Origin: Rhizoctonia solani | Lineage: Eukaryota; Basidiomycota; Agaricomycetes; Cantharellales; Ceratobasidiaceae | Direction: 5' to 3' | Assembly (NCBI RefSeq): GCF_016906535.1 | Contig: NC_057375.1 | Span: forward strand, 496,001-560,000 | DNA length: 64,000 nt | Part shown: one piece after another, positions 1-64,000 of the stretch | Numbering within the stretch: position 1 is the stretch's first letter | Layout of the letters: every line of letters begins with the position of its first letter | The notes under the pieces: model-generated | Database searches by the model: none | What the model saw: the letters and a program-made list of their open reading frames with translations, nothing else | What the model was told of the DNA's origin: nothing | Translations under genes and position numbers: made by a program

Positions 1-1127
1 CCTGACATGGGTTGGGTGGTCCTTGGGGTCTTCCAAGAAGATCAGGATGTCATCCAAGTAGATCACCACAGTGACGTCGATGAGGTCCCTAAACAGATTG
101 TTCATGAAGTGTTGGAACGCTGCGGGGGCATTGGTAAGACCAAAGGGCATCACTAGGTACTCAAATAGGCCGTATTTAGTCCTAAAAGCTGTCTTCCATT
201 CATCACCTTCCTTGATCCAAACGTTATTATAGCCCCAGCGTAAGTCCAATTTTGTGAAGACCTTGGCATGCCTAAGTTTAGCCATGAGGTCGTCCTGCCT
301 TGGTAAGGGATATACATTCTTATGGGTAACGTCATTCAACTTCCTGTAATCAACAACCAGCCTGAGGGAACCATTGGCCTTTTTGACAAACATTACTGGA
401 GCGCCAGCAGAGGAGGTACTAGGACGGATTTTGCCTGTGGCCAGTTCTTCATCAATATGCTGCTTTAGCGCTCTTGATTCTGCGTCGGTCATTCCGTAAA
501 TTGGCCCGGGGGAAAGTTTGGCATTGGGAATAAGGTCTATTGCAATATCGTATTCCCTGTGAGGGGGTAGGACCTTAAATTCTTCTTTGCCAAATACTTT
601 AGCAAACTCATGGTACTGAGGGGGGAGGTCTGCTAGAGGATCTGGGTCCGCTTCTTCCTTGGAGGCAATTTGTGCTTGTTCAGGGAAGGTGACTGTCCCT
701 TGATGCCAATCAATGAGTGGGGATTCTGATGTGAGCCAAGTCATTCCTAGGATAGCGGAGGTGTTCCCAATGGGGCAGACTAGGAAAGGAATGGAGTGTT
801 TATGGCCATTGGCCAAAACCGCGAGTTGAACCTGGTGCCATATGCAACCAGTCTGGGAAATTGTACCATCTAACATTCTCACAACTCGTGGATTTTCAAG
901 CTGGGTTTTTGGTATTTTATATTTTTCCACAATCAAGGGGGAGATGAAGTTCAATGTGGCTCCTGAGTCAATGAGAGTTTTAAGGTGTTCCGTTGGGAAG
1001 TTGTGTAGTTTGAGATTGATAAATAAAAGAGGCTTCTTATTTGAGTCTAGAGCCAAAGATACAAATTTGCAATCCAATACATGCACATCTAATTTAGGGA
1101 CCAGGGACTTGACGGTAGTCCTTGGCC
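1..1127 (-). CDS. Ty3/gypsy pol, 5' part: aspartic protease and start of reverse transcriptase (runs off window)
   Basis: Read on the minus strand in the frame one base back from gag, this stays open as far as I could follow to the window edge. A retropepsin-like active site LIDSGAT appears near 970, followed by reverse transcriptase with VDYRKLN, the LPRQDDL palm segment, FGLTNAPAAF, and the YLDDILIF catalytic motif at about 35-65. Protease cleaves the polyprotein; reverse transcriptase copies element RNA inside the particle. RNase H and integrase must lie left of the window. The sequence aligns codon by codon with the pol of the second copy (5,830 leftward), including a shared stretch before the protease. 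Expression probably needs -1 frameshifting from gag. Confidence 0.85.
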
Positions 1128-2332
1128 TTAGTCTTTTCCCAACCCTTCCTCTTCTGCTACCTTGGCCACTTCCTTGATCGTGGCTTTCCAACCATTAGGG
1201 CATTGTTTGATGCCATGCCCTTTTTGGCCGCACTTGACGCAAAGGCCAGATGCGCGGCGGCGGTCCCTTTCTTCCGGGGTGACGTAGTTGGGATCCTCGG
1301 ATAGGCGGACCCTGGTGGTAGTGGTGGAGGTAGTGGCCGCGGTGGCCAAGGGCTTGGCAGGGAGCTTCTTGGGACGGTTCTCCTTGTTCTCCCGACAAAT
1401 GTTGTCAATCTTGATGGAGGCAGCAAAGATAGCCTCTAACTCGTCGGGAATACTGTCTTTGGTAGACAGGAGTTCTTTGACCTTCCAGTGAAGACTGCGT
1501 GTGAATTGGGCAATATATGCCTCCTTGTTCCAGTTGAGTTCCGCCATGAGATTGCGGAATTCCGTGACATACTCCAACGTGGTTGTGGTCTGAGTCAACG
1601 CGGCAATCTTCCTGGCAGCCGCCCTTTTGGCATCAGGGTCTGCAAATGCCTCCTTAAATTTGGCCGTTAAGGCCGGGATGGTGGTCGGCGGGTTGCCCTT
1701 GCCCTTGATGATGGCTCCTATGACAGGGAGTGCCCAATCGGCTGCCTTTTCTGTCATGTGGTAAAGTATCCACACAACCATTTGCTCCTCCTTGTCAAAT
1801 TGGTCCCTGTGTAGGGCCACCCAGAGCAGCATGCGGTCCAGCCATTGCGTGGCCTTGCGTCCCCTAATGTCTCCTTTATAAGGGTTGGGGAGGTCCATCT
1901 TGGGTCTTTTTACGCTGGACCCTGCGTCAAAGGGGGTGAGGGAGCTGAGTGACCGCCTAGGCGTTCCCTGAGGCTCTTTTTTGGTTGCCTTGGCTCTTCT
2001 TTCTCCTTGGAGTCAAACCCTGTACCCCTTGAAGGGCGGAAGGGAGCCTTGAGCCCAGGCCTAACCGTGCCTGGAGTGTGGGTTTCCCCTCCTGAGTGGG
2101 TAGGAGGGGTGACAGGCCCAGTTGATGGGCCAGGCTTGGTTTGGGCTCCGCCCTGGTCCTTGTCACCAACAAGGTTGTTGGTTTCCTTGCATATAGCGGT
2201 GAGCTGTGTGATTTGCTTGCCTTGTGATTTGATTTGGTCCTGCAAGGACCCGACTGTGGCTGTGAGGGCTGTGATAGCCTTGAGGAGAGCGGTAAGGGAC
2301 GGCTCTGGTTCCATCCTTGGCAAGTCTTGCAA
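1128..2332 (-). pseudogene. Ty3/gypsy gag with a frameshift
   Basis: Capsid/nucleocapsid gene of the younger copy. The N-terminal part (2,332-about 1,975) matches the start of the intact gag of the other copy, with a short predicted coiled coil ending in a Pro/Gly-rich stretch. The C-terminal part (1,898-1,128) carries the capsid-like domain and one zinc knuckle, CVKCGQKGHGIKQC (C-X2-C-X4-H-X4-C), that binds RNA. The two halves are in different frames. The homologous frame switches at a run of seven A (minus strand) near 1,977-1,983, after which the original frame reaches a stop at about 1,910. The other copy is open through this point, so a one-base indel in the A run is the simplest explanation. 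Confidence 0.85.
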
Positions 2333-2844
2333 AGGGGGAGATGCGCTGCAAGAGGGTGGTAGGGAGTGGGTTGGAACGGAGCGTCTAGAGGAGCGACTGG
2401 AGGGACAGGAGTATGGGTGTGGGGCGCCAGAGCGTGTGGAAGGAATATTGGAGACGGCGTGGGGGAAGTGGTGCCTATATCAGGACTTATGGGCGGTTTT
2501 TGTGTAGTGTGGGCGCTAAACCTTTGCGTCAAGCACCTAGCGTTGGATAGTCCCTACAACAAATCAACAGATCTGGCAATCGTGATATGAGCGGGTTTTC
2601 TACAAGCGGGTGTTTCAGCTGACTAAGGTCGCTAACTACTGTGTTCCGGCGAAACACGTGGTATGCGGGGGATTAGAGTCCTTCTGCCTTATAGCAATTT
2701 GGTACTACGTGAGGGTGGGGGGTTTTTGATTATTATACCCCGCAAAGTGGCCCTGATCACGTGATTTCCCTTGTGCTAGTACAGGGGATCCTCTCCTTGT
2801 CAAACAAGCCTACAGAAAGTCAATTTTACAATGTCGTACACCAC
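2333..2844 (-). other. 5' leader of the younger Ty3/gypsy copy
   Basis: Non-coding stretch between the LTR and gag, about 90 percent similar by eye to 7,020-7,543 in the other copy. Next to the LTR the minus strand reads GTGGTGTACGACATTG. A segment starting TGG directly after the LTR is where a tRNA primer binding site is expected; the same GTGGTGTAC(G/A)AC occurs at the matching place in the second copy and again at about 9,130 in the forward direction. I could not assign a tRNA. Confidence 0.55.
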
Positions 2845-3393
2845 TGTAATGTGGGTACACGCTAGTGGAGGCGGGCACTTGAGGCCGTACTACTACAAGC
2901 TTATGTAAACTAACTAACTAACTAAGGCTATCCTAATACCGCTTAAGGCGGTCTGCTACTTCTATACTACTGCATGGGGGCCTTAGGCCTGGGAGGTGTG
3001 GTAGGTGAATGTAATGGGTAAGCAACTGATACTACTAGGGGCCGGCTACTTAGCTGGCTGACTACCTTCTCTAATGAGTAAGAGACAAGGTAAAATCGAC
3101 TTGGAGTCTCCAAGCGATTTCCCTGCTGTATATATAGACAAAGCACACTATCTACATGGTCTGTGCGCGTGAGAGAAAGAAGTACAGAGGACAAATGAGA
3201 AGCGTGCTGCGGGCTGCGCAGAAGCGTGGATTTCTTCTAAGCGCCCTTGGCACGGCATCTTGGCGCGGCATCTCGGCATAATAAGCGCCGAGATCACGTG
3301 ATCGAAAAACATAAGGTATCAAGTCCGTAAAAAATACTAAAAATAATAGAAAATTTGGGCAATTCTGATGGTATAGTTAAGGAGGTTATAACA
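2845..3393 (-). repeat. LTR of the younger Ty3/gypsy copy (5' LTR)
   Basis: About 549 bp, read on the minus strand from TGTTATAACC to a TTACA end, matching the 7,544-8,100 LTR along its length. It contains a TATA-like box (TATATATA on the minus strand near 3,127-3,135) expected to start element transcription, and the palindrome ATCACGTGAT near 3,293. The ends are inferred from the TG...CA rule, the jump into integrase sequence on the right, and the putative primer-binding site on the left; a few bases either way are possible. Confidence 0.75.
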
Positions 3394-5830
3394 AATCACT
3401 ACCAGGATGGCATTGTGACCCTGGGACTTTGGGAAACCTGTGATGAAGTTGTACAAGATGGTATGGAAGGGGTAAGGAGGGACTTCTAAGGGTTTCAGGG
3501 CAATTACCGGGGCATGTGCCTGTCAATTGGCCTGGCACGCAGGGCAGCACTCAACCCATTCCTTGGCTGATGATTTCATACCTGGCCACCAGTAGGTTTG
3601 ACTTAGGAGTTCAAGGGTTCTCTGCTGTCCTGGGCGTCTGGCTAACGGTGAGTCATGGAACTCCTTCAGGAGTCTTTCTTTCAAGGGCTTGCTGTCTGGA
3701 ACTACTAGTTTCCCACAGTACCAGAGTAGATCCTCTTCCCAGTCATAATCCCAATAGGCTTTCCAAATCAAGGGAGGCGCAACATCTGCATCTTCTGTTA
3801 GGAACTGGATGATAGGTTCCAGGGACGGGTCCTCCCTTAGTCCCTTTTGGATTTCTGTGACAATCTCAAGTTCCTCTTCTGATGTGTTGACAAAAACCTC
3901 TTCTGGGAGCATGACTTCTAGTTCTGGGGGGTGGTCAACATAATCTGAACGTCTTGACAGTGCGTCTGGTTTCCCTGATTGTTTCCCTGGTCAATAATGG
4001 ATCTCAAAATTAAAATCACTCAGGAAAATGCACCATCTAGCGTGTCTCCGATTGAAGGTCCTGGCTTGCATCCAATATTCCAGGTTGCAATGATCTGTGA
4101 ACACCTGGACTGGTTTCTTGGTAGCTTCCAGGAAAATACGCCATTCTTCCAAGGCTTTAATGATAGCAAGTAGCTCCTTGTTGTGGGTGTTGTAATTTGC
4201 TTTGGCACCTGAGAAGGATTTGGACATATAGGCAATGGGGTGCAACTGGTTATCTGGGCCTCTTTGACTCAATATGGCGCCCATAGCTACTCCTGAAGCG
4301 TCTGTTTCCAGGTAATAGGGGAGCTTGGGGTTGGAATGTATCAGGACCAGGGATTGGGTGACTAGGTTCTTCAGTTCTTGGAATGCAGCTTCTTCTGGGC
4401 TATTCCATGACCAAGGGGTCTCCTTCCTTGTCAGGTTATGGAGAGGCCATGCAACAGAGCTAAAATTGGGGATGAATCTACAGAGGTAATTGACAAACCC
4501 TAGGAAAGCCTGGACCTGTTTGACTGTCTTGGGTTGAGGCCAGGATGTGACTGCCTCAATCTTCTTTTGATCCATCAAAAAGCCTGCAGGAGATATGACA
4601 ATGCCCAGGTAATTGACCGTGGTGACGTGGAAGTGGCATTTGGACAATTTACAGAACAGCTGATTTTTTAATAACCGGGACAGAACTTCCCTGACGTGGG
4701 CTGGATGTTCTTCCAGGTTTTCTGAAAAAATCAATATGTTGTCCAAGTAGATTACCACAGTAACATTGATTAGGTCCCAGAAAAGGTCATTCATAAAGTG
4801 TTGAAAGGCGGCCAGGGCGTTTGTGAGACCAAAGGGCATGACTAAATATTCAAACAACCCATATTTGGTCCTAAAAGCCGTTTTCCATTCATTGCCTTCC
4901 TTGATCCTGACATTGTTGTAACCCCAGCGTAAGTCAAGCTTTGTGAATATCTTTGCATGCCTTAGCTTTGCCATGAGGTCATCCTGTCTTGGGAGTGGGT
5001 ATACGTTCTTATGCGTGACCTTGTTAAGCTTCCTATAATCAACTACCAGGCGTAATGACCCATCCGCCTTCTTGACAAACATGACTGGGGCGCCTGCTGA
5101 GGAAGTGCTGGGGCGGATCTTGCCCATTGCTAATTCCTTGTCAATGTGTTGTTTAAGCGTCTTGGATTCTGCATTGGTCATGCCATAGATTGGTCCCAGG
5201 GAGAGTTTGGCGTCAGGAACTAGGTCAATGGCAATATCATATCCCCTGTGCAGGGGGAGGACCTTAAATTCCTCTTTGCCAAATACCCTGGCAAATTCAT
5301 GGTATCCTGCGGGTAGATCTGCTAATGGGTTGGGATCTGCTTCCTCCTCCAAGGCTATCTGGGCTTGGTCAGGGAAGGTGATAGTACCTAGGTTCCAATC
5401 TATAAGGGGTGACTCCTGAGTGAGCCATGTCATGCCAAGTATGGCAGGTGTGGTCCCAATGGGACAGACTAGAAAAGGAATGGTATGTGGGTGGCCATTG
5501 GCCAAAACCGCAAGTTGAACCTGGTGCCATATGCAACCAGTCTGGGATATTGTACCATCTAACATTCTCACAACTTGTGGATTTTTGAGTTGGGTTTTTG
5601 GTATTTTGAGTTTTTCTACTAAAGAAGGGGATATAAAGTTGGAGGTGGCACCAGAGTCAATAAGGGTTTTAATGGGATCCGTTGGGTAGTCACGCAATGT
5701 CATATCTAGGAATAGGAGTGGTTTTTTGTTTGAATCTAGTGCAATATTTACAAATTCCAAGATAGATACATGCAGTTCTAGATTAGAGACCAAGGGCTTG
5801 ACAGCGGCTCTTGGTCTCATTCTTTTTCCA
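3394..5830 (-). pseudogene. Ty3/gypsy pol (protease, RT, RNase H, integrase N-part) with two nonsense codons
   Basis: Uninterrupted from the gag overlap (about 5,946) to 3,991. Motifs in order: retropepsin LIDSGAT; RT with VDYRKLNKVTHKNVYPLP, FGLTNA and YLDDILIF; RNase H with YLETDASG, NTHNKELLAI and VFTDHCNLEY. Reading continues after a TGA at 3,991-3,993 with PGKQSGKPDALSRR, the usual RNase H to integrase linker, then the integrase zinc-binding region (H near GxxHDSP, CCPACQ). A second TGA at 3,523-3,525 follows, and then the start of the catalytic core (YNFITGFPKSQGHNAILVV), which stops abruptly at about 3,394 where the younger element's LTR begins. Both stops sit where arginine CGA is expected. 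Confidence 0.88.
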
Positions 5831-7019
5831 ACTTGTCCTGAGCAACCTTTGCAGATTCCTTGGGGGTTGCCTTCCAGCCATTGGGACATTGTTTGATCCC
5901 ATGTCCCTTCTGGCTGCATTTTACGCAAAGACCTGATGCTTGGCAACAGTCCCTTTCCTCCAGCGTGACGTAGTTGGGATCCTCTGATAGATGGACCCGC
6001 TGTGTGGTAGTAGTGGAAGTGGAGGTGGCCACGGTGGCCAGGGACTTGGCGGGGGCCTTTTTAGGCCGATTTTCCTCATTTTTGCAGCGGATGTTGTCAA
6101 TTTTGATGGCTGCTGCAAAAATGGCTTCAAGTTTGTCCAGAATGCTATCTTTGGTAGACAACAATTCCTTAACCTTCCAGTGGAGGCCTTGCATGAATTG
6201 CGCAATGTAGGCTTCCTCATTCCAGTCTAATTCCGCCATGAGATTGCGGAACTCTGTGACATACTTGGAGGTGGTGGTGGTTTGGGCCAGGGTAGCTATT
6301 TTCCTGGCTGCTGCTCTCTTGGCATTGGGGTCGGCAAATGCCTCCTTGAATTTGGCCGTTAGGACCAGGATGGTGGTAGGAGGATTCCCCTTGCCCTTGA
6401 TGATGGTTCCAATGATGGGGAGGGCCCAGTTGGCAGCCTTGTCTGTCATGTGGTATAAAATCCATACCACCATCTGTTCCTCCTTGTCAAACTGATCCCT
6501 GTGGAGGGCAACCCAAAGAAGCATTTGATCAAGCCACTGTGTGGCCTTCTGTCCCCTAGTGTTGCCTTTGTAGGGGTCTGGAAGCTCCATTTTGGGTTGT
6601 TTTATGCTGGACCTGGAGTCAAAAGGGGTAAGGGAACTAAGGGAGCATTTAGGCGTTCCCAGAGGCTCTTTCTTGGGGCCTTGTCTTGGGTCCTCATCTT
6701 CTTTGGAGTCAAAACCTGTTCCTCTTGAAGGCCTGAATGGGGCCTTGAGCCCAGGCCTAACCATGCCTGGAGTGTGGGTCTCCCCTCCTGTGTGGGTTGG
6801 AGGGGTGACAGGCCCAGTTGATGGGCCAGGCTGGGTTTGGACTCCTCCTTGATCCTTGTTGCCAAGTAAGTTGGCAGTCTCCTTGCATATGGCTTTAAGC
6901 TCAATGAGCTGTTGGCCTTGGGCTTTGACTTGGTCCTGTAAGGACCCAACTGTGGCGGTGAGGGCTGTGATAGCCTTGAGGAGAGCGCCAAGGGACGGCT
7001 CTGGTTCCATATTTGGCAA
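5817..7019 (-). CDS. Ty3/gypsy gag (intact, 400 aa)
   Basis: Capsid-nucleocapsid precursor of the older copy, a single open frame starting MPNMEPEPSL. Residues about 10-50 form a short heptad-like segment; about 60-130 are Pro/Gly-rich; about 145-300 form the capsid-like domain typical of Ty3 retrotransposon gag; and near 370 there is one zinc knuckle, CVKCSQKGHGIKQC. It ends in TGA at 5,817-5,819 and overlaps the pol frame by about 130 nt. Pol lies one base back, so a -1 ribosomal slip on the A-rich GGAAAAAGA just before the stop is the likely link. Gag would assemble cytoplasmic virus-like particles of the transposon. It is intact although its pol is broken, so it might act in trans. Confidence 0.88.
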   Translation of the reverse strand: MPNMEPEPSLGALLKAITALTATVGSLQDQVKAQGQQLIELKAICKETANLLGNKDQGGVQTQPGPSTGPVTPPTHTGGETHTPGMVRPGLKAPFRPSRGTGFDSKEDEDPRQGPKKEPLGTPKCSLSSLTPFDSRSSIKQPKMELPDPYKGNTRGQKATQWLDQMLLWVALHRDQFDKEEQMVVWILYHMTDKAANWALPIIGTIIKGKGNPPTTILVLTAKFKEAFADPNAKRAAARKIATLAQTTTTSKYVTEFRNLMAELDWNEEAYIAQFMQGLHWKVKELLSTKDSILDKLEAIFAAAIKIDNIRCKNEENRPKKAPAKSLATVATSTSTTTTQRVHLSEDPNYVTLEERDCCQASGLCVKCSQKGHGIKQCPNGWKATPKESAKVAQDKLEKE

Positions 7020-7543
7020 GTCTTGCGGAGTGGGTGATGCGCTGCAAGAGGCTGGTTGGGAATTGGTTGGAATGGAACGTCAAGAGGAGCGGCTGGTAGG
7101 ACAGGAGTATGGATGGGGGACGCCAGAGCGTGTGGATGGAATAATTGGAAACAGCGTGGGGGGTAGGGTGCCTGATACAGGACTTATGAGCGGTTTTTGT
7201 GTAGTGTGTGGGCGCTAAACCTTTGCGTCAAGCACATAGCGTTGGATAGTCCCTACAGCAAATCAGCAGATCTGGCAATTGTGATATGAGCGGGTTTTCT
7301 ACAAGCGGGTGTTTCAGCTGACTAAGGTTGCTAACTACTGAGTTCCGGCAAAACTTGTGGTATGCGGGGGATTAGAACCTGTCTGCCTTGTAGCAATTTG
7401 GTACTACATGGGGGTGGGGGATTTTTGATTATTATATCCCGTAAAGTAGCCCCAATCACGTGATTTCCCTTGTGCTAGTACAGGGGGACTTCTCCTTGTT
7501 GATCAAGCCTACAGAAAGTCAATTTTACAATGTTGTACACCAC
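7020..7543 (-). other. 5' leader of the older Ty3/gypsy copy
   Basis: Non-coding region between LTR and gag. It aligns with 2,333-2,844. Next to the LTR the minus strand reads GTGGTGTACAACATTG, the presumed primer-binding region. It contains AATCACGTGATT near 7,456, matching ATCACGTGAT near 2,756 in the other copy. Confidence 0.5.
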
Positions 7544-8100
7544 TGTAAGGTGGGTACGCGCTGGTGAAGGCGGGCACTTGTGGCTGTACTACTACACTAG
7601 CTTATGTAATCTAACTATCTAGGCTAACTACTATCTAACTAAGTTGCTTATGGCAGCAACTAACTATCTATTATTAACGCAAGGGGGCCTTAGGCCTGGA
7701 GGTGTGGTGAGTGAGGTAAGGGGTTGGTGCATTAGCAGAACTTCTGGGGGCTGGCTACTTAGCTGGCTGATGCCTCCTCAATGGATATGAGACAAGGTAA
7801 AATTGACTTGGGGTCTCCAAGCAATTTTCCTGCTGTTTATATAGACAAGGGAGAAAGTAATTACATGGTCTGTGCGTGAGATAAAGAAGTGTCCGTGTGA
7901 AAAGAGAAGCATGCTGCAGGCTACGCAGAAGCGTGGATTTCTCCTAAGCGCCCTTGGTACGGCATCTTGGCGTGGCATCTTGGCACAATAGGCGCCAAGA
8001 TCACGTGATCAAAAAACAAAAGATATCAAGTCCGTAAAAAATACTAAAAATATCAGAAAAATCGTGCAAGTCCAGTGGTAGATGTTAGGGGATTGTAACA
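7544..8100 (-). repeat. LTR of the older Ty3/gypsy copy (5' LTR)
   Basis: About 557 bp, minus-strand TGTTACAATC...TTACA. A TATA-like box TATATAAAC (minus strand, near 7,836-7,844) sits inside, as does the palindrome ATCACGTGAT near 8,001. It is close to but not identical with the LTR at 2,845-3,393, so the two insertions are separate events of one family. The right boundary is where similarity with the other LTR ends. Confidence 0.75.
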
Positions 8101-8379
8101 CAAGAGAAATATTACTTGTTACTGTTTATCTACTCAGCTGGATTTATATATATTTAAATGAGTGAGAAAACAGCATATATGCAAAAGGCATTGCATATTG
8201 AGGGTATTCCTGGGGTTTGTAGGTTTTGTAAAGGTCACTATTGAATAGAGGGTCCTTGAAAACCTTAGTTTGCATCTTTATCTCATTTGTTCACTGTCAG
8301 ATTACTAGTGTAATTAATAAAATAAGTACAGATTATTGAAGAAATGTCATATCCATAACAGTAACACACTTACCCCTTA
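8101..8379. other. AT-rich spacer, no gene seen
   Basis: Short AT-rich stretch between the Ty3/gypsy LTR and the next LTR-like block. No open frame of note and no recognisable motif. Confidence 0.5.
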
Positions 8380-9115
8380 CCCTTACCTACCACACCTCCC
8401 AGGCCTCAGGCCCCTTTGCTGTCAGAAGTTACCAGTAGGACGCCTTAAGCGTTGTTAGTATAGCCTTAGATAAGTAGATTACATAAGCAGTGTACTAGTA
8501 GTATGGCCACAAGCGCCCAATCCATTAGCAAGTACCTGTCCTAGACGTCCTTAAGGGGCGTCAAGGAGGCAGGCGCTTACAGCTGTATAGAACTGAGTAA
8601 GAGTTGCTTAAGGCAATGTGTAAGCTACCTATGACAACAACCAACTGTACTATGGCAACCAAGCCTGTAAGGACAATGGCAAGCTAACTAAGTACAATGG
8701 AGAAGCCACTTAAGGTGGTGTAGACTACTTCTAACTAAGTGGTTACTGGACCTAAGGTCCTCATACAGTGGGGTGATGCAACAAGAGGTAATTGACCTGG
8801 GTGTTACCATGGTCAGTTGGCCTCCTTATATATTACAAGATTAAGCTATTTACAAATACATCATATGCAATACCATATCAAATAAGAACCCTGCTCTGCA
8901 GTTGGCCTTACTCATGCATACGTGTCACTGATGTGTCATGATGACGTCATAGGTGGAGGTGGCTACATATGCTGATTAAGCGCAGAGGAGGATGTGGCTT
9001 GGCGCTTAGCATATGATATAAGCACCAAAGTCATGTGATCAAAAATGTTGCCCATTCAACTTCATTTAAATTTGAGAAATTTGGAATAAATTCCATGGTA
9101 TTGATTGTGTCTACA
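8380..9115 (+). repeat. LTR-like repeat, left arm of an inverted pair
   Basis: The start (about 8,385-8,420, CCACACCTCCCAGGCCT) matches, in reverse, an internal part of the Ty3/gypsy LTRs (near 2,980 and 7,690). The section 8,760-9,049 is the reverse complement of 9,780-10,060 with few differences. The block ends GTGTCTACAACA at about 9,114 and is followed by GTACCCACCTTATAGTGGTG, the same LTR-end plus primer-binding-like sequence seen in the two complete elements. I read it as an LTR of a related family in the forward orientation, with a remnant of its internal region to the right. It contains AT-rich TATATATTA and many short GCCTTAAGGC-like repeats. Confidence 0.65.
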
Positions 9116-9699
9116 ACAGTACCCACCTTATAGTGGTGTACAACACCATTCCATAACCCCTGGGCCCTAGCCACCCCTCTATCTCCTTTCTCATAGTCCA
9201 TTGGTGATAGGGCCATGGACTTTAAGCCCCCTTGTACCATAGGTCCAAGCTGAGTTGTGACACAATGCACTGGCTGGAGCGCATCATTGGTTTCTCACCA
9301 TGTGTGGACCACCAAACCTGGTGATGTTTTGAGTGGGTAGCTGTATATAGTACAGTTAATACAATTTGAGTTAGATACACACAATTATACCCATATCTTG
9401 CACAACTTCATTAAACAGTTTGTCTAAATTTGGTCTGGTAATCAAGAAAATGTGCATTTATAGTGAGAATTAGGGTGAGTGCTAAGTAAAAGCACACATC
9501 TGTGGTTTTGGTAGTGGGCTGTTGCTGTTGCCAGCTTTACTCTACAGGGCCCCAAAAATCTTGGGAGCACTCTGGGACTTGCTATTGTCAGCAAGCATTA
9601 CAGAGCGTTTGGTATGATGCTCTGAAGGGCTTGTGGAGTGCTCTCAAGTCCTTGCCAAGCAATCTGAACTTGTTGGATCCTAAAGAGGAGGTTCCCAAA
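9116..9699. other. Spacer between inverted LTR-like arms, probable element remnant
   Basis: Holds the short conserved GTGGTGTACAAC block (about 9,131) and otherwise no coding region I can recognise. GGGCCCCAAAAATCTTGGGAGCACTC near 9,548 recurs in reverse near 10,286-10,312, so part of the spacer is itself repeated at the far end of the right arm. Confidence 0.45.
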
Positions 9700-10335
9700 A
9701 CCAGATGTTGTAGACACACATATACTAAGGGAATTTATTCCCATTTTCTCAAATTTAAACAAAGGCAATTGGACTACATTTTTGATCACGTGACATTGGC
9801 GCTTATATCATACACTTAGCACCAAGCCACGTCCCCATCTGCGCTTAATCAGCATATGTAGCCACCTCCACCTATGATGTCATCATGACACATCAGTGAC
9901 ATGTATGCATGAGTAAGGCCAACTGCAGAGCAGGGTTCTTATTGGATTAGGTATTTGATATAATGTATTTGTAAATAGCTCTCTTGTAGAATATATAAGG
10001 AGGCCAACCAACCATGGTAACACCCAGGTCAATTACCTCTTGTTGCATCCTTTACACTGTACAAGGCCTTAGGCCAGTAAATACTTAGATACACACCTTA
10101 AGCATTGCTCTCACTGTACTTAGGTAGCTTGCCAACGCCTTACAGCATCTTGTCACCGTAGATAGTTAGCTTGTTGTTGTAGGTAGTACCTTCACTGCCT
10201 TAAGCAGTTCATACTCAGTTCTATATGGCCACAAGCACCCGCTGCCTCAACGCCCCTTAAGGATGTCTAGGACACCAGAGCACTCCAGAGTGCTCCCAGG
10301 TTTTTGGGGCCCCATAGAGTATCCTTACCTCTCTC
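9700..10335 (-). repeat. LTR-like repeat, right arm of an inverted pair
   Basis: Begins TGTTGTAGACAC (about 9,704), the exact reverse of the end of the left arm. It continues in parallel through the TATA-containing section (AATATATAAGG near 9,993) and the repeated GTTACCTCTTGTTGCATC-type segment to about 10,275. It is in the opposite orientation to the left arm. No coding sequence lies inside. Most likely two related LTRs in opposite directions, one or both solo. Confidence 0.65.
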
Positions 10336-10565
10336 TACTTCTCCTTTACTGTCTTTACTTATTTTATACGTTTTAGTTTAGTAATACATATATACTCATC
10401 TATATACATAAGATTTCAACATTGACAAAGTCAAAAAGGTGACCTAGAACCCAAACTTGATTCAAGTGCACTCATTAGTGGCTGTGCTAATCTCTAGTCA
10501 GCCGCCCATCAATGGTGATCAATCGTTAAACGCCCAAGGTCCCTTCAATCCCCCCACCCCCCATT

Positions 10566-11417
10566 ATGGCCTCCATCGATTTGACCTCGAAACCAGAGAA
10601 CAAATCTCTTAGAGTGCTGGTCACCGGATTCGGGGTGCGTAACATACACATGCACACGTACTAGGATAGATGAACACCGACACTGATCTTTACAACCAGC
10701 CTTTTCGAAACATAGAGACAAACCCTTCATGGCTTGCCGCAAAGCCGCTTAGCAACCAGACTCTCAAATTCACCCAGTCAGCAAGCCTGGGTCATCCTCA
10801 CGCACCCAAACCTCATCCTGTTGAGGTCGAAGTGCATATCAGCACGCTTGAAGTGCCGGTGACTTATTCGGCTGTGCTGGGTACTGTGCCTCCCATCCAC
10901 CAGTCAAAGCAGTACGACTTTATATTGCACGTGGGAGTCGGCCTGTCGGGAGGACTCGCGATCGAGAGACTAGCGCACAAAACGGGATATAACCAGCCCG
11001 ACGCTGAGGGTCGACTGTGCGACCCGATCCGATCGAAGCCAAAAGGCGATGACGCGGACGAACTGGTCAAACGGGGGTTCGGTAATGGATTCGAGCAGTT
11101 TGGAGAGGAATTGAGAAGTGGGCTTGATGTTGATGCGATAGTCAAGCATCTCAAATCAAAAGGCCTAGAGGTGAGTTGGTCGTTCACGCACAACAGCGGA
11201 ACTAAACCAGCTTCTCTAGCACACATCACCCTCCAATGATCCTGGTCGATACCTGTGTGATTTTATCTATTTTTGCTCTCTGGCATGTGCCCAGAAGGAG
11301 GCGAGCAAGGTCAAGGTGCTTTTTATGCATGTTCCGCCAATAGGATCACCCTATCAGATTGAAGACATGACCAGAGCTATTAAGGGTGTTATTGAATATG
11401 TTGCGCTACATACGTAG
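10566..11417 (+). CDS. Pyroglutamyl-peptidase I (peptidase family C15)
   Basis: Cytosolic cysteine peptidase that removes N-terminal pyroglutamate from peptides. Three exons: 10,566-10,634, 10,700-11,170 and 11,295-11,417, joined by GT-AG introns, giving about 220 aa, the normal size. After a 15-residue N-terminal stretch comes LRVLVTGFGPF, the family's first strand and substrate-binding loop; the GFG/PF motif is split by intron 1. YDFILHVGVG and the following AIERLA segment carry the catalytic Glu. DAEGRLCD supplies the nucleophile Cys in place of the bacterial GxxVCN context. LFMHVPPIG in exon 3 supplies the catalytic His. A longer region between Glu and Cys (KTGYNQPDAEG) is as in fungal members. 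The ATG at 10,566 is the first in frame and matches the expected start. Confidence 0.9.
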
Positions 11418-12473
11418 CGTAGGTTTCATTGGTGTAACGTTGTCTTGATTTAATGAAGCTAAAGTGATAAAATTGCCACCAAATGGACGTTTTGCGACGA
11501 AGCCTGTGAAGTCGCAAAACAGCGACTTGGCCGGAGCATGTAGCGAGTCACGTGACGATCCGCTTCATGCCGTGTCGACTTGCGTCCGACCTCCTCCACC
11601 GTCCGGCCTCGTACACACCGAGTGTCGCGGCACGCCTTTGCGACGTTTTTATCCCACCCACCTTCCCATAGGTCACGAGAGCTGGTTTGGGCCGCCCACC
11701 CACGAGCCAGACTCGCGGTCGGGCGCCCCCGGTCCACCCTCGCTGCTTCGCAGCCGCGGGGGTTCCCCAACCTCACCGGTCTGGGTCTCGTGGCCGACGC
11801 GGACGAGCGGGCAGATGATAAGTTTAATACATTGGTGTATGCACGTGCACAAGTATACCGTGAAAGATATGTATTAGATTGATGCGCGTGCCGAACGCGA
11901 AGTATATCCGATTTTGGCCATGACTTCCCTGCCCTCGTCAACAATCGAATAGCTTGAAGCCGGGCTATGGTGCTTGAAGTCGCTATTGGTCGCGAATCAA
12001 GGGATTCTATGGCTAGAGATGACTTGTGGAATTATCATCCGACTGAGCTGAGTAATTTCATGCCCGCTCTCAAACCCGAACTAACTCATACTGGTTATAG
12101 ATCTAGAAAATAGTCAACGTTTATGGGTATAGGGTGGGGCTCTAAGATCTGTTAATAACATTGTGTGGCCGAAGATCTGTGAAGTCCGCAGTTACAGCTC
12201 CGAGAAACAATAGTTTGTTCACAGTTTCTATCAGGATATACCCAATAGAACACTCGTAAGCCCCGTGCAATTTCACGCCTCCGTGCGCGAAGGAGTCTGT
12301 ATATGGACAGTCGTGATTTTGTAAATTTCAGGACAACTTGATTATATATAACATGGGGTCAATGGGAGACAGTATTGATACAGTGTATGAGATTCTAAGA
12401 GCGCGTGCAAGTGGATAAAGTATAGCTGTAGGTATGATAGCATGATGATCAAGGCAAGGTTTTGGCCGGGCAC
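11418..12473. other. Intergenic, contains a GC-rich repeat unit
   Basis: No gene supported. A GC-rich block at about 11,655-11,765, with CCCACGAGCC and ACTCGCGGTCGGG, reappears in the opposite orientation at about 19,785-19,880. The long overlapping frames here are a by-product of its base composition. The 3' end of the small minus-strand gene lies at its right border. Confidence 0.5.
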
Positions 12474-12731
12474 TTATGTGGATCGGCGACCCGCAGCGCT
12501 CTGCGGCTTAGTGCCCGAGGTTTGACGCTTTTGCGAGCGGTGGTTAGCATCTCGCTGTGCCTCCTCGAACCTAATATATGAGTTGAGCGAGAGTTCCACA
12601 ATTAGGAGAACAAGATATACTCACTGCCTACGAGTGTACTCGTACAAAGCAGAATTGTATGCATCGAGCGATGGGTAGAAAACAGTGCCGTTTTGGATGT
12701 GAGAAGGCATGTTCATGGTGGTGGCGGCCAT
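12474..12731 (-). CDS. Small hydrophilic protein of unknown function, two exons
   Basis: Predicted 67-aa protein. Exon 1 runs from 12,731 to 12,625 and exon 2 from 12,570 to 12,474. They are joined by a 54-nt intron with GTGAGT donor and ATATTAG acceptor that keeps frame (R-R-Q-F-E-E). It begins MAATTMNMPSHIQNGTVFYP and ends with a basic Ser/Gln/Arg-rich tail. The middle, NSALYEYTRRQFEEAQRDAN, could form one amphipathic helix. There is no signal peptide or membrane segment. A TATA-like TATATAAACA sits on the minus strand about 80 nt upstream. I do not recognise a family; the clean intron, TATA box and coding-like composition are the reasons to call it. Confidence 0.55.
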
Positions 12732-15305
12732 CGTGATAAGAGAGTAGGTTACGATAAAAAGTGCGGTGAGTGGGAAACTGGTTGTGAGTCAAGCAATCTC
12801 GAGCGTTGTCTGTTTATATACGATGTGGTGTTCCATAGGTGGTGACGACATGCGCCACTCGGCTCCACACGCTTCGTTGGAGCCGACCCTAAACAGCTGA
12901 TGTCACGACCCTGATGACCGCATATGGTGCATCGCCCTCTGGCCAATCAAAGTGCGTCTGCGGCATCTGAGCTATGAATCCGGGGTAGCGAAGCCAGGGC
13001 TTGGGCGTTTCTTTCGGCTGATGTATTTTTGACGCAATAGAAACCCTTGAATTAAAGGCCAGAATCTCCCCCTTACATACCAAATATGTGCTCATAGGAC
13101 CCGGTCTTCGAAAGAGACGAACGAGCAAAGTTTGAGTGACGACATGGCTATTCAAGCGCACATCACAAGGCTTCCCGCATACAGCGGTAGATTCAGGAAG
13201 TGATTCATCCTAACATACATATAGGCTCAATTTGGTGTGCGTTGAGTTCAGGCACCATGCCGAACTAATTCCTGGCACCGCTCACGGCCCCACAAAGTAA
13301 ATACCAATTGATCTCGAAGTAGATCATGAATCAACGTGCGCGCATTGATCGTGACGCCAATCCTCGTGCGGTTTCGCGGTCATTTATTTTGGACGAGCCC
13401 AGACTCGAACGCGTAAACACATGTAAACAATCGTAATCTCTTGTACGAGTGCATCAAGTATTGGAACGTCGTACACGGCGTACCACGCGTGATAGCACAT
13501 TTCTTCATTACTGCTAACACACAACTCTGAAATAGTAGGCTAATCTGGTTTACATAGTGGGTAGCCGTACCTCTCTGCGTCAAGTTTCTAGGCGTAATGA
13601 TTATCTTGCTTCGCCTGTTCGGAAATTGAATCACTATTAAAACATTTCTGTCATATTATTGTCAGGTAACAGCAATATGATGCCGAATACATCCCGATCC
13701 ACTGAATCGAAGCCATCTCGGGTTTAAAATACAAATCCAGCGCAGTTTGTAAATTTGACCACGTAGGCCTATGACCACGGCTTAACTTGCATTCTATGAC
13801 CCAAAGGAATGACACGTACACCTTATGCCTCAGTTGGTGGTTCTTCTTCTTTAGAAATTTGAATGTAGATGTCGAACAGTTTATCGACATCGTTCAACGA
13901 ACCTTGTCTGCTATAAACGTTATGAATTGTAGTCGACGTACTCTGGGTTTGACACCGCATGGAGTGAAGGATAAAACTAGTAGTTTATGGTATCAAACTT
14001 CTAACTTAAACGAGGTCCCGCTAGCCGCAATATGTGGAGTGAAGCTCGAGTCTCCCCTGATTTCCCTTCAAAGATTTTGTGAGAGGTGGAGCTTGATTCT
14101 TCTGACCCCTCACACGACGCCTGTCCGGCTAGTCCACAACCTACCGAGTTTGTTCGACCTCGAATTTCTCTATGGATTATCTACACGGACGGTCGCTATC
14201 ACGTACATTCCGCAACAGTTCCAAGTTCATGAAAAGAGTATCAAACAATCATGGTCACATAGCCGCCCAATCATCAGACCTTGACCAGGTAGGACAAATG
14301 CTACCAGGCTAAAGGGGGTGGAGAAAGAAACGCTCAAACTTCGAAAACGGCCAGAAGCTCAAGGGCATTGTAATCCACCGCAGAACATTCGGGCATCCCA
14401 TCACAACGTTAATGGGGTTAGCTTTGAGCGGATAACCACTAGTTTGTAAGGCCAGATCGGATATCCTGGCTCCATAGGTGACGTACCTAGGCCTGCGACT
14501 TCGAACGACTCAATCTCCATGTTTTGTAGAAGATGACTTCATCCATCTGTAAATCTTGATCTAGCTCCAAAGTCGCTCTTTTGCACGCGAGTTGATGGTG
14601 AACCAATGAAGATGAGTAAAGAAGAATGAAGATACATCTCATGTACCGGTGATTCTAACTCGGCATAGGATGCGCCCCAATGAAGTACCTACCGACGAGG
14701 TATGACTGGCTGGCATTACGAGGTATTTGGTGGATTCGCTCCATCGTGCTCGGACTTGGAATTAGTATATTTGGGTAATTCAGCGCTTGCTCACTGTATG
14801 CGCTTACATCTCGTTCTACATTCAATCAAATAAAAATATACATAATTGACGTGATCAAGTGTTTTTTGCGTCACTATCAAGGTAAGAGATTGTTGTGTCG
14901 TCTTATATATCTCACTCGGGCTCGGTAAGAGTAAGGAAGTGTAAGAGTTTCTGAGACGTCATCTAGAGCCTGGACGCCACAAACGTGATCAACTGACGAA
15001 ACCCGTAACATATGACTATATTATTGCTTCAGAGAGGCGTATATGATACCAATGTGTGCGTCAGATACAGGAAACATACTGTAGTGTTTGTGTTGTTTCG
15101 AGTGCCAAGAATAGCCGAGAATGGAATATGAAATCAATGTCATTGACTATTACGTCATAGGTTAATCCCTACAATTGATCACCGTTGGCCAATCGCCTCA
15201 AACAGCCCGACAAAAATATACGCCAATCCTTATGTCATCGCCAGCCTCGGTTCAAGTAAATGTTTTGATTTCCCTAGATGGTGTGAGACAGAAGACTGCG
15301 CTAGT
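12732..15305. other. Intergenic, no gene seen
   Basis: About 2.6 kb without a frame I can support. The longest frame (13,787-14,284, plus) has no recognisable motif, no splice partners and an unlikely Phe/Trp-rich start. The right end is downstream of the kinase gene's stop. Confidence 0.5.
12811..12820 (-). promoter_or_regulatory. TATA-like box of the small protein gene
   Basis: Minus strand TATATAAACA, about 80 nt upstream of the ATG at 12,731. Fungal TATA boxes usually lie 40-120 nt upstream of the start codon of short-leader genes. Confidence 0.45.
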
Positions 15306-17750
15306 TTACACAATCTCGGGCATCTTTGCAATCTTCTTCAGCTCAATGACCACCTCATCCATCGACAGTCGGTCTTCAGGGTTCTGTTTCCAGCATTTTT
15401 CGAGCAATCCCCACATCTCGGTCGGTCGGTATGCATAGGTGTTAAACTCTAGGTGGTCCGCACGGGTCGGTGGACCTTGCATCACTTTGTTCATGACAGT
15501 GATCGCTTGTTTGTGCTTGTAGTATGGAACAGACCCACTAACAATCTACGTGGACCATATGAACGATTAGACACGAAGGGAGGAAAGAGAAGAATCACCG
15601 ACCTCGAGAGTGGCCATGGCCCTGCAAGTCGCAATAATTGCGTCAAAATGAGCTCAACATGGGTACGACATTTGCTCACCATCCCCAGACATCGCAGGGT
15701 GTTTCCAGCACGGGCTCCTCAGCAAACAGCTCTGGCGCCTACAGAGACCAGGATCAGACTACAAAGCGATGATGTGGAGCCTGGTTAGGCGACTTACCAT
15801 CCATCGCTGAGCTTCGGTCTTGCCAGTCATTACCGTTCCAGGTAAGCCACTGTTCTCAACGTTTTCCAGTGCCTGTTTATCGTTCGTCAGCCAAAGACCT
15901 ACAAACCGACGATTCAAGTCCTTGCCTTGGTCAACCCAAAGCCGCCAAGCATGCCCCCTCCACTGTCAGTGATTAATATATTGTCGCCCTTCATCCCAGA
16001 ATGAACAGCCGGAGGATGTCTGTTGTGCAGGTACTGCAGTCCGAGCGCTGCGTCGGTGACCTAACGCCATGTGAGCCCAGGGAGAACCATGGCCGAGCTA
16101 CGGTGACGACGTACTATGCGCAGTATGTTCTTCTTCGCCCCCGCATTCTTCCTGTACTTCCTCAGATATGTCATCTGGTACAGTATGACGTGGTCAGTAA
16201 ATGCCCAAGTGACCGGAGATCATATACATACAGCATCAAAGTTCTTCATCAGGGGTGACACCATGTATCTACAATGTTTCAAGCCGGTCAACCTCGGTCG
16301 GTTTTGGCTCAGAACCGGACTCACAGTTGGAAGTGCTCAGTCCCCTCAAACGCCTCCATCCCAATCCCATAGAACGGTAACGTATAGTCCGAGCGGAAAT
16401 CATACCACAAGCTCGCGATGCGCATGAAACGCCTCGAGTAATGTTCCACCAACTCCCTCTCGGCCATTCCGAGCCTAAACACCTTTTTTGCCACCCTCTC
16501 TCCGCCGAGGAATGATGCGGTGTATATATCGCACGTGATACCTGTTTTGATTGGGACCTTTGCGTCAAGGATGCATTGCCGGCCCAGTAGGAGTTTGGGA
16601 GGAAGTTGGAGCTTTGTGACGGACAGGATTGTGCGAACGATTTGCTGTGCGTCAGCATAGTCGTCGACGGTAGTTTTGGATTGTGCTTCCAAGACCTTGA
16701 TCGAATGGTTAGATGAGCTGATATAGGACTCGAAATGACGAGTCACTTACCAAAGTTTTATCGTTGAGAAGCTGCTGCAGGACACCAAATATCATACCCG
16801 TGTTTTCAAGAATCTGGTCTTCTTTATGGCTCATTTCTTCCAGGTTTATGTTGAACTTGGTCAGCTCGCCCTTGAGCTTCTGAATATCCCTTGCTTCCTG
16901 CTGCTGGACGGATCGGAATTCCGATACCCATTGTGCCTGTGCCACATCTGTAGCATACTATAATGAATTGTCAGTCGACTGTATGACTAGGGTCCAAGTC
17001 GCACGCACAGAGAACATCTGCAGACAGGTATCGAGTTCACTGAACAACTCCTCGATTTCGTCGCTGATGAGCTTCGACTTCAGAAAAGTAGAAAAATCGT
17101 TCATCTCGTTGTAGTGCTGAGCACGCTTTTGTATCTTGTTCAGCGTTCTGCCAATCGAGCCAAAAATAAGCCAGATAACAATAATCAAAGGTGAGAAGGA
17201 ACGTACTCTTCAAGCATATGTGCGCCTTCGTTGATGCGAGGGTAGTATTGGTGGCCGTTGTTTGTGACTTGCGCCCCAGCAATACGCAACACCATCACAC
17301 ATCGCCCTTGCAGTAGCTTCCATTGTTCCCTGTCGTATTATTGTAAGCTGTGATTGCTTTGCGAGTGTGATTTCGCTTACTTGTTTACCCGTGATTTCTC
17401 AACTGCCTGGAATACAGCCGTCAGACATTTGACTAGTGGTCCGATATAAGGCACCGGTGCAAGCTCGGCCGTAACTTCAGCTAGAGATAGGGCACACTGT
17501 ATACCTAGCGACGCCAGCGCCCTGTGTTCGTTCTCAGGAGTCGTCTCGCGGTGGGTAGAACCGTCTGCGGCGTGGTCTGTGTCATCAGTCATTGTGACAT
17601 CTGGTGACTGAGGAGGTGCCGAGGCCGGCCGCACCGGTCGATCACCTCGAGCTGGGGTCAATGACCTCTCAGATCCTGAAAATAATCTCGGTGTCAATCG
17701 CTGGTAGTAAAGTCCGAATAATGGAAACACAAACCAAATAAATGTGGCAT
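15306..17750 (-). CDS. MLKL-like protein: N-terminal helical bundle, coiled coil and TKL-type pseudokinase
   Basis: About 600 aa in roughly ten exons. Start ATG at 17,750 (MPHLFGSERSL after a 60-nt intron 1). Residues about 60-200 (ALSLAEVTAELAPVPYIGPL, LLQGRCVMVLRIAG, FSTFLKSKLISDEIEELFSE) resemble the four-helix N-terminus of MLKL that permeabilises membranes in animal necroptosis. A helical linker follows (QQEARDIQKLKGELTKFNIN). The C-terminal kinase fold has VAKKVF (the VAxK lysine kept), LPFYGI, YMVSPLM, GLQYLHNRHPPAVHSG, RWMAPELF, DVWGWAMATLEIVSG and CWKQNPEDRLSM. The catalytic loop reads HSGMKGDN instead of HxDxKxxN, and DFG is GFG, so both catalytic Asp are Gly. One intron near the GFG (TKA) uses a GC donor. 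I infer a signalling pseudokinase, not an enzyme; membrane-killing activity is unproven. Confidence 0.85.
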
Positions 17751-19228
17751 TTCAGTGTAGGAGAGGAGAGAAATGGTGTTCCTTGTGCTTTCGTCATCTT
17801 TATCTACGTATGCGTGGATGGGTTTTGGGTAGAGAACGCAAGAAGAAAGGACGGATCATGCCGGCGTCTATCTTGACAGTGGCGTTGAGTGCATATCCCA
17901 TAAATGGCAAATTGACCGTCAGTGAGAGATACAACGTGTTTGATTGGACAGCCTCTTTAGCGACGCTCGCTATGGTCGAGCCCAGTCCAGGTGTGATCGT
18001 AGAGTTTGAACCCAAGAGGACCAGCCATACGAAATGGGCCTAATTTGTAATAGACAGTGGTTAACGATTCAATTTGACATCTCGCTCTTTCCACTACTAT
18101 CACGAGCCTTTGCAGTCCCGTCGTGCCCCTGTGGTGGCATACTTAACTGTATAGTTTCCCAGTCGGGAGGGCTATTAAGATCGCCTGGTGACTGAAGAAC
18201 GAGGCCCAGGCAATCACACTACCCTGTCCACTCACCTCCATAGCTCATCGAGCTCCGGCGCTTTTCACGGCGCTTATAATTACCGGTCACTCAGTGACTC
18301 CTTTGTTAGTCAAATTAAAATAGTTAAAACTATCGGCAATCTTTTACAATCTCCATAAAGTTATGAATATTTGTAGTAGTAAAAGTCAGCAGAAGAGAAT
18401 AGATAGTAAACAATGTGCATTGACTCGTAGTATAAATGCTCATGAATCGAGACTATGCACTATTGGACACAGTATGTGGGGCCGCAAGTCAATGACTAGA
18501 CATTCTTTACTCACGTCAAGTAGAGGACCTACTTTATTTTGAGCCAAGATAGCATTGAACCCACTCGTCTTTTTGAGCCAGAGGTTCGTTTAGATCAGTC
18601 CTCAGAGTGCCTGCCTCGCCGATTCTGAACACGTTGTGGAGGGTGGGGAAGAGGCTGGTCATATTTGGAGGGTCCTAGAACAGCAAATGAAACCCGCGGT
18701 TTCTTACCCACCCGTCGCTCGAAATGTCCAATATGCCATTAATCGTGTTGTAAGTTTCTAACTGGTCTGAAGAGGAGGAGGGTTCAGGTGAGTAGGGTAC
18801 CTTCCACACTTGGATTGTCGACTCCCCTGGGCCCAAGGTAACATGTGCGCTGTTGGGTCAATATGCCACCGAGTGAATCATACCCTGATCTTTAAGTGGC
18901 TCATATGCAGGAGACCCGTCTTTGACCCCTAGCACACTAGCATGGGACAGCCCCAAACAGTACTAACACGGAAGCCCCTTGCCGCCGAGCCTTTGCTCAG
19001 ACTTATAGGCTTTTGGATGTCTGGGCTTCGAGATACAATTGAATCCCCTAGTAGCTGTTTGAAGTAAGCCCTCACTTCTGTCAATGCGGGTCCAAATGTG
19101 TCTTTCCCCCTATACTGGGAGGGATACCGAAAGTATTTTCCTTGTAGCCCAAGAGATGAGAAACAAAGATCTTCTTGCTACCGGGACAGATGTTCATTTG
19201 GTGTTGGGAGACTTTAAAGACAGTTTGA
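17751..19228. other. Intergenic, upstream of the pseudokinase gene; possible decayed kinase sequence at the right
   Basis: The left part is the promoter of the minus-strand pseudokinase. From about 18,560 rightward there may be remains of a plus-strand gene leading to the kinase tail at 19,229, but I could not join a frame: only scattered short matches (for example a DVWAS-like codon string near 19,016) are visible. Confidence 0.4.
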
Positions 19229-19351
19229 GAGCTCATTCAAGAGTGTTGGGAACAAACCCCTGAAGACCGACCAAGTGCACCCAGCCTTGTAACTCGGTCG
19301 GAACAGATCCAACTTTTTTATTCAAATGACATAGACGTTAATGATAATTAG
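19229..19351 (+). pseudogene. Decayed C-terminal tail of a TKL-type protein kinase
   Basis: The plus-strand frame reads ELIQECWEQTPEDRPSAPSL and runs to a TAG at 19,349-19,351. C-W-X4-P-X2-R-P is the invariant end of a protein kinase domain (subdomain XI). The codon directly upstream is TGA where the family has Trp (LW-ELI), and no continuous kinase frame can be followed further 5'. It is therefore the rump of a second kinase gene, about 1.5 kb from the pseudokinase gene and on the opposite strand. It differs in sequence from the tail of that gene (CWKQNPEDRLSM), so it is a diverged relative, not a recent copy. Confidence 0.6.
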
Positions 19352-20192
19352 ATGATCATCTTGTAGTTGGCTATCAAAAGTACAAAAGCTAATTCTATTA
19401 TGAATCCCACACGGTGAAGCCCATTTTATATATGATGGCCTACGAATAGGAAACCGGTTTGCGTATCTGTATCATATAAAACTGTCTTTGTGTCACATAA
19501 ATGTACAAATTTCAGCGGTAGATGGCCATGGACGAGCCTAACCAAATAAATAATTGATGTTTAGTCGAAGCAATACTCCGTTTATAATTAAGCGCCCAGT
19601 TGGCCCTGCTGGAGATTTTTTGGTGTTGACAATATAATCCACAGTTAATTTCGAGACTTGGACACAATGTTCCCTAACTTAGTCTGTGTGCACTCGTGGC
19701 GTGGAACGGTATATATATATACATATATGGTGAATGCGGTACTGGAGACAACGAAACGTATACAAGGATACCAACAAGTATGCAGACCGGGAAGGCGGGG
19801 GACCCCGACCGCGAGTGAAGGCTCGTGGGCGGGCAGTCCAAAACTGCTCCCGAGGAGTGATGTGGTAGGTGGGAAAAAACTAAAGGTATCTGTACTAAAC
19901 TAATGCGACGAGGATGTGACCGAGACCGAGACCGCGAAGCGGGCGAGGGAGGAGTGGAGGGAGACGGAAGTGAAAGGCAGTAAGGAAAAAAGGGGAGGCT
20001 AACGCTGAGGTGACCACGTGACTCGCGACAAAACGCCGTCCAAGTCCTGGCTGTGCGTCTACGAGGGCTACGATGCACAGTGCCCTAACTTTTACACTCG
20101 AATATCTGCAGCACAAGCATGTATAACTGGTTGACTCCATGGGTGTCTTAGAGCAGGATCATCTGGTCTATGTAACAATAGGTAGAAGCCCC
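19352..20192. other. Intergenic, with AT microsatellite and GC-rich repeat
   Basis: No gene supported. TATATATATACATATATGG at about 19,711-19,730. A GC-rich block at 19,785-19,880 is an inverted, diverged relative of 11,655-11,765. GACCGAGACCGAGACCG at about 19,918-19,935 is a short tandem hexamer. Confidence 0.45.
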
Positions 20193-23100
20193 TTACCACC
20201 CTTCCTTTCTTGCTGTTGTGTCCTCCGTAAGTTCAAGCTCCTTACTGTCCGCCTCGAACTGCTCGGCGACTTTTAAGACTGTCGAAAGCTGCAAAGTTGA
20301 CATAGTTCAATGCCTGCCTATCCCAGTCACCAAGACAGGACCCACATGTGACATGCGTAATGGTTCCATATCTGAAATTGACAGAGCCTGTGCTCCCCGA
20401 ATTATTTGCCCAATGGCGCAAGCATCAATAGGTCGTTTCGCTAGCGACCCAAGTTCTTCATGCGTAATGTAGCTTTCTTTATCCAGCGGAGACGTATTCG
20501 AGTCCACCAAAGTTACCCCAGCACAAACCAGTGACTAAAATTTAGACACTTAATTATTATGTATGCGCAGGAAAACGAGCAGCTTACCTCCTTCCAAGTT
20601 AGTAACCTCGATGCTTGATCGAGATCGGGGTGATGGATTGCGATTGAGATTCTCCTGGCAAGTAGTGTTAGACGTTGCATATGACATGAAGAGCTATACA
20701 TACGGAATAAATGCTTTGTCAAAAGTGTGAACTCGGTCCGTTGATAAAATAAGGACTAAAAATGATTCATTGATTGAGTCAATCAATGCGATTTACTCTG
20801 TTTAACTAGTGTTTTTTTGGCACCTACTGCCTTTACAATATTTGAGGGCTCGCAGAAAGGCGCACACGAGGCTATTCCGGCGAATGTCGAATGTGTTTCG
20901 AGTCTCCAGAAGTATATCGGCCTATGAACAGATTGTTAGAGAGTACCGTATAAAGTGGCGATAAGATTTGCCTCGTTGATCAACAGAGCAGCTCCCCATG
21001 CAGCAATCATCTTGGCGGATAGGTTGAGCTCACACTCAGCGGGGAATCGATACACCATACCTCAAAGATACTGCGTAGCTTTTTCTCCAATTCATCAGCC
21101 TCTGTGCCAAGTTCACCTGAAGATACAACGTATAAAGGGCACTAACATTCAACGGAAATTTAATGGGTGCGGGCATTCATATGTCCACGGTGGTATCTTA
21201 CCTTTAAGTGCTCTGATACCGCTTCAGCAGTAAGGGTCTAAATAGATAATTGTTAATGACCGCTGAGCTAGAGCCCCACATCATCCCACCTTCTTGGTCC
21301 CTTAGCCAAAGGAGGTTAAGTAAATCTGAGCTGAAAGTGCATCAAAGAATGCGACATACCTGGGTTTCCATGAAGGACCATCGTTAGTCCACCATTTTTT
21401 CCGGGTCTTGGGTCCATAGCCAACTTGTTACCCCCTGAATAAGATTCAACCAGTACTTTGAGTAGTTTTTTCTGATCTGTTTTAAGCACTAATCGATCAA
21501 GTGCCAACTTGTCGAAAGTGATCTCGGACAAGTCATTGACAAGAACGTTGCCCCATGCTTCAGCTGCAAAAGACCAGGCTTTATGGGCGGGTGGAGTTAG
21601 ACATAGGATCTCATCTGGAAGTGGGTTGTCATTCTTATATTCATCATCCGACCGCAGAGGTGAGCGGACTGGCCCCGGGAGGGGGCTTCTCAACGGGTAT
21701 GGGTCCCTAATAGGTGTCTTTATTGTCATGGATATCTCGTTTAACAAAGGGTCAAGTGCCTACCATGTTGGTCCCTGGTGTTCTCTTGAATTATTAGAGT
21801 TATAGCGCGAGTAGCCACCAGCATCTAACATGACTCTACCCTTGGCCTAGAGCGAGATATAATTGAACACAGATATGTTGATGCAATATTGCACTTACTG
21901 GGAGCTGTATCGTACTATATTCGGTGGACACAGTGATAGTTGCGTCGTAGTTGAGATGATGAATGCCTGCATACTGGCGTATATAATGTTTATTGTAATG
22001 ATAAATCTGTGATTTAGTTTATGTGCTAACCTTCTGGTAGAGTCTCCCTCGCTCTACGCAGAATCCATGTTTATCAATCCGGGTAGAACACGATAGTGTG
22101 TACGCATACGAACCTATTAAAGATTGTTTGCATTGATCTGTCAAAGGTTTGATCGGGAGTTGATCTAGTTTCATTGTCCCCTGATCGAGACATTGTGAGC
22201 ATCCAGATACTTTGTAGTAATTAATTACCAACCTCAAAATGCTCAATCTCGACAGAGGTGATCTCTCGCTTGAACAATTTCCCGTCCCACATATACGTAT
22301 CACCCCGAATGGTAAATTTGGTTCCGCTGAGTACCACTTGAGTCACCCCATCCATCTGACCAAAGACAAAAAAATATACTCACTCGTGTCCATAATCCCA
22401 TGATTGGAGCCTCATCCCGATTGGAAGTCCAGTTGCCGTATCCTTGGTTTCAACAAGATGTCCAGGAACGCACAGCATCCACAAGAGGCCGTATGAAATA
22501 TTCCCGTCTAATCTGAGCCTTTCAAGTTCTTCGACTGTTTCCTCAAAGTGCGATTTGACAAAGTCGAGAAGGACCCAAAGTTGCTCCGGAACTGTGAGTG
22601 GGGGGTTGCTATGAAGGAAAACTGGAGAATATGAATTCCTTGAGGAAGGAGATGAATTCATTGGGGGAGGATGTGTAATTCCTGGTGGAGAGACAATACT
22701 CCTTGGAGGAGACGGGAACTGATCTTGGCTGTGCGTAGCAAAGTTAATTGGCAGCATTGGGACTGGCGAAGGAGGCCATCCTAATCCTAATCCTACGGTA
22801 GCAGGTTCTTCTTCCTCGAGCTCAAAGATGGGCTCAACAGCCGAAACCTTTAATGCCTCCAGCCTGAGGTAAATGTCCCTTGCATCAATTCCAGGATTCA
22901 CATTCTCAAGGCTTTCTACACCTTTGAGTGCCTCGTGAGATCTAAAACACCCGTTAGTAAGGCTATCTACATCACCAAACGCGTACTATTACCGAAAGTA
23001 CTTGACCAAATCATTGGATTCTATCTCAATCCATGTGTGATCATTAACACCTATAGTTGCACAGGTTAAGCTATCATGGCGTCCAGATAGGTATTGGTAA

Positions 23101-23354
23101 GTGTGACTCACTGGAGCCTGTAGGGCTATGAATCCTGTTGTGAGCTTCGAATGCTAGATTCCTGCGACGGAATCTAATTTGGCTATCGACCGGGACAATT
23201 ACCCAATTACCATAAGCTTGCGGATCCCTAATCTCTCAGTCATAATGAGAAAAAGTGAACATCCAGTGTATCAGAAAGAAGCATACCAAACCTGATCAAA
23301 ACATTCATAGTACGATCGGGCGGTAATATCTTGGCCCCTCCTAATGATAGGCAT
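20193..23354 (-). CDS. AAA-family protein with DUF7025-like N-terminus and altered Walker motifs
   Basis: About 780 aa in a dozen or more short exons. Start MPIIRRGQDITARSYYECFDQ at 23,354. The N-terminal half has HTWIEIES, NPGIDARDIYLRLEAL, a Pro-rich linker, LWMLCVPGHLVETKDTATG and WDGKLFKREI, the pattern of the region preceding AAA domains in many fungal proteins. The AAA module follows: FDKLALDRLVLKTDQKKLLK, then P-loop LTMVLHGNPG, TLTAEAVSEHLK, SSGELGTEADELEKKLRSIF, Walker B region LLINEANLI, DILLETRNTFDIRRNSLV, sensor ILILSTDRVHTFDKAFIPRI, and C-terminal EPLRMSHLSTVLKVAEQF. After GNPG I find no splice giving the usual GVGKT, and Walker B has Asn for Asp (INEAN). The rest is well conserved, so this looks like a pseudo-ATPase or a recently damaged gene. 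Usual family members are annotated as ATPases of unknown role. Confidence 0.8.
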
Positions 23355-24326
23355 GGTAGTAGAGACTAAGAGGACTAAGGAGTATAAGTAATAGGTCTAC
23401 CACGAGTTGAACAAAGTTATTATATACAGGGAACCCGGGTATGATGCCCATCCGATGTATGCCTGACTCACATAAGCGCTCGATGCGAATTGTCCAATAG
23501 TATTCTAGGAACTTTGACACCTTGAACCTAGCCTCGTTGAAACCCAGCTAATTCTTGGAGCGCACCATGAGCACATGGTGTTACCCCACTAAAGAAGTGC
23601 CACTTGTTGGTCCGTTTCAATATATGGTTAAAGGCTTGACGCCCAACGATTAGAGCAATCCTCATTTCAAATTAGGAATCAACCAACGGCGCCAGTAGAA
23701 GCCATCTGTGTGATTCAAATCTAACGGCTTGAGCCTTGATATCTATTCTCCCAATCAATCATGTTTTTTCTATTCTCTTTCATGTCATTTTGGTCGTATG
23801 TTGAACTAGACATATGCAAGAACGAAAGGCAAGCATATGTGTGGCTATGAAACGGTATAATTCCGGATCCAATATATTTAGTTCATTCCGTCTGAAGTTT
23901 GAAAACTAGATCGGTACAAACTCCAACTATCTGTCGCTCATATTTAATTAGCTTGAGTTTTCAAACGGCGGATGTCGATCAGGTTTGCGGATGTTGATAC
24001 CAAATCCCACGTGATGAAGGATATCCCATTCTCAACAACGAACCAAACAAGTTGTTCGTCGCTCTGGGTACTTATCTTTATCTAGATAAAACTCTCAGCG
24101 TATCGCTACTGCACCCACCGCCAACGCTCACTACCCAGGCAAGTATAAAGTTAGCTGACAATATGCGACCTTTCCAGCCAAAAGGGCTTCTCGGGTGCGG
24201 CACGTCACGAGAGATGGCTTGATAACCGGCATTCTTGATCGATCTCCTCCAGTCCCAAGGAGTCCCGTCACACTTTGTGTCGAGGATTGATTCACCACGT
24301 CTGTCGAGGATAAGCATAGGCGGAAA
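23355..24326. other. Divergent intergenic region between the AAA gene and the aldo/keto reductase gene
   Basis: Shared 5' region of two genes transcribed apart. No coding sequence supported. A minus-strand frame at 24,078-24,362 overlaps the start of the reductase gene and shows no family motif. Confidence 0.5.
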
Positions 24327-25774
24327 ATGACATATGGTGAGTGTGACACCATACTCTGACATTGCTGGCCATTAATCGGATTCTTGTATCAGTCCGTCTG
24401 GGCAACTCGGGCCTCAAGGTCTCACGACTGATTCTTGGTCTGATGAGCTATGGGCAAAAGGAATGGGGCAAATGGGTCTTGGGCGAGGAGGAAGGCATCA
24501 AACATATCAAGGCTGCGTCCGTAAGCATTCCATGACGTTGTTACTTCCAGTGCTCAACTGGGGTCTCCAGATACGATGCTGGAATCCAAACGTTTGACAC
24601 AGCCGATGTCTACTCCAACGGAGAGTCAGAGCGTATTCTAGGCAAGGCAATCAAGCAGCTCAATCTACCCCGAGATGAAATCGTGGTCATGACCAAGGTA
24701 TACCGGTTTCTTTCATTATTCATTCGAGCTAATCTGATATACACAGGTATTCAACATTGTTCGCCGAGAACCAGGACCATTCCTGCCCACTGTCAGAGGT
24801 GACAGTCCTCAGGCCGATGCGTTGGGATACACAAACCAGTACGGACTCAGTCGCAAGGCACACTCATCCATTGCTTCTTGTCTCTCCATCGCTAACCAAG
24901 TGAAATAGCACATATTCGACTCTGTTAAAAATTCCCTCGCCCGACTGCAACTTACCTATGTTGACGTTCTTCAGTGCCACCGATTCGACTATCAGACACC
25001 CATAGCCGAGACAATGCAGGCCCTCCATGACGTCGTCAAAGCCGGTTATGCGCGGTACATTGGCATGTCCAGTTGCCACGCTTACCAGTTCCATGCAATG
25101 CAGAATTACGCAATTAATAACGGGCTCACTCCATTTATTGCAATGCAGAATCAGTATAATCTAGTTTATAGAGAGGAGGAGAGGGAGATGATCCCTACGC
25201 TCAAAGTATACCAGGTTTAAATCACATGGCGTGGGGGTGCTGATGGGCGTGTAGATGTTTGGAGTTGGGATGATCCCTTGGTCACCGCTTTCGCAGGGAA
25301 TTTTGAGTCGACCGTATGAGGAGACGACGCTTCGCGCTCAGACTAGCCAGTATGTATCTTTACTTCTATACGAGGTGCTCATTAGTTACTGTCCCACAGC
25401 TCTGCACAATTATGGAAGAAAACGAAAGAAGACAACAAAGAAATCATCCTTCGGTGAATAACACAGAACACCCAAAGACACGATCTAATCCTCATGAAAT
25501 AAGGGTTGAGAAGATAGCAAAGGCCCGAGATATCAGCATGGCCCAGGTTGCAGTAGCTTGGTGCCTCTCCAAGGACGTGGTTACTGCACCCATAGTTGGT
25601 ACCACAAGCCTGGCGAATCTCCAGGATCTTATTGGTTAGTTGTGCCCAATTTTTACGAAATGTGCTGACATGAGACATGTACCGTTAGGAGGACTTGATG
25701 TGACGCTCACCGAAGATGAAATCAAGCAATTAGAAGAGCCCTATGTCTATCAGGCCATTCAAGCGTTCTATTGA
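24327..25774 (+). CDS. Aldo/keto reductase
   Basis: NADPH-dependent oxidoreductase of the (beta/alpha)8 barrel AKR superfamily, about 340 aa. It starts with a 10-nt exon (ATG ACA TAT G, 24,327-24,336) spliced to 24,393, giving MTYVRLGNSGLKVSRLILG, the classic N-terminus; without this mini-exon no good start exists. Catalytic tetrad visible: Asp in FDTADVYSNGESE, Tyr in the same motif, Lys in VVMTK, His in LQCHRFD. Further hallmarks are YIGMSSCHAYQ, NQYNLVYREEEREM, IPWSPLSQGIL, and the cofactor segment VGTTSLANLQDLI. An internal 52-nt intron joins EIIL-RVEKIAKARDIS. It ends EEPYVYQAIQAFY, TGA at 25,772. It resembles fungal reductases annotated as versiconal hemiacetal reductase-like; the true substrate is unknown. 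Confidence 0.88.
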
Positions 25775-26415
25775 AGCATGTATTATGATTTTTATGGCAT
25801 GTCAATCACAGGGCGTGACCCAATTGGCTGGTATTTGCTATTGATTCAATCAGTGTGTATGCACCCTCGCGTCCTCCAATTTGAAGTCGTATCCGAATCA
25901 TTTGTTGTAAGTGCTGCTGATCACGCGGCCCGTGATATACTTTAATCTCAGGGATCACTGCGGCCACAGCATTCTAGATTCCTCCCTTAGCTCGCTATAT
26001 TGAACGATGATCTCGTTCAGGACATAACCTCGGCCTCGGTGAGCATCTGGCTGACTGCCGATCAATCACGTGATCGTTTCTTTACATTTCACCGCCCTCG
26101 GAGATTCTCCGCGCACACTGCTTTGCGGCTCAAACCGAGGGCAGTGTCAATCAAGTTTATTTCGTGCATTTCTTGGCAACTGCGCTCTACTATCAATTTG
26201 ACCGATTTTCCCGCTTTGGATACAACCGTCGACGTTGCGATGAGAGAATGGTGAGCATTGGGTATCTCTCATCCCCGACCCCCGATCTCGACTGTGCTGT
26301 ATGCTGTCCACGTTTGGGAGGTTTGAACTTTATATAGTATGATCTCAAAGTAAAACTGGAGACTCAGCTCAAAACTTATCTTTTCTCCTTGTTCCAACTG
26401 CCTAAAGAAAATAGC
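25775..26415. other. Promoter region of the first RTA1-like gene
   Basis: No gene. AATCACGTGATC near 26,064 is an E-box palindrome. About 26,125-26,185 (GGGCAGTGT, AAGTTTAT, TTCTTGGCA, CTGCGC) aligns with about 33,089-33,135 upstream of the second RTA1-like gene, so the duplication that made the pair carried its promoter. Confidence 0.55.
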
Positions 26416-27736
26416 ATGTCAACTTCGTTGGGAGTCATCCTAGGCAAGACAATACCGTACTTGTTTCAAGCAAAATTGATAATCATTTGCTTATAGCTGC
26501 CGCCAATGCGACCTCCAGCCAACGCCCCAACCCTGCAGAACATTTGCCGTTCAACTATGTGCCCACTGGATGGGTCGGCATTCTGTTCCTGGTTCTCTTT
26601 GCTTTGACCACCAGTGCGTCTCCTTATCCGAAAGATGGTAAATGGCTAATATCCTTTTCAGCTGGTCATCTGTTTCAAGCTGTTACTCTCAAGACGACAT
26701 ACATGATACCAACGCTTGTATTATGCGGCGTCGGCGAGTTGTTGGGCTGGGCCGGACGTTATTGGGGACATGTGAACCCGCATAACGGCGACGCATTTAT
26801 GATGCAGTGAGTAGTCTGTTATAGATTGGCCACAACTCTGCTGATTCAATGGCCGACAGAATTACCACTACTATTATTGCGCCTTCGTTCATGACCGCAG
26901 CCATGTTCTTGATTCTGCCGAAAATTATCAATGAGCTGGGTACGATGTATAGCCGAATGCCTCCACGCCTTTGTAAGTTTGTTTTTTTTATCGACTATGG
27001 CTTCGTTTCTAATGCCCTGGAAATAGATTCCATCATCTTCATTACCGCCGACGTGACCGCACTGATTATTCAAGCTGCTGGTGGGGCCATGGCCTCCATT
27101 GCACGTACTCCGGAAGGCTCAGAGAGAGGAGGAAAAATTATGCTTGGCGGCATCGTCATCCAGCTCAGTAAGTTAATTTCTTTTCTTCCTTTTCTTCCGT
27201 ATGCTAAGAGCTCGCACTCTAGTCGCTGTGATTCTCTATACCATTCTTGGTCTTGAATTCGTTATCCGTTTCAGCTATGACCGACCCGCTCATCCCAAGA
27301 TTATAAGTGATCTACGCAAGAACTCCGGATGGGTCGGTGTGCCCCGGGGTATCGTAAAAATGCTCACCGGTCTTGCGATTGCGACGGTGTTCATTATCAT
27401 TCGGAGCATCTATCGTACTATCGAACTCACCGATGGATGGTGAGTCCTGTCTAGTTGCTCAAGACGCATATATACTAATTTTATTTTTAATTTTCCCAGG
27501 AACGGGACGATCATCTCCACCGAGAGTTATTTCAACTGGTTTGATGGAGCACCGATTTTTGTGGCCATGTTTGTGAGTGTGCGTTCTTTTGACCCCGTTA
27601 GTGGTCCTCACCGAGTACGTTCCAGACATTCAACGTTTTTCACCCTGGAAATTTGCTGCGAAACTTGGAGAGCAGCAATCGATTGCCAATTTCTGCATAC
27701 TCGTCCAGCGATCGAGTCGAGATGACTCGGGTGTGA
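26416..27736 (+). CDS. RTA1-like seven-transmembrane protein (copy 1)
   Basis: About 315 aa, start MSTSLGVIL at 26,416, stop TGA at 27,734. RTA1 family (fungal 7-TM membrane proteins including lipid-translocating exporter and aminocholesterol-resistance proteins). Membrane segments are visible in order: WVGILFLVLFALTT; YMIPTLVLCGVGELLGWAGR; APSFMTAAMFLILPKII; IIFITADVTALIIQAAGGAM; VILYTILGLEFVIRF; IVKMLTGLAIATVFIIIRSI; and a last one around GAPIFVAMFTFNVFHPG. Family signatures RYWGH, PKIINELG, FITADV, QAAGGAMA and RSIYRTIEL are present. Seven or eight short introns. The first intron uses a GC donor (CTAG/GCAAGA), while the paralog at 33,399 uses GT at the same place. Likely in the plasma membrane or endomembranes; ligand unknown. 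Confidence 0.88.
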
Positions 27737-29181
27737 AGAGTTTCGACTGTTAGTTCGCCCATGGGTGTACGCAAATAGACATGTGCGATTCTTTTTCTTT
27801 TCTTTTTAGAATGGACTTTGTGGGCGTGATTGGTGCACCGTATGTAATAGAATTAGGTTGATGTGCTCAGGACAGTCAAGGATTTATAGCACTAAAATCA
27901 TAAAGTTAGATTACTTGCTATTAAGCGTTTGTATGCTTCTGCTGACTTACCTGTAAAATGATAGGCAATCCTACATGATTGACACTCACATAGGGTTCTA
28001 TTATTGGTATAAACAGGAAATCTCAGTGTTGCCCAGTACAATGTGTTGTTCGGGTCGCCCGAGACTGCGACCGCCCGAGCCAAAGCCTGGAGGGAGGAGG
28101 TACAGAGCCAAAAGGTAATTGGCAAAATCCCTGAGCTACCTTGGGTTGACGAAGTATGCATTAGAAAGTGTGAGGTAGGATAAGAGGCGGTAGATATGGA
28201 CTGTGACTGTGACCGTGACTCCTGCCCTCGGTCGAGTATCGCCTGTGACGCCTTCGTAGGCCGTATTCCACGCCACTACTGGTTGGTCAGACACCTAATC
28301 GTTGAATAACTAAGATATACCATCCCACCCTTTATCTTTCATCATATGTAGACTTCTTGTCCCTTGAACCGTTAGACACTCAATGATGCGAAATCAATGT
28401 CAATCATACAACATCCTAGAATACTAAATTTTTGTTCTGAAAAAATTAGTGAATAAGTTGGAACTCAGGCACGACCCCTGCATCAGGTTGCTATGAGTAT
28501 GTTCTTCGCATATACACGTCCAGTAATACCCTGTTCTAGAACTGGTCAAAAATCTTGGCGCTTGTTTCACCCTTAGGGTTAACCCTGGAGGTGGACCACT
28601 GCTGTTTTATGTTTGGCTCTGCTACGAGCGGCTATCGACTGTTGATTAACTCTGCTAATTTACATGCTTCTTGAGATATGGGGCCGGGGGCCGCGGGATT
28701 CCGAACGCAGACAAGAAACGGGTAGTGGCTATTAGCCACACCCGTCCACGTGACATAAACTTGTTGTCACAATCAACTATGCTTAAGGATAGCGTGGCAC
28801 TGGCAATAGGCTACTCTTCCAAGCTTCAAAAATCTGGGCTCAACCCCTCCCAAAACTTGTCGTAAGCTTGGCATCCCTTCGATCAACCCTGAAGTTCCCC
28901 CGAGCACGCCGCCTGATCGTCCTTATTTGTCCAATCTTACTCCCTTACTGATATCCAGCGCCAGTGGTCTAAGATTTACCCAGACGCATTTATATAAATG
29001 TTCGTCGCGATAACTTTCGAACTACTTGCACGGCAGCATATACCACTTTCCAGCTTTGTTTCTTCCCGTTACTGCAGGCATCTCTGACTTTGATCAATCA
29101 CCACCAGCGACAGTGGACTCAGCTAACTTAGTTCAAGCTAAGCTACATTAGTTGGTGCTTATTGAAAGGCATATTAGAGAA
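27737..29181. other. Intergenic with short repeats
   Basis: No gene supported. About 28,199-28,250 (GACTGTGACTGTGACCGTGAC, then CTGCCCTCGGTCGAGTATCGC) matches about 32,520-32,570 (CCGCCCTCGGTCAAGTATCGC), so a short repeat lies downstream of the first RTA1-like gene and upstream of the second. The minus-strand frame 27,898-28,161 has no motif. Confidence 0.45.
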
Positions 29182-31639
29182 ATGCCGCGCTTGCCTATAG
29201 TCTGGGGAGCAGGACTCTCCATCGCCCTTGGATCCCTCCAGACCACGGTACTTCCCCCAGCATTTATCGTAGCGGCTCCTTCAGTCATAGATTATATGCT
29301 ACCTCACGAATTGGCGTCTAGGCGACTGAAGTTGGTTGTAGAGCTTTCATTTGTCATTCGCATAGTTTTGGCATTGGCGATATTTGTCATCTTGCGAATA
29401 CTTATAGGAGAGTATCAGCGCAATAATGATAGGAGCAGATTTGGTCCAAATGTGATGGAAGTACCTCGGGTCAATTTTAGGTGGCCGTTTAATTTGGATT
29501 TCATTCGTTTTGATATGAAAGTGATGAAGACAGGTATGTGTTCCAGTCATTGAAGCTAGTATCGGCCTCACGATCCAACCTATAACCTCCCAGGCTACTG
29601 CGGAGCCACTTGGGAAATCCTGGTTGCCCAGTACGGGAATATTTTCAACTTGAGGCTACTCAAACAAGATTTTGTAAGTAAATCCACATCTTGCCCAACC
29701 TTTGTTAACCAAGTTTCTTAGATTCTTACCGTTGAACCTGAAGTTGTTAAACATGTGCTTAGTACCGACTTTCATAACTACGTCAAGGGTAATTGAGCTA
29801 AGGCCTTCATAAAAGGTACATGTATTGACAGTAGCTAGGGAACGATATTCAAGGAATGATGTTCAGTGTTCTCGGCGGGGGGATATTCAACAGCGACGGT
29901 AATTTTTCGATTTTAGTTCAAGTTTTCCAGGAGAGGTCTAATCCATTTCATTTATACAGGTGAAGCTTGGAGGATCCACCGAAGCATGAGCCGACCTTAT
30001 TTCACTCGGATCCGGGTCACTCACTTTGATAACTTTGTCCGTCACACCGACATAGCAATATCTAAGCTACTCTCCCGGATGGCCGAGCCTAATCGACCTG
30101 CAGTCGATTTCCAAGATCTCGCATGCAGATTTACACTGGACTCGGGAACGGAGTTCTTATTTGGTGAAGACGTAGGCTCCTTGGATGCACCGCTGTTGTA
30201 TCCGCGCGAAGAACCAAAGGATGACAGCACTTCATTCGGAGCAGCTTTTGCACGGGTTCAAAATCATGTTACACATCGAATTGGGCTACCAGTGCTTTGG
30301 CCTTGGATGGAATTATTTTACGACCGCACCGCGGAGGATATGAAGATAATCAATGCTTATGTGGCCCCGATACTGGGGAAACGTGAGAAAAGCAATACTA
30401 TCTTGGGGACTGGACTTAAGCCGTCAAATAAGGATGGACAGGCTTCCACAGATACTCTTTTACGCCATCTATTCCAATTTACCGGCGGTGAGAATATTTC
30501 TTTTGAAATGGATACATACTAATTCAGAATGCAGATGAGACCGTGATTAGGGATGAGATCATCAATATCCTGGTCGCCGCTCGAGATACCGTAAGTAGAA
30601 GTAGAATCCGATTAGGCACAGTGGCACTCATTTTAGTCGCAATTGGTTTGGTAGACAGCTGCGGCTCTGACTTTTGCTGTATATATGCTATCCCAGAACC
30701 CAGAGGTTATGAATAGACTCAGAGATGAGATCATTAGTCACCTTGGGGCCTCAAGTTACCCTACCCCGGAAGACCTAAAAGAAATGAAGTATTTAAGGGC
30801 CTTTCTCAACGAAACACTTAGGTAATTTGCCATATTTTTTTAACTGGCACCCCATTGACTCCTATCGTAGGTTATTCCCGCCTGTTCCAAGCAATACACG
30901 AGTGGCAACTAGGTCAACAGTTCTGAAGCTCAAGGGGGGAAACTATTTCATTCCTGCTGGAACCCGGTGAGGTTGAATTACATTCAAGCTATGATTCTTG
31001 CCACTTATTGCCATGCAATTCAGCATTATTTGGTCTACCTTACTTATGCACCGGCGTAAAGATCTATGGGGCGTAAGTTCAGTTCAAAACTATAGCTTTA
31101 TCAGGTTTAATGTTACAACTATGGCTACAGCCTGACGCGGATAAATTCGACCCCGACAGGTGGCTCGACGACAGATTCAAAGCATACGTAATGCAAAATC
31201 CGTTTATATTTTTACCATTCAATGCCGGGCCACGAGTCGTAAGACTATCTAAGTACATAGTGGTATATCCTTTAGGCTAACTTTTCGATACTTGCTAAGT
31301 GTCTTGGCCAGCAGTTCGCGTATAAGTAGGCAATCACCCTTCACCCCTTCAGTGCAGTTCTTTAACCGAGCTTTAGCGAGGTATCCTTTTTCCTTTGCCG
31401 TCTACTTCAGAGGGTTGAATCAATTGAGCTCGCCCCTGATGCCCAACCCCAAGAAAGCTTACCTCCACTTGAGTGGAAGAACGGAGCTGGTCGCCGATCT
31501 TTCGAGAAGGTTTGGCCGAAGCAACATCTTACAATGTACTGTGATGTAAGTCTTGACCGTACAGCTTTAAGCCAATTACTGACGTTGGCAATTTCAGGGA
31601 GGGCTCTGGTTAAGGATGAAAGAGGTAGATATTGCGTGA
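29182..31639 (+). CDS. Cytochrome P450, CYP63/CYP52-like
   Basis: Membrane-bound monooxygenase, about 590 aa, roughly a dozen exons. Start [11 protein letters not shown] (29,182). Two hydrophobic N-terminal segments anchor it in the ER, a feature of CYP63-type enzymes. Visible marks: I-helix [19 protein letters not shown] with the acid-Thr pair; K-helix ETLR in [30 protein letters not shown]; and the heme loop [19 protein letters not shown], which is split by an intron just before the Cys, with another intron in the Asn codon. The C-terminal IELAPDAQP and the ending [13 protein letters not shown] match relatives. CYP63/CYP52-clan enzymes hydroxylate alkanes, fatty acids and aromatic compounds; substrate here unknown. 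All splices keep frame, so the gene appears intact. Close paralogs lie at 59,487-61,885 and 62,893-64,000. Confidence 0.88.
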
Positions 31640-33398
31640 TGGGGGCTGTGTATTTTGTCGATATTGGGGAAACACTCTCTATTGGGAGCCTGTATTTATT
31701 CATATTACTATTAATGTAGCTCTTAATTGATATGCATCTGTGGGACTTGTGCACACGGAGGTGTATATATCACTGGAGGTCCTATCATAACTTCTCACTA
31801 ACAACACCATTCCCGAAACCCAACCGTTCTTATTGAAATCCCGGCAGCCTTCCTCAAACCTGTTTCCTCCCAGATAACCAAAGATGAGGGAACGGTGTAG
31901 AATTACGAAGCATTTTGAATAATAAACTCATTGAGGCCAAGTTGACGATATGTTAACACTGACTCGCCAGCTCCCTAGAAACCTTGTGGGTAACGTCCTC
32001 AGTGCTTTTATTGCAACTACCTTCAACTTGTGTCCGCTTTTAAAAAAATCGTCAACGTCATACAGATTGGTTTAATCCTCCCAGAAACATTTTACTCATA
32101 GTCACACTTCTTGAGTAGGCGACCACAATATTATAGGTCAAATAAGCATAACACAAGCGTACAATACAAATGAGATACATGTACTTAACCTATGCTTTGG
32201 TCGCTATATGTGATGCGTGGGTTCTGTACGCGATACAAGAGGGGTGCCCGTGGCCGCCCGCAGGCGGCCTAGGGGCGTTGGCCGGCCCACCCAAGACTGC
32301 GGTCGTCCGGATAGAGGGCTTGGGGTGGCAGAGAACCGCACATGGATGGATATATTTGGAATGAACGTATAAGACGAGTAATGAATTAATTTAATTTAAT
32401 TTTAATACACAGCAGGAATTGAGGGATGGTGTGTAGGTATTGAAAAACGCGAGGATAGGCTGAGTCCTCACGCCAGTACACCATTCCCAGATCGCAGCAT
32501 GGAGTGGTGTCTGGCCGACCCACGTAACCGCGACCCCCGCCCTCGGTCAAGTATCGCATGTGATGTCTCCGCGCGCTGTGGCTCACATGTCCACAATCAA
32601 TCGCAGCTTGCTCTCGATCACAATTACTCAACTACCTGGTCACAACCGACCCTAAGAATCAAAGAAGCTATTATGTAGTCATTAAACTTCCTGGCGACGG
32701 TTCCGCGTGTTGCCATCCAATTCAGGTCTTGGTATTCGCTACAAAACGTTCTCAGTCATATATGAAACCGATGCCCCGCATATCTTTCTGCTATGTTAAT
32801 ATCGCCATTCCTTCTCCTAGATCAATTAAAAACTCAGAAAACTCCCGAGTAAATTAAATAAATGGCTCACAATTAGAAACTTCTTCCTATCTCTACTTAT
32901 CACTAGCGGGATATCAATATTGCATGGGCTTCATTGACACGGACTTGGTCGGTAATGACCGGCTTGAACATCCCTAGTCGATAGACACCGACTCGGGCTC
33001 GGTGATAGCTGGCTGTGACTTGGCAACGACTTTGCTATCTTTTGATTGCCTTGAGGCCGAGCGCTCATCATCATCGAGGGAGAACTGCGGGCAGTGTTCC
33101 ACATCCAAGTTTATCATATTCTTGGCAGCTGCGCGTCATCAATTCCTGACTATGGTGAGGCACGAGCATCCCATACTATCTCACTTGGGATTAAGATCCA
33201 ACGCTCCAGTATAGATTGGCTATAGTTTGGTCTATCGAGGCCCGACCCCGACCCCGACCCCGACCCCGAGATGCTGTGCAACTTGCCCTTTCTCAAAAAT
33301 ATGGAGATCGTGTTCGTAAGTATAAAACAAGAAGGAAAGTCGAGGTGATAAGCTCACTCTTCTTGCCTTCGTTTGCATTTCTCCGAGTACTAGTAATC
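31640..33398. other. Intergenic, with hexamer microsatellite and RTA1 promoter
   Basis: No gene supported. GC-rich 32,240-32,340 and 32,515-32,600 hold short repeats shared with 28,000-28,260. A (CCCGAC)n tract sits at about 33,239-33,270, some 130 nt upstream of the second RTA1-like gene. Region 33,060-33,140 is similar to the promoter of the first RTA1-like gene. Confidence 0.5.
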
Positions 33399-34723
33399 AT
33401 GCCAGCTGCACTTGGAATCGTACTAGGTCAGTAAGCTCATGGCATGTCCACATTGAAGGCTCCTGACAGCGACCCATGTGTAGCGGCAGCCAATGCGACC
33501 ACCAATGAACAGCTTAGTGACGGAAACGACTTACCCTTCAATTATGTCCCAACTGGATGGATTGGTATATTGTTCATAGTCCTTTTTGGCGTAACTACTG
33601 GTGCGTATATCCTTTTGTAATCAATGACACTTATAGAACATTTCCTATCGACAGCCGGCCATCTGCTCCAGGCGCTTGTTTTTCGAACAACATACATGAT
33701 ACCTACACTTGTGCTATGTGGGATTGGCGAGCTACTCGGCTGGGCTGGGAGATATTGGGGACATGTGAATCCTTATAATGAGGATGCATTCATGATGCAG
33801 TAAGTCGTAAATTTCCCCCCTTTGCAGGGCTGAAGCTTATTGATAATGAAACAGGATCACTACTACTATTATAGCGCCTTCATTTATGACGGCAGCTATG
33901 TTCCTTATTCTACCGAAAATCATTAATGAACTTGGAACGGGATATAGCCGTATGCCTCCTCGATTATGTGAGAATGTTTCCTCATTTATAGGCTAGTGTC
34001 TAAGTTTGCCTCGTTAGATTCTATTATTTTTATCACTGCCGACGTGACCGCCTTAGTGATTCAAGCCGTCGGAGGAGCAATGGCTTCCATTGCTAATACC
34101 CTTGATGGCGCTGAGAGGGGCGGACGAATCATGTTGGGTGGCATTGTCATTCAATTAGGTATGGTTGCGTTTTAAATCATCATTTAGCGGAACTAAATAT
34201 CTCACTCAAGTTGCGGTCGTTCTCTATACCCTTTTGGGCCTCGAATTCTCCGTCCGGTTTGGCCTTGACCGACCTGTCCGTGCAAGCCACGTGAGCGATC
34301 AACGCAAGCATGCTGGATGGATCCATGTCCCTCGAGGAATTGTATGGATGCTCGTCGGTCTGATCATCGCAACCATATTCATCATTATTCGGAGTATATA
34401 TCGTACTATTGAGCTTACCGATGGTTGGTGAGTTCTTTTTTATCCTTAGGCTACATACATGTTCACCCGTGGGTACTGCATCAGGAACGGAGGAATCATC
34501 TCGACCGAGAAGTGGTTCAATTGGTTCGATGGTGCTCCAATCGTGGTAGCCATGTTTGTGAGTACACATTAACTTAAATTTGCAATGCCGCAACTTAATT
34601 ACTGTGTTTCAGACGTTCAATGTATTCCATCCCGGGTACTTCTTGCGCAACCTGGAGAGCGATAACCGGCTGCCCACTTCTAAGAATCCATCGACCGAAG
34701 GAGTCGAGATGGGGAAGCCGTAA
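33399..34723 (+). CDS. RTA1-like seven-transmembrane protein (copy 2)
   Basis: About 320 aa, start MPAALGIVL at 33,399, stop TAA at 34,721. Close paralog of 26,416-27,736, with exon borders at the same codons. Membrane segments and family motifs are the same: LPFNYVPTGWIGILF, GELLGWAGRYWGH, APSFMTAAMFLILPKIINELG, FITADVTALVIQAVGGAMAS, GGIVIQL, LYTLLGLEFSVRFGLDRP, GIVWMLVGLIIATIFIIIRS, RTIELTDGW and FNVFHPGYFLRNLE. The first intron has a normal GT donor. The tail (NPSTEGVEMGKP) differs from copy 1. The gene is intact by eye. Together with the P450 between the two copies it may act in handling lipids or toxic compounds (inference). Confidence 0.88.
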
Positions 34724-35329
34724 ATTCGCTCGTTCATCGTTTTTTTAAAGCTAAGACTTATTATATATGCTTTGTATTACAATGGGACAAATAATCTTCT
34801 GACATGCTGGTAGGAAGAAATATGTACCTGGTTTACTTCGTGTGCACTATGATATATTTTTCAATCGAATGTCTTTAATCGTTTAGGAATTGTATGCTGA
34901 TAATGCATATGTTGTACTGTGGTTGGTCAATGCACCCTGAATGATTTGGGTGGCAATATGAATTGAATATCGGCGGATAGTCAGCCTCATGGATCAGACT
35001 TGATGAACCCTGTTTACAAACCCCCTATTATCATTACTACCGGCATTCCAAGTAAGATGGATACCTGATGGGCCAAATTTCGGGTGGCTGCGAGAGAAAT
35101 TAGTACTGGGGGGTTTTTTTTTTACCATACCACCTTGCCAATCATAATTTAATGAGCTCATGGACATCAACCCGCCTTTTGAACTGTATTATGGCAACAC
35201 CACAATATAGCTCATAGGATCCTGGGACACATCACAGGCGAGAGTCCGGTTCTGTACTCAAGCAAATATAAGATTTCTCATCGAAACTTTACATAGTATG
35301 CTACGACTAAACTATCGAACTACCAGAAT
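34724..35329. other. Intergenic between convergent genes
   Basis: Shared 3' region of the second RTA1-like gene and the GTPase gene. A T9 run near 35,114; nothing else recognised. Confidence 0.5.
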
Positions 35330-36548
35330 TTAGCCAATGATGCACCCTCCCGGCGGGTGCGCGACTCGGTGTTCGAGATCGGAAATCCGCTTCTGGAGCT
35401 CTATACGTTGATTCTCAGACGCTTCTTGGTGTTGCCTCCTCGCTGCCTGTAACTCATCACGCAAAGCCTGCTGACCAGCCTCCATTGCCTTTTGCTGGGC
35501 GCGCGCTTCTTCGGCCTGTTGTTGCCAGCGAACCTGTTCATCATCATAACCCTTCCTCAGGGCCGCGAGCTCACTCTGACGCTTTTCTTCGGCAGCTTTA
35601 GCGTCGAGTTGATACTGTGCTAATTCCTTCTGAGTACGTTCGTCCCTATCCTTTAGCGCCTCCTCCATTTCGGTCTTCAGCTCCGACATCTCCGCCTTGT
35701 GCTTCTCGGCAGCCATGATAAGTTCGTGTTCGACTTCACGCCCTGCCCCTGTATCGGAAAGAGCTTTGCGTTGGACAACAAGTTCTTCTTGAACCTGCAT
35801 AGTTATCGGGTTCTTTTCAAGTAGCATACGAATAATGCTGTGGGCCGACCGTTGGTTTTTGTGAGTACGACGGACCATCGTAGCGCCTTGTTCTATGGCT
35901 GGGAGAAAGAAGTCGGCATGGGTACGAAGCTCATTCTCTCGATTGAGCTGTTCAGAGGTGGGGGGATCGGACCACATGTTGGTAACCAGCAGGACATTGG
36001 AAAGAGAGTCTTTGCCACAGAGTTTGCGAAAGACGTTGAAGGTGCGACGAGAGATTCCGCCAACTCGAATGTCTGAAATCCGGTGCATATAAATAATTCC
36101 AGTAAGTTTGTAGCCTTCCCGGTACCTGGAGCGCTTAAAATGAGCCACCGTATGTGTTTGATTCTCGTTGAACTCACGAAGCGGCCAGAAACCCACTAAT
36201 ACGCTTGAGAATCTCAGTATCCGATAAGTGCGTATCGTCGAATCCGGGAGTGTCGAACAGAACGACGCTCCTATTATCGACTCGAAATACAGGGCTTTGT
36301 TCGACATCTTTGGTGCAAGCATGAGAGTTGTGGCCGACTCGTAGATCACCTCCGCTAGCATCATTGACAAACTAATGATACAAATACGATGAGTAGGGTT
36401 GGAAGGCAATATTGCGTGTCAACTCACGCTTGTTTTCCCGGTACCTGTCGCTCCAAAGATACTGTCGGCCAGTGCGGATGTCAGGAGAGGAAAGCATTAG
36501 TTTACATAGCAAAGCTTACGCAATGAGGGAGACTTTTTGATCAATCAT
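35330..36548 (-). CDS. GTPase (AIG1/GIMAP-like G domain) with long coiled coil and C-terminal CaaX box
   Basis: About 345 aa, four exons, start MIDQKVSLIA at 36,548. G1 P-loop IFGATGTGKTSF is built across two introns; G3 is LFDTPGFDDT; then LSDTEILKRI, GIIYMHRISDIRVGG, and a G4-like LLVTNMWSD (Asn in place of the NKxD Lys context). The N-terminal 200 residues are thus a TRAFAC-type GTPase domain resembling those of AIG1/GIMAP proteins. Residues about 215-335 form a continuous Glu/Lys/Ala/Gln-rich coiled coil (for example RDERTQKELAQYQLDAKAAE). The protein ends GGCIIG: Cys-aliphatic-aliphatic-X, a possible prenylation signal for membrane attachment. The frame is intact. A paralog is at 42,915-44,150. 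Function in fungi is unknown; GIMAPs act in immune cells of animals. Confidence 0.82.
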
Positions 36549-37279
36549 TTTATCGAATAGTTAGGGGAGAGTTGAATCGAGTAAAGTACGAGCAGAGCAG
36601 TGGTAGGAGTAGCTGATAGCAATAGAGCTCAACCTATCGGCCATTTATCTACCCTCGGTGAGGATATCGAATCCGTGACCAAATAGTGGCTACGTGGCTA
36701 TGACCTGCGGATGACTTGAGAATTGATCGGAGTATCGTTATTAAATCTAGGGATTGAAAGGAGCCTCATGGCGAGTGGCTATCTACTGGTATTGTTCTTC
36801 AGTACACAGGGCAAACGTGGAGCTAATTTGGGCGAGTGGCAACAGTGTTCTTCAGCCCCATATATTGTCTCAACGAGTTATCTAGAAGAAGGATCTACGA
36901 TAGAAGCTCTGAACATTCTTTTCGGCACTGCCTAGGCGGAGGCAATCGTGGAGAAGATATATTGCACGATTGTCGAGGTAAGCCCTGCATGGAATGTGTT
37001 TTTGATTTCATATATGTAGGATCTAGAAAGAAATATAATGGGGCTCTCCAAATGAAGTGGGGTTGTGTATGCAGTAGTATACTAAAATCTCGTAGCCACA
37101 AGGCGCTGGTGTGCGGGTGAGTGGTCTTGTTTGCTTATTTGCCTGTAACACAAGCGCCTAGCGCTTGAGCAAGCTAAGGTTGCACTCGACCTTGATCGGT
37201 CTTTTCGTTGCAAAATTGGGCTGGGCGCGATCTTTCCTTGGTCCCAGGTTGTTTTATTTGTCAAATCCGACCGAATAGT
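36549..37279. other. Divergent intergenic region between GTPase and nucleotidyltransferase genes
   Basis: Contains the promoters of two genes transcribed apart. No gene supported; the short frames at 36,723-37,120 lack motifs. Confidence 0.5.
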
Positions 37280-40200
37280 ATGAAGGCTGGACCGACATAT
37301 CATCCACACTTGTTTGATGACATTGAGTTACTACTCAAGGTGGATCTATTCTCACTTGGTTGGGATCTTGCCTAACTATCGACTAGCGACACGCAGCTCC
37401 TCCAGATGCAATGCAAGCTCGGGAGATATTGATTAAGCAAGTCCAAAACTCCATAGCTCAAGCTTTCGGCCACCAGTATCATGTTATCGACCTCACATTT
37501 CACCGAGCCCATACTGTTCTTACCAAGATGAAGGTTGAGCTAGCTATAGTAGTAAGTCTCTAAATGAGTATAAAAACTCGGGACTCTAAATTACTCTAGG
37601 ACGGCCGGACACCAGACGGGGCCCTGCCTCCCATAATCGTTACACCGTAAGGGTGATTTCTCGCTGGATTAGAAAGCGTGACTTTATACTTCCTAGGAAG
37701 CTTGTGTCCACATTAAAGTCATTAAACCTTCAAGCAATATCCGATCCAGCCACAGCGCGTACTTCTGGTCTCCAAGTGGCCACTTCTCCTTCTGCGTCTC
37801 CTTCCACCCCAGGCCGACTTCTTCCGGGACTAGAGTTGAACATAAATTATTCACTTCCGTTTGTATTAACCCGTCTCAGCCTATTCCAGTGTTATTTTGC
37901 TATTCATCCTAATCTTCCTGCTTTGTTTTCTGTTACCCGACTCTGGCTTGAGTCACATTCGCTTTCTGCTATTTCTCCAACGTATTTGGCATCTCTGTGT
38001 ATTAGTTATCTCCAGGTGAGCGTTCGCCCTTATGCATAAGACACGTTAATAGATCGCTCGTAGATCAATTTTGGATTACCAAACTTACAGCGTTCTGAGC
38101 TCGTTGAAGGTATTCGCCAAGACGAACTGACGGACACCTTCAAAAACGAGGTTGCGCAGTGGCGGGTCAGACCCTTGCCCCTGAGCGAACTCCTGATCGG
38201 TTGGTTCCGGTACGCGGGCGATTCTTGCGACGTTCACATCCTCGAGTGACCAATTCTTGTTCTGAAATGCGCAGATACTTCGGGCGGCGCTTCCGCCCCA
38301 AGCAAACCCTGATATCCATCAAAGATGGCGGGCTCCAGAGTCTCCCCCATTCGGGCTCTGCTCTACGCATTTTGGACCCGTTTTCTAAAGATCACGTGCG
38401 TGTATATTCACCCAACCTCTTCCTTCTATGGCTAATTGGTGATCGGTAACTTTGATAGGTGCACACGCCCCTGTCTCCAGCAGATACTGCTCGATTCGTA
38501 AATCTTGCAAAGGCCGCTGGAGACACTCTCGACAAAGCCCGCCCATTAAGAGAAGTGATTGGGCAAGGGCTACCGAATGTTGGTTCCCCGCGTGTGAACA
38601 TAGATCGTGGAATGGCAAGGCAAATTTGGGACATGTACCAGGTATGCCTGCCCCCTGCGACAAAGATCCCGTAGTAAATAAAGGATTAATTTAACTACCT
38701 TTTTCTATCTTATAGGCCAATCAACCCTCTCGACAAACACTTGATAACCGTGCCAAAATAATAGATCGTATCAATACTCTAATCTCTGAACATTTTGGCG
38801 ACGGCTATGAGGTGTTGCAATTTGGAAGCACTGGTTATGGTGTAGATTCGGACTCGAGTGATCTGGACTTGATGATCAAGGTTTTATAAGTCTCTGGTAT
38901 CACTTCAGCGGCTAACGCGTTTGCGGTGTAGGACAATAAGCGTCCAATGGGATTTTCCCCTCATGTTCAGCTGTCAGGTACTTGGGTCGTTACTTTTGCA
39001 TTTATTCTCTCTGATCACCTTCGTAGCCGTATATGATGTCAAGTGAGTTTTTGGAAGTCTGTACATGAACCAAGCTAACCATTTATCAGAACCATAGCCA
39101 AGATACTACGCAAAGCTCGATTCGTGGAGATCTTTGCAATACCTACTGCCTCGGTACCTATAGGTTAGTTACCTCATTCACAGAGCCTCTCCCGCACCGA
39201 TACCACATACACCAGTGAAATGTCGAGATCCATATACCAATATCAAAATCGACGTCAATTGCAATGAGCTTCTTGGCCTACGAAACACTGAACTCTTAGC
39301 CCATTACTGCAATCTTTACCAACCTCTTCGGCCCTTGATATTTTTCTTGAAGCGTTGGGCAAAATCGTATGGACTGAACGATCCGAGTGCACAGACAGGC
39401 CCTCCAGGGTTCAGCAGTTACTGCTTGGCACTAATGACAGTAGCCTATCTTCAGGTCTGTTCGGAATGACTTTCCCATGTCTTCGCGTGCTGACTTGAAA
39501 CTATTAGACTCAAAAGGCGCTTCCTTCTTTACAATCTCAATTTGATGCAGTGCCCGCGAATCGAGATCAACACGGGGTGTGGATGAGGGTCAAAGGAAGG
39601 CCTCCCCTTTGGTGCGATACAAGATGGGAACCACCCACTCGCTGGGATCGAGTGGAATTACCTTTAGAAGAAGTTGTCTATGGGTGGTTCAAGTGAGTTC
39701 ATGGATGGTTATGTATATTCCTGCTGGAATATCGCTGTATTAAAGGTATAGTCTGATCACTTCTTGCTCTCATAGGTTTTGGGGTACAGAAATCAACTAT
39801 GCTCAAACTGGAGTCGATATACGACTTGGAGGCACTATCGAGCGACAGCAAGACACCGGAAGTGCACATGGAAGGGTCACACCTACTGGCCGTCGAAATC
39901 GAAAGGGAAAGAAAGGGGACAGTGTGGCGAGTGCGACGGCAGCCAAGGGAATCACTTCAGAAAATACTAACAGGGTCGCAACGCGAGACGTTTCAAGCTC
40001 TCAGAACGCTGATCATTATGTGGTTGAGAATTCCAATAACACGAGCCAGAATGGGAAGCAGCATAATGAGACTGCGCCACCCACCCCTTCTATTACCGGA
40101 GCTAACGAATTGGTAAGAAGGGGACCCACATCTCCAGCCATAATGTTAATTAGATTTAGGAGGCACGAATGGCACAGGAAGAGTTACAGGATCTCCGTGA

Positions 40201-40593
40201 CGAAGTGGAGAGTGTCCCAGTCGCCAATGGTCGGATAATTGAATATGAACAACCCATCCTGTGGAGGTCTCATACTATGCTGGTCGTCGATCCATTTATC
40301 AGAGTCAAGGTACGCTTACTTACTAATCCGCATAAATTAATCACTGAAATAATATATAGAATGTCGCCGGTAATGTTGCCTATACACAGGTCGAGCTATT
40401 TCGAATGAATTGCCAGCGCACGGCAGAGGCACTGGAGGCTGGGCTTTCATTAGACCGGATAATGGGAGATATAGCGTCTGATCCACCACAGAATGTTGGA
40501 ATGGTGCCTATGCCTATGATGGGGACAGGTGGGGGACGAGGGCGGGGGCGCGGTGGAGGACGGGGAAGGGGGCGAGGAAGGGGGCGAGATTGA
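37280..40593 (+). CDS. Terminal nucleotidyltransferase (Cid1/TUT-like) with an inactive first module and C-terminal RG-rich tail
   Basis: About 840 aa in some fourteen exons, start MKAGPTYHPHLF at 37,280. Enzymes of this family add U or A to RNA 3' ends. Module 1 (residues about 40-370) has FGHQYHVIDLTFHRAHTVLT where a catalytic loop is expected but no Asp pair, followed by PAP-associated-like LLIGWFRYFG and QTLISIKDGG. Module 2 has the active pattern: FGSTGYGVDSDSSDLDLMIK (GS plus DxD), IKIDVNCNE (third Asp), LRPLIFFLKRWAKSYGLNDP, GFSSYCLALMTVAYLQ and VYGWFKFWGTEI. The C-terminus is MMGTGGGRGRGRGGGRGRG, an RNA-binding RG box. A dead plus a live module in tandem recalls animal TUT4/TUT7. All splices checked keep frame. 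Confidence 0.82.
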
Positions 40594-40980
40594 TTTTCAG
40601 AAGTCTAGGAAGGCACGTGTCGAGTACAATATTTCGGCGTGTCGATAAAGGGTCTGATGCTGCCTGATTCAGATGTAGTAACGTTATGTTTGACGAATCG
40701 AGGTGTTGAAGCAGATATGAACGTGGTCGAAGTTTTGAGATCCGATGACATGCGCAAGGTTTTCACATTCATTTATAGTAAACAGTGTTGGATATTCGCG
40801 CTTGCTCGCTTCTCAGTCGGGGACGTAAGTGGCATCTGGTGGGATTGGAGAGGTCTGATTCGTACCACGATCATCGTATCATCTCCGTAGGAATGATCCT
40901 CAACACGAGTCGCCGAAGAGAGTAAGCCAATTAATGTATTCCTTGTTGTTACCTTCTAAATTTATTTTAGGAACATTACA
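40594..40980. other. Short intergenic stretch, no gene seen
   Basis: About 390 nt between the nucleotidyltransferase stop and the next ATG; a frame at 40,639-40,890 shows no motif. It may hold a 5' exon of the F-box-like gene, which I could not demonstrate. Confidence 0.4.
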
Positions 40981-42163
40981 ATGACCTTGATGCCCACTGA
41001 GGTTATCGAGCTCATTGCTTCTCAACTGACCCTTAGCTTTAAAGACGTAATTGCGTTCTCGTTGACTTCGAGGAGGGTACACGAGGCTACCGCGTTTCTC
41101 GTCACAAAACCTTTATTGTCAGAAGATATTCGCGACACAGGCGGTCCAGGAGGTAGAGATAACACATCTATCGGATTGTCAAGGTACGCACTTGGTATTT
41201 AATTGGCTGCACTACACAGTGACTTACTAATGGACGTCCAGAGCTTTAATTGTTGATTTGAAATTTACTTTGGCATCGGAAGAAGCGTCGGTCGAGAGTG
41301 AACAACTGCGGCGCTTACTCGTTAGGGCACCTCGCCTCCGATATCTTGCCCTCCGCCGCCCTCCTCTCTCGATCGAGAATCAAGAAGCCACAATCCGGTG
41401 GGAACCAACTCGATCTAAAACGAGTGCTCACCCCTTCCCCTTGCGGACCTCCCATTTTCAACCTGGGGCGGCTTATCTCTCAAGCCTAACGCATCTCGAT
41501 TTGAACGATTTGAGCATACACCCTATGATACTCCCTCGTTTCCCTAACCTCACACATCTAAAATTATCGCTCAGTGGCCATCAAGACGCGTATCTACCAT
41601 CTGAGGTCATGAACATTATAAGCTTTGCCAAATCTTGTAAATTGGTTGCGTTCGAAGTTGGGATGCATGCTGTGGTAGGACAAAGGGAGCGGCTAAGCGT
41701 GGTCAAGGCGTGTGTCGGTGCATGGCCTGGTTTAAGGATTTTGAATCTAGTGAGCGCTCGCTCAGGACAGAATATTGAGCTTGGGTGATAGCTGGATGAA
41801 ACCAGAGGTAAGTTTTGTTTACCGACAAGTAGGACATCATCTAAATCATGCCAACTTCAGAACGTTGTCAATTCAGCGACAGAGCTAGCCGAGGCCCTCC
41901 AATTTTGCCCTGACCTTGCTACCCTCTCACTCAACCTTTCTGATCATAACCCTGACTATCTTGCTATCATATTCCATCGGCATTGTCCGCTACTTGAGAC
42001 GTTTGGGTGTTTGACGCCGAACAAGATTAAACCCAGTGCTAGACGCCCTTTTATCGAATCATTTGAACTAGTTGTGGCCAGAAGGACTAAACAACACGGA
42101 TGGGTGCGGTGCAAAAGCGGTATAAATGGGGCAGGAGTAGGCATTTTTGGGATGTTCGATTAA
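40981..42163 (+). CDS. F-box-like / leucine-rich repeat protein
   Basis: About 330 aa, start MTLMPTEVIELIASQLT at 40,981, stop TAA at 42,161. The first 40 residues (LMPTEVIELIASQ, then FKDVIAFSLTSRRVHEAT) fit an F-box, the Skp1-binding part of SCF ubiquitin ligases. The rest carries irregular Leu-rich repeats: LRYLALRRPPL, LSSLTHLDLNDLSI, FPNLTHLKLSL, WPGLRILNL, CPDLATLSLNLSD and CPLLETFGCLTP. This is the pattern of fungal F-box/LRR proteins that select substrates. Near 41,770-41,785 the homologous reading switches frame (QNI to LSLGDSWMKPE) without a usable intron, so either one base is missing or the gene is broken there; C-terminal codons then run normally to the stop. Confidence in the F-box is moderate. 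Confidence 0.65.
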
Positions 42164-42914
42164 TTTTGGCTGCCAAGATCCAATTTTTGTACATTATTTC
42201 GAGTTGTATTAAGCTGGTTGAAGTACCTAAAAGAGCTTCAAAATTCCAATGGACTGATTTAAAACTTTAATAAGTCGAAGACCAAGCAAACTACTATAGC
42301 ATAGTTATATGCGTCTAGACCATACCCTACTGTATACCAATCGTCGCTGCATAATGATTCGAGAGCAAACTAAACTCTCATGGGGTGATAGATATTGATC
42401 ATGTCAAAAATACAGAGCCTGCAAAAGAATGTATATATGCGCATAACTAACACCCAAGTAGGACATCCAGGAGTAGAAGTTCAATCGACACATTAGCGCC
42501 CAACGGCCAATTAACGAGACTTTCAAATTGAGCCGTATTCGCCCATCCAAACCCAAGCTAAGCTTAGATTGCGAACATGACAAAGAAATCTCAAAACGGC
42601 GTATATGGAAAAAATTCACCCAAATAAACGAAGTCCCATGTCGCACAGTCTCTGTTATCCTCAAGCTTTCCAGGGTCTCGCCATGAGGCGAATTGTGTGG
42701 ATATTAAGGAACCGCGTGTGGCAATATTTTAATTCAGGCGCGACAGTTGCCACTCGGAATCAAGTGGCTATAGCGCCGGTCAGGACGGATAAAACTTCAA
42801 CTCGACGCTCAGAGTCCGATTCACCCTTCCTTCTCTGCTACGATACAAGTGTTTTGTTGTCTAGCTCCTTAACACCTAATACTTTTTCGTTTATTATCCA
42901 TTTGAATGAAAATA
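42164..42914. other. Intergenic, no gene seen
   Basis: No supported gene; it includes the promoter of the second GTPase gene. The frames at 42,404-42,949 have no motif. Confidence 0.45.
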
Positions 42915-44150
42915 ATGAATACAGACGCGATGAATACAGACGCTCCTAAGTTGATTGCGTACAGTACCTTATTGATGCATCTGGACCATTGCTAATTGTC
43001 TCTCCAGATTCGGAGCTACTGGCACTGGTAAAACGACAGTGAGTATTACTCCGGCTCGCTCCAGCTACTCAGCCACTGATGACTTCTATCTAGTTCATCA
43101 ACGATGCAAGTGGCGAGAACCTTGAAGTGGGAGATGACCTCGAGTCGTGTACACATGAAGTCGCTCCCACTCAGGTATTCAGAATCGACGGCCAAGATGT
43201 TGTTCTGATTGACACCCCCGGGTTCGATGACACTGAACTCAGCGATACCGAGATTCTTAAACGCATTACTGCATTCCTCACATCCAGGTAAGACGTTCGT
43301 TTACCTAAAATAGTCTGAACATGATTGATTAAAGTAATATAAACAATAGCTATAAACGGCTACAAGCTGACGGGCATAATCTACCTTCACCGCATTACCG
43401 ACGTTCGAGTGGGCGGTATTTCTCGTCGTACATTCCAGATTCTCCGTGGATTATGTGGTCAAGAAACTTTGACCAACGTCTTGATTGTCACCAATATGTG
43501 GTCGGACCCACCGACTGCAAAGGAGATTCAAACGAGAAGCAGCTTCGAGATAACTCCAAGTTCTTTCAGCCAGCTATAGGTGCGGGTGCTCGTATGGTTC
43601 GACGGCCTTACAAGGACACTAGATCGGCGCTTGACATCATCCGTATGCTCCTGGAGAAATCACCAGTTACAATGAAAGTCCAGCGCCAAATAGTCGATGA
43701 AGGAGAAGGCTTCTATTCAACTGAGGCGGCTAAGGTACTGGGGGAAGAACTCGCCAAGATGGAACAGAAATACATCAAAGAGATGGAAGAGGTGAAGGAA
43801 GAGCTACGTCAAGCGAAGGAGCAAATAACACCCAAGCCCTATCGGAGCTTCAAGATTTCCTCGCCCAGTCCATCGCAGAGTCTGCTCGACTTTCCAGGGA
43901 GATCCAGTCACTTAGGGAGGGTTTTGAAGAAGAGCGCTTGCGGTGGGAAAGCCGAGTCACCAATGCGGAGAGAGTACGGAGCGATGCAGAGAAAAGGCAG
44001 CAAGAGATGGAACTTGAACTTAAAGAGTTACAAAGCCGCGCCGACCGAGCGAGTGGAGAAGAACTCAGGAGATTGGAAAGAATGATCAATGAAATACTGA
44101 AAAAGATAGAAACACTTAAAGCCTACAAGCAGAGTTGCGTCATTATGTAG
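42915..44150 (+). pseudogene. GTPase with coiled coil and CaaX box, paralog with frameshifts
   Basis: Same architecture as 35,330-36,548. Start MNTDAMNTDAPKLIA (a 15-nt duplication repeats MNTDA). Then P-loop FGATGTGKTT, LIDTPGFDDT, LSDTEILKRIT, GIIYLHRITDVRVGGISRRT, VLIVTNMWSDPPT, a coiled-coil tail, and the end KQSCVIM, a textbook CaaX box. Homology runs over the full length, but the frame changes three times: in ATAAAC near 43,352, CAAAC near 43,529 and CAAAT near 43,822, all short A runs. If these are real, the protein is lost after the G3 region; if they are sequencing errors, this is a normal gene. The intron positions before and after the P-loop match the paralog. Confidence 0.75.
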
Positions 44151-44352
44151 CTAGCACGTGCTGTTGGACAAGCCAATTTTGAGGCTAATCATGGTCGACA
44201 ATCAACAAATAAAACACACATTTCAAGTTGATTATTTAATATGGGGGCGTCATAATACAGGCACGTGGGATTGGAATTTCGTTCTTCTCCACGACCGCAT
44301 TACCTGTTCGACATACCGACCCCGCGGCATGACGTTGTGATCTTCATCCTTA

Positions 44353-46316
44353 ATGTCGACTTTGCCTTCTAGACCACGATTTACTCGCTCCAGGAATGGA
44401 TGCATAACCTGTAAAGCAAAGTAAACTCTACGCCTTCCGTTTGCCAGCCCTGAAACTTACTGTCGGAAACCTCCAAGGCGTAAAAAGTGCGATGAAAGAC
44501 GACCAATTTGCTCGCGCTGCACCAAAGCTGATTCCGAGTGTATCTGGCCCTCCGAATATCGTGTATTTGATCCTCAAGTTGAATCCTTTCCTAGTGACTA
44601 CGGCGCTACAAACGGGTTCCCTCAGCCTATTTCTAATCCGGCGGGACTGAATACTAGCATTTTTCTTGTTCCTCAATTGAAAAACACCAGTTCTCTTCCC
44701 AACAAATGTCTACTAGGATACCGGCTTGGGGATGTCAAATCTTGAGCTAATCTGGAATGAACTTGAAGAGCTGTCTTTGACTAATTTAGTGATGCTACAT
44801 CCAAGTCTCCATCTGATGAACCCGGGTCAATTGATCACGGAACTCTAGTCGTCAATTCGAAGCTATTAGAATACGCGCGAGACTATGGGCCCAAAAGTAG
44901 TATGGCCGCCAGCCGCAGACGCTTTTGATCCGGAAGGGATTATGCCACTGGCACAGCAATCCACCGGCGTGCCCAGGATCATAGATGATCCTATTTTTCA
45001 AGATGTTCGCGATTTTTGTAAGTATACCTGCTGTCGTCCATAGCTACTAACTTATCCGACACTTGAGGTAGTCGAAAAGTTTTCTGACTCGATTTTTCTA
45101 TAATTATGCAACAATTCACGAAAACCTTCACGTTCGAATAAGACGTAGGTTCGGGGCTTCAATGTCTCTTAAATATGGAATGCTTGGAATGGCTGCATTG
45201 TTCCGATCGAATTATGAACATTCAGTAGTGCCTACGTCGATGCAAAAAAGTACCAAGGAGTTACATCGACTTACGTCACGCATGATTCAACTCGAACTAG
45301 AGAATGATGCCATTTCCCCTTGGATAAAGCTAGCAGGCTTGTGGGAATTATTGAACTACGAAGTGAGCTATCTCCCACTATACTTGGTTCGGTGATAACA
45401 TCTACGCGTAGTATTTTGACGGAATTCTGTCCTCTTATTATGCCCACCTTAACCAAGCCGCCTCCGTCGTTCGGCTCGCCTTAGGAAGCAACACCATCGA
45501 CATTCTGAAATTGAGCGGAGAGCAAACTTTCGATCTTCGTTGTATTGCATGGGCCGACATCCTAAGTAGCATGGCGCTTACTCGTCCCACCTTGCTCAAC
45601 TATGAATCGGATATTCACAACCGACCTCAATACGACGACTCTGGTGATCCTGACAAAGGAGTAGAATGGGTTTTTTGGATGCCCTGATATTTTGGCCATT
45701 CTCATGGCTCGCACGAGCGCACTGAGACATGCTTGCATTTCATTCGAGGAAAAGTAGAATGTGGGCATGAAATTCAACAACTTGTCTGTGATTGGAAATT
45801 TCGACCCGTCCCTGCACAACGTTCGGCGTTACGAGTAGCACGAGTTGCCTCACAGGAGATATGGCGTCACGCAGCTATTTTATACATACATCAGGTGAGC
45901 CCTTGTCCGAGCGCATATAACTAGGATTGTTATTCTGACTATAGTATTTTCTCAAGTCGATACTCAAATCTGATTCCAGTAATCCTGTTGTAAGAAACTC
46001 GGTCAAACTTATCATCCAAATTGCGTCTACACTCATTCCTGGAGTAAACCCCGATTGTTTCCTTGCAGTCCCATATTTCATTGTACGTTGGTCATATTGC
46101 TCACATGACATGTTCACTACAACACATAATAGGCCGGATCGTTCGCAGCGGTTCAGAAGGATAGGTATACCTTGAGATCCCGGATCCTAACTAGCGGAAA
46201 CGAGGGGTTTTTTGAGGCATCTAGTAGTGGCGCTCGACGATTTGTGGAAAGAAACAGATGCCAAGGGACGCCTCACCACTTGGTCGGAGCGTTACCCGCC
46301 CAGAATTGTGTTTTAG
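44353..46316 (+). pseudogene. Zn2Cys6 transcription factor with fungal-specific C-terminal domain, frameshifted copy
   Basis: Start MSTLPSRPRFTRSRNGCITC at 44,353. The zinc cluster is complete once a 55-nt intron is removed: C-X2-C-X6-C-X6-C-X2-C-X6-C, ending RRPICSRCTKADSECIWP, so it should bind CGG-type sites. The remainder aligns with the factor at 54,022-52,027: KYGMLGMAALFRSNYE, NTIDILKLSGEQTFDL, RVARVASQEIWRHAAILY, and the end DDLWKETDAKGRLTTWSERY. Frame breaks occur near 44,848 (CTCTAG), 44,893 (A4), 45,671 (T6), 45,750 (A4) and 46,208 (T6). The last exon reaches TAG at 46,314. Either a decayed paralog or a working gene with base-calling indels. Confidence 0.75.
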
Positions 46317-46938
46317 AGTACTCCTTTACTTATACCTGAACTACTTACTTTGATTTCAGCTAACATTTACGAACTTTAATCATAATTACAAGTATTTTTC
46401 ACCCAGCGGCAAGCCGCACTTCTTGATGATTGATAATAATCGAAACGTTAGCCGCGAGAGCGAAACAATTAATGATGCAGGTCACATCCGCTGTGGAGTC
46501 CCACGCCGCGTGGCTTCCTCGACCATATCTACTGAATTACTATTTCTTTCAACTACCACATGATACAGTATCGCGAGCCCCAATTAAAAGCGTTTGCGTT
46601 TTTCTCTTCAATCCTAACGCGAATATGCCTGGTTGTTCTCTTGGGTGTAAGATAACACACAGTCCTCAGAGCATAGCACACACGAACAACTTGGTAATAT
46701 GCCACGCCTTGAACTCTCTCGATTGAATGCTCCAAGGTCCGAAATGGTCACAGGACCTTCAAGTCAATCCTCACGTTATTCGGCTCGCTGCATACCAACC
46801 TACCGGTTACCTGGTGGCGTTGATGTCGAGGATGGAGACGGGGTCGACCCTGCGGGTCTTACTTCGCCCGAAAATATATAAAGCAACAGTTCAAGATCAG
46901 CAAGCTTTCATTCATCCTTACACTCTTACATTTGCACC
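46317..46938. other. Intergenic upstream of the GNAT gene
   Basis: No gene. A TATA box, TATATAAA, at 46,875-46,882 lies about 57 nt upstream of the ATG at 46,939. Confidence 0.5.
46875..46882 (+). promoter_or_regulatory. TATA box of the GNAT gene
   Basis: TATATAAA, 57 nt before the GNAT start codon, at the usual distance for a short-leader fungal promoter. Confidence 0.5.
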
Positions 46939-47636
46939 ATGCTCCCACCAAAGTGGTCCATCCGCCCCATCTCTCCCCGTGACATACCTGATATCTACCA
47001 TATATGCCTACTACGGGCGATGCGGGCTAGTCTGCTGAAGGACTGCATCAATACCCGGAGCTCATCGGGCTTATTTACGGCGAGCTTTATTTTGTAGTCG
47101 CACCTTCCTTTGGTTTCGTCCTTGTTCGGACACAGCCGGACGGTCGTGAGGAAATACTTGGATGCATTCTTGGCACACCCGACACCCGCAAGTTCGAACC
47201 GGCAATCGACGAGCAGTGGTTTTCCCAGCTCCGGTCAGACTATCCTCAGAATCCGTACCCATTCAACTCTACTCAGGCTGACCGTGTTATGATCGACCGT
47301 ATTCACCAACCTGAAACGACGCCCCCAGAGGTTCTTGCCACAACTCGCGCCCACATTCATATTGATTTGCTGCCCCAAGCACAAAGACAAGGATGGGGAT
47401 CAAAGTTGATGGGGAAAGCTGTGAATTACCTCAAAAAACAGGGTTGTGACTCATTATTCGTTGGGATTGGTGAGTCCGGGCTCTAATATGCATGGCTCAA
47501 CTCGACGGCTAATCTGTTCCTGAAACAGAGCCGAGAATGCACGCGGCCGTGCATTTTACCTCGCGTTGGATTCAAGCATCATACTTCATGGGGAGATTAT
47601 TATCGTCTCGACTTTAAGAATTGGACACGGACTTGA
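46939..47636 (+). pseudogene. GNAT-family N-acetyltransferase with frame breaks
   Basis: Start MLPPKWSIRPISPRDIPDIY (46,939). The GNAT fold is recognised from the N-terminal RPISPRD, HIHIDLLPQAQRQGWGSKLM (acetyl-CoA-binding motif A, QxxGxG) and NARGRAFYLALGFKHHTSWG (motif B with the usual Tyr). GNAT enzymes move acetyl from acetyl-CoA to an amine; the substrate here cannot be told. Breaks: one base is missing near 47,008-47,016 (ICLLTGDAG), a TAG at 47,028-47,030 stands where Glu is expected, and one G is missing near 47,568. One intron (from 47,472) has a GTGAGT donor. Homology resumes to a TGA at 47,634, about 210 codons in all. Confidence 0.7.
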
Positions 47637-49426
47637 CCGCCTCTGAAAGTGCAATATAGTTGCAGTTGTGAGCTTGCATGTACCAATAAATTTTAGTGTA
47701 TTATACTGTAATCCATATGCTTAAGGTTACGATACTCTGTGCTGTTGCCCTGTCATATAGGGGGACGTAGTCCGACGGAAGAGTTGAGCCCTGATGAGAT
47801 TCACCGTTTCATTCAAGCTGCGGGTCGGTGGTACCTGACGGAGCCCTCTGTGACGCGCTGTGTGCCTACTGTAGCTTTGTGCCGAAGCGAGCGAAAGCCT
47901 AGAAACGGGATGTGGGCTCTGATCACAACAACACCCGTTGTTCCCGATTATCCAGTCGTGACATGTCTATCAAATTGTATTCACAGGCCTTTGATTAAAT
48001 TGATTGACGTCACTTTGAATTAGGATATGGGGGTGGCTTTTTTGTTGTTCATAAGGATCTCAACTTCTCATGAAGATGCATCGATATACAGTGCGTCTTA
48101 TGGGAAGGGGAAGGCCATGGTAACACACTTTAGGGGCAACAACTAGCATGATCGTATGCAAAGGAGCATAGCTTTAGCCATATACTCTTCAGAGTTTAAT
48201 TAATCGATACCGACACAATGTTTCCCGTACACGAGGCAAATTGAACAAACGCCACATTGACCTGATATCAACCTGATATCAGAAGACCTCTAGCTCCGGG
48301 TGTAGCTGAAATGGCAAGTGCCGCAAAGGGGTGTGGTGGCAATCTACTGGTATTTAAAATCAGATATCCGCACTGTGGAATAGATCATCGATGTAATATT
48401 CATATAATCACATATCATTCGGATTTTAGTCTCCAGTCCAGCAAGGCACCTGATTCTCGCCAATCCAACCTGGAAGCTCCTGGAACCTATCGGGAGTGCT
48501 ATGATCGGTCACACCAACTCAACAATCAAACACTATGCGTATATCTACAAAAATCCGGGCCCATTCTGGTTTAGCATAATTCCACTCTATTGGTCGATTA
48601 AATAATGTCCTCGAGGCAGGCCATGAGAACATGAGGTGTACTGCCAACGCGCGCGCATACACGCACATGCACGGTCAGCCTTTACTCTCTCGGCTCGCTA
48701 AATCACCGCTTCAAGCTCAAGTTCTTGTCAATATAAATGGAGGTTCCATGTATATGCAATACTCCTCGTCTACTGCTATATACCAATACTTGTGTCTGAG
48801 ACTCACCTGACCGTGATAACCGGTAGAACTCGAAGGCGAGACGGCAGGCCATGAGAACATGAGGTGTACTGCCAACGCGCGCGCATACACGCACATGCAC
48901 GGGTCAGCCTTTACTCTCTCGGCTCGCTAAATCACCGCTTCAAGCTCAAGTTCTTGTCAATATAAATGGAGGTTCCATGTATATGCAATACTCCTCGTCT
49001 ACTGCTATATACCATACTTGTGTCTGAGACTCACCTGACCGTGATAACCGGTAGAACTCGAAGGCGAGACGCATATCTGTGATACTTCGTAAACCGATAA
49101 AAACCCACTTATTAAGCTCGCTCATAGTAATAATTAAAGGAATCTAAAAGACCATCCTTGGTGGGTTACTAAATTATTGGAAATTGCGAGTTAGTAAGCC
49201 AATGTTTACCGCGAGAGCCGCCTTCAACCGCCTACATCCCCTCCCAGCCGCTCCTCTCATTTAACCGCGCGCATATGTTTGATTTGAGCACTGTGGTATA
49301 AGTATCATGGAGGAGCTCTAAAATGCTTCCCTATCTCACTTGTTCCTCGATATTGACAAGGTTCCTTTTGGTTGAATTTGAAGTCGACATTCGCGGCTAC
49401 GGGTACCTTTGAACGATTCTTACAGT
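47637..49426. other. Intergenic with a 228-bp tandem duplication
   Basis: No gene I can support. A plus-strand frame at 47,739-48,023 (starting MLLPCHIGGRSPTEELSPDE) has coding-like sequence but no motif I recognise. The duplication is listed separately. The right end is the MFS gene promoter. Confidence 0.45.
48615..49070 (+). repeat. Direct tandem duplication, 2 x 228 bp
   Basis: Unit 1 at 48,615-48,842, unit 2 at 48,843-49,070, both beginning GGCAGGCCATGAGAACATG and ending GAACTCGAAGGCGAGAC. Compared base by base they are identical except for two one-base indels: CACGGTCA against CACGGGTCA, and CCAATACT against CCATACT. Contains CGCGCGCGCATACACGCACATGCAC, a short CpG/CA-rich tract. No coding frame. 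Confidence 0.92.
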
Positions 49427-51733
49427 ATGGCAGCCATTCCTCCCACTACTTCAGCCAATCTCCCAGATGCTAGTGACGCTTCGCCTCTTCAGCCTCCTGA
49501 AAGAGATTTGGGGAGGGCCATCGCTACTGATCGCGAACCTCAACTCCAGAGCAATCAATGTGGAATGGAAATGGGAACACTCAGTGGGAACACGGCCAAA
49601 TGTAGTACTTTATCTTTAAACTCGGAGTCTTCGGAATGGAACATGAGCACCAAAAAAGAGTGGATTGCAATTGCTGCTTGTTGTTGGTCTGTTTTCTCGG
49701 TAAGTGATTCACGAAAACGGGAAGTGATTCATCCGGTTACGATTAATGATTTCCTAGGTCGGGTGGAATGATGCCACTACTGGCCCCCTACTACCTGCTT
49801 TCCAAGCGCACTATGGAGTGAACTTCACAGTTGTATCTATGCTCTTCGTATCAAACTGCGTTGGATTTCTCTCTGCTGCCGTAGTTAACAGTAAGTAGAA
49901 AGTATCAACTCCACGTCCTAGCTGATGTTTGCTCTAGTTCGTCTGACTGACCAGTTGGGACTTGGGAAAATTATACTATTCGGTAATAATTTCAGAAGAG
50001 TCGAATAATGTGTAACTAAAAGATAGTAGGCGCTATGCTCCAGGTGTTGGCGTACTCGCTTTTGGCTCCTGCTCTTCCATTTCCTGTGATGTGTGTCGGT
50101 GAGTTCATATAATCGAGCAGCATTTGTCGTTAGCTAAAGGGACTTATCAGCCTACGCGATCAATGGCTTTGGTAACAACCTCTCATTCGATTTTATAGTC
50201 TGATACTGACTTGTGGTTGCGTCATTCATAATAAAGGCGTTGGATTTCAAGACGCACAGGCAAATGGGTTTATAGCAGGCCTGCCAAAGAAATCATCAGA
50301 GAAGATGGGGTTATTGCATGCTGTTTATGGTAAGTATGTTGTATCCCGATTAGCAAACTTACTGAGCCGCGGACATAGGCGCTGGAGCATTTGTTTCGCC
50401 CCTGGTTGCAACACAATTCGCCCAGTCGACGAGGTGGTCCTTCATTATCTGATTTCACTCGGATTGGCCATAATAAATACGATAACATTGCTAGTCGTCT
50501 TTAGGCTTCGTAGGCAACATGGTGAGGCTAACCGACAAGGTTAATTAGTATGACTGAATAAAATCCTGGTTGTAGAAATAACCGGCCAACCTGATCCTAA
50601 GCTTGCCTATTATGCCGAGAATGCCAAAATTTCCGGTAATGATAATAAGTACAAAGAGATTTTTAGCTCCCGGGCCGTTCAATTAATGTCCTTCTTTATC
50701 TGGGTTTATGTCGGGCTTGAGGTCACAATTGGCGGTAAGCGAATCGCTAAGTTTGTTGAGTAGGTGCTGAAACTCGGTACCCTAGGCTGGATCGTCACTG
50801 TATGTAGCGAATAACTCGATAGCTCGAAGCACACGCTAACCCCCCCCCCCTAGTTCATTATTGATGAGCGTGGTGGCGGACCTTCTTCCGGATACATATC
50901 CAGCGGTTTCTTTGGAGGTAGGTAGCTCTGTTGATATAAAACTACTATTTATCACGGGCAATTAATCATATAGGCTTAATGCTTGGACGTGTGGTCTTAC
51001 TTTGGGTTAACAAAAAGGTACCTTTGGCAGAAATCGTACCGCTCGGATTCTGACACCCTTAAGATTGGGGAACGTCGCGTTATCTACGTCTACTGTATTT
51101 TGTGCATCGGGCTCGAACTAGTTGTATGGCTCGTTCCCCATCTTGTTGGAAACGCTGTCGCAGTCTCCATGGTCGGGTTGCTTCTTGGTAAGTAAATACG
51201 TTAGTTGAGGGTATCTGGACTGATGATCCATGTCCTTTAGGGTGGGTTATAAGTTTGAAACATAAAGTTTCTACTAACCGCTTGCTAGACCTATGTATCC
51301 AATCGCAATGAATGTTACTAATACGATCGTCCCGAAGCGGTAAGTATTGTAAAGAGCTGTTTGTTTCTTAGAGCTAATTGAAGAGATAGAATCATTACGG
51401 AGAGTATTGGCTGGATTGCATCGTAAGTGGTATAAAGGCTTAAATATTCCATATAACCCATAGCTATTATAGGTTTGGCCAAGCGGGATCTGCAGTCTTC
51501 CCATTCATGACCGGCGCGCTAGCCGAAAAGGTATGCAAGAATTGAGTTGCGTATAAATCCTGCCACTAACCCCCAAGGATTACTATAGCATAGTGTCAAA
51601 GTAATGCAGCCCTTGTGAGTGATTTGGACGCAGTTGGTCTTTTCGAAGCTTATATAGCGACAGGGTGGTCGGAATGACCGGGGTACTTATTGTGCTATGG
51701 ACGTTGATCCCTAGACCCACGAACGGAAAATAA
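49427..51733 (+). CDS. Major facilitator superfamily transporter
   Basis: About 530 aa, some thirteen exons, start MAAIPPTTSANLPDASDASP at 49,427 with a long hydrophilic N-terminus (about 85 residues). Membrane segments follow: WIAIAACCWSVFS, then VGWNDATTGPLLPAFQAHYG, VVSMLFVSNCVGFLSAA, GAMLQVLAYSLLAPALPFPV, the motif GFQDAQANGFIAGLP, GLLHAVYGAGAFVSPL, LGLAIINTITLLVVFRLRR, VQLMSFFIWVYVGLEVTIGG, SSGYISSGFFGG, LGRVVLLWVNKK, YCILCIGLELVVWLVP, GWIASFGQAGSAVFPFMTGA and VVGMTGVLIVLWTLIP. GFQDAQAN is typical of fungal BSC6-like / fucose-permease-like carriers. One break: near 50,443 the frame needs an extra C (WSFHYLISLG), so it may be a slip or an inactivating mutation. A C10 run at 50,841 lies in an intron. 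Confidence 0.82.
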
Positions 51734-52026
51734 TTTAGAGATTTACCAGGATGCCAACCTCAAACCAGCTTCTGATTTCAATTTGGCGTATATAAAACCA
51801 GGACAAACTACGCATGGCAGATATTGATCTTTATCTTGTATAAGTTACAGTGCTCTTAATCAACCATACTGATTCTTCATGCACCCAGCTGGTTCACAAA
51901 AGTCCTAGATCACGTCAAACCTTTTGGAATCTCTTATCACGTCACTTTATCAAAATAAATTTAATTAATGAGGATAGATAGCATAACTGGTGGCTATAAT
52001 GGATGAAAGATACGGAACACAATACT

Positions 52027-54022
52027 TCAGAACGTAATCCTTGGTAGCCTTTTGTCCGACCAGCAAGTCAGACGACCAGGACACTCTGTTTCCTTCCATA
52101 GCTCGTCTAGACAGCGAGCCAAGTTTCGTAAATAGAGAGCATTCCCACAGTTGACTAGTCGAGATCGCATATTATATCTGTCTTTCTGTGAAGTTGCGTA
52201 GAATGCGCTCTGGTAACGCAACCTCAGACTCCACCCGGGACAACAAATAGGAGACTCACGATAAAATAAGGGAGATAGAGAAAGGAGTCCGGGTTGCTAC
52301 CAGGTTCAAGCGTAGAAGAGATTTTGATTATATTCTTGACAGAATCTCTAACGATAGGGTGCCCAGGGCCGGACTTGAATATGGCCTATGGTAGAGTATG
52401 GGCCAAGTCGGGCGATCGGGTTGTGTATAACACACTCACATGATGGACATATAGAATAGTAGTGTGGCGCCAAATCTCTTGGGCTGCTATTCGTGCTATT
52501 CGCAGGCGAGAATCTTTTGTCTGCAAAGGCCTGATATCCCAATTCCGTACAAGTTGTTCAATTTCAGCGCCCTTTGATACCCTTTCCTGCTCCGACAGAT
52601 TCGAGTTGTGCCGCAACGCAGATATACGAGCCAGGAGGACGGCCAATATGTTGGGAATCCCATTCAACCACTCGATTCCTTTGTCCTGACAAGCGGCGTT
52701 TTCCTCTGTGCCCCGCTGGGAGGCGCGTCCAAGGTCCGATTCGTACTTGAGGCGAGTAGGGCTACAAGTCGCCATGCTGTCTAGAATATCGCACCATGCC
52801 CACATATTTACGTCGAACATCTGTTCTCCTCGAAGATTCAACAAGTCTATTGTGTCGCCTCCGATTACAGCTTTGATTAGAGGCACGGCTTTGTTGCCAT
52901 GAGAAAAGTATTTAGATATCTGCCCTGTATGGAACTGGGTCCTGGTAAGTCAGAACGGGGTTGATCAGCATTCACTTACTTCGTAATCCATAATCGACAC
53001 CAATCCTGTCAATTTTTCCCAGGCCGAGAGCCTATCGTTTTCCAAGTCACGCGAAAGATGTTCAATTGCGAGGGAGTAGACTTCTTGTAGGCTATCTCGC
53101 CAAGAAGAAGCCAGCATCGATCTTTCATAGTCGGCCCGGAACAGCCCTGCCATACATAACATTCCATATTTCGCCGAACTTGACGCATTGAACTTGCGAA
53201 ACAACCATTTCACAATTTTATCTGAAGGTATAGTATAGTCGTAAAACAGCCTAGTTAAAAAGGTTGAATCTATGTGGAAAAAATGAGTCTCGAGCTGTGA
53301 GTGCAAGTGTGAGATGGACTTGCAAAAGTAAAGTATCTCCTGAAACACCGGTCAATGGGTGTTTTTCGAGTCATGGCCATCATCGATTGACGAAAGACAG
53401 GTGCCACCCCTTCGGGATCCAGTCGTCGGAGTTTGCACAACCTTTGGGCGGCCATATAATCCGGGGCCGAAATCATGAGCATATTCCCACATTCGTATCG
53501 CTTGGGCCTTGGTGATCCGCGAGCCAGGCGCAGTGCAGAACCTGTTCGGCACACTAGATAGATCCATCCGTGGCCAAGATGAAGACGGGCCAAGTCCACA
53601 AAATGGTTTGAACCAGAGTTGACGTTGACAGTTGCGTAGTCCCAAGTAGAGCCGTCACCCAAAGGTATTGATCCATTCGTATTCAAGTCGCCAGTCGATG
53701 TAGGTATAGAACTCGCCATCAATTCAGAGACAGCCATGTCGATTTCAGCTTCCAGCGAAACACCAGGAAACGCATGGCTATTTATATCCCCCAACGAACC
53801 AAAGGCAGATCGAGGTGGTGGCCAAATACATGCCGACCCCGTACGATCGCACCTCGAACAAACAGGCCACATCTCGTCGCATTTTTTACGCCTGTTCAAG
53901 CAGAGATGAGTCAAGGGTGCTTGATTATAAATAGAAAAGAAGGAAAGAAATCCACACCTTTCTCTACATGGCAAACACCCACTTCGTGAGCGCCGTTTCT
54001 TAGAACGCAGAGGTTGCGACAT
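52027..54022 (-). CDS. Zn2Cys6 transcription factor with fungal-specific domain (intact paralog)
   Basis: About 550 aa, start MSQPLRSKKRRSRSGCLPC (54,022). An intron inside the cluster joins CRER to RKKC, giving C-X2-C-X6-C-X6-C-X2-C-X6-C (CDEMWPVCSRCDRTGSACIW). The Fungal_trans_2-like part follows: KIVKWLFRKFNASSSAKYGM, GEQMFDVNMWAWCDILDSMA, GIPNILAVLLARISALRH, RIARIAAQEIWRHTTILYVH and VKNIIKISSTLEPGSNPDSF. The end is LDELWKETECPGRLTCWSD, TGA at 52,027-52,029. All exons splice in frame. It is a nuclear DNA-binding regulator; targets are unknown. It lies tail to tail with the MFS gene (294 nt apart), a common pairing of regulator and transporter, though that is only suggestive. Confidence 0.85.
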
Positions 54023-54925
54023 GAGAGCTCTAGGGTATCAAAGACTTCAAGCCAGTTGTAAATTGAAGATCCATGAGACCGGAGCAGACGGGGATCCACG
54101 TCGGTCGACACGAGTCAGTTGCGGTAGACAGGCAATTCGCCGGTTGTCTGACGGCATGCTCAATAATTCTGACGTAATATCGCCGGCCAAAAGCACCTCT
54201 GATAAAGCTAGTGCGCATTCTATGTTATTTTTGAGGACTTTCTCTGTGCATCAATGGCCTATCGCTACTCGCTAAGATTCTACGTTTGCTAATTCGGGGA
54301 ATAACCGAACTTTACCACCTATAACTGGGGGATGTTAAATAAACTAGCATATAACCTGTATATAACTAGCGGATTCATCCAAAAAAGAGAAACCACCAAC
54401 GCCCCTCGCGGCCACATGAACAGAAACACATCAATCAATTAACCCCATCCCAAAACCTAGACTCTCTCTTACACATACGCAACAGAACCAAGAAACTCAT
54501 ATTGTATTCCATCCAACAACAACAGAAAAGAAACAGCGTTGACACCATTATTACTAAGAAAAAAACAAGACAAGACAACAAACAGCGGGTAAACGAGTGG
54601 TGGCGCCGAGTGAGGCCAGGTGTGATGTGTTACGACGGAAAGAACAAGGAAAAGAAGAAACAGTTCGAGTGTGCAAGTCAAGAGTTCGAGAAACGAGAAA
54701 CGAACGCAGGCGCTCGTATATGCTACCACGAGAATAAGAAAAAAAACGCGGTGTGATGTAGCAAACGACAAGCAAAAGAGAGCTTGACAAGAAAGGTATA
54801 CAAGTCTTTTGGGGTGGGTGTAAAGTATAAACAAGGTATCGAACGAACATCTGCCACGTAAAATAGAAATTACTAACACGCCCACATGTACACGGGAATA
54901 ACAAACACACCTATAACCAGCTCTC
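54023..54925. other. Intergenic between the Zn2Cys6 gene and the KRE6/SKN1 gene
   Basis: The 5' end of the regulator and the 3' untranslated side of the glucan gene. Long minus-strand frames here (54,469-54,972) are extensions of AT-rich 3' sequence with no motifs. Confidence 0.5.
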
Positions 54926-57900
54926 TCAAGTACACCCATCCACCAACCGGTTCTTGGGCTTAACCTGACCATAGTCGTCTATCCACGTCGTCAAATCTAC
55001 CCAACGCACACACACATCAACATCCCATCCAAGAAAGATACAAGAAAAAGCAACGTACTGGGGTTGGTATACGCCTCGATATACGTATTGATATACTCGG
55101 CAGTGGGGAACCCTTCCGGATCGCATCCGACATTGCGAGACCCCTTGGGCTGGTAGACTCGTACCCAATCGACCAGCATCCACGTCGGGAACTGGAGATG
55201 GTCCCAGTCGATAGCTCCGAAATTGGGAGATACCCAGGTTGAAGATCATATACTGTTCAACCAATGCATCAGTACCACATCGCGACAACATCACAACACC
55301 ACGATACGACGATACGCAAATGGGGAGGGGGGCTCAAGAAGAAAAACGTACCATGGGCTCAACAGGAACGGGCCTCGGTCCAATCTCCACACGCGGATCC
55401 TCGGCCAACCCGGCGCTCTTGATCATCCACGCCGGCTCGTTATCGTTTGTCCAGAGAATATACCCGTTGTAGCCTGGGATGTACTCGAAGCCGTAGACGG
55501 AGTAGCATCCGCCGCCTTGGGAGTAACAGTCCTGTCCGTTTGGCAAAAGGAAAAGAAAGGGAAAAAGGGGGAAAGGGGTGTGGGGACAGGGGGTGGAAAA
55601 GCCAAGAAGGGCATGTCAAATAATTAGAGGGGTGGCGAGTCGAGCCAAGGGCAGATTGAGTAAAAGCCAAGCCCCAAAAGGAGAAAGGGCCAAGTCAAGA
55701 GAAAAAAAAAGTACATAAAAGCCAAGTGTCAAAACGCAAAAACGCGTAAAAACACCCGATCCAAGTCAACACACGAAAGAAAAAAAGTCATGAGTGTCAT
55801 TCCTTCTTCTTGACAACCACAAAAAAACCCACCTGGTTCGTGATGGACAGTCCCGAAGTCGACTGCTGGTACACTCCTCCGACGTACGAGTTGAGTCAGA
55901 GTGGTTGCTGAAGAGTTTATAGTTGTCCCTGGTGAAGAGAGGAAAAGGTGAGTATTAGCTTTCATGGAATTCTCAGATATTGATGTTTGAAAAATTGGGT
56001 GCGCTCGATTAGGGCCCGGTCAAAACGGCCACGCGAACCGAGTTGTCCATCCACGCGGGCCCTCCTCCATCCATCCAGGAACACAACAACCGACATCTGC
56101 GTCCCTAGATGTCCCATCCACATCACCTTGGTCTACGCCGAGATGAACGGAGATAAAACGCCAAGCCTGCGCACGTCTTAAAAACACCCTCATCCCTCTC
56201 TCTCAACATCCAACTCCAACCCCCTCTTCCCATCTTTCGACCCCCCCTCCCCAAAAAAACAAAAAAAACTCGACTCACGTAGAGTTCCACCACTCGTAGG
56301 CATAATTAAACGGCGCCCACTGTCCACTCTGGGACACATGCCCAATCAACGTTCCCGCATCGACAGTAGCCTCGAGAACATCGATTTCGGGTGCGGCGCG
56401 ACCGACATATCCGCCAGACTGGCCTTTTCCGTCTGTTTCGGATGATTTGCGCTTGGGGCCGGGATGGGATTCGCCTGGATGAGTCGGGTCAGTGGTTGGT
56501 TTCGAGTGGGATGAAAGGGGAAAGGGAGGGCAATATGAAGAGGATAGGAGGGGAATGGAGGGAAGGAACAAGACACCCACCCTCGCAAGTACACGCGCTC
56601 AACCTCTGGCCAGGAAGATACGAAAGCACATCGCCGTTGTACTTGTCTCCGTTGATAGTAGCGTTGATGGGCGTTCCGTCCGGACGAGTCTGGTTCGGCA
56701 GCGTTCCAACGTCACATGTGTCCTACCAACGACAACAACGACAACAACATTAGACCCGGTGCTCGCTTGGGAAATTGGAAAAAAGAAGACGCACATAGCT
56801 GTATGGCCACGTCCCGTCTAGACTCGCGCCGTACCCTGCGCGTCCGAGGTTTCCGAGGGCCCACATGGCGGGCCAGAGACCGTACACTTTGGACGTACCC
56901 GGGAGAGAAACGTTGGCTTCGAGGGATGAGATCAGCCCTGAGCTTACTTGGTGTTACTAGGGGGACACATACCAACAAAGTACCCGCCGGTGAAGCAAAA
57001 CTTGTTCCAACTGGTGATCATACCGCCCTTGTAGTCCATGCCGCGCCACTTCTGTCGGGCCAGGGTGATGTTCAGTTTACCGTCGTTGGTGGTGATCATG
57101 TCGGGAGAATACCACTCGAGGTTGTTTGTTCCCCTATTTCCTCGTCAACACCGTGTCCTAGGGAAGGGATTGTGGACATACCAGTAGTGCAAGTCGACGG
57201 CCTCCCAGTACGGATCGTCACCGGGATAGAAGCTGCGTCCATCGGCATTGAACTCGTCGCTAAAGACCAATTCCCATTCGCTTCCGTCGTTCAAACTCGT
57301 ATGATAGTACGCGCTCTCGGGCGTGTCGTTGTCGATAAGGCCAAAGTTGCCCATCTCGGGCACCTGGCCCGAGGCATTGACACCTCCGAGATTATACCCG
57401 CCAAGCGTGGTCGAGGGCCGTTTGACGAGATACGACACCATTGGATATACCGCACTGGATTTATTCGTATAGGTGAACTGCGATGAGAGGAAACAACAGG
57501 GGCTTACAAGAGAGAAATCAGCCCAGAGCAGAATGATCAAACATCCGAGATTGACGATTCCCCTGGCGGTAAAGAGTGTTCCGGCAGAGTCCAGTTTGCG
57601 ATCTCGTCGTGGATCCGGTCTGTGCAGCTCGTCGTCTGGCTCGTTCAGCATATGCGAGTCCCATCGTGCTGGGTCAGGCGACAGCGAATACTTGGACGAG
57701 AACGATATCTCCGACTGGGCCTGTCTCCTAGTTAGCAACACAACAGGAAAAAAAAAACTGATAAAAACACACAGGCATAGCACCGGTCATGCCAACAATC
57801 GGAACCTTCATATGCTGTGCAGAAAAGGTCTGTGTGCTAGATCGACTGCTCGCATAGCCAGCCAAGACCGGAGTGCTCGTGCCAGACGAGAAGAGCGGTG

Positions 57901-58003
57901 CCGTCTGGCTCTGGGGCGACTCGGGCGCACCGTACGCATTCGGGGTCGGAATGTCCAATCGCAGATTTTCTCCTCCCATTTTCGACGACGCTCGTCGATG
58001 CAT
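54926..58003 (-). CDS. KRE6/SKN1-like beta-1,6-glucan synthesis-associated protein (GH16)
   Basis: Type II membrane protein, about 640 aa, start [16 protein letters not shown] (58,003), stop TGA at 54,926-54,928. The cytosolic N-terminus is Ser/Pro-rich; the single anchor is [18 protein letters not shown]. The luminal part has the SKN1 family pattern [59 protein letters not shown] and [20 protein letters not shown], a Cys-rich LSACTCEG loop, the GH16 active site [10 protein letters not shown] (E-X-D-X2-E), [29 protein letters not shown] and [11 protein letters not shown]. It ends [10 protein letters not shown]. It acts in the ER/Golgi or plasma membrane in building beta-1,6-glucan of the cell wall, by a hydrolase or transglycosidase type reaction. 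Usual length and motifs; looks intact. About ten short introns, several overlapping long antisense frames that are not genes. Confidence 0.92.
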
Positions 58004-59486
58004 TCTATACTATACACTGTATCGTGGTCAAAAGGTGAAAATTCAGTTTTCGAACGGGCGTGGCGTGTATCATAAATAATATGTTATTCCCATTCTTACT
58101 TGACGACCACCGTCCGGAGATGCCGATCTTTCCAAATTCCCTCTTACGTCAGATGGGCACAGACTCCGTTTTGGGGACATATCGTGGCTGATGACGCATC
58201 AAATCCAATTCTCCGCGCGCGTGTTTGAGGGGTTTATGTGCCGGTGTTGTGCGTAGGCTAAATGTAGCTCCTGCTCCTGACTATATTTACCCGATAATAA
58301 AATCTATTCTTACCACACTCGACTGTTAAATACGCCTTATGGATGTCTCGAGCACTCATAAAGTCCGTATACAAAAGTCATACCTCGAGGGCCGGCGCAT
58401 GAATCCCTCGACCCCATTTCATTAATCCCGCACTTTATCCAATTACCTCCACCCTCTGGCTTATCATCCAGTTAGCAACGAGGTGCGACCAAACGCACAC
58501 CCTATCCCAGCCCACAAACGAGGCAACCCAAACGAGGTCAACTGTGAACTATATTTTACATGAAAAAAACAATACTTCGAGTGCTCGATTCTTATCCCTA
58601 GAGAAACTAGCTCCACAAGCACCCTTTTTTGCGATTAAACCTTCCCTGTGGGCTGAACCGTAAACTCCCGCCTATCCCTCGCCTCACTTGTGTTGCCCCG
58701 CCCTGGATTTTCAAGCCGTGTTTGAAATCCAACTGCATGGACCCGTAGACTGGTATACATAATCCACATACTGCAGAGCTCACACCCAATTCAATCCAGA
58801 GGTATAAGAAACAAAATCGGGCACTAGGACTATAAACATCATCCCCGCCCCCAGAAAGGTCATCTCGCGACGATAGCATAGCCCCGTATAGAAAAGGTGC
58901 GACTCTGAACCTAATTCAATACATCTCTATACAATTCAGGGGCGCGGTAATAACATCCAGTCGAGTCTTAACTTTACGCATATGCAGCCTTGTTCAAGAC
59001 GCGGCTAGATTGGAGAGCTTGTTGTGAACTGGATGACTTTCCTTGGTCGCTTTGAGTAAACTGGGTTCTTTACCTTTCAGGAACCGTCCAAACTCAAAAA
59101 CCTCTAGACGTCTAAATAATTCATTTTCCCACTTTTCAGGTGGCTCGGGATGTGGATAAGATGTTAATGGGTCTCGGGCTGGGAATAGCATTTGTCGGTC
59201 GGACCCAGCAGCAAGAGTAGATTGGAACTGAATAAAGAGTTATGGACCTCCAAGAGTCTAAACATACTGAGTAATCGCGGTTAAAGCACACCCCTTTCAG
59301 TTGATGACCAACCCACGACTCATTGTGTTAAATCCGATAGTCATCTATCCGTTATCGCCTAAATATGCATATAGCCATGTACATTAAGCCCAGAAAACTG
59401 CCAGCTTTTTTTGTTTATTCTCGCATGACTAAATTGATTGCAAGACGCATATAGCAGGTATTACACATCCAGCAGACAATACTACT
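58004..59486. other. Intergenic, with a possible small exon
   Basis: Promoter of the KRE6/SKN1 gene and 3' side of the P450. A minus-strand frame at 58,994-59,235 (after a TTATTCAG acceptor; contains PHPEPPEKWENELFRRLEVF) looks coding in composition but I do not recognise it and found no start exon. Confidence 0.4.
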
Positions 59487-61885
59487 TTACACAACTCTCG
59501 CCTCTTTCATCCTCACCCAAAGCCCTCCCTAACACACATCATCAACATCAGTACTACTCACAAAACCACTCGCGCAAAACAGCCTACTCACATTACAATA
59601 CAACGTCAGATGGTTCTTGGGCCAAACCTTTTCGTAAACCCTTCGGCCAGTCCCGTTCTTCCATCCGGGCCGAGGGAGAGTTCCTACTGGGTGAGCTTCG
59701 GGCACGAGCTCGATGGTTTCGACTCGTTGGAGGAGGCGGCAGAGGAAGAATGACGCTTCGCTAGGGATGGGTATAGATAAGTCGCTGGTTTAGTGCAATA
59801 TGGGTAAACTACTCACTTGTATGCGAATTGTTGGCCCAGGCACTGGGTGCACAGTTAACATACGCCTATTGTGAGATAAGATGGCTTACGATTCGCGGTC
59901 CGGCATTAAAAGGTAAAAAGATGAATGGGTTCGGCGTGACGTATTTCTTTAACCTATCGTCGAGCCATCGGTCGGGGTCAAAGTTGTCCGCGTCGGGCTG
60001 AGATCACAAACATCAGTGTGTCTATGTACAACGAAAGAAATTCTTACACCCCACATCCTTCCGACGATGCATCATCAAAGTAGACCAAGTCATCCTAAAC
60101 CACGATATAACGAAATCGAAAAGAGCCCATGATAGCGGACGCACCTCGTTCCTGCGGGAATATAGTACCGCTTCCCATTTATATGGAGTACTGTCGACTT
60201 GGCTGCCGCACGTACGTTAACGGGGACAGCCGGGAACAATCTACGAATAATCAGCCGAGGAAATCAACATTGCAAAGAAATTTCCCAACCTGAGTGTCTC
60301 ATTGATCACAGCTCGCAAGTATTTCATTTCCTTCAAGTCATCAGGAGTCGGGTGATTCGAAGTTCCAAGACGCCCGGTAATTTCGTCCCGGAGTCTGCTC
60401 ATAATCGCCGGGTTCTCAGCTAGTATGTACACGGCAAAGGTTAAAGTCGTGGCGGTCTATACGAGGGTATCAGTACCTGGACCAAAATACATCACGTTCA
60501 TCTCACCGTATCACGAGCAGCGACCAAAATGTTGATAATCTCGTCCTTGATGACAGATTCGTCTGATTTTTTGTTAGACCCACGAAGACCAACCCTGTCC
60601 ATGTACTCACCTTGAGTAAACTTGACCAAATGGTCAAGAAGAGTGTCTGCATCCTGATCTCCTTCATTTGTCGGTTTAGACTCGATATCAGAACCCCGCT
60701 CTAGCTTTTTTCTCAGTATCGGTGTCACATATGCGTTGATGATCTTCATATCCTCCGCAGTTCGGTCCCAAAATAGCTCCATCCAAGGCCAAAACATTGC
60801 CAGCCCGAACCGTTGCATAACTTGACCCTGGGCTCGAGAAAACGCAGCGGCAAACGAAGCACTGTCATCAGCAGGCTTTCCGTGCGGATATGGCAATGGC
60901 GCATCCAACGAACGAGTATCTCGACCAAACAGGAATTCAGTTCCGGAATCGAGGGTAAAACGAGCAACTAGGTCCTGAAAGTCAACTGCGGGGCGGCTCG
61001 GCTCGGATACTCGTGAGAGGAGCTTGGAGATGGCGATGTCGGCGTGTCGGGCAAAGTTATCAAAGTGGGAGATGCGGTCTCGCGTAAAGTATGGTCGACT
61101 CATGCTTCGGTGGAATTTCCAAGTTTCGCCTATAAATGCGTTTTATCAGAGTTCTGCTGAAAGAACTTGAACACGAAATTACCATCGCTATTAAATATCC
61201 CATTTCCTAGAAGGCTAAACATTATTCCCTGTATATCGGACCCTGGGTGCTCCAAGTTGGTATACCATGCTGAGAAGTATGTCACCTTGCTCACCTTTTT
61301 CATAGCTATTAAAGTCTGTACTCAGGATCGCCTTTACGACCTCGGGCTCGACGGTCATGATCTAAAGAGGGTGAGTGCTGATAAGCGGTCGCAAAGTCCC
61401 GAAACTACTTGATCTTGTCCGAATAGTCCTAAGTTGAAAGTATTCCCATGCTGTGGAATCATGATCTCCCAAGTAGTGCCAAATACTCTGTAAACATAAA
61501 TACCTTTACTGCCATTCCTAATTTCAAGCTTACCATTCTGCATAACATTTGTATCGAAAGGAATAAAGTCCAAATTTAGAGGCCATTTCAACTTTATCTT
61601 TGGTATTTCTACTACATCAGGACCAAATTTCTTTCTGTCAAGCTGGCGCTGGTATCTTCCAATAGAGGTGCGGATAATCGCAAGAACCCCCAATGCTATA
61701 ATACTACGGACCGCAGTCGGAAGATCCAGGAACAACCTTAGAAACTCGGAGGCCGAATCACGGGGCAGTGCTTGTTCGAGAAGTAAAGGAACTGACACAG
61801 CGAGTGCAGGAGGTAAGACCAAGGATGGGAGAGAGCCGAGCACAATTGAGAGTCCCGCTCCCCAGGTAATTGGTGAACGAGGCAT
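59487..61885 (-). CDS. Cytochrome P450, CYP63/CYP52-like (paralog 2)
   Basis: About 590 aa, start [20 protein letters not shown] (61,885), TAA at 59,487-59,489. Parallel to the gene at 29,182-31,639 over its whole length, with the same exon borders. Motifs: I-helix [19 protein letters not shown] (intron inside), [37 protein letters not shown] (intron before the Cys), and end [13 protein letters not shown]. The two N-terminal hydrophobic stretches are kept. The C-terminal [11 protein letters not shown] departs from the usual ELAPDAQP. Likely an ER monooxygenase acting on lipids or xenobiotics. Appears intact. Confidence 0.88.
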
Positions 61886-62892
61886 GGTCCGAATTCGAGT
61901 TGCCAATTCACGTGAGCTAATTCAAACAGATTGCGTTATCAATTCCAGTGGTTTGAAGTGTCTGACGACGAGAGATAGCGCCAGATACTTCAAAGTCAAT
62001 GTGTGGTTGTGATTAAAAGCACTAGGACGGACTGCTATTATACGTTTTGTTGAACCTCATACCCAGGGTTATCACTGGCTATTTCGGGTAGAACTAGGCC
62101 ATTCGACAAGCTAGATCCCGCGCATCAAATATGAATAATCTACGTAAAGTCTCGGCCTCAGGATAGCGTGTCCGCACATTTGGTTTCTGGCTAGATTATT
62201 GGGTTCTCTCAACTATTGCTGCGAGAATAATTTGAAGGTTGTGCATCAATAGCTCCAGCGGCAAGTCACTCAGCGATGTGGGGTGGGAAATATGTCGTGG
62301 GTAGCATCCAATGAGAGCCAAAATCAGGTCAAACTGCCCGATTCATCTATCCGCAAATGCAGTCAATACAATGCAATTAGCTTGCATTCAAACACGGCTG
62401 CATGTACCTCCCCTCAAACATACCCCCTAGCTGCAAAAGAAAGAATCGTTTGCCTAAGTATGAGACCTAGCATATCTTAAAGTGATCGGCAGTTCGGCGC
62501 TCCTCTGATGCGACAAGGATACAGGACCGATCGCAGCATTTTCCCTAGCATGATGAATCATAGCTGAAGTCTAGGCCGAAGTCGCCTCTTTGCGTGGTTT
62601 ACTCACAACGCAAGCCGAAATATAGCGCTCGAATTCCCACGTTTGAGCACAACTTCGACCCTCCCTGTGCAGCAACCGTGTTTTTCAAACTAGGCGTTGT
62701 CTCATTCCAACTTGATCGCTAAGAATGCCTGGTTTATCTTCTTCCGATATAACCTAAATTGGGCAAGGAAAGCGCGACATGAATGCTCTAATGGCCGAGA
62801 ATTTTATAACTCTATCTAATTCTTAGTCCTCATTAAAGAATATATACGAACAGTTTGAGAGGTCATGCCGTGTTTCGTGAAAAAAAAATCAC
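61886..62892. other. Intergenic between two P450 genes
   Basis: About 1 kb, no gene supported: upstream of the left P450, downstream of the right one. TTCACGTGAG near 61,908, just upstream of the left P450's start, is an E-box-like site. Confidence 0.5.
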
Positions 62893-64000
62893 TTAAACCT
62901 TGGTTTCACCGCTAGCCTCCTTCATACGAACCCAGAGTCCACCCTATAAAAATATTAAAGAAAGCTCCATTATGAGAACCTAATAAACTCACCACAGCAT
63001 ACATAGTGAGATGGCTCTTCAACCAAAATTGCTCAATCGCCTGGCGGCCTGGACCTTGCTTCCAGTGCGAGGGAGGGTGAGACTCGAGAGGCTGCGCATC
63101 TGGTGCGAGCGTAATGTGGTCTACGTGTTGAAGAAGCCTCACCAGGAAGTAGGACGATTCACTATAGGAAGTTATTGAGTCAGAACTTATCAATCGACCC
63201 TCAGCAACGACGTACTTGTAAGCAAACTGCTGGCCTAGACACTAAATTCAAAGGGTCGATTTTATATAGCTTTGAGATGCGATTAAGGCAACTTACAATA
63301 CGGGGACCAGCGCTGAACGGGAGGAAGATAAATGGATTCGGTGTGACATATTTCTTCAGCCGTTCGTCTAGCCAACGTTCGGGATCGAACTCTTCAGCAT
63401 CCGGCTAATGAATTATTTTGAAGTTAGTAAGCATAGCCTCGTTAATTAATTTAAGGGTGACCGACCCCCCAGAGGTCCTTTCGTCGGTGCATATGGAAAA
63501 TCGAGATAGGAATTCTGGTGCAGTCAGCGACACTATCCCAAGTAAAGGAGAAATTACACTCACTGAGCACCAGCAGGGACGTAGAACTTTTTCCCTTCAG
63601 ACTTCAGCACGGTTGACCTGGATGCCGTACGCTCGTTGAAAGGTACTGGCGGGAACACTCTGGGTCGCATCAGGAATCATGATTTGTCAGCAGCATACAA
63701 CTAACTCACCGAAGTACCTCGTTGATAAAGGCCCTCAAGTACTTCATTCCACGAAGAGCTTCGAATGTGGGGTATTCAGAGGAACCAAAAGTGCTTAGTA
63801 CCTCGGCACGGAGCTTGACAAGGCATTCAGGATACATGGCCAAAGCATAGCAGGCAAATGTGAGTGTGGCTGCCGTCTGTCAGAGTACCCTTTAGTTTAC
63901 AAACGAACCATACTTGAAGAAGAGGAAAATACCGTATCGCGGCCCGCAATCAAAATATTCAAAAGCTCATCCTTAATAACTCGTTCATCTGCTCTTTTCA
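62893..64000 (-). CDS. Cytochrome P450, CYP63/CYP52-like (paralog 3, 5' part beyond the window)
   Basis: 3' half of a third P450. Seen from the right edge: [20 protein letters not shown] (I-helix, AGRDTT), [19 protein letters not shown] (ExxR), [32 protein letters not shown] (an intron before the Cys as in the others), [20 protein letters not shown], and the end [16 protein letters not shown] with TAA at 62,893-62,895. Its head lies beyond 64,000. It differs more from the two other P450s than they do from each other. In tandem with the gene at 59,487-61,885, same strand. Confidence 0.87.

What the first reader, a model, noticed from the sequence alone, without database searches (positions are those of the whole stretch)
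15306..17750. Fungal MLKL-like pseudokinase: both catalytic aspartates replaced by glycine
The protein pairs an N-terminal helical region resembling the MLKL membrane-killing bundle with a kinase fold whose catalytic loop is HSGMKGDN (Asp gone) and whose DFG is GFG (Asp gone), while the VAxK lysine (VAKKVF), the APE motif and the CWxxxPxxR tail are kept. Animal MLKL, the executor of necroptosis, is likewise a pseudokinase with a changed DFG. The same arrangement in a fungus suggests a signal-gated membrane-disrupting protein for cell death or incompatibility. The loss of the two Asp is read directly; the function is inference.
Basis: partly seen in the sequence, partly recalled or inferred. 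Interest (0 to 1): 0.75.

Follow-up and report, generated by a model that had tools for sequence, protein, structure and literature searches.

The report
Fungal necroptosis-executor-like dead kinase
This fungal gene encodes a protein laid out like MLKL, the animal protein that kills cells by breaking their membrane, and its kinase part seems to have lost its catalytic residues separately from the animal protein; whether it kills cells is untested.

Summary
A minus-strand gene, 17750..15306 (13 exons, 591 aa, one GC-AG intron; the deposited model scrambles the catalytic loop), encodes an MLKL_N helical domain (PF22215, 31.4 bits, cut-off 27), linker helices and a kinase fold with HSGMKGDN and GFG. 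The losses are family-wide: in the 120 best homologs (Rhizoctonia/Ceratobasidium where named) the DFG Asp is Gly in 108 of 111 aligned rows and Asp in none, the HRD Asp is kept in 2 of 110, the alpha-C Glu in 2 of 115, the VAIK Lys in 115 of 117. Foldseek's first PDB match to a homolog's model is MLKL, over both domains, by a small margin. Full-length relatives in other Agaricomycetes (Marasmius, Mucidula) keep all catalytic motifs, and an AU test with one MLKL row rejects joining this family's kinase domain to animal MLKL (p 0.005), so the dead state arose separately. Fungal MLKL homologs are mentioned in print; I found no account of this branch in eight searches of an open-access library. 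By architecture it resembles MLKL; it is not an MLKL ortholog. The function, an auto-inhibited membrane killer gated by the pseudokinase, is inference.

The parts
15306..17750 (-). MLKL-like pseudokinase gene, 13 exons, 591 aa: 17750-17735, 17675-17381, 17329-17207, 17147-17009, 16957-16751, 16695-16325, 16268-16232, 16174-16115, 16060-15926, 15872-15798, 15738-15680, 15621-15603, 15545-15306
   Evidence: first exon MPHLFG agrees with homolog P0015
16880..17436 (-). MLKL_N match (residues 86-217 of 591; span includes introns)
   Evidence: PF22215 31.4 bits, cut-off 27; coordinates; models of homologs P0005 and P0081
15342..16449 (-). kinase-fold domain as matched by PF07714 (residues 343-580; the N-lobe begins earlier; span includes introns)
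   Evidence: PF07714 91.7 bits; coordinates
16483..16485 (-). retained VAIK lysine (VAKK), codon AAG
   Evidence: Lys in 115 of 117 aligned homologs
15980..16003 (-). catalytic loop HSGMKGDN; HRD Asp replaced by Gly (GGG 15997-15995)
   Evidence: Asp kept in 2 of 110 aligned homologs
15935..15943 (-). GFG in place of DFG (GGC 15943-15941)
   Evidence: Gly in 108 of 111 aligned homologs, Asp in none
15873..15925 (-). GC-AG intron 9 directly after GGFGLTK, probable cause of the discordant deposited gene models

Best explanation
The gene encodes an MLKL-type cell-death executor acting in the fungus itself: a membrane-directed helical bundle (MLKL_N / HeLo-like) held inactive by linker helices and a catalytically dead kinase domain. 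Shown here by computation: the two-domain layout, the family-wide loss of alpha-C Glu, HRD Asp and DFG Asp with the ATP-site Lys kept, constraint between paralogs, multiple copies, and an origin of the dead kinase separate from that of animal MLKL. Inferred: an upstream signal (phosphorylation of the activation segment by another kinase, a binding partner, or an NLR) changes the pseudokinase and frees the bundle; the protein then oligomerises at the plasma membrane and permeabilises it, as part of non-self recognition or defence.
Confidence: 0.6

Rival explanations
1. A pseudokinase scaffold or allosteric regulator: the helical domain is an oligomerisation or interaction module and the protein passes on a signal (for example to an active kinase or an NLR) without itself damaging membranes.
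For: The data fit equally well up to the membrane step. Full-length relatives with intact kinase motifs exist, so the layout can serve signalling. Kinase genes, one with an intact DFG, lie near paralog C13:982k.
Against: The characterised relatives of this kind of N-terminus (MLKL, HeLo/HELL, plant CC-R) act on membranes (PMC12881547, section 18 and passages; PMC10951266, passages).
Confidence: 0.28
2. A catalytically active atypical kinase that uses displaced residues.
For: VAIK Lys and catalytic-loop Asn kept (115 of 117 and 104 of 108); some pseudokinases retain activity (general knowledge).
Against: Three catalytic acidic residues are gone. A compensating acid in the loop is not conserved: position HRD+6 counted from His is Asp in 64, Glu in 12 and another residue in 32 of 108 aligned rows.
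Confidence: 0.05
3. A decaying gene in which the losses are local mutations.
For: Deposited models of this locus are discordant; paralog C6:2113k has a frame break in the catalytic-loop exon; intron 9 has a GC donor.
Against: Open frame over 13 exons, the same substitutions throughout the family, pN far below pS between paralogs.
Confidence: 0.05

Closest known systems
Animal MLKL (PDB 4btf, 6lk5)
   Same: Helical bundle, linker helices, pseudokinase; VAIK Lys and loop Asn kept; HRD Asp lost; the DFG Asp is Gly in both (AGFELRK in MLKL, GGFGLTK here).
   Different: The kinase domain does not group with MLKL (AU p 0.005, one MLKL row); extra helices before the bundle; alpha-C Glu also lost; multicopy; no RIPK3-type activator identified.
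Plant MLKLs (AtMLKL3, PDB 6ka4)
   Same: Same domain order; second-best VIA match. AtMLKLs are described as having pseudokinase domains (PMC10951266, passages).
   Different: 10% identity in the alignment; the kinase phylogeny against plant MLKLs was not tested.
BaMLKL / HeLo / HELL domains of fungal NLRs and effectors (PMC9815663 and PMC12881547, passages)
   Same: MLKL_NTD-type helical bundle; additional N-terminal helix, as described for BaMLKL.
   Different: There N-termini of NLRs or short effectors under amyloid control; here joined to a pseudokinase. PMC12881547 has one sentence, apparently in a figure legend, on HELL domains in proteins with kinase/pseudokinase domains; no family is described in the parts I read.
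Agaricomycete relatives with intact kinase motifs (P0257, P0259, P0261, P0262, P0265)
   Same: Similar length and full-length alignment to P0139 (31-37% over 95-98%); P0257 and P0261 have sub-threshold MLKL_N matches.
   Different: Keep alpha-C Glu, HGD and DFG. P0259, P0262 and P0265 have no MLKL_N match at E 0.1.

Membership tests
MLKL (animal necroptosis executor) | N-terminal four-helix bundle of the MLKL_N family | tested here: met
   PF22215 31.4 bits, cut-off 27, window protein; the structure match is of a homolog model and modest
MLKL (animal necroptosis executor) | Helical brace between bundle and kinase fold | tested here: met
   Helices 180-212, 230-249 and 256-272 in the P0005 model; a prediction, on a homolog
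MLKL (animal necroptosis executor) | C-terminal pseudokinase with Lys kept and HRD/DFG altered | tested here: met
MLKL (animal necroptosis executor) | Kinase domain shares its pseudokinase ancestry with animal MLKL | tested here: not met
   AU p 0.00486 against the family plus MLKL as one clade; a single, long-branched MLKL row
MLKL (animal necroptosis executor) | Activation by RIPK3-type phosphorylation of the activation segment | not testable with these tools
   only a conserved Thr in the segment, 71 of 80
MLKL (animal necroptosis executor) | Oligomerises at and permeabilises the plasma membrane | not testable with these tools
   needs experiment
BaMLKL (basidiomycete MLKL_NTD-like domains) | Extra helix before the bundle | tested here: met
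   helices 11-21, 25-29 and 33-40 of the P0081 model precede the part aligned from MLKL residue 2 on
BaMLKL (basidiomycete MLKL_NTD-like domains) | N-terminus of an NLR | tested here: not met
   the C-terminal part is a kinase fold; no NLR domain in the Pfam scan
HeLo/HELL amyloid-controlled effectors (HET-S, HELLP) | C-terminal prion-forming or amyloid motif | not tested
   no amyloid-motif scan was run

The most novel reading that the evidence does not exclude
Mushroom-forming fungi hold an MLKL_N-kinase protein that still looks kinase-competent in several lineages; in Rhizoctonia/Ceratobasidium it was converted, independently of animals (plants not tested), into a multicopy family of triply dead pseudokinase executors with the same Asp-to-Gly change in DFG as MLKL: a parallel making of the necroptosis executor, with kinase-competent relatives alive for comparison.
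Probability: 0.5. Interest if true: 0.8.

Novelty: new variant of a known kind. Interest (0 to 1): 0.62.

Why it matters
Why a necroptosis executor carries a dead kinase is mostly studied in animals. Here intact, partly dead and fully dead versions of one kind of fungal protein exist side by side, so the order of the losses and the reason for keeping a dead kinase fold could be tested. It also names candidate cell-death genes for somatic incompatibility or defence in basidiomycetes, for which PMC8229728 (start of abstract, two passages) says that current models rest on ascomycete research.

Tried and rejected
The six-frame search of the own genome with PF22215 gave 0 matches; the domain is split over several short exons, so this says little. 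The single-sequence search of PDB sequences did not show MLKL among the 60 rows listed of 1457; the profile did. VIA on the whole P0005 model showed kinases only in its 50 rows. Foldseek on P0081 gave no row at E 0.001 or better.

My first reading of the trees was a single basal loss of the HRD Asp (38 dead-loop rows as one clade: 86/68, 88/82, 96/89). Wider sampling does not bear it out: there the HRD Asp needs at least 7 changes and the DFG Asp 3, with intact and altered forms interleaved, and the grouping of the 40 MLKL_N-type rows against 9 others has only 93/59. The window family is one clade at 100/100 in all four trees (25 rows; 13 rows). Motif columns were included and removed. P0137 (tandem kinases) and P0063 were dropped before the trees. 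Counts use all 120 listed homologs with gapped cells set aside; some deposited homologs are themselves badly spliced at the motifs (P0002, P0003), and their odd letters there are counted as they align.

An activator kinase next door: kinase genes on the opposite strand lie near paralogs C13:982k and C6:2113k, but the family profile found none in the 9.9-kb slices with C13:973k and C13:1453k, and the window has only a short kinase-tail fragment; not pursued as a pair. A dN/dS ratio could not be given for most comparisons because pS is saturated. The reading of WD40 repeats upstream of the gene found no Pfam support. Literature: eight full-text searches gave no paper that by title or abstract start describes this family; I opened PMC12881547, PMC8229728, PMC9815663, PMC10197012, PMC10951266 and PMC11476962 at passages only (one whole section of the first). 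Most subscription papers are not in the library.

Full report
Gene and observation. The gene is on the minus strand. A first model from MTDDTDH gave 558 aa; homolog P0015 begins MPHLFG, and adding that exon gives 13 exons, CDS 17750..15306, 591 aa, introns of 51-59 bases. These ends are those of the finding. HSGMKGDN and GFG lie in exon 9, whose intron has a GC donor. The deposited protein P0002 comes from a contig of the same length as G000:C6 and is spliced otherwise through this stretch, so it lacks both motifs. Three own-genome paralogs have an intron starting with GT right after GGFGLTK, and P0001 keeps HSGMKGDN and GGFG. RNA evidence is not available here.

Domains. Pfam gives MLKL_N at 31.4 bits (cut-off 27) and PK_Tyr_Ser-Thr at 91.7 bits. 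Of 52 chosen family members all match the kinase models and 13 match MLKL_N at E 0.01 or better: the N-terminal assignment is clear for this protein and near the limit for the family.

Conservation. 120 homologs were listed of 200 found; all but three unnamed ones are Rhizoctonia or Ceratobasidium. The DFG Asp position is Gly in 108 of 111 aligned rows and Asp in none; the HRD Asp position is Gly in 88, Asn in 14 and Asp in 2 of 110; the VAIK Lys is kept in 115 of 117 and the loop Asn in 104 of 108. The alpha-C Glu is kept in 2 of 115; of 109 rows with both Asp positions aligned, 107 have Asp at neither. The two rows with Asp at the HRD position are P0052 and P0078.

Own genome. A 45-aa catalytic-loop query finds 15 matches at E 10 or better, at 14 places. 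Eight have Gly at the DFG Asp position: the window gene, C13:973k, C13:982k, C6:2113k (with a frame break in this exon), C13:1453k, C13:2028k, C13:2035k and C10:76k. C10:343k has HGSLQGSN with DFG. Five are ordinary kinases with HRD and DFG. The family profile finds the N-terminal region at C13:973k, C13:982k, C6:2113k and C13:1453k. Between the window gene and three paralogs pN is 0.196-0.241 and pS 0.745-0.790, saturated or nearly so. Neighbouring locus tags (FRC09_005824, 005825, 005829) and several members on contigs of one length suggest tandem arrays in Ceratobasidium; the contigs themselves were not seen.

Evolution. Searches with the C10:343k protein and with P0139 reached Botryobasidium, Tulasnella, Amanita, Marasmius, Mucidula, Gymnopus, Rickenella, Scleroderma, Daedalea and others. 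Of ten scanned, MLKL_N is above cut-off in P0263 (Gymnopus), P0272 (Daedalea), P0242 and P0252 (Amanita), below cut-off in P0247, P0257 and P0261, and absent at E 0.1 in P0259, P0262 and P0265. Of 24 new proteins (P0241-P0275) with at least 70% of the N-terminal region aligned, 11 have Asp at both positions, 12 have lost the HRD Asp only and 1 has lost both; aligned coverage alone does not prove an MLKL_N domain. In a tree without the motif columns the window family is one clade at 100/100; the DFG Asp needs at least 3 changes and the HRD Asp 7. With MLKL 6lk5 added, a 50-row set of fungal kinases (where named) stands apart from it at 100/100, and holding MLKL with the window family is rejected (p-AU 0.00486; one long-branched MLKL row; motif columns included, which would rather favour the join). 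So the dead state arose in fungi apart from animals. Whether the MLKL_N-kinase fusion itself is ancestral stays open.

Mechanism. In animals, phosphorylation of the MLKL pseudokinase releases the bundle, which permeabilises the membrane (PMC12881547, section 18; PMC11476962, passages). By analogy the fungal protein would be an auto-inhibited executor. A Thr of the activation segment is conserved in 71 of 80 full-length homologs, a candidate switch. Membrane action, trigger and biological role are inference.

Known or new. PMC9815663 (passages) describes BaMLKL domains in basidiomycete NLRs; the word kinase occurs in its held text only in the reference list. PMC12881547 has one sentence on HELL domains in proteins with kinase/pseudokinase domains. 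PMC11476962 says that MLKL homologs exist in fungi and plants and names one of Basidiobolus. PMC10951266 describes a wheat MLKL with an intact kinase, a parallel to the intact fungal forms. Eight searches showed no paper on this family. I call it a new variant of a known kind.

Noticed in passing
window 15873-15925 and protein P0002: A GC-AG intron goes with deposited gene models that drop or scramble the catalytic-loop exon.
   Followed up: partly
window 18675-19177, minus strand: Broken stretch that by eye resembles WD40 repeats and an NLR-type end (TIQVWKV, SDGWVRNRG; recalled motifs), upstream of the gene; two frames of it have no Pfam match at E 0.1.
   Followed up: partly
window 19229-19348, plus strand: Short kinase C-terminal fragment (ELIQECWEQTPEDRPSA): family profile E 0.0008, Pfam PF07714 13.3 bits, below cut-off.
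   Followed up: partly
G000:C13 985.8-987.8k (L057) and G000:C6 2115.5-2116.7k (L058): Kinase-like genes on the opposite strand near two paralogs, one with an intact DFG; partners or merely kinase arrays.
   Followed up: partly
protein P0162: Unnamed protein with MLKL_N (43 bits), an intact kinase and Sel1 repeats; groups weakly (87/46, long branches) with MLKL.
   Followed up: no
proteins P0154, P0156 (Tulasnella) and P0269 (Mycena): Further losses of the DFG Asp (LNGFSLSK, LTGFSLSK, IAGFGLSH) outside the window family.
   Followed up: partly
window 29917-30519 plus and 60501-61142 minus: Two similar cytochrome P450-like exons: PF00067 20.6 bits (below cut-off) and 31.4 bits.
   Followed up: partly
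window 1131-7079, minus strand: Ty3-type retroelement frames: reverse transcriptase, RNase H and two gag frames.
   Followed up: partly
window 26825-27253 plus: RTA1-like protein exon (Pfam 71.9 bits).
   Followed up: no
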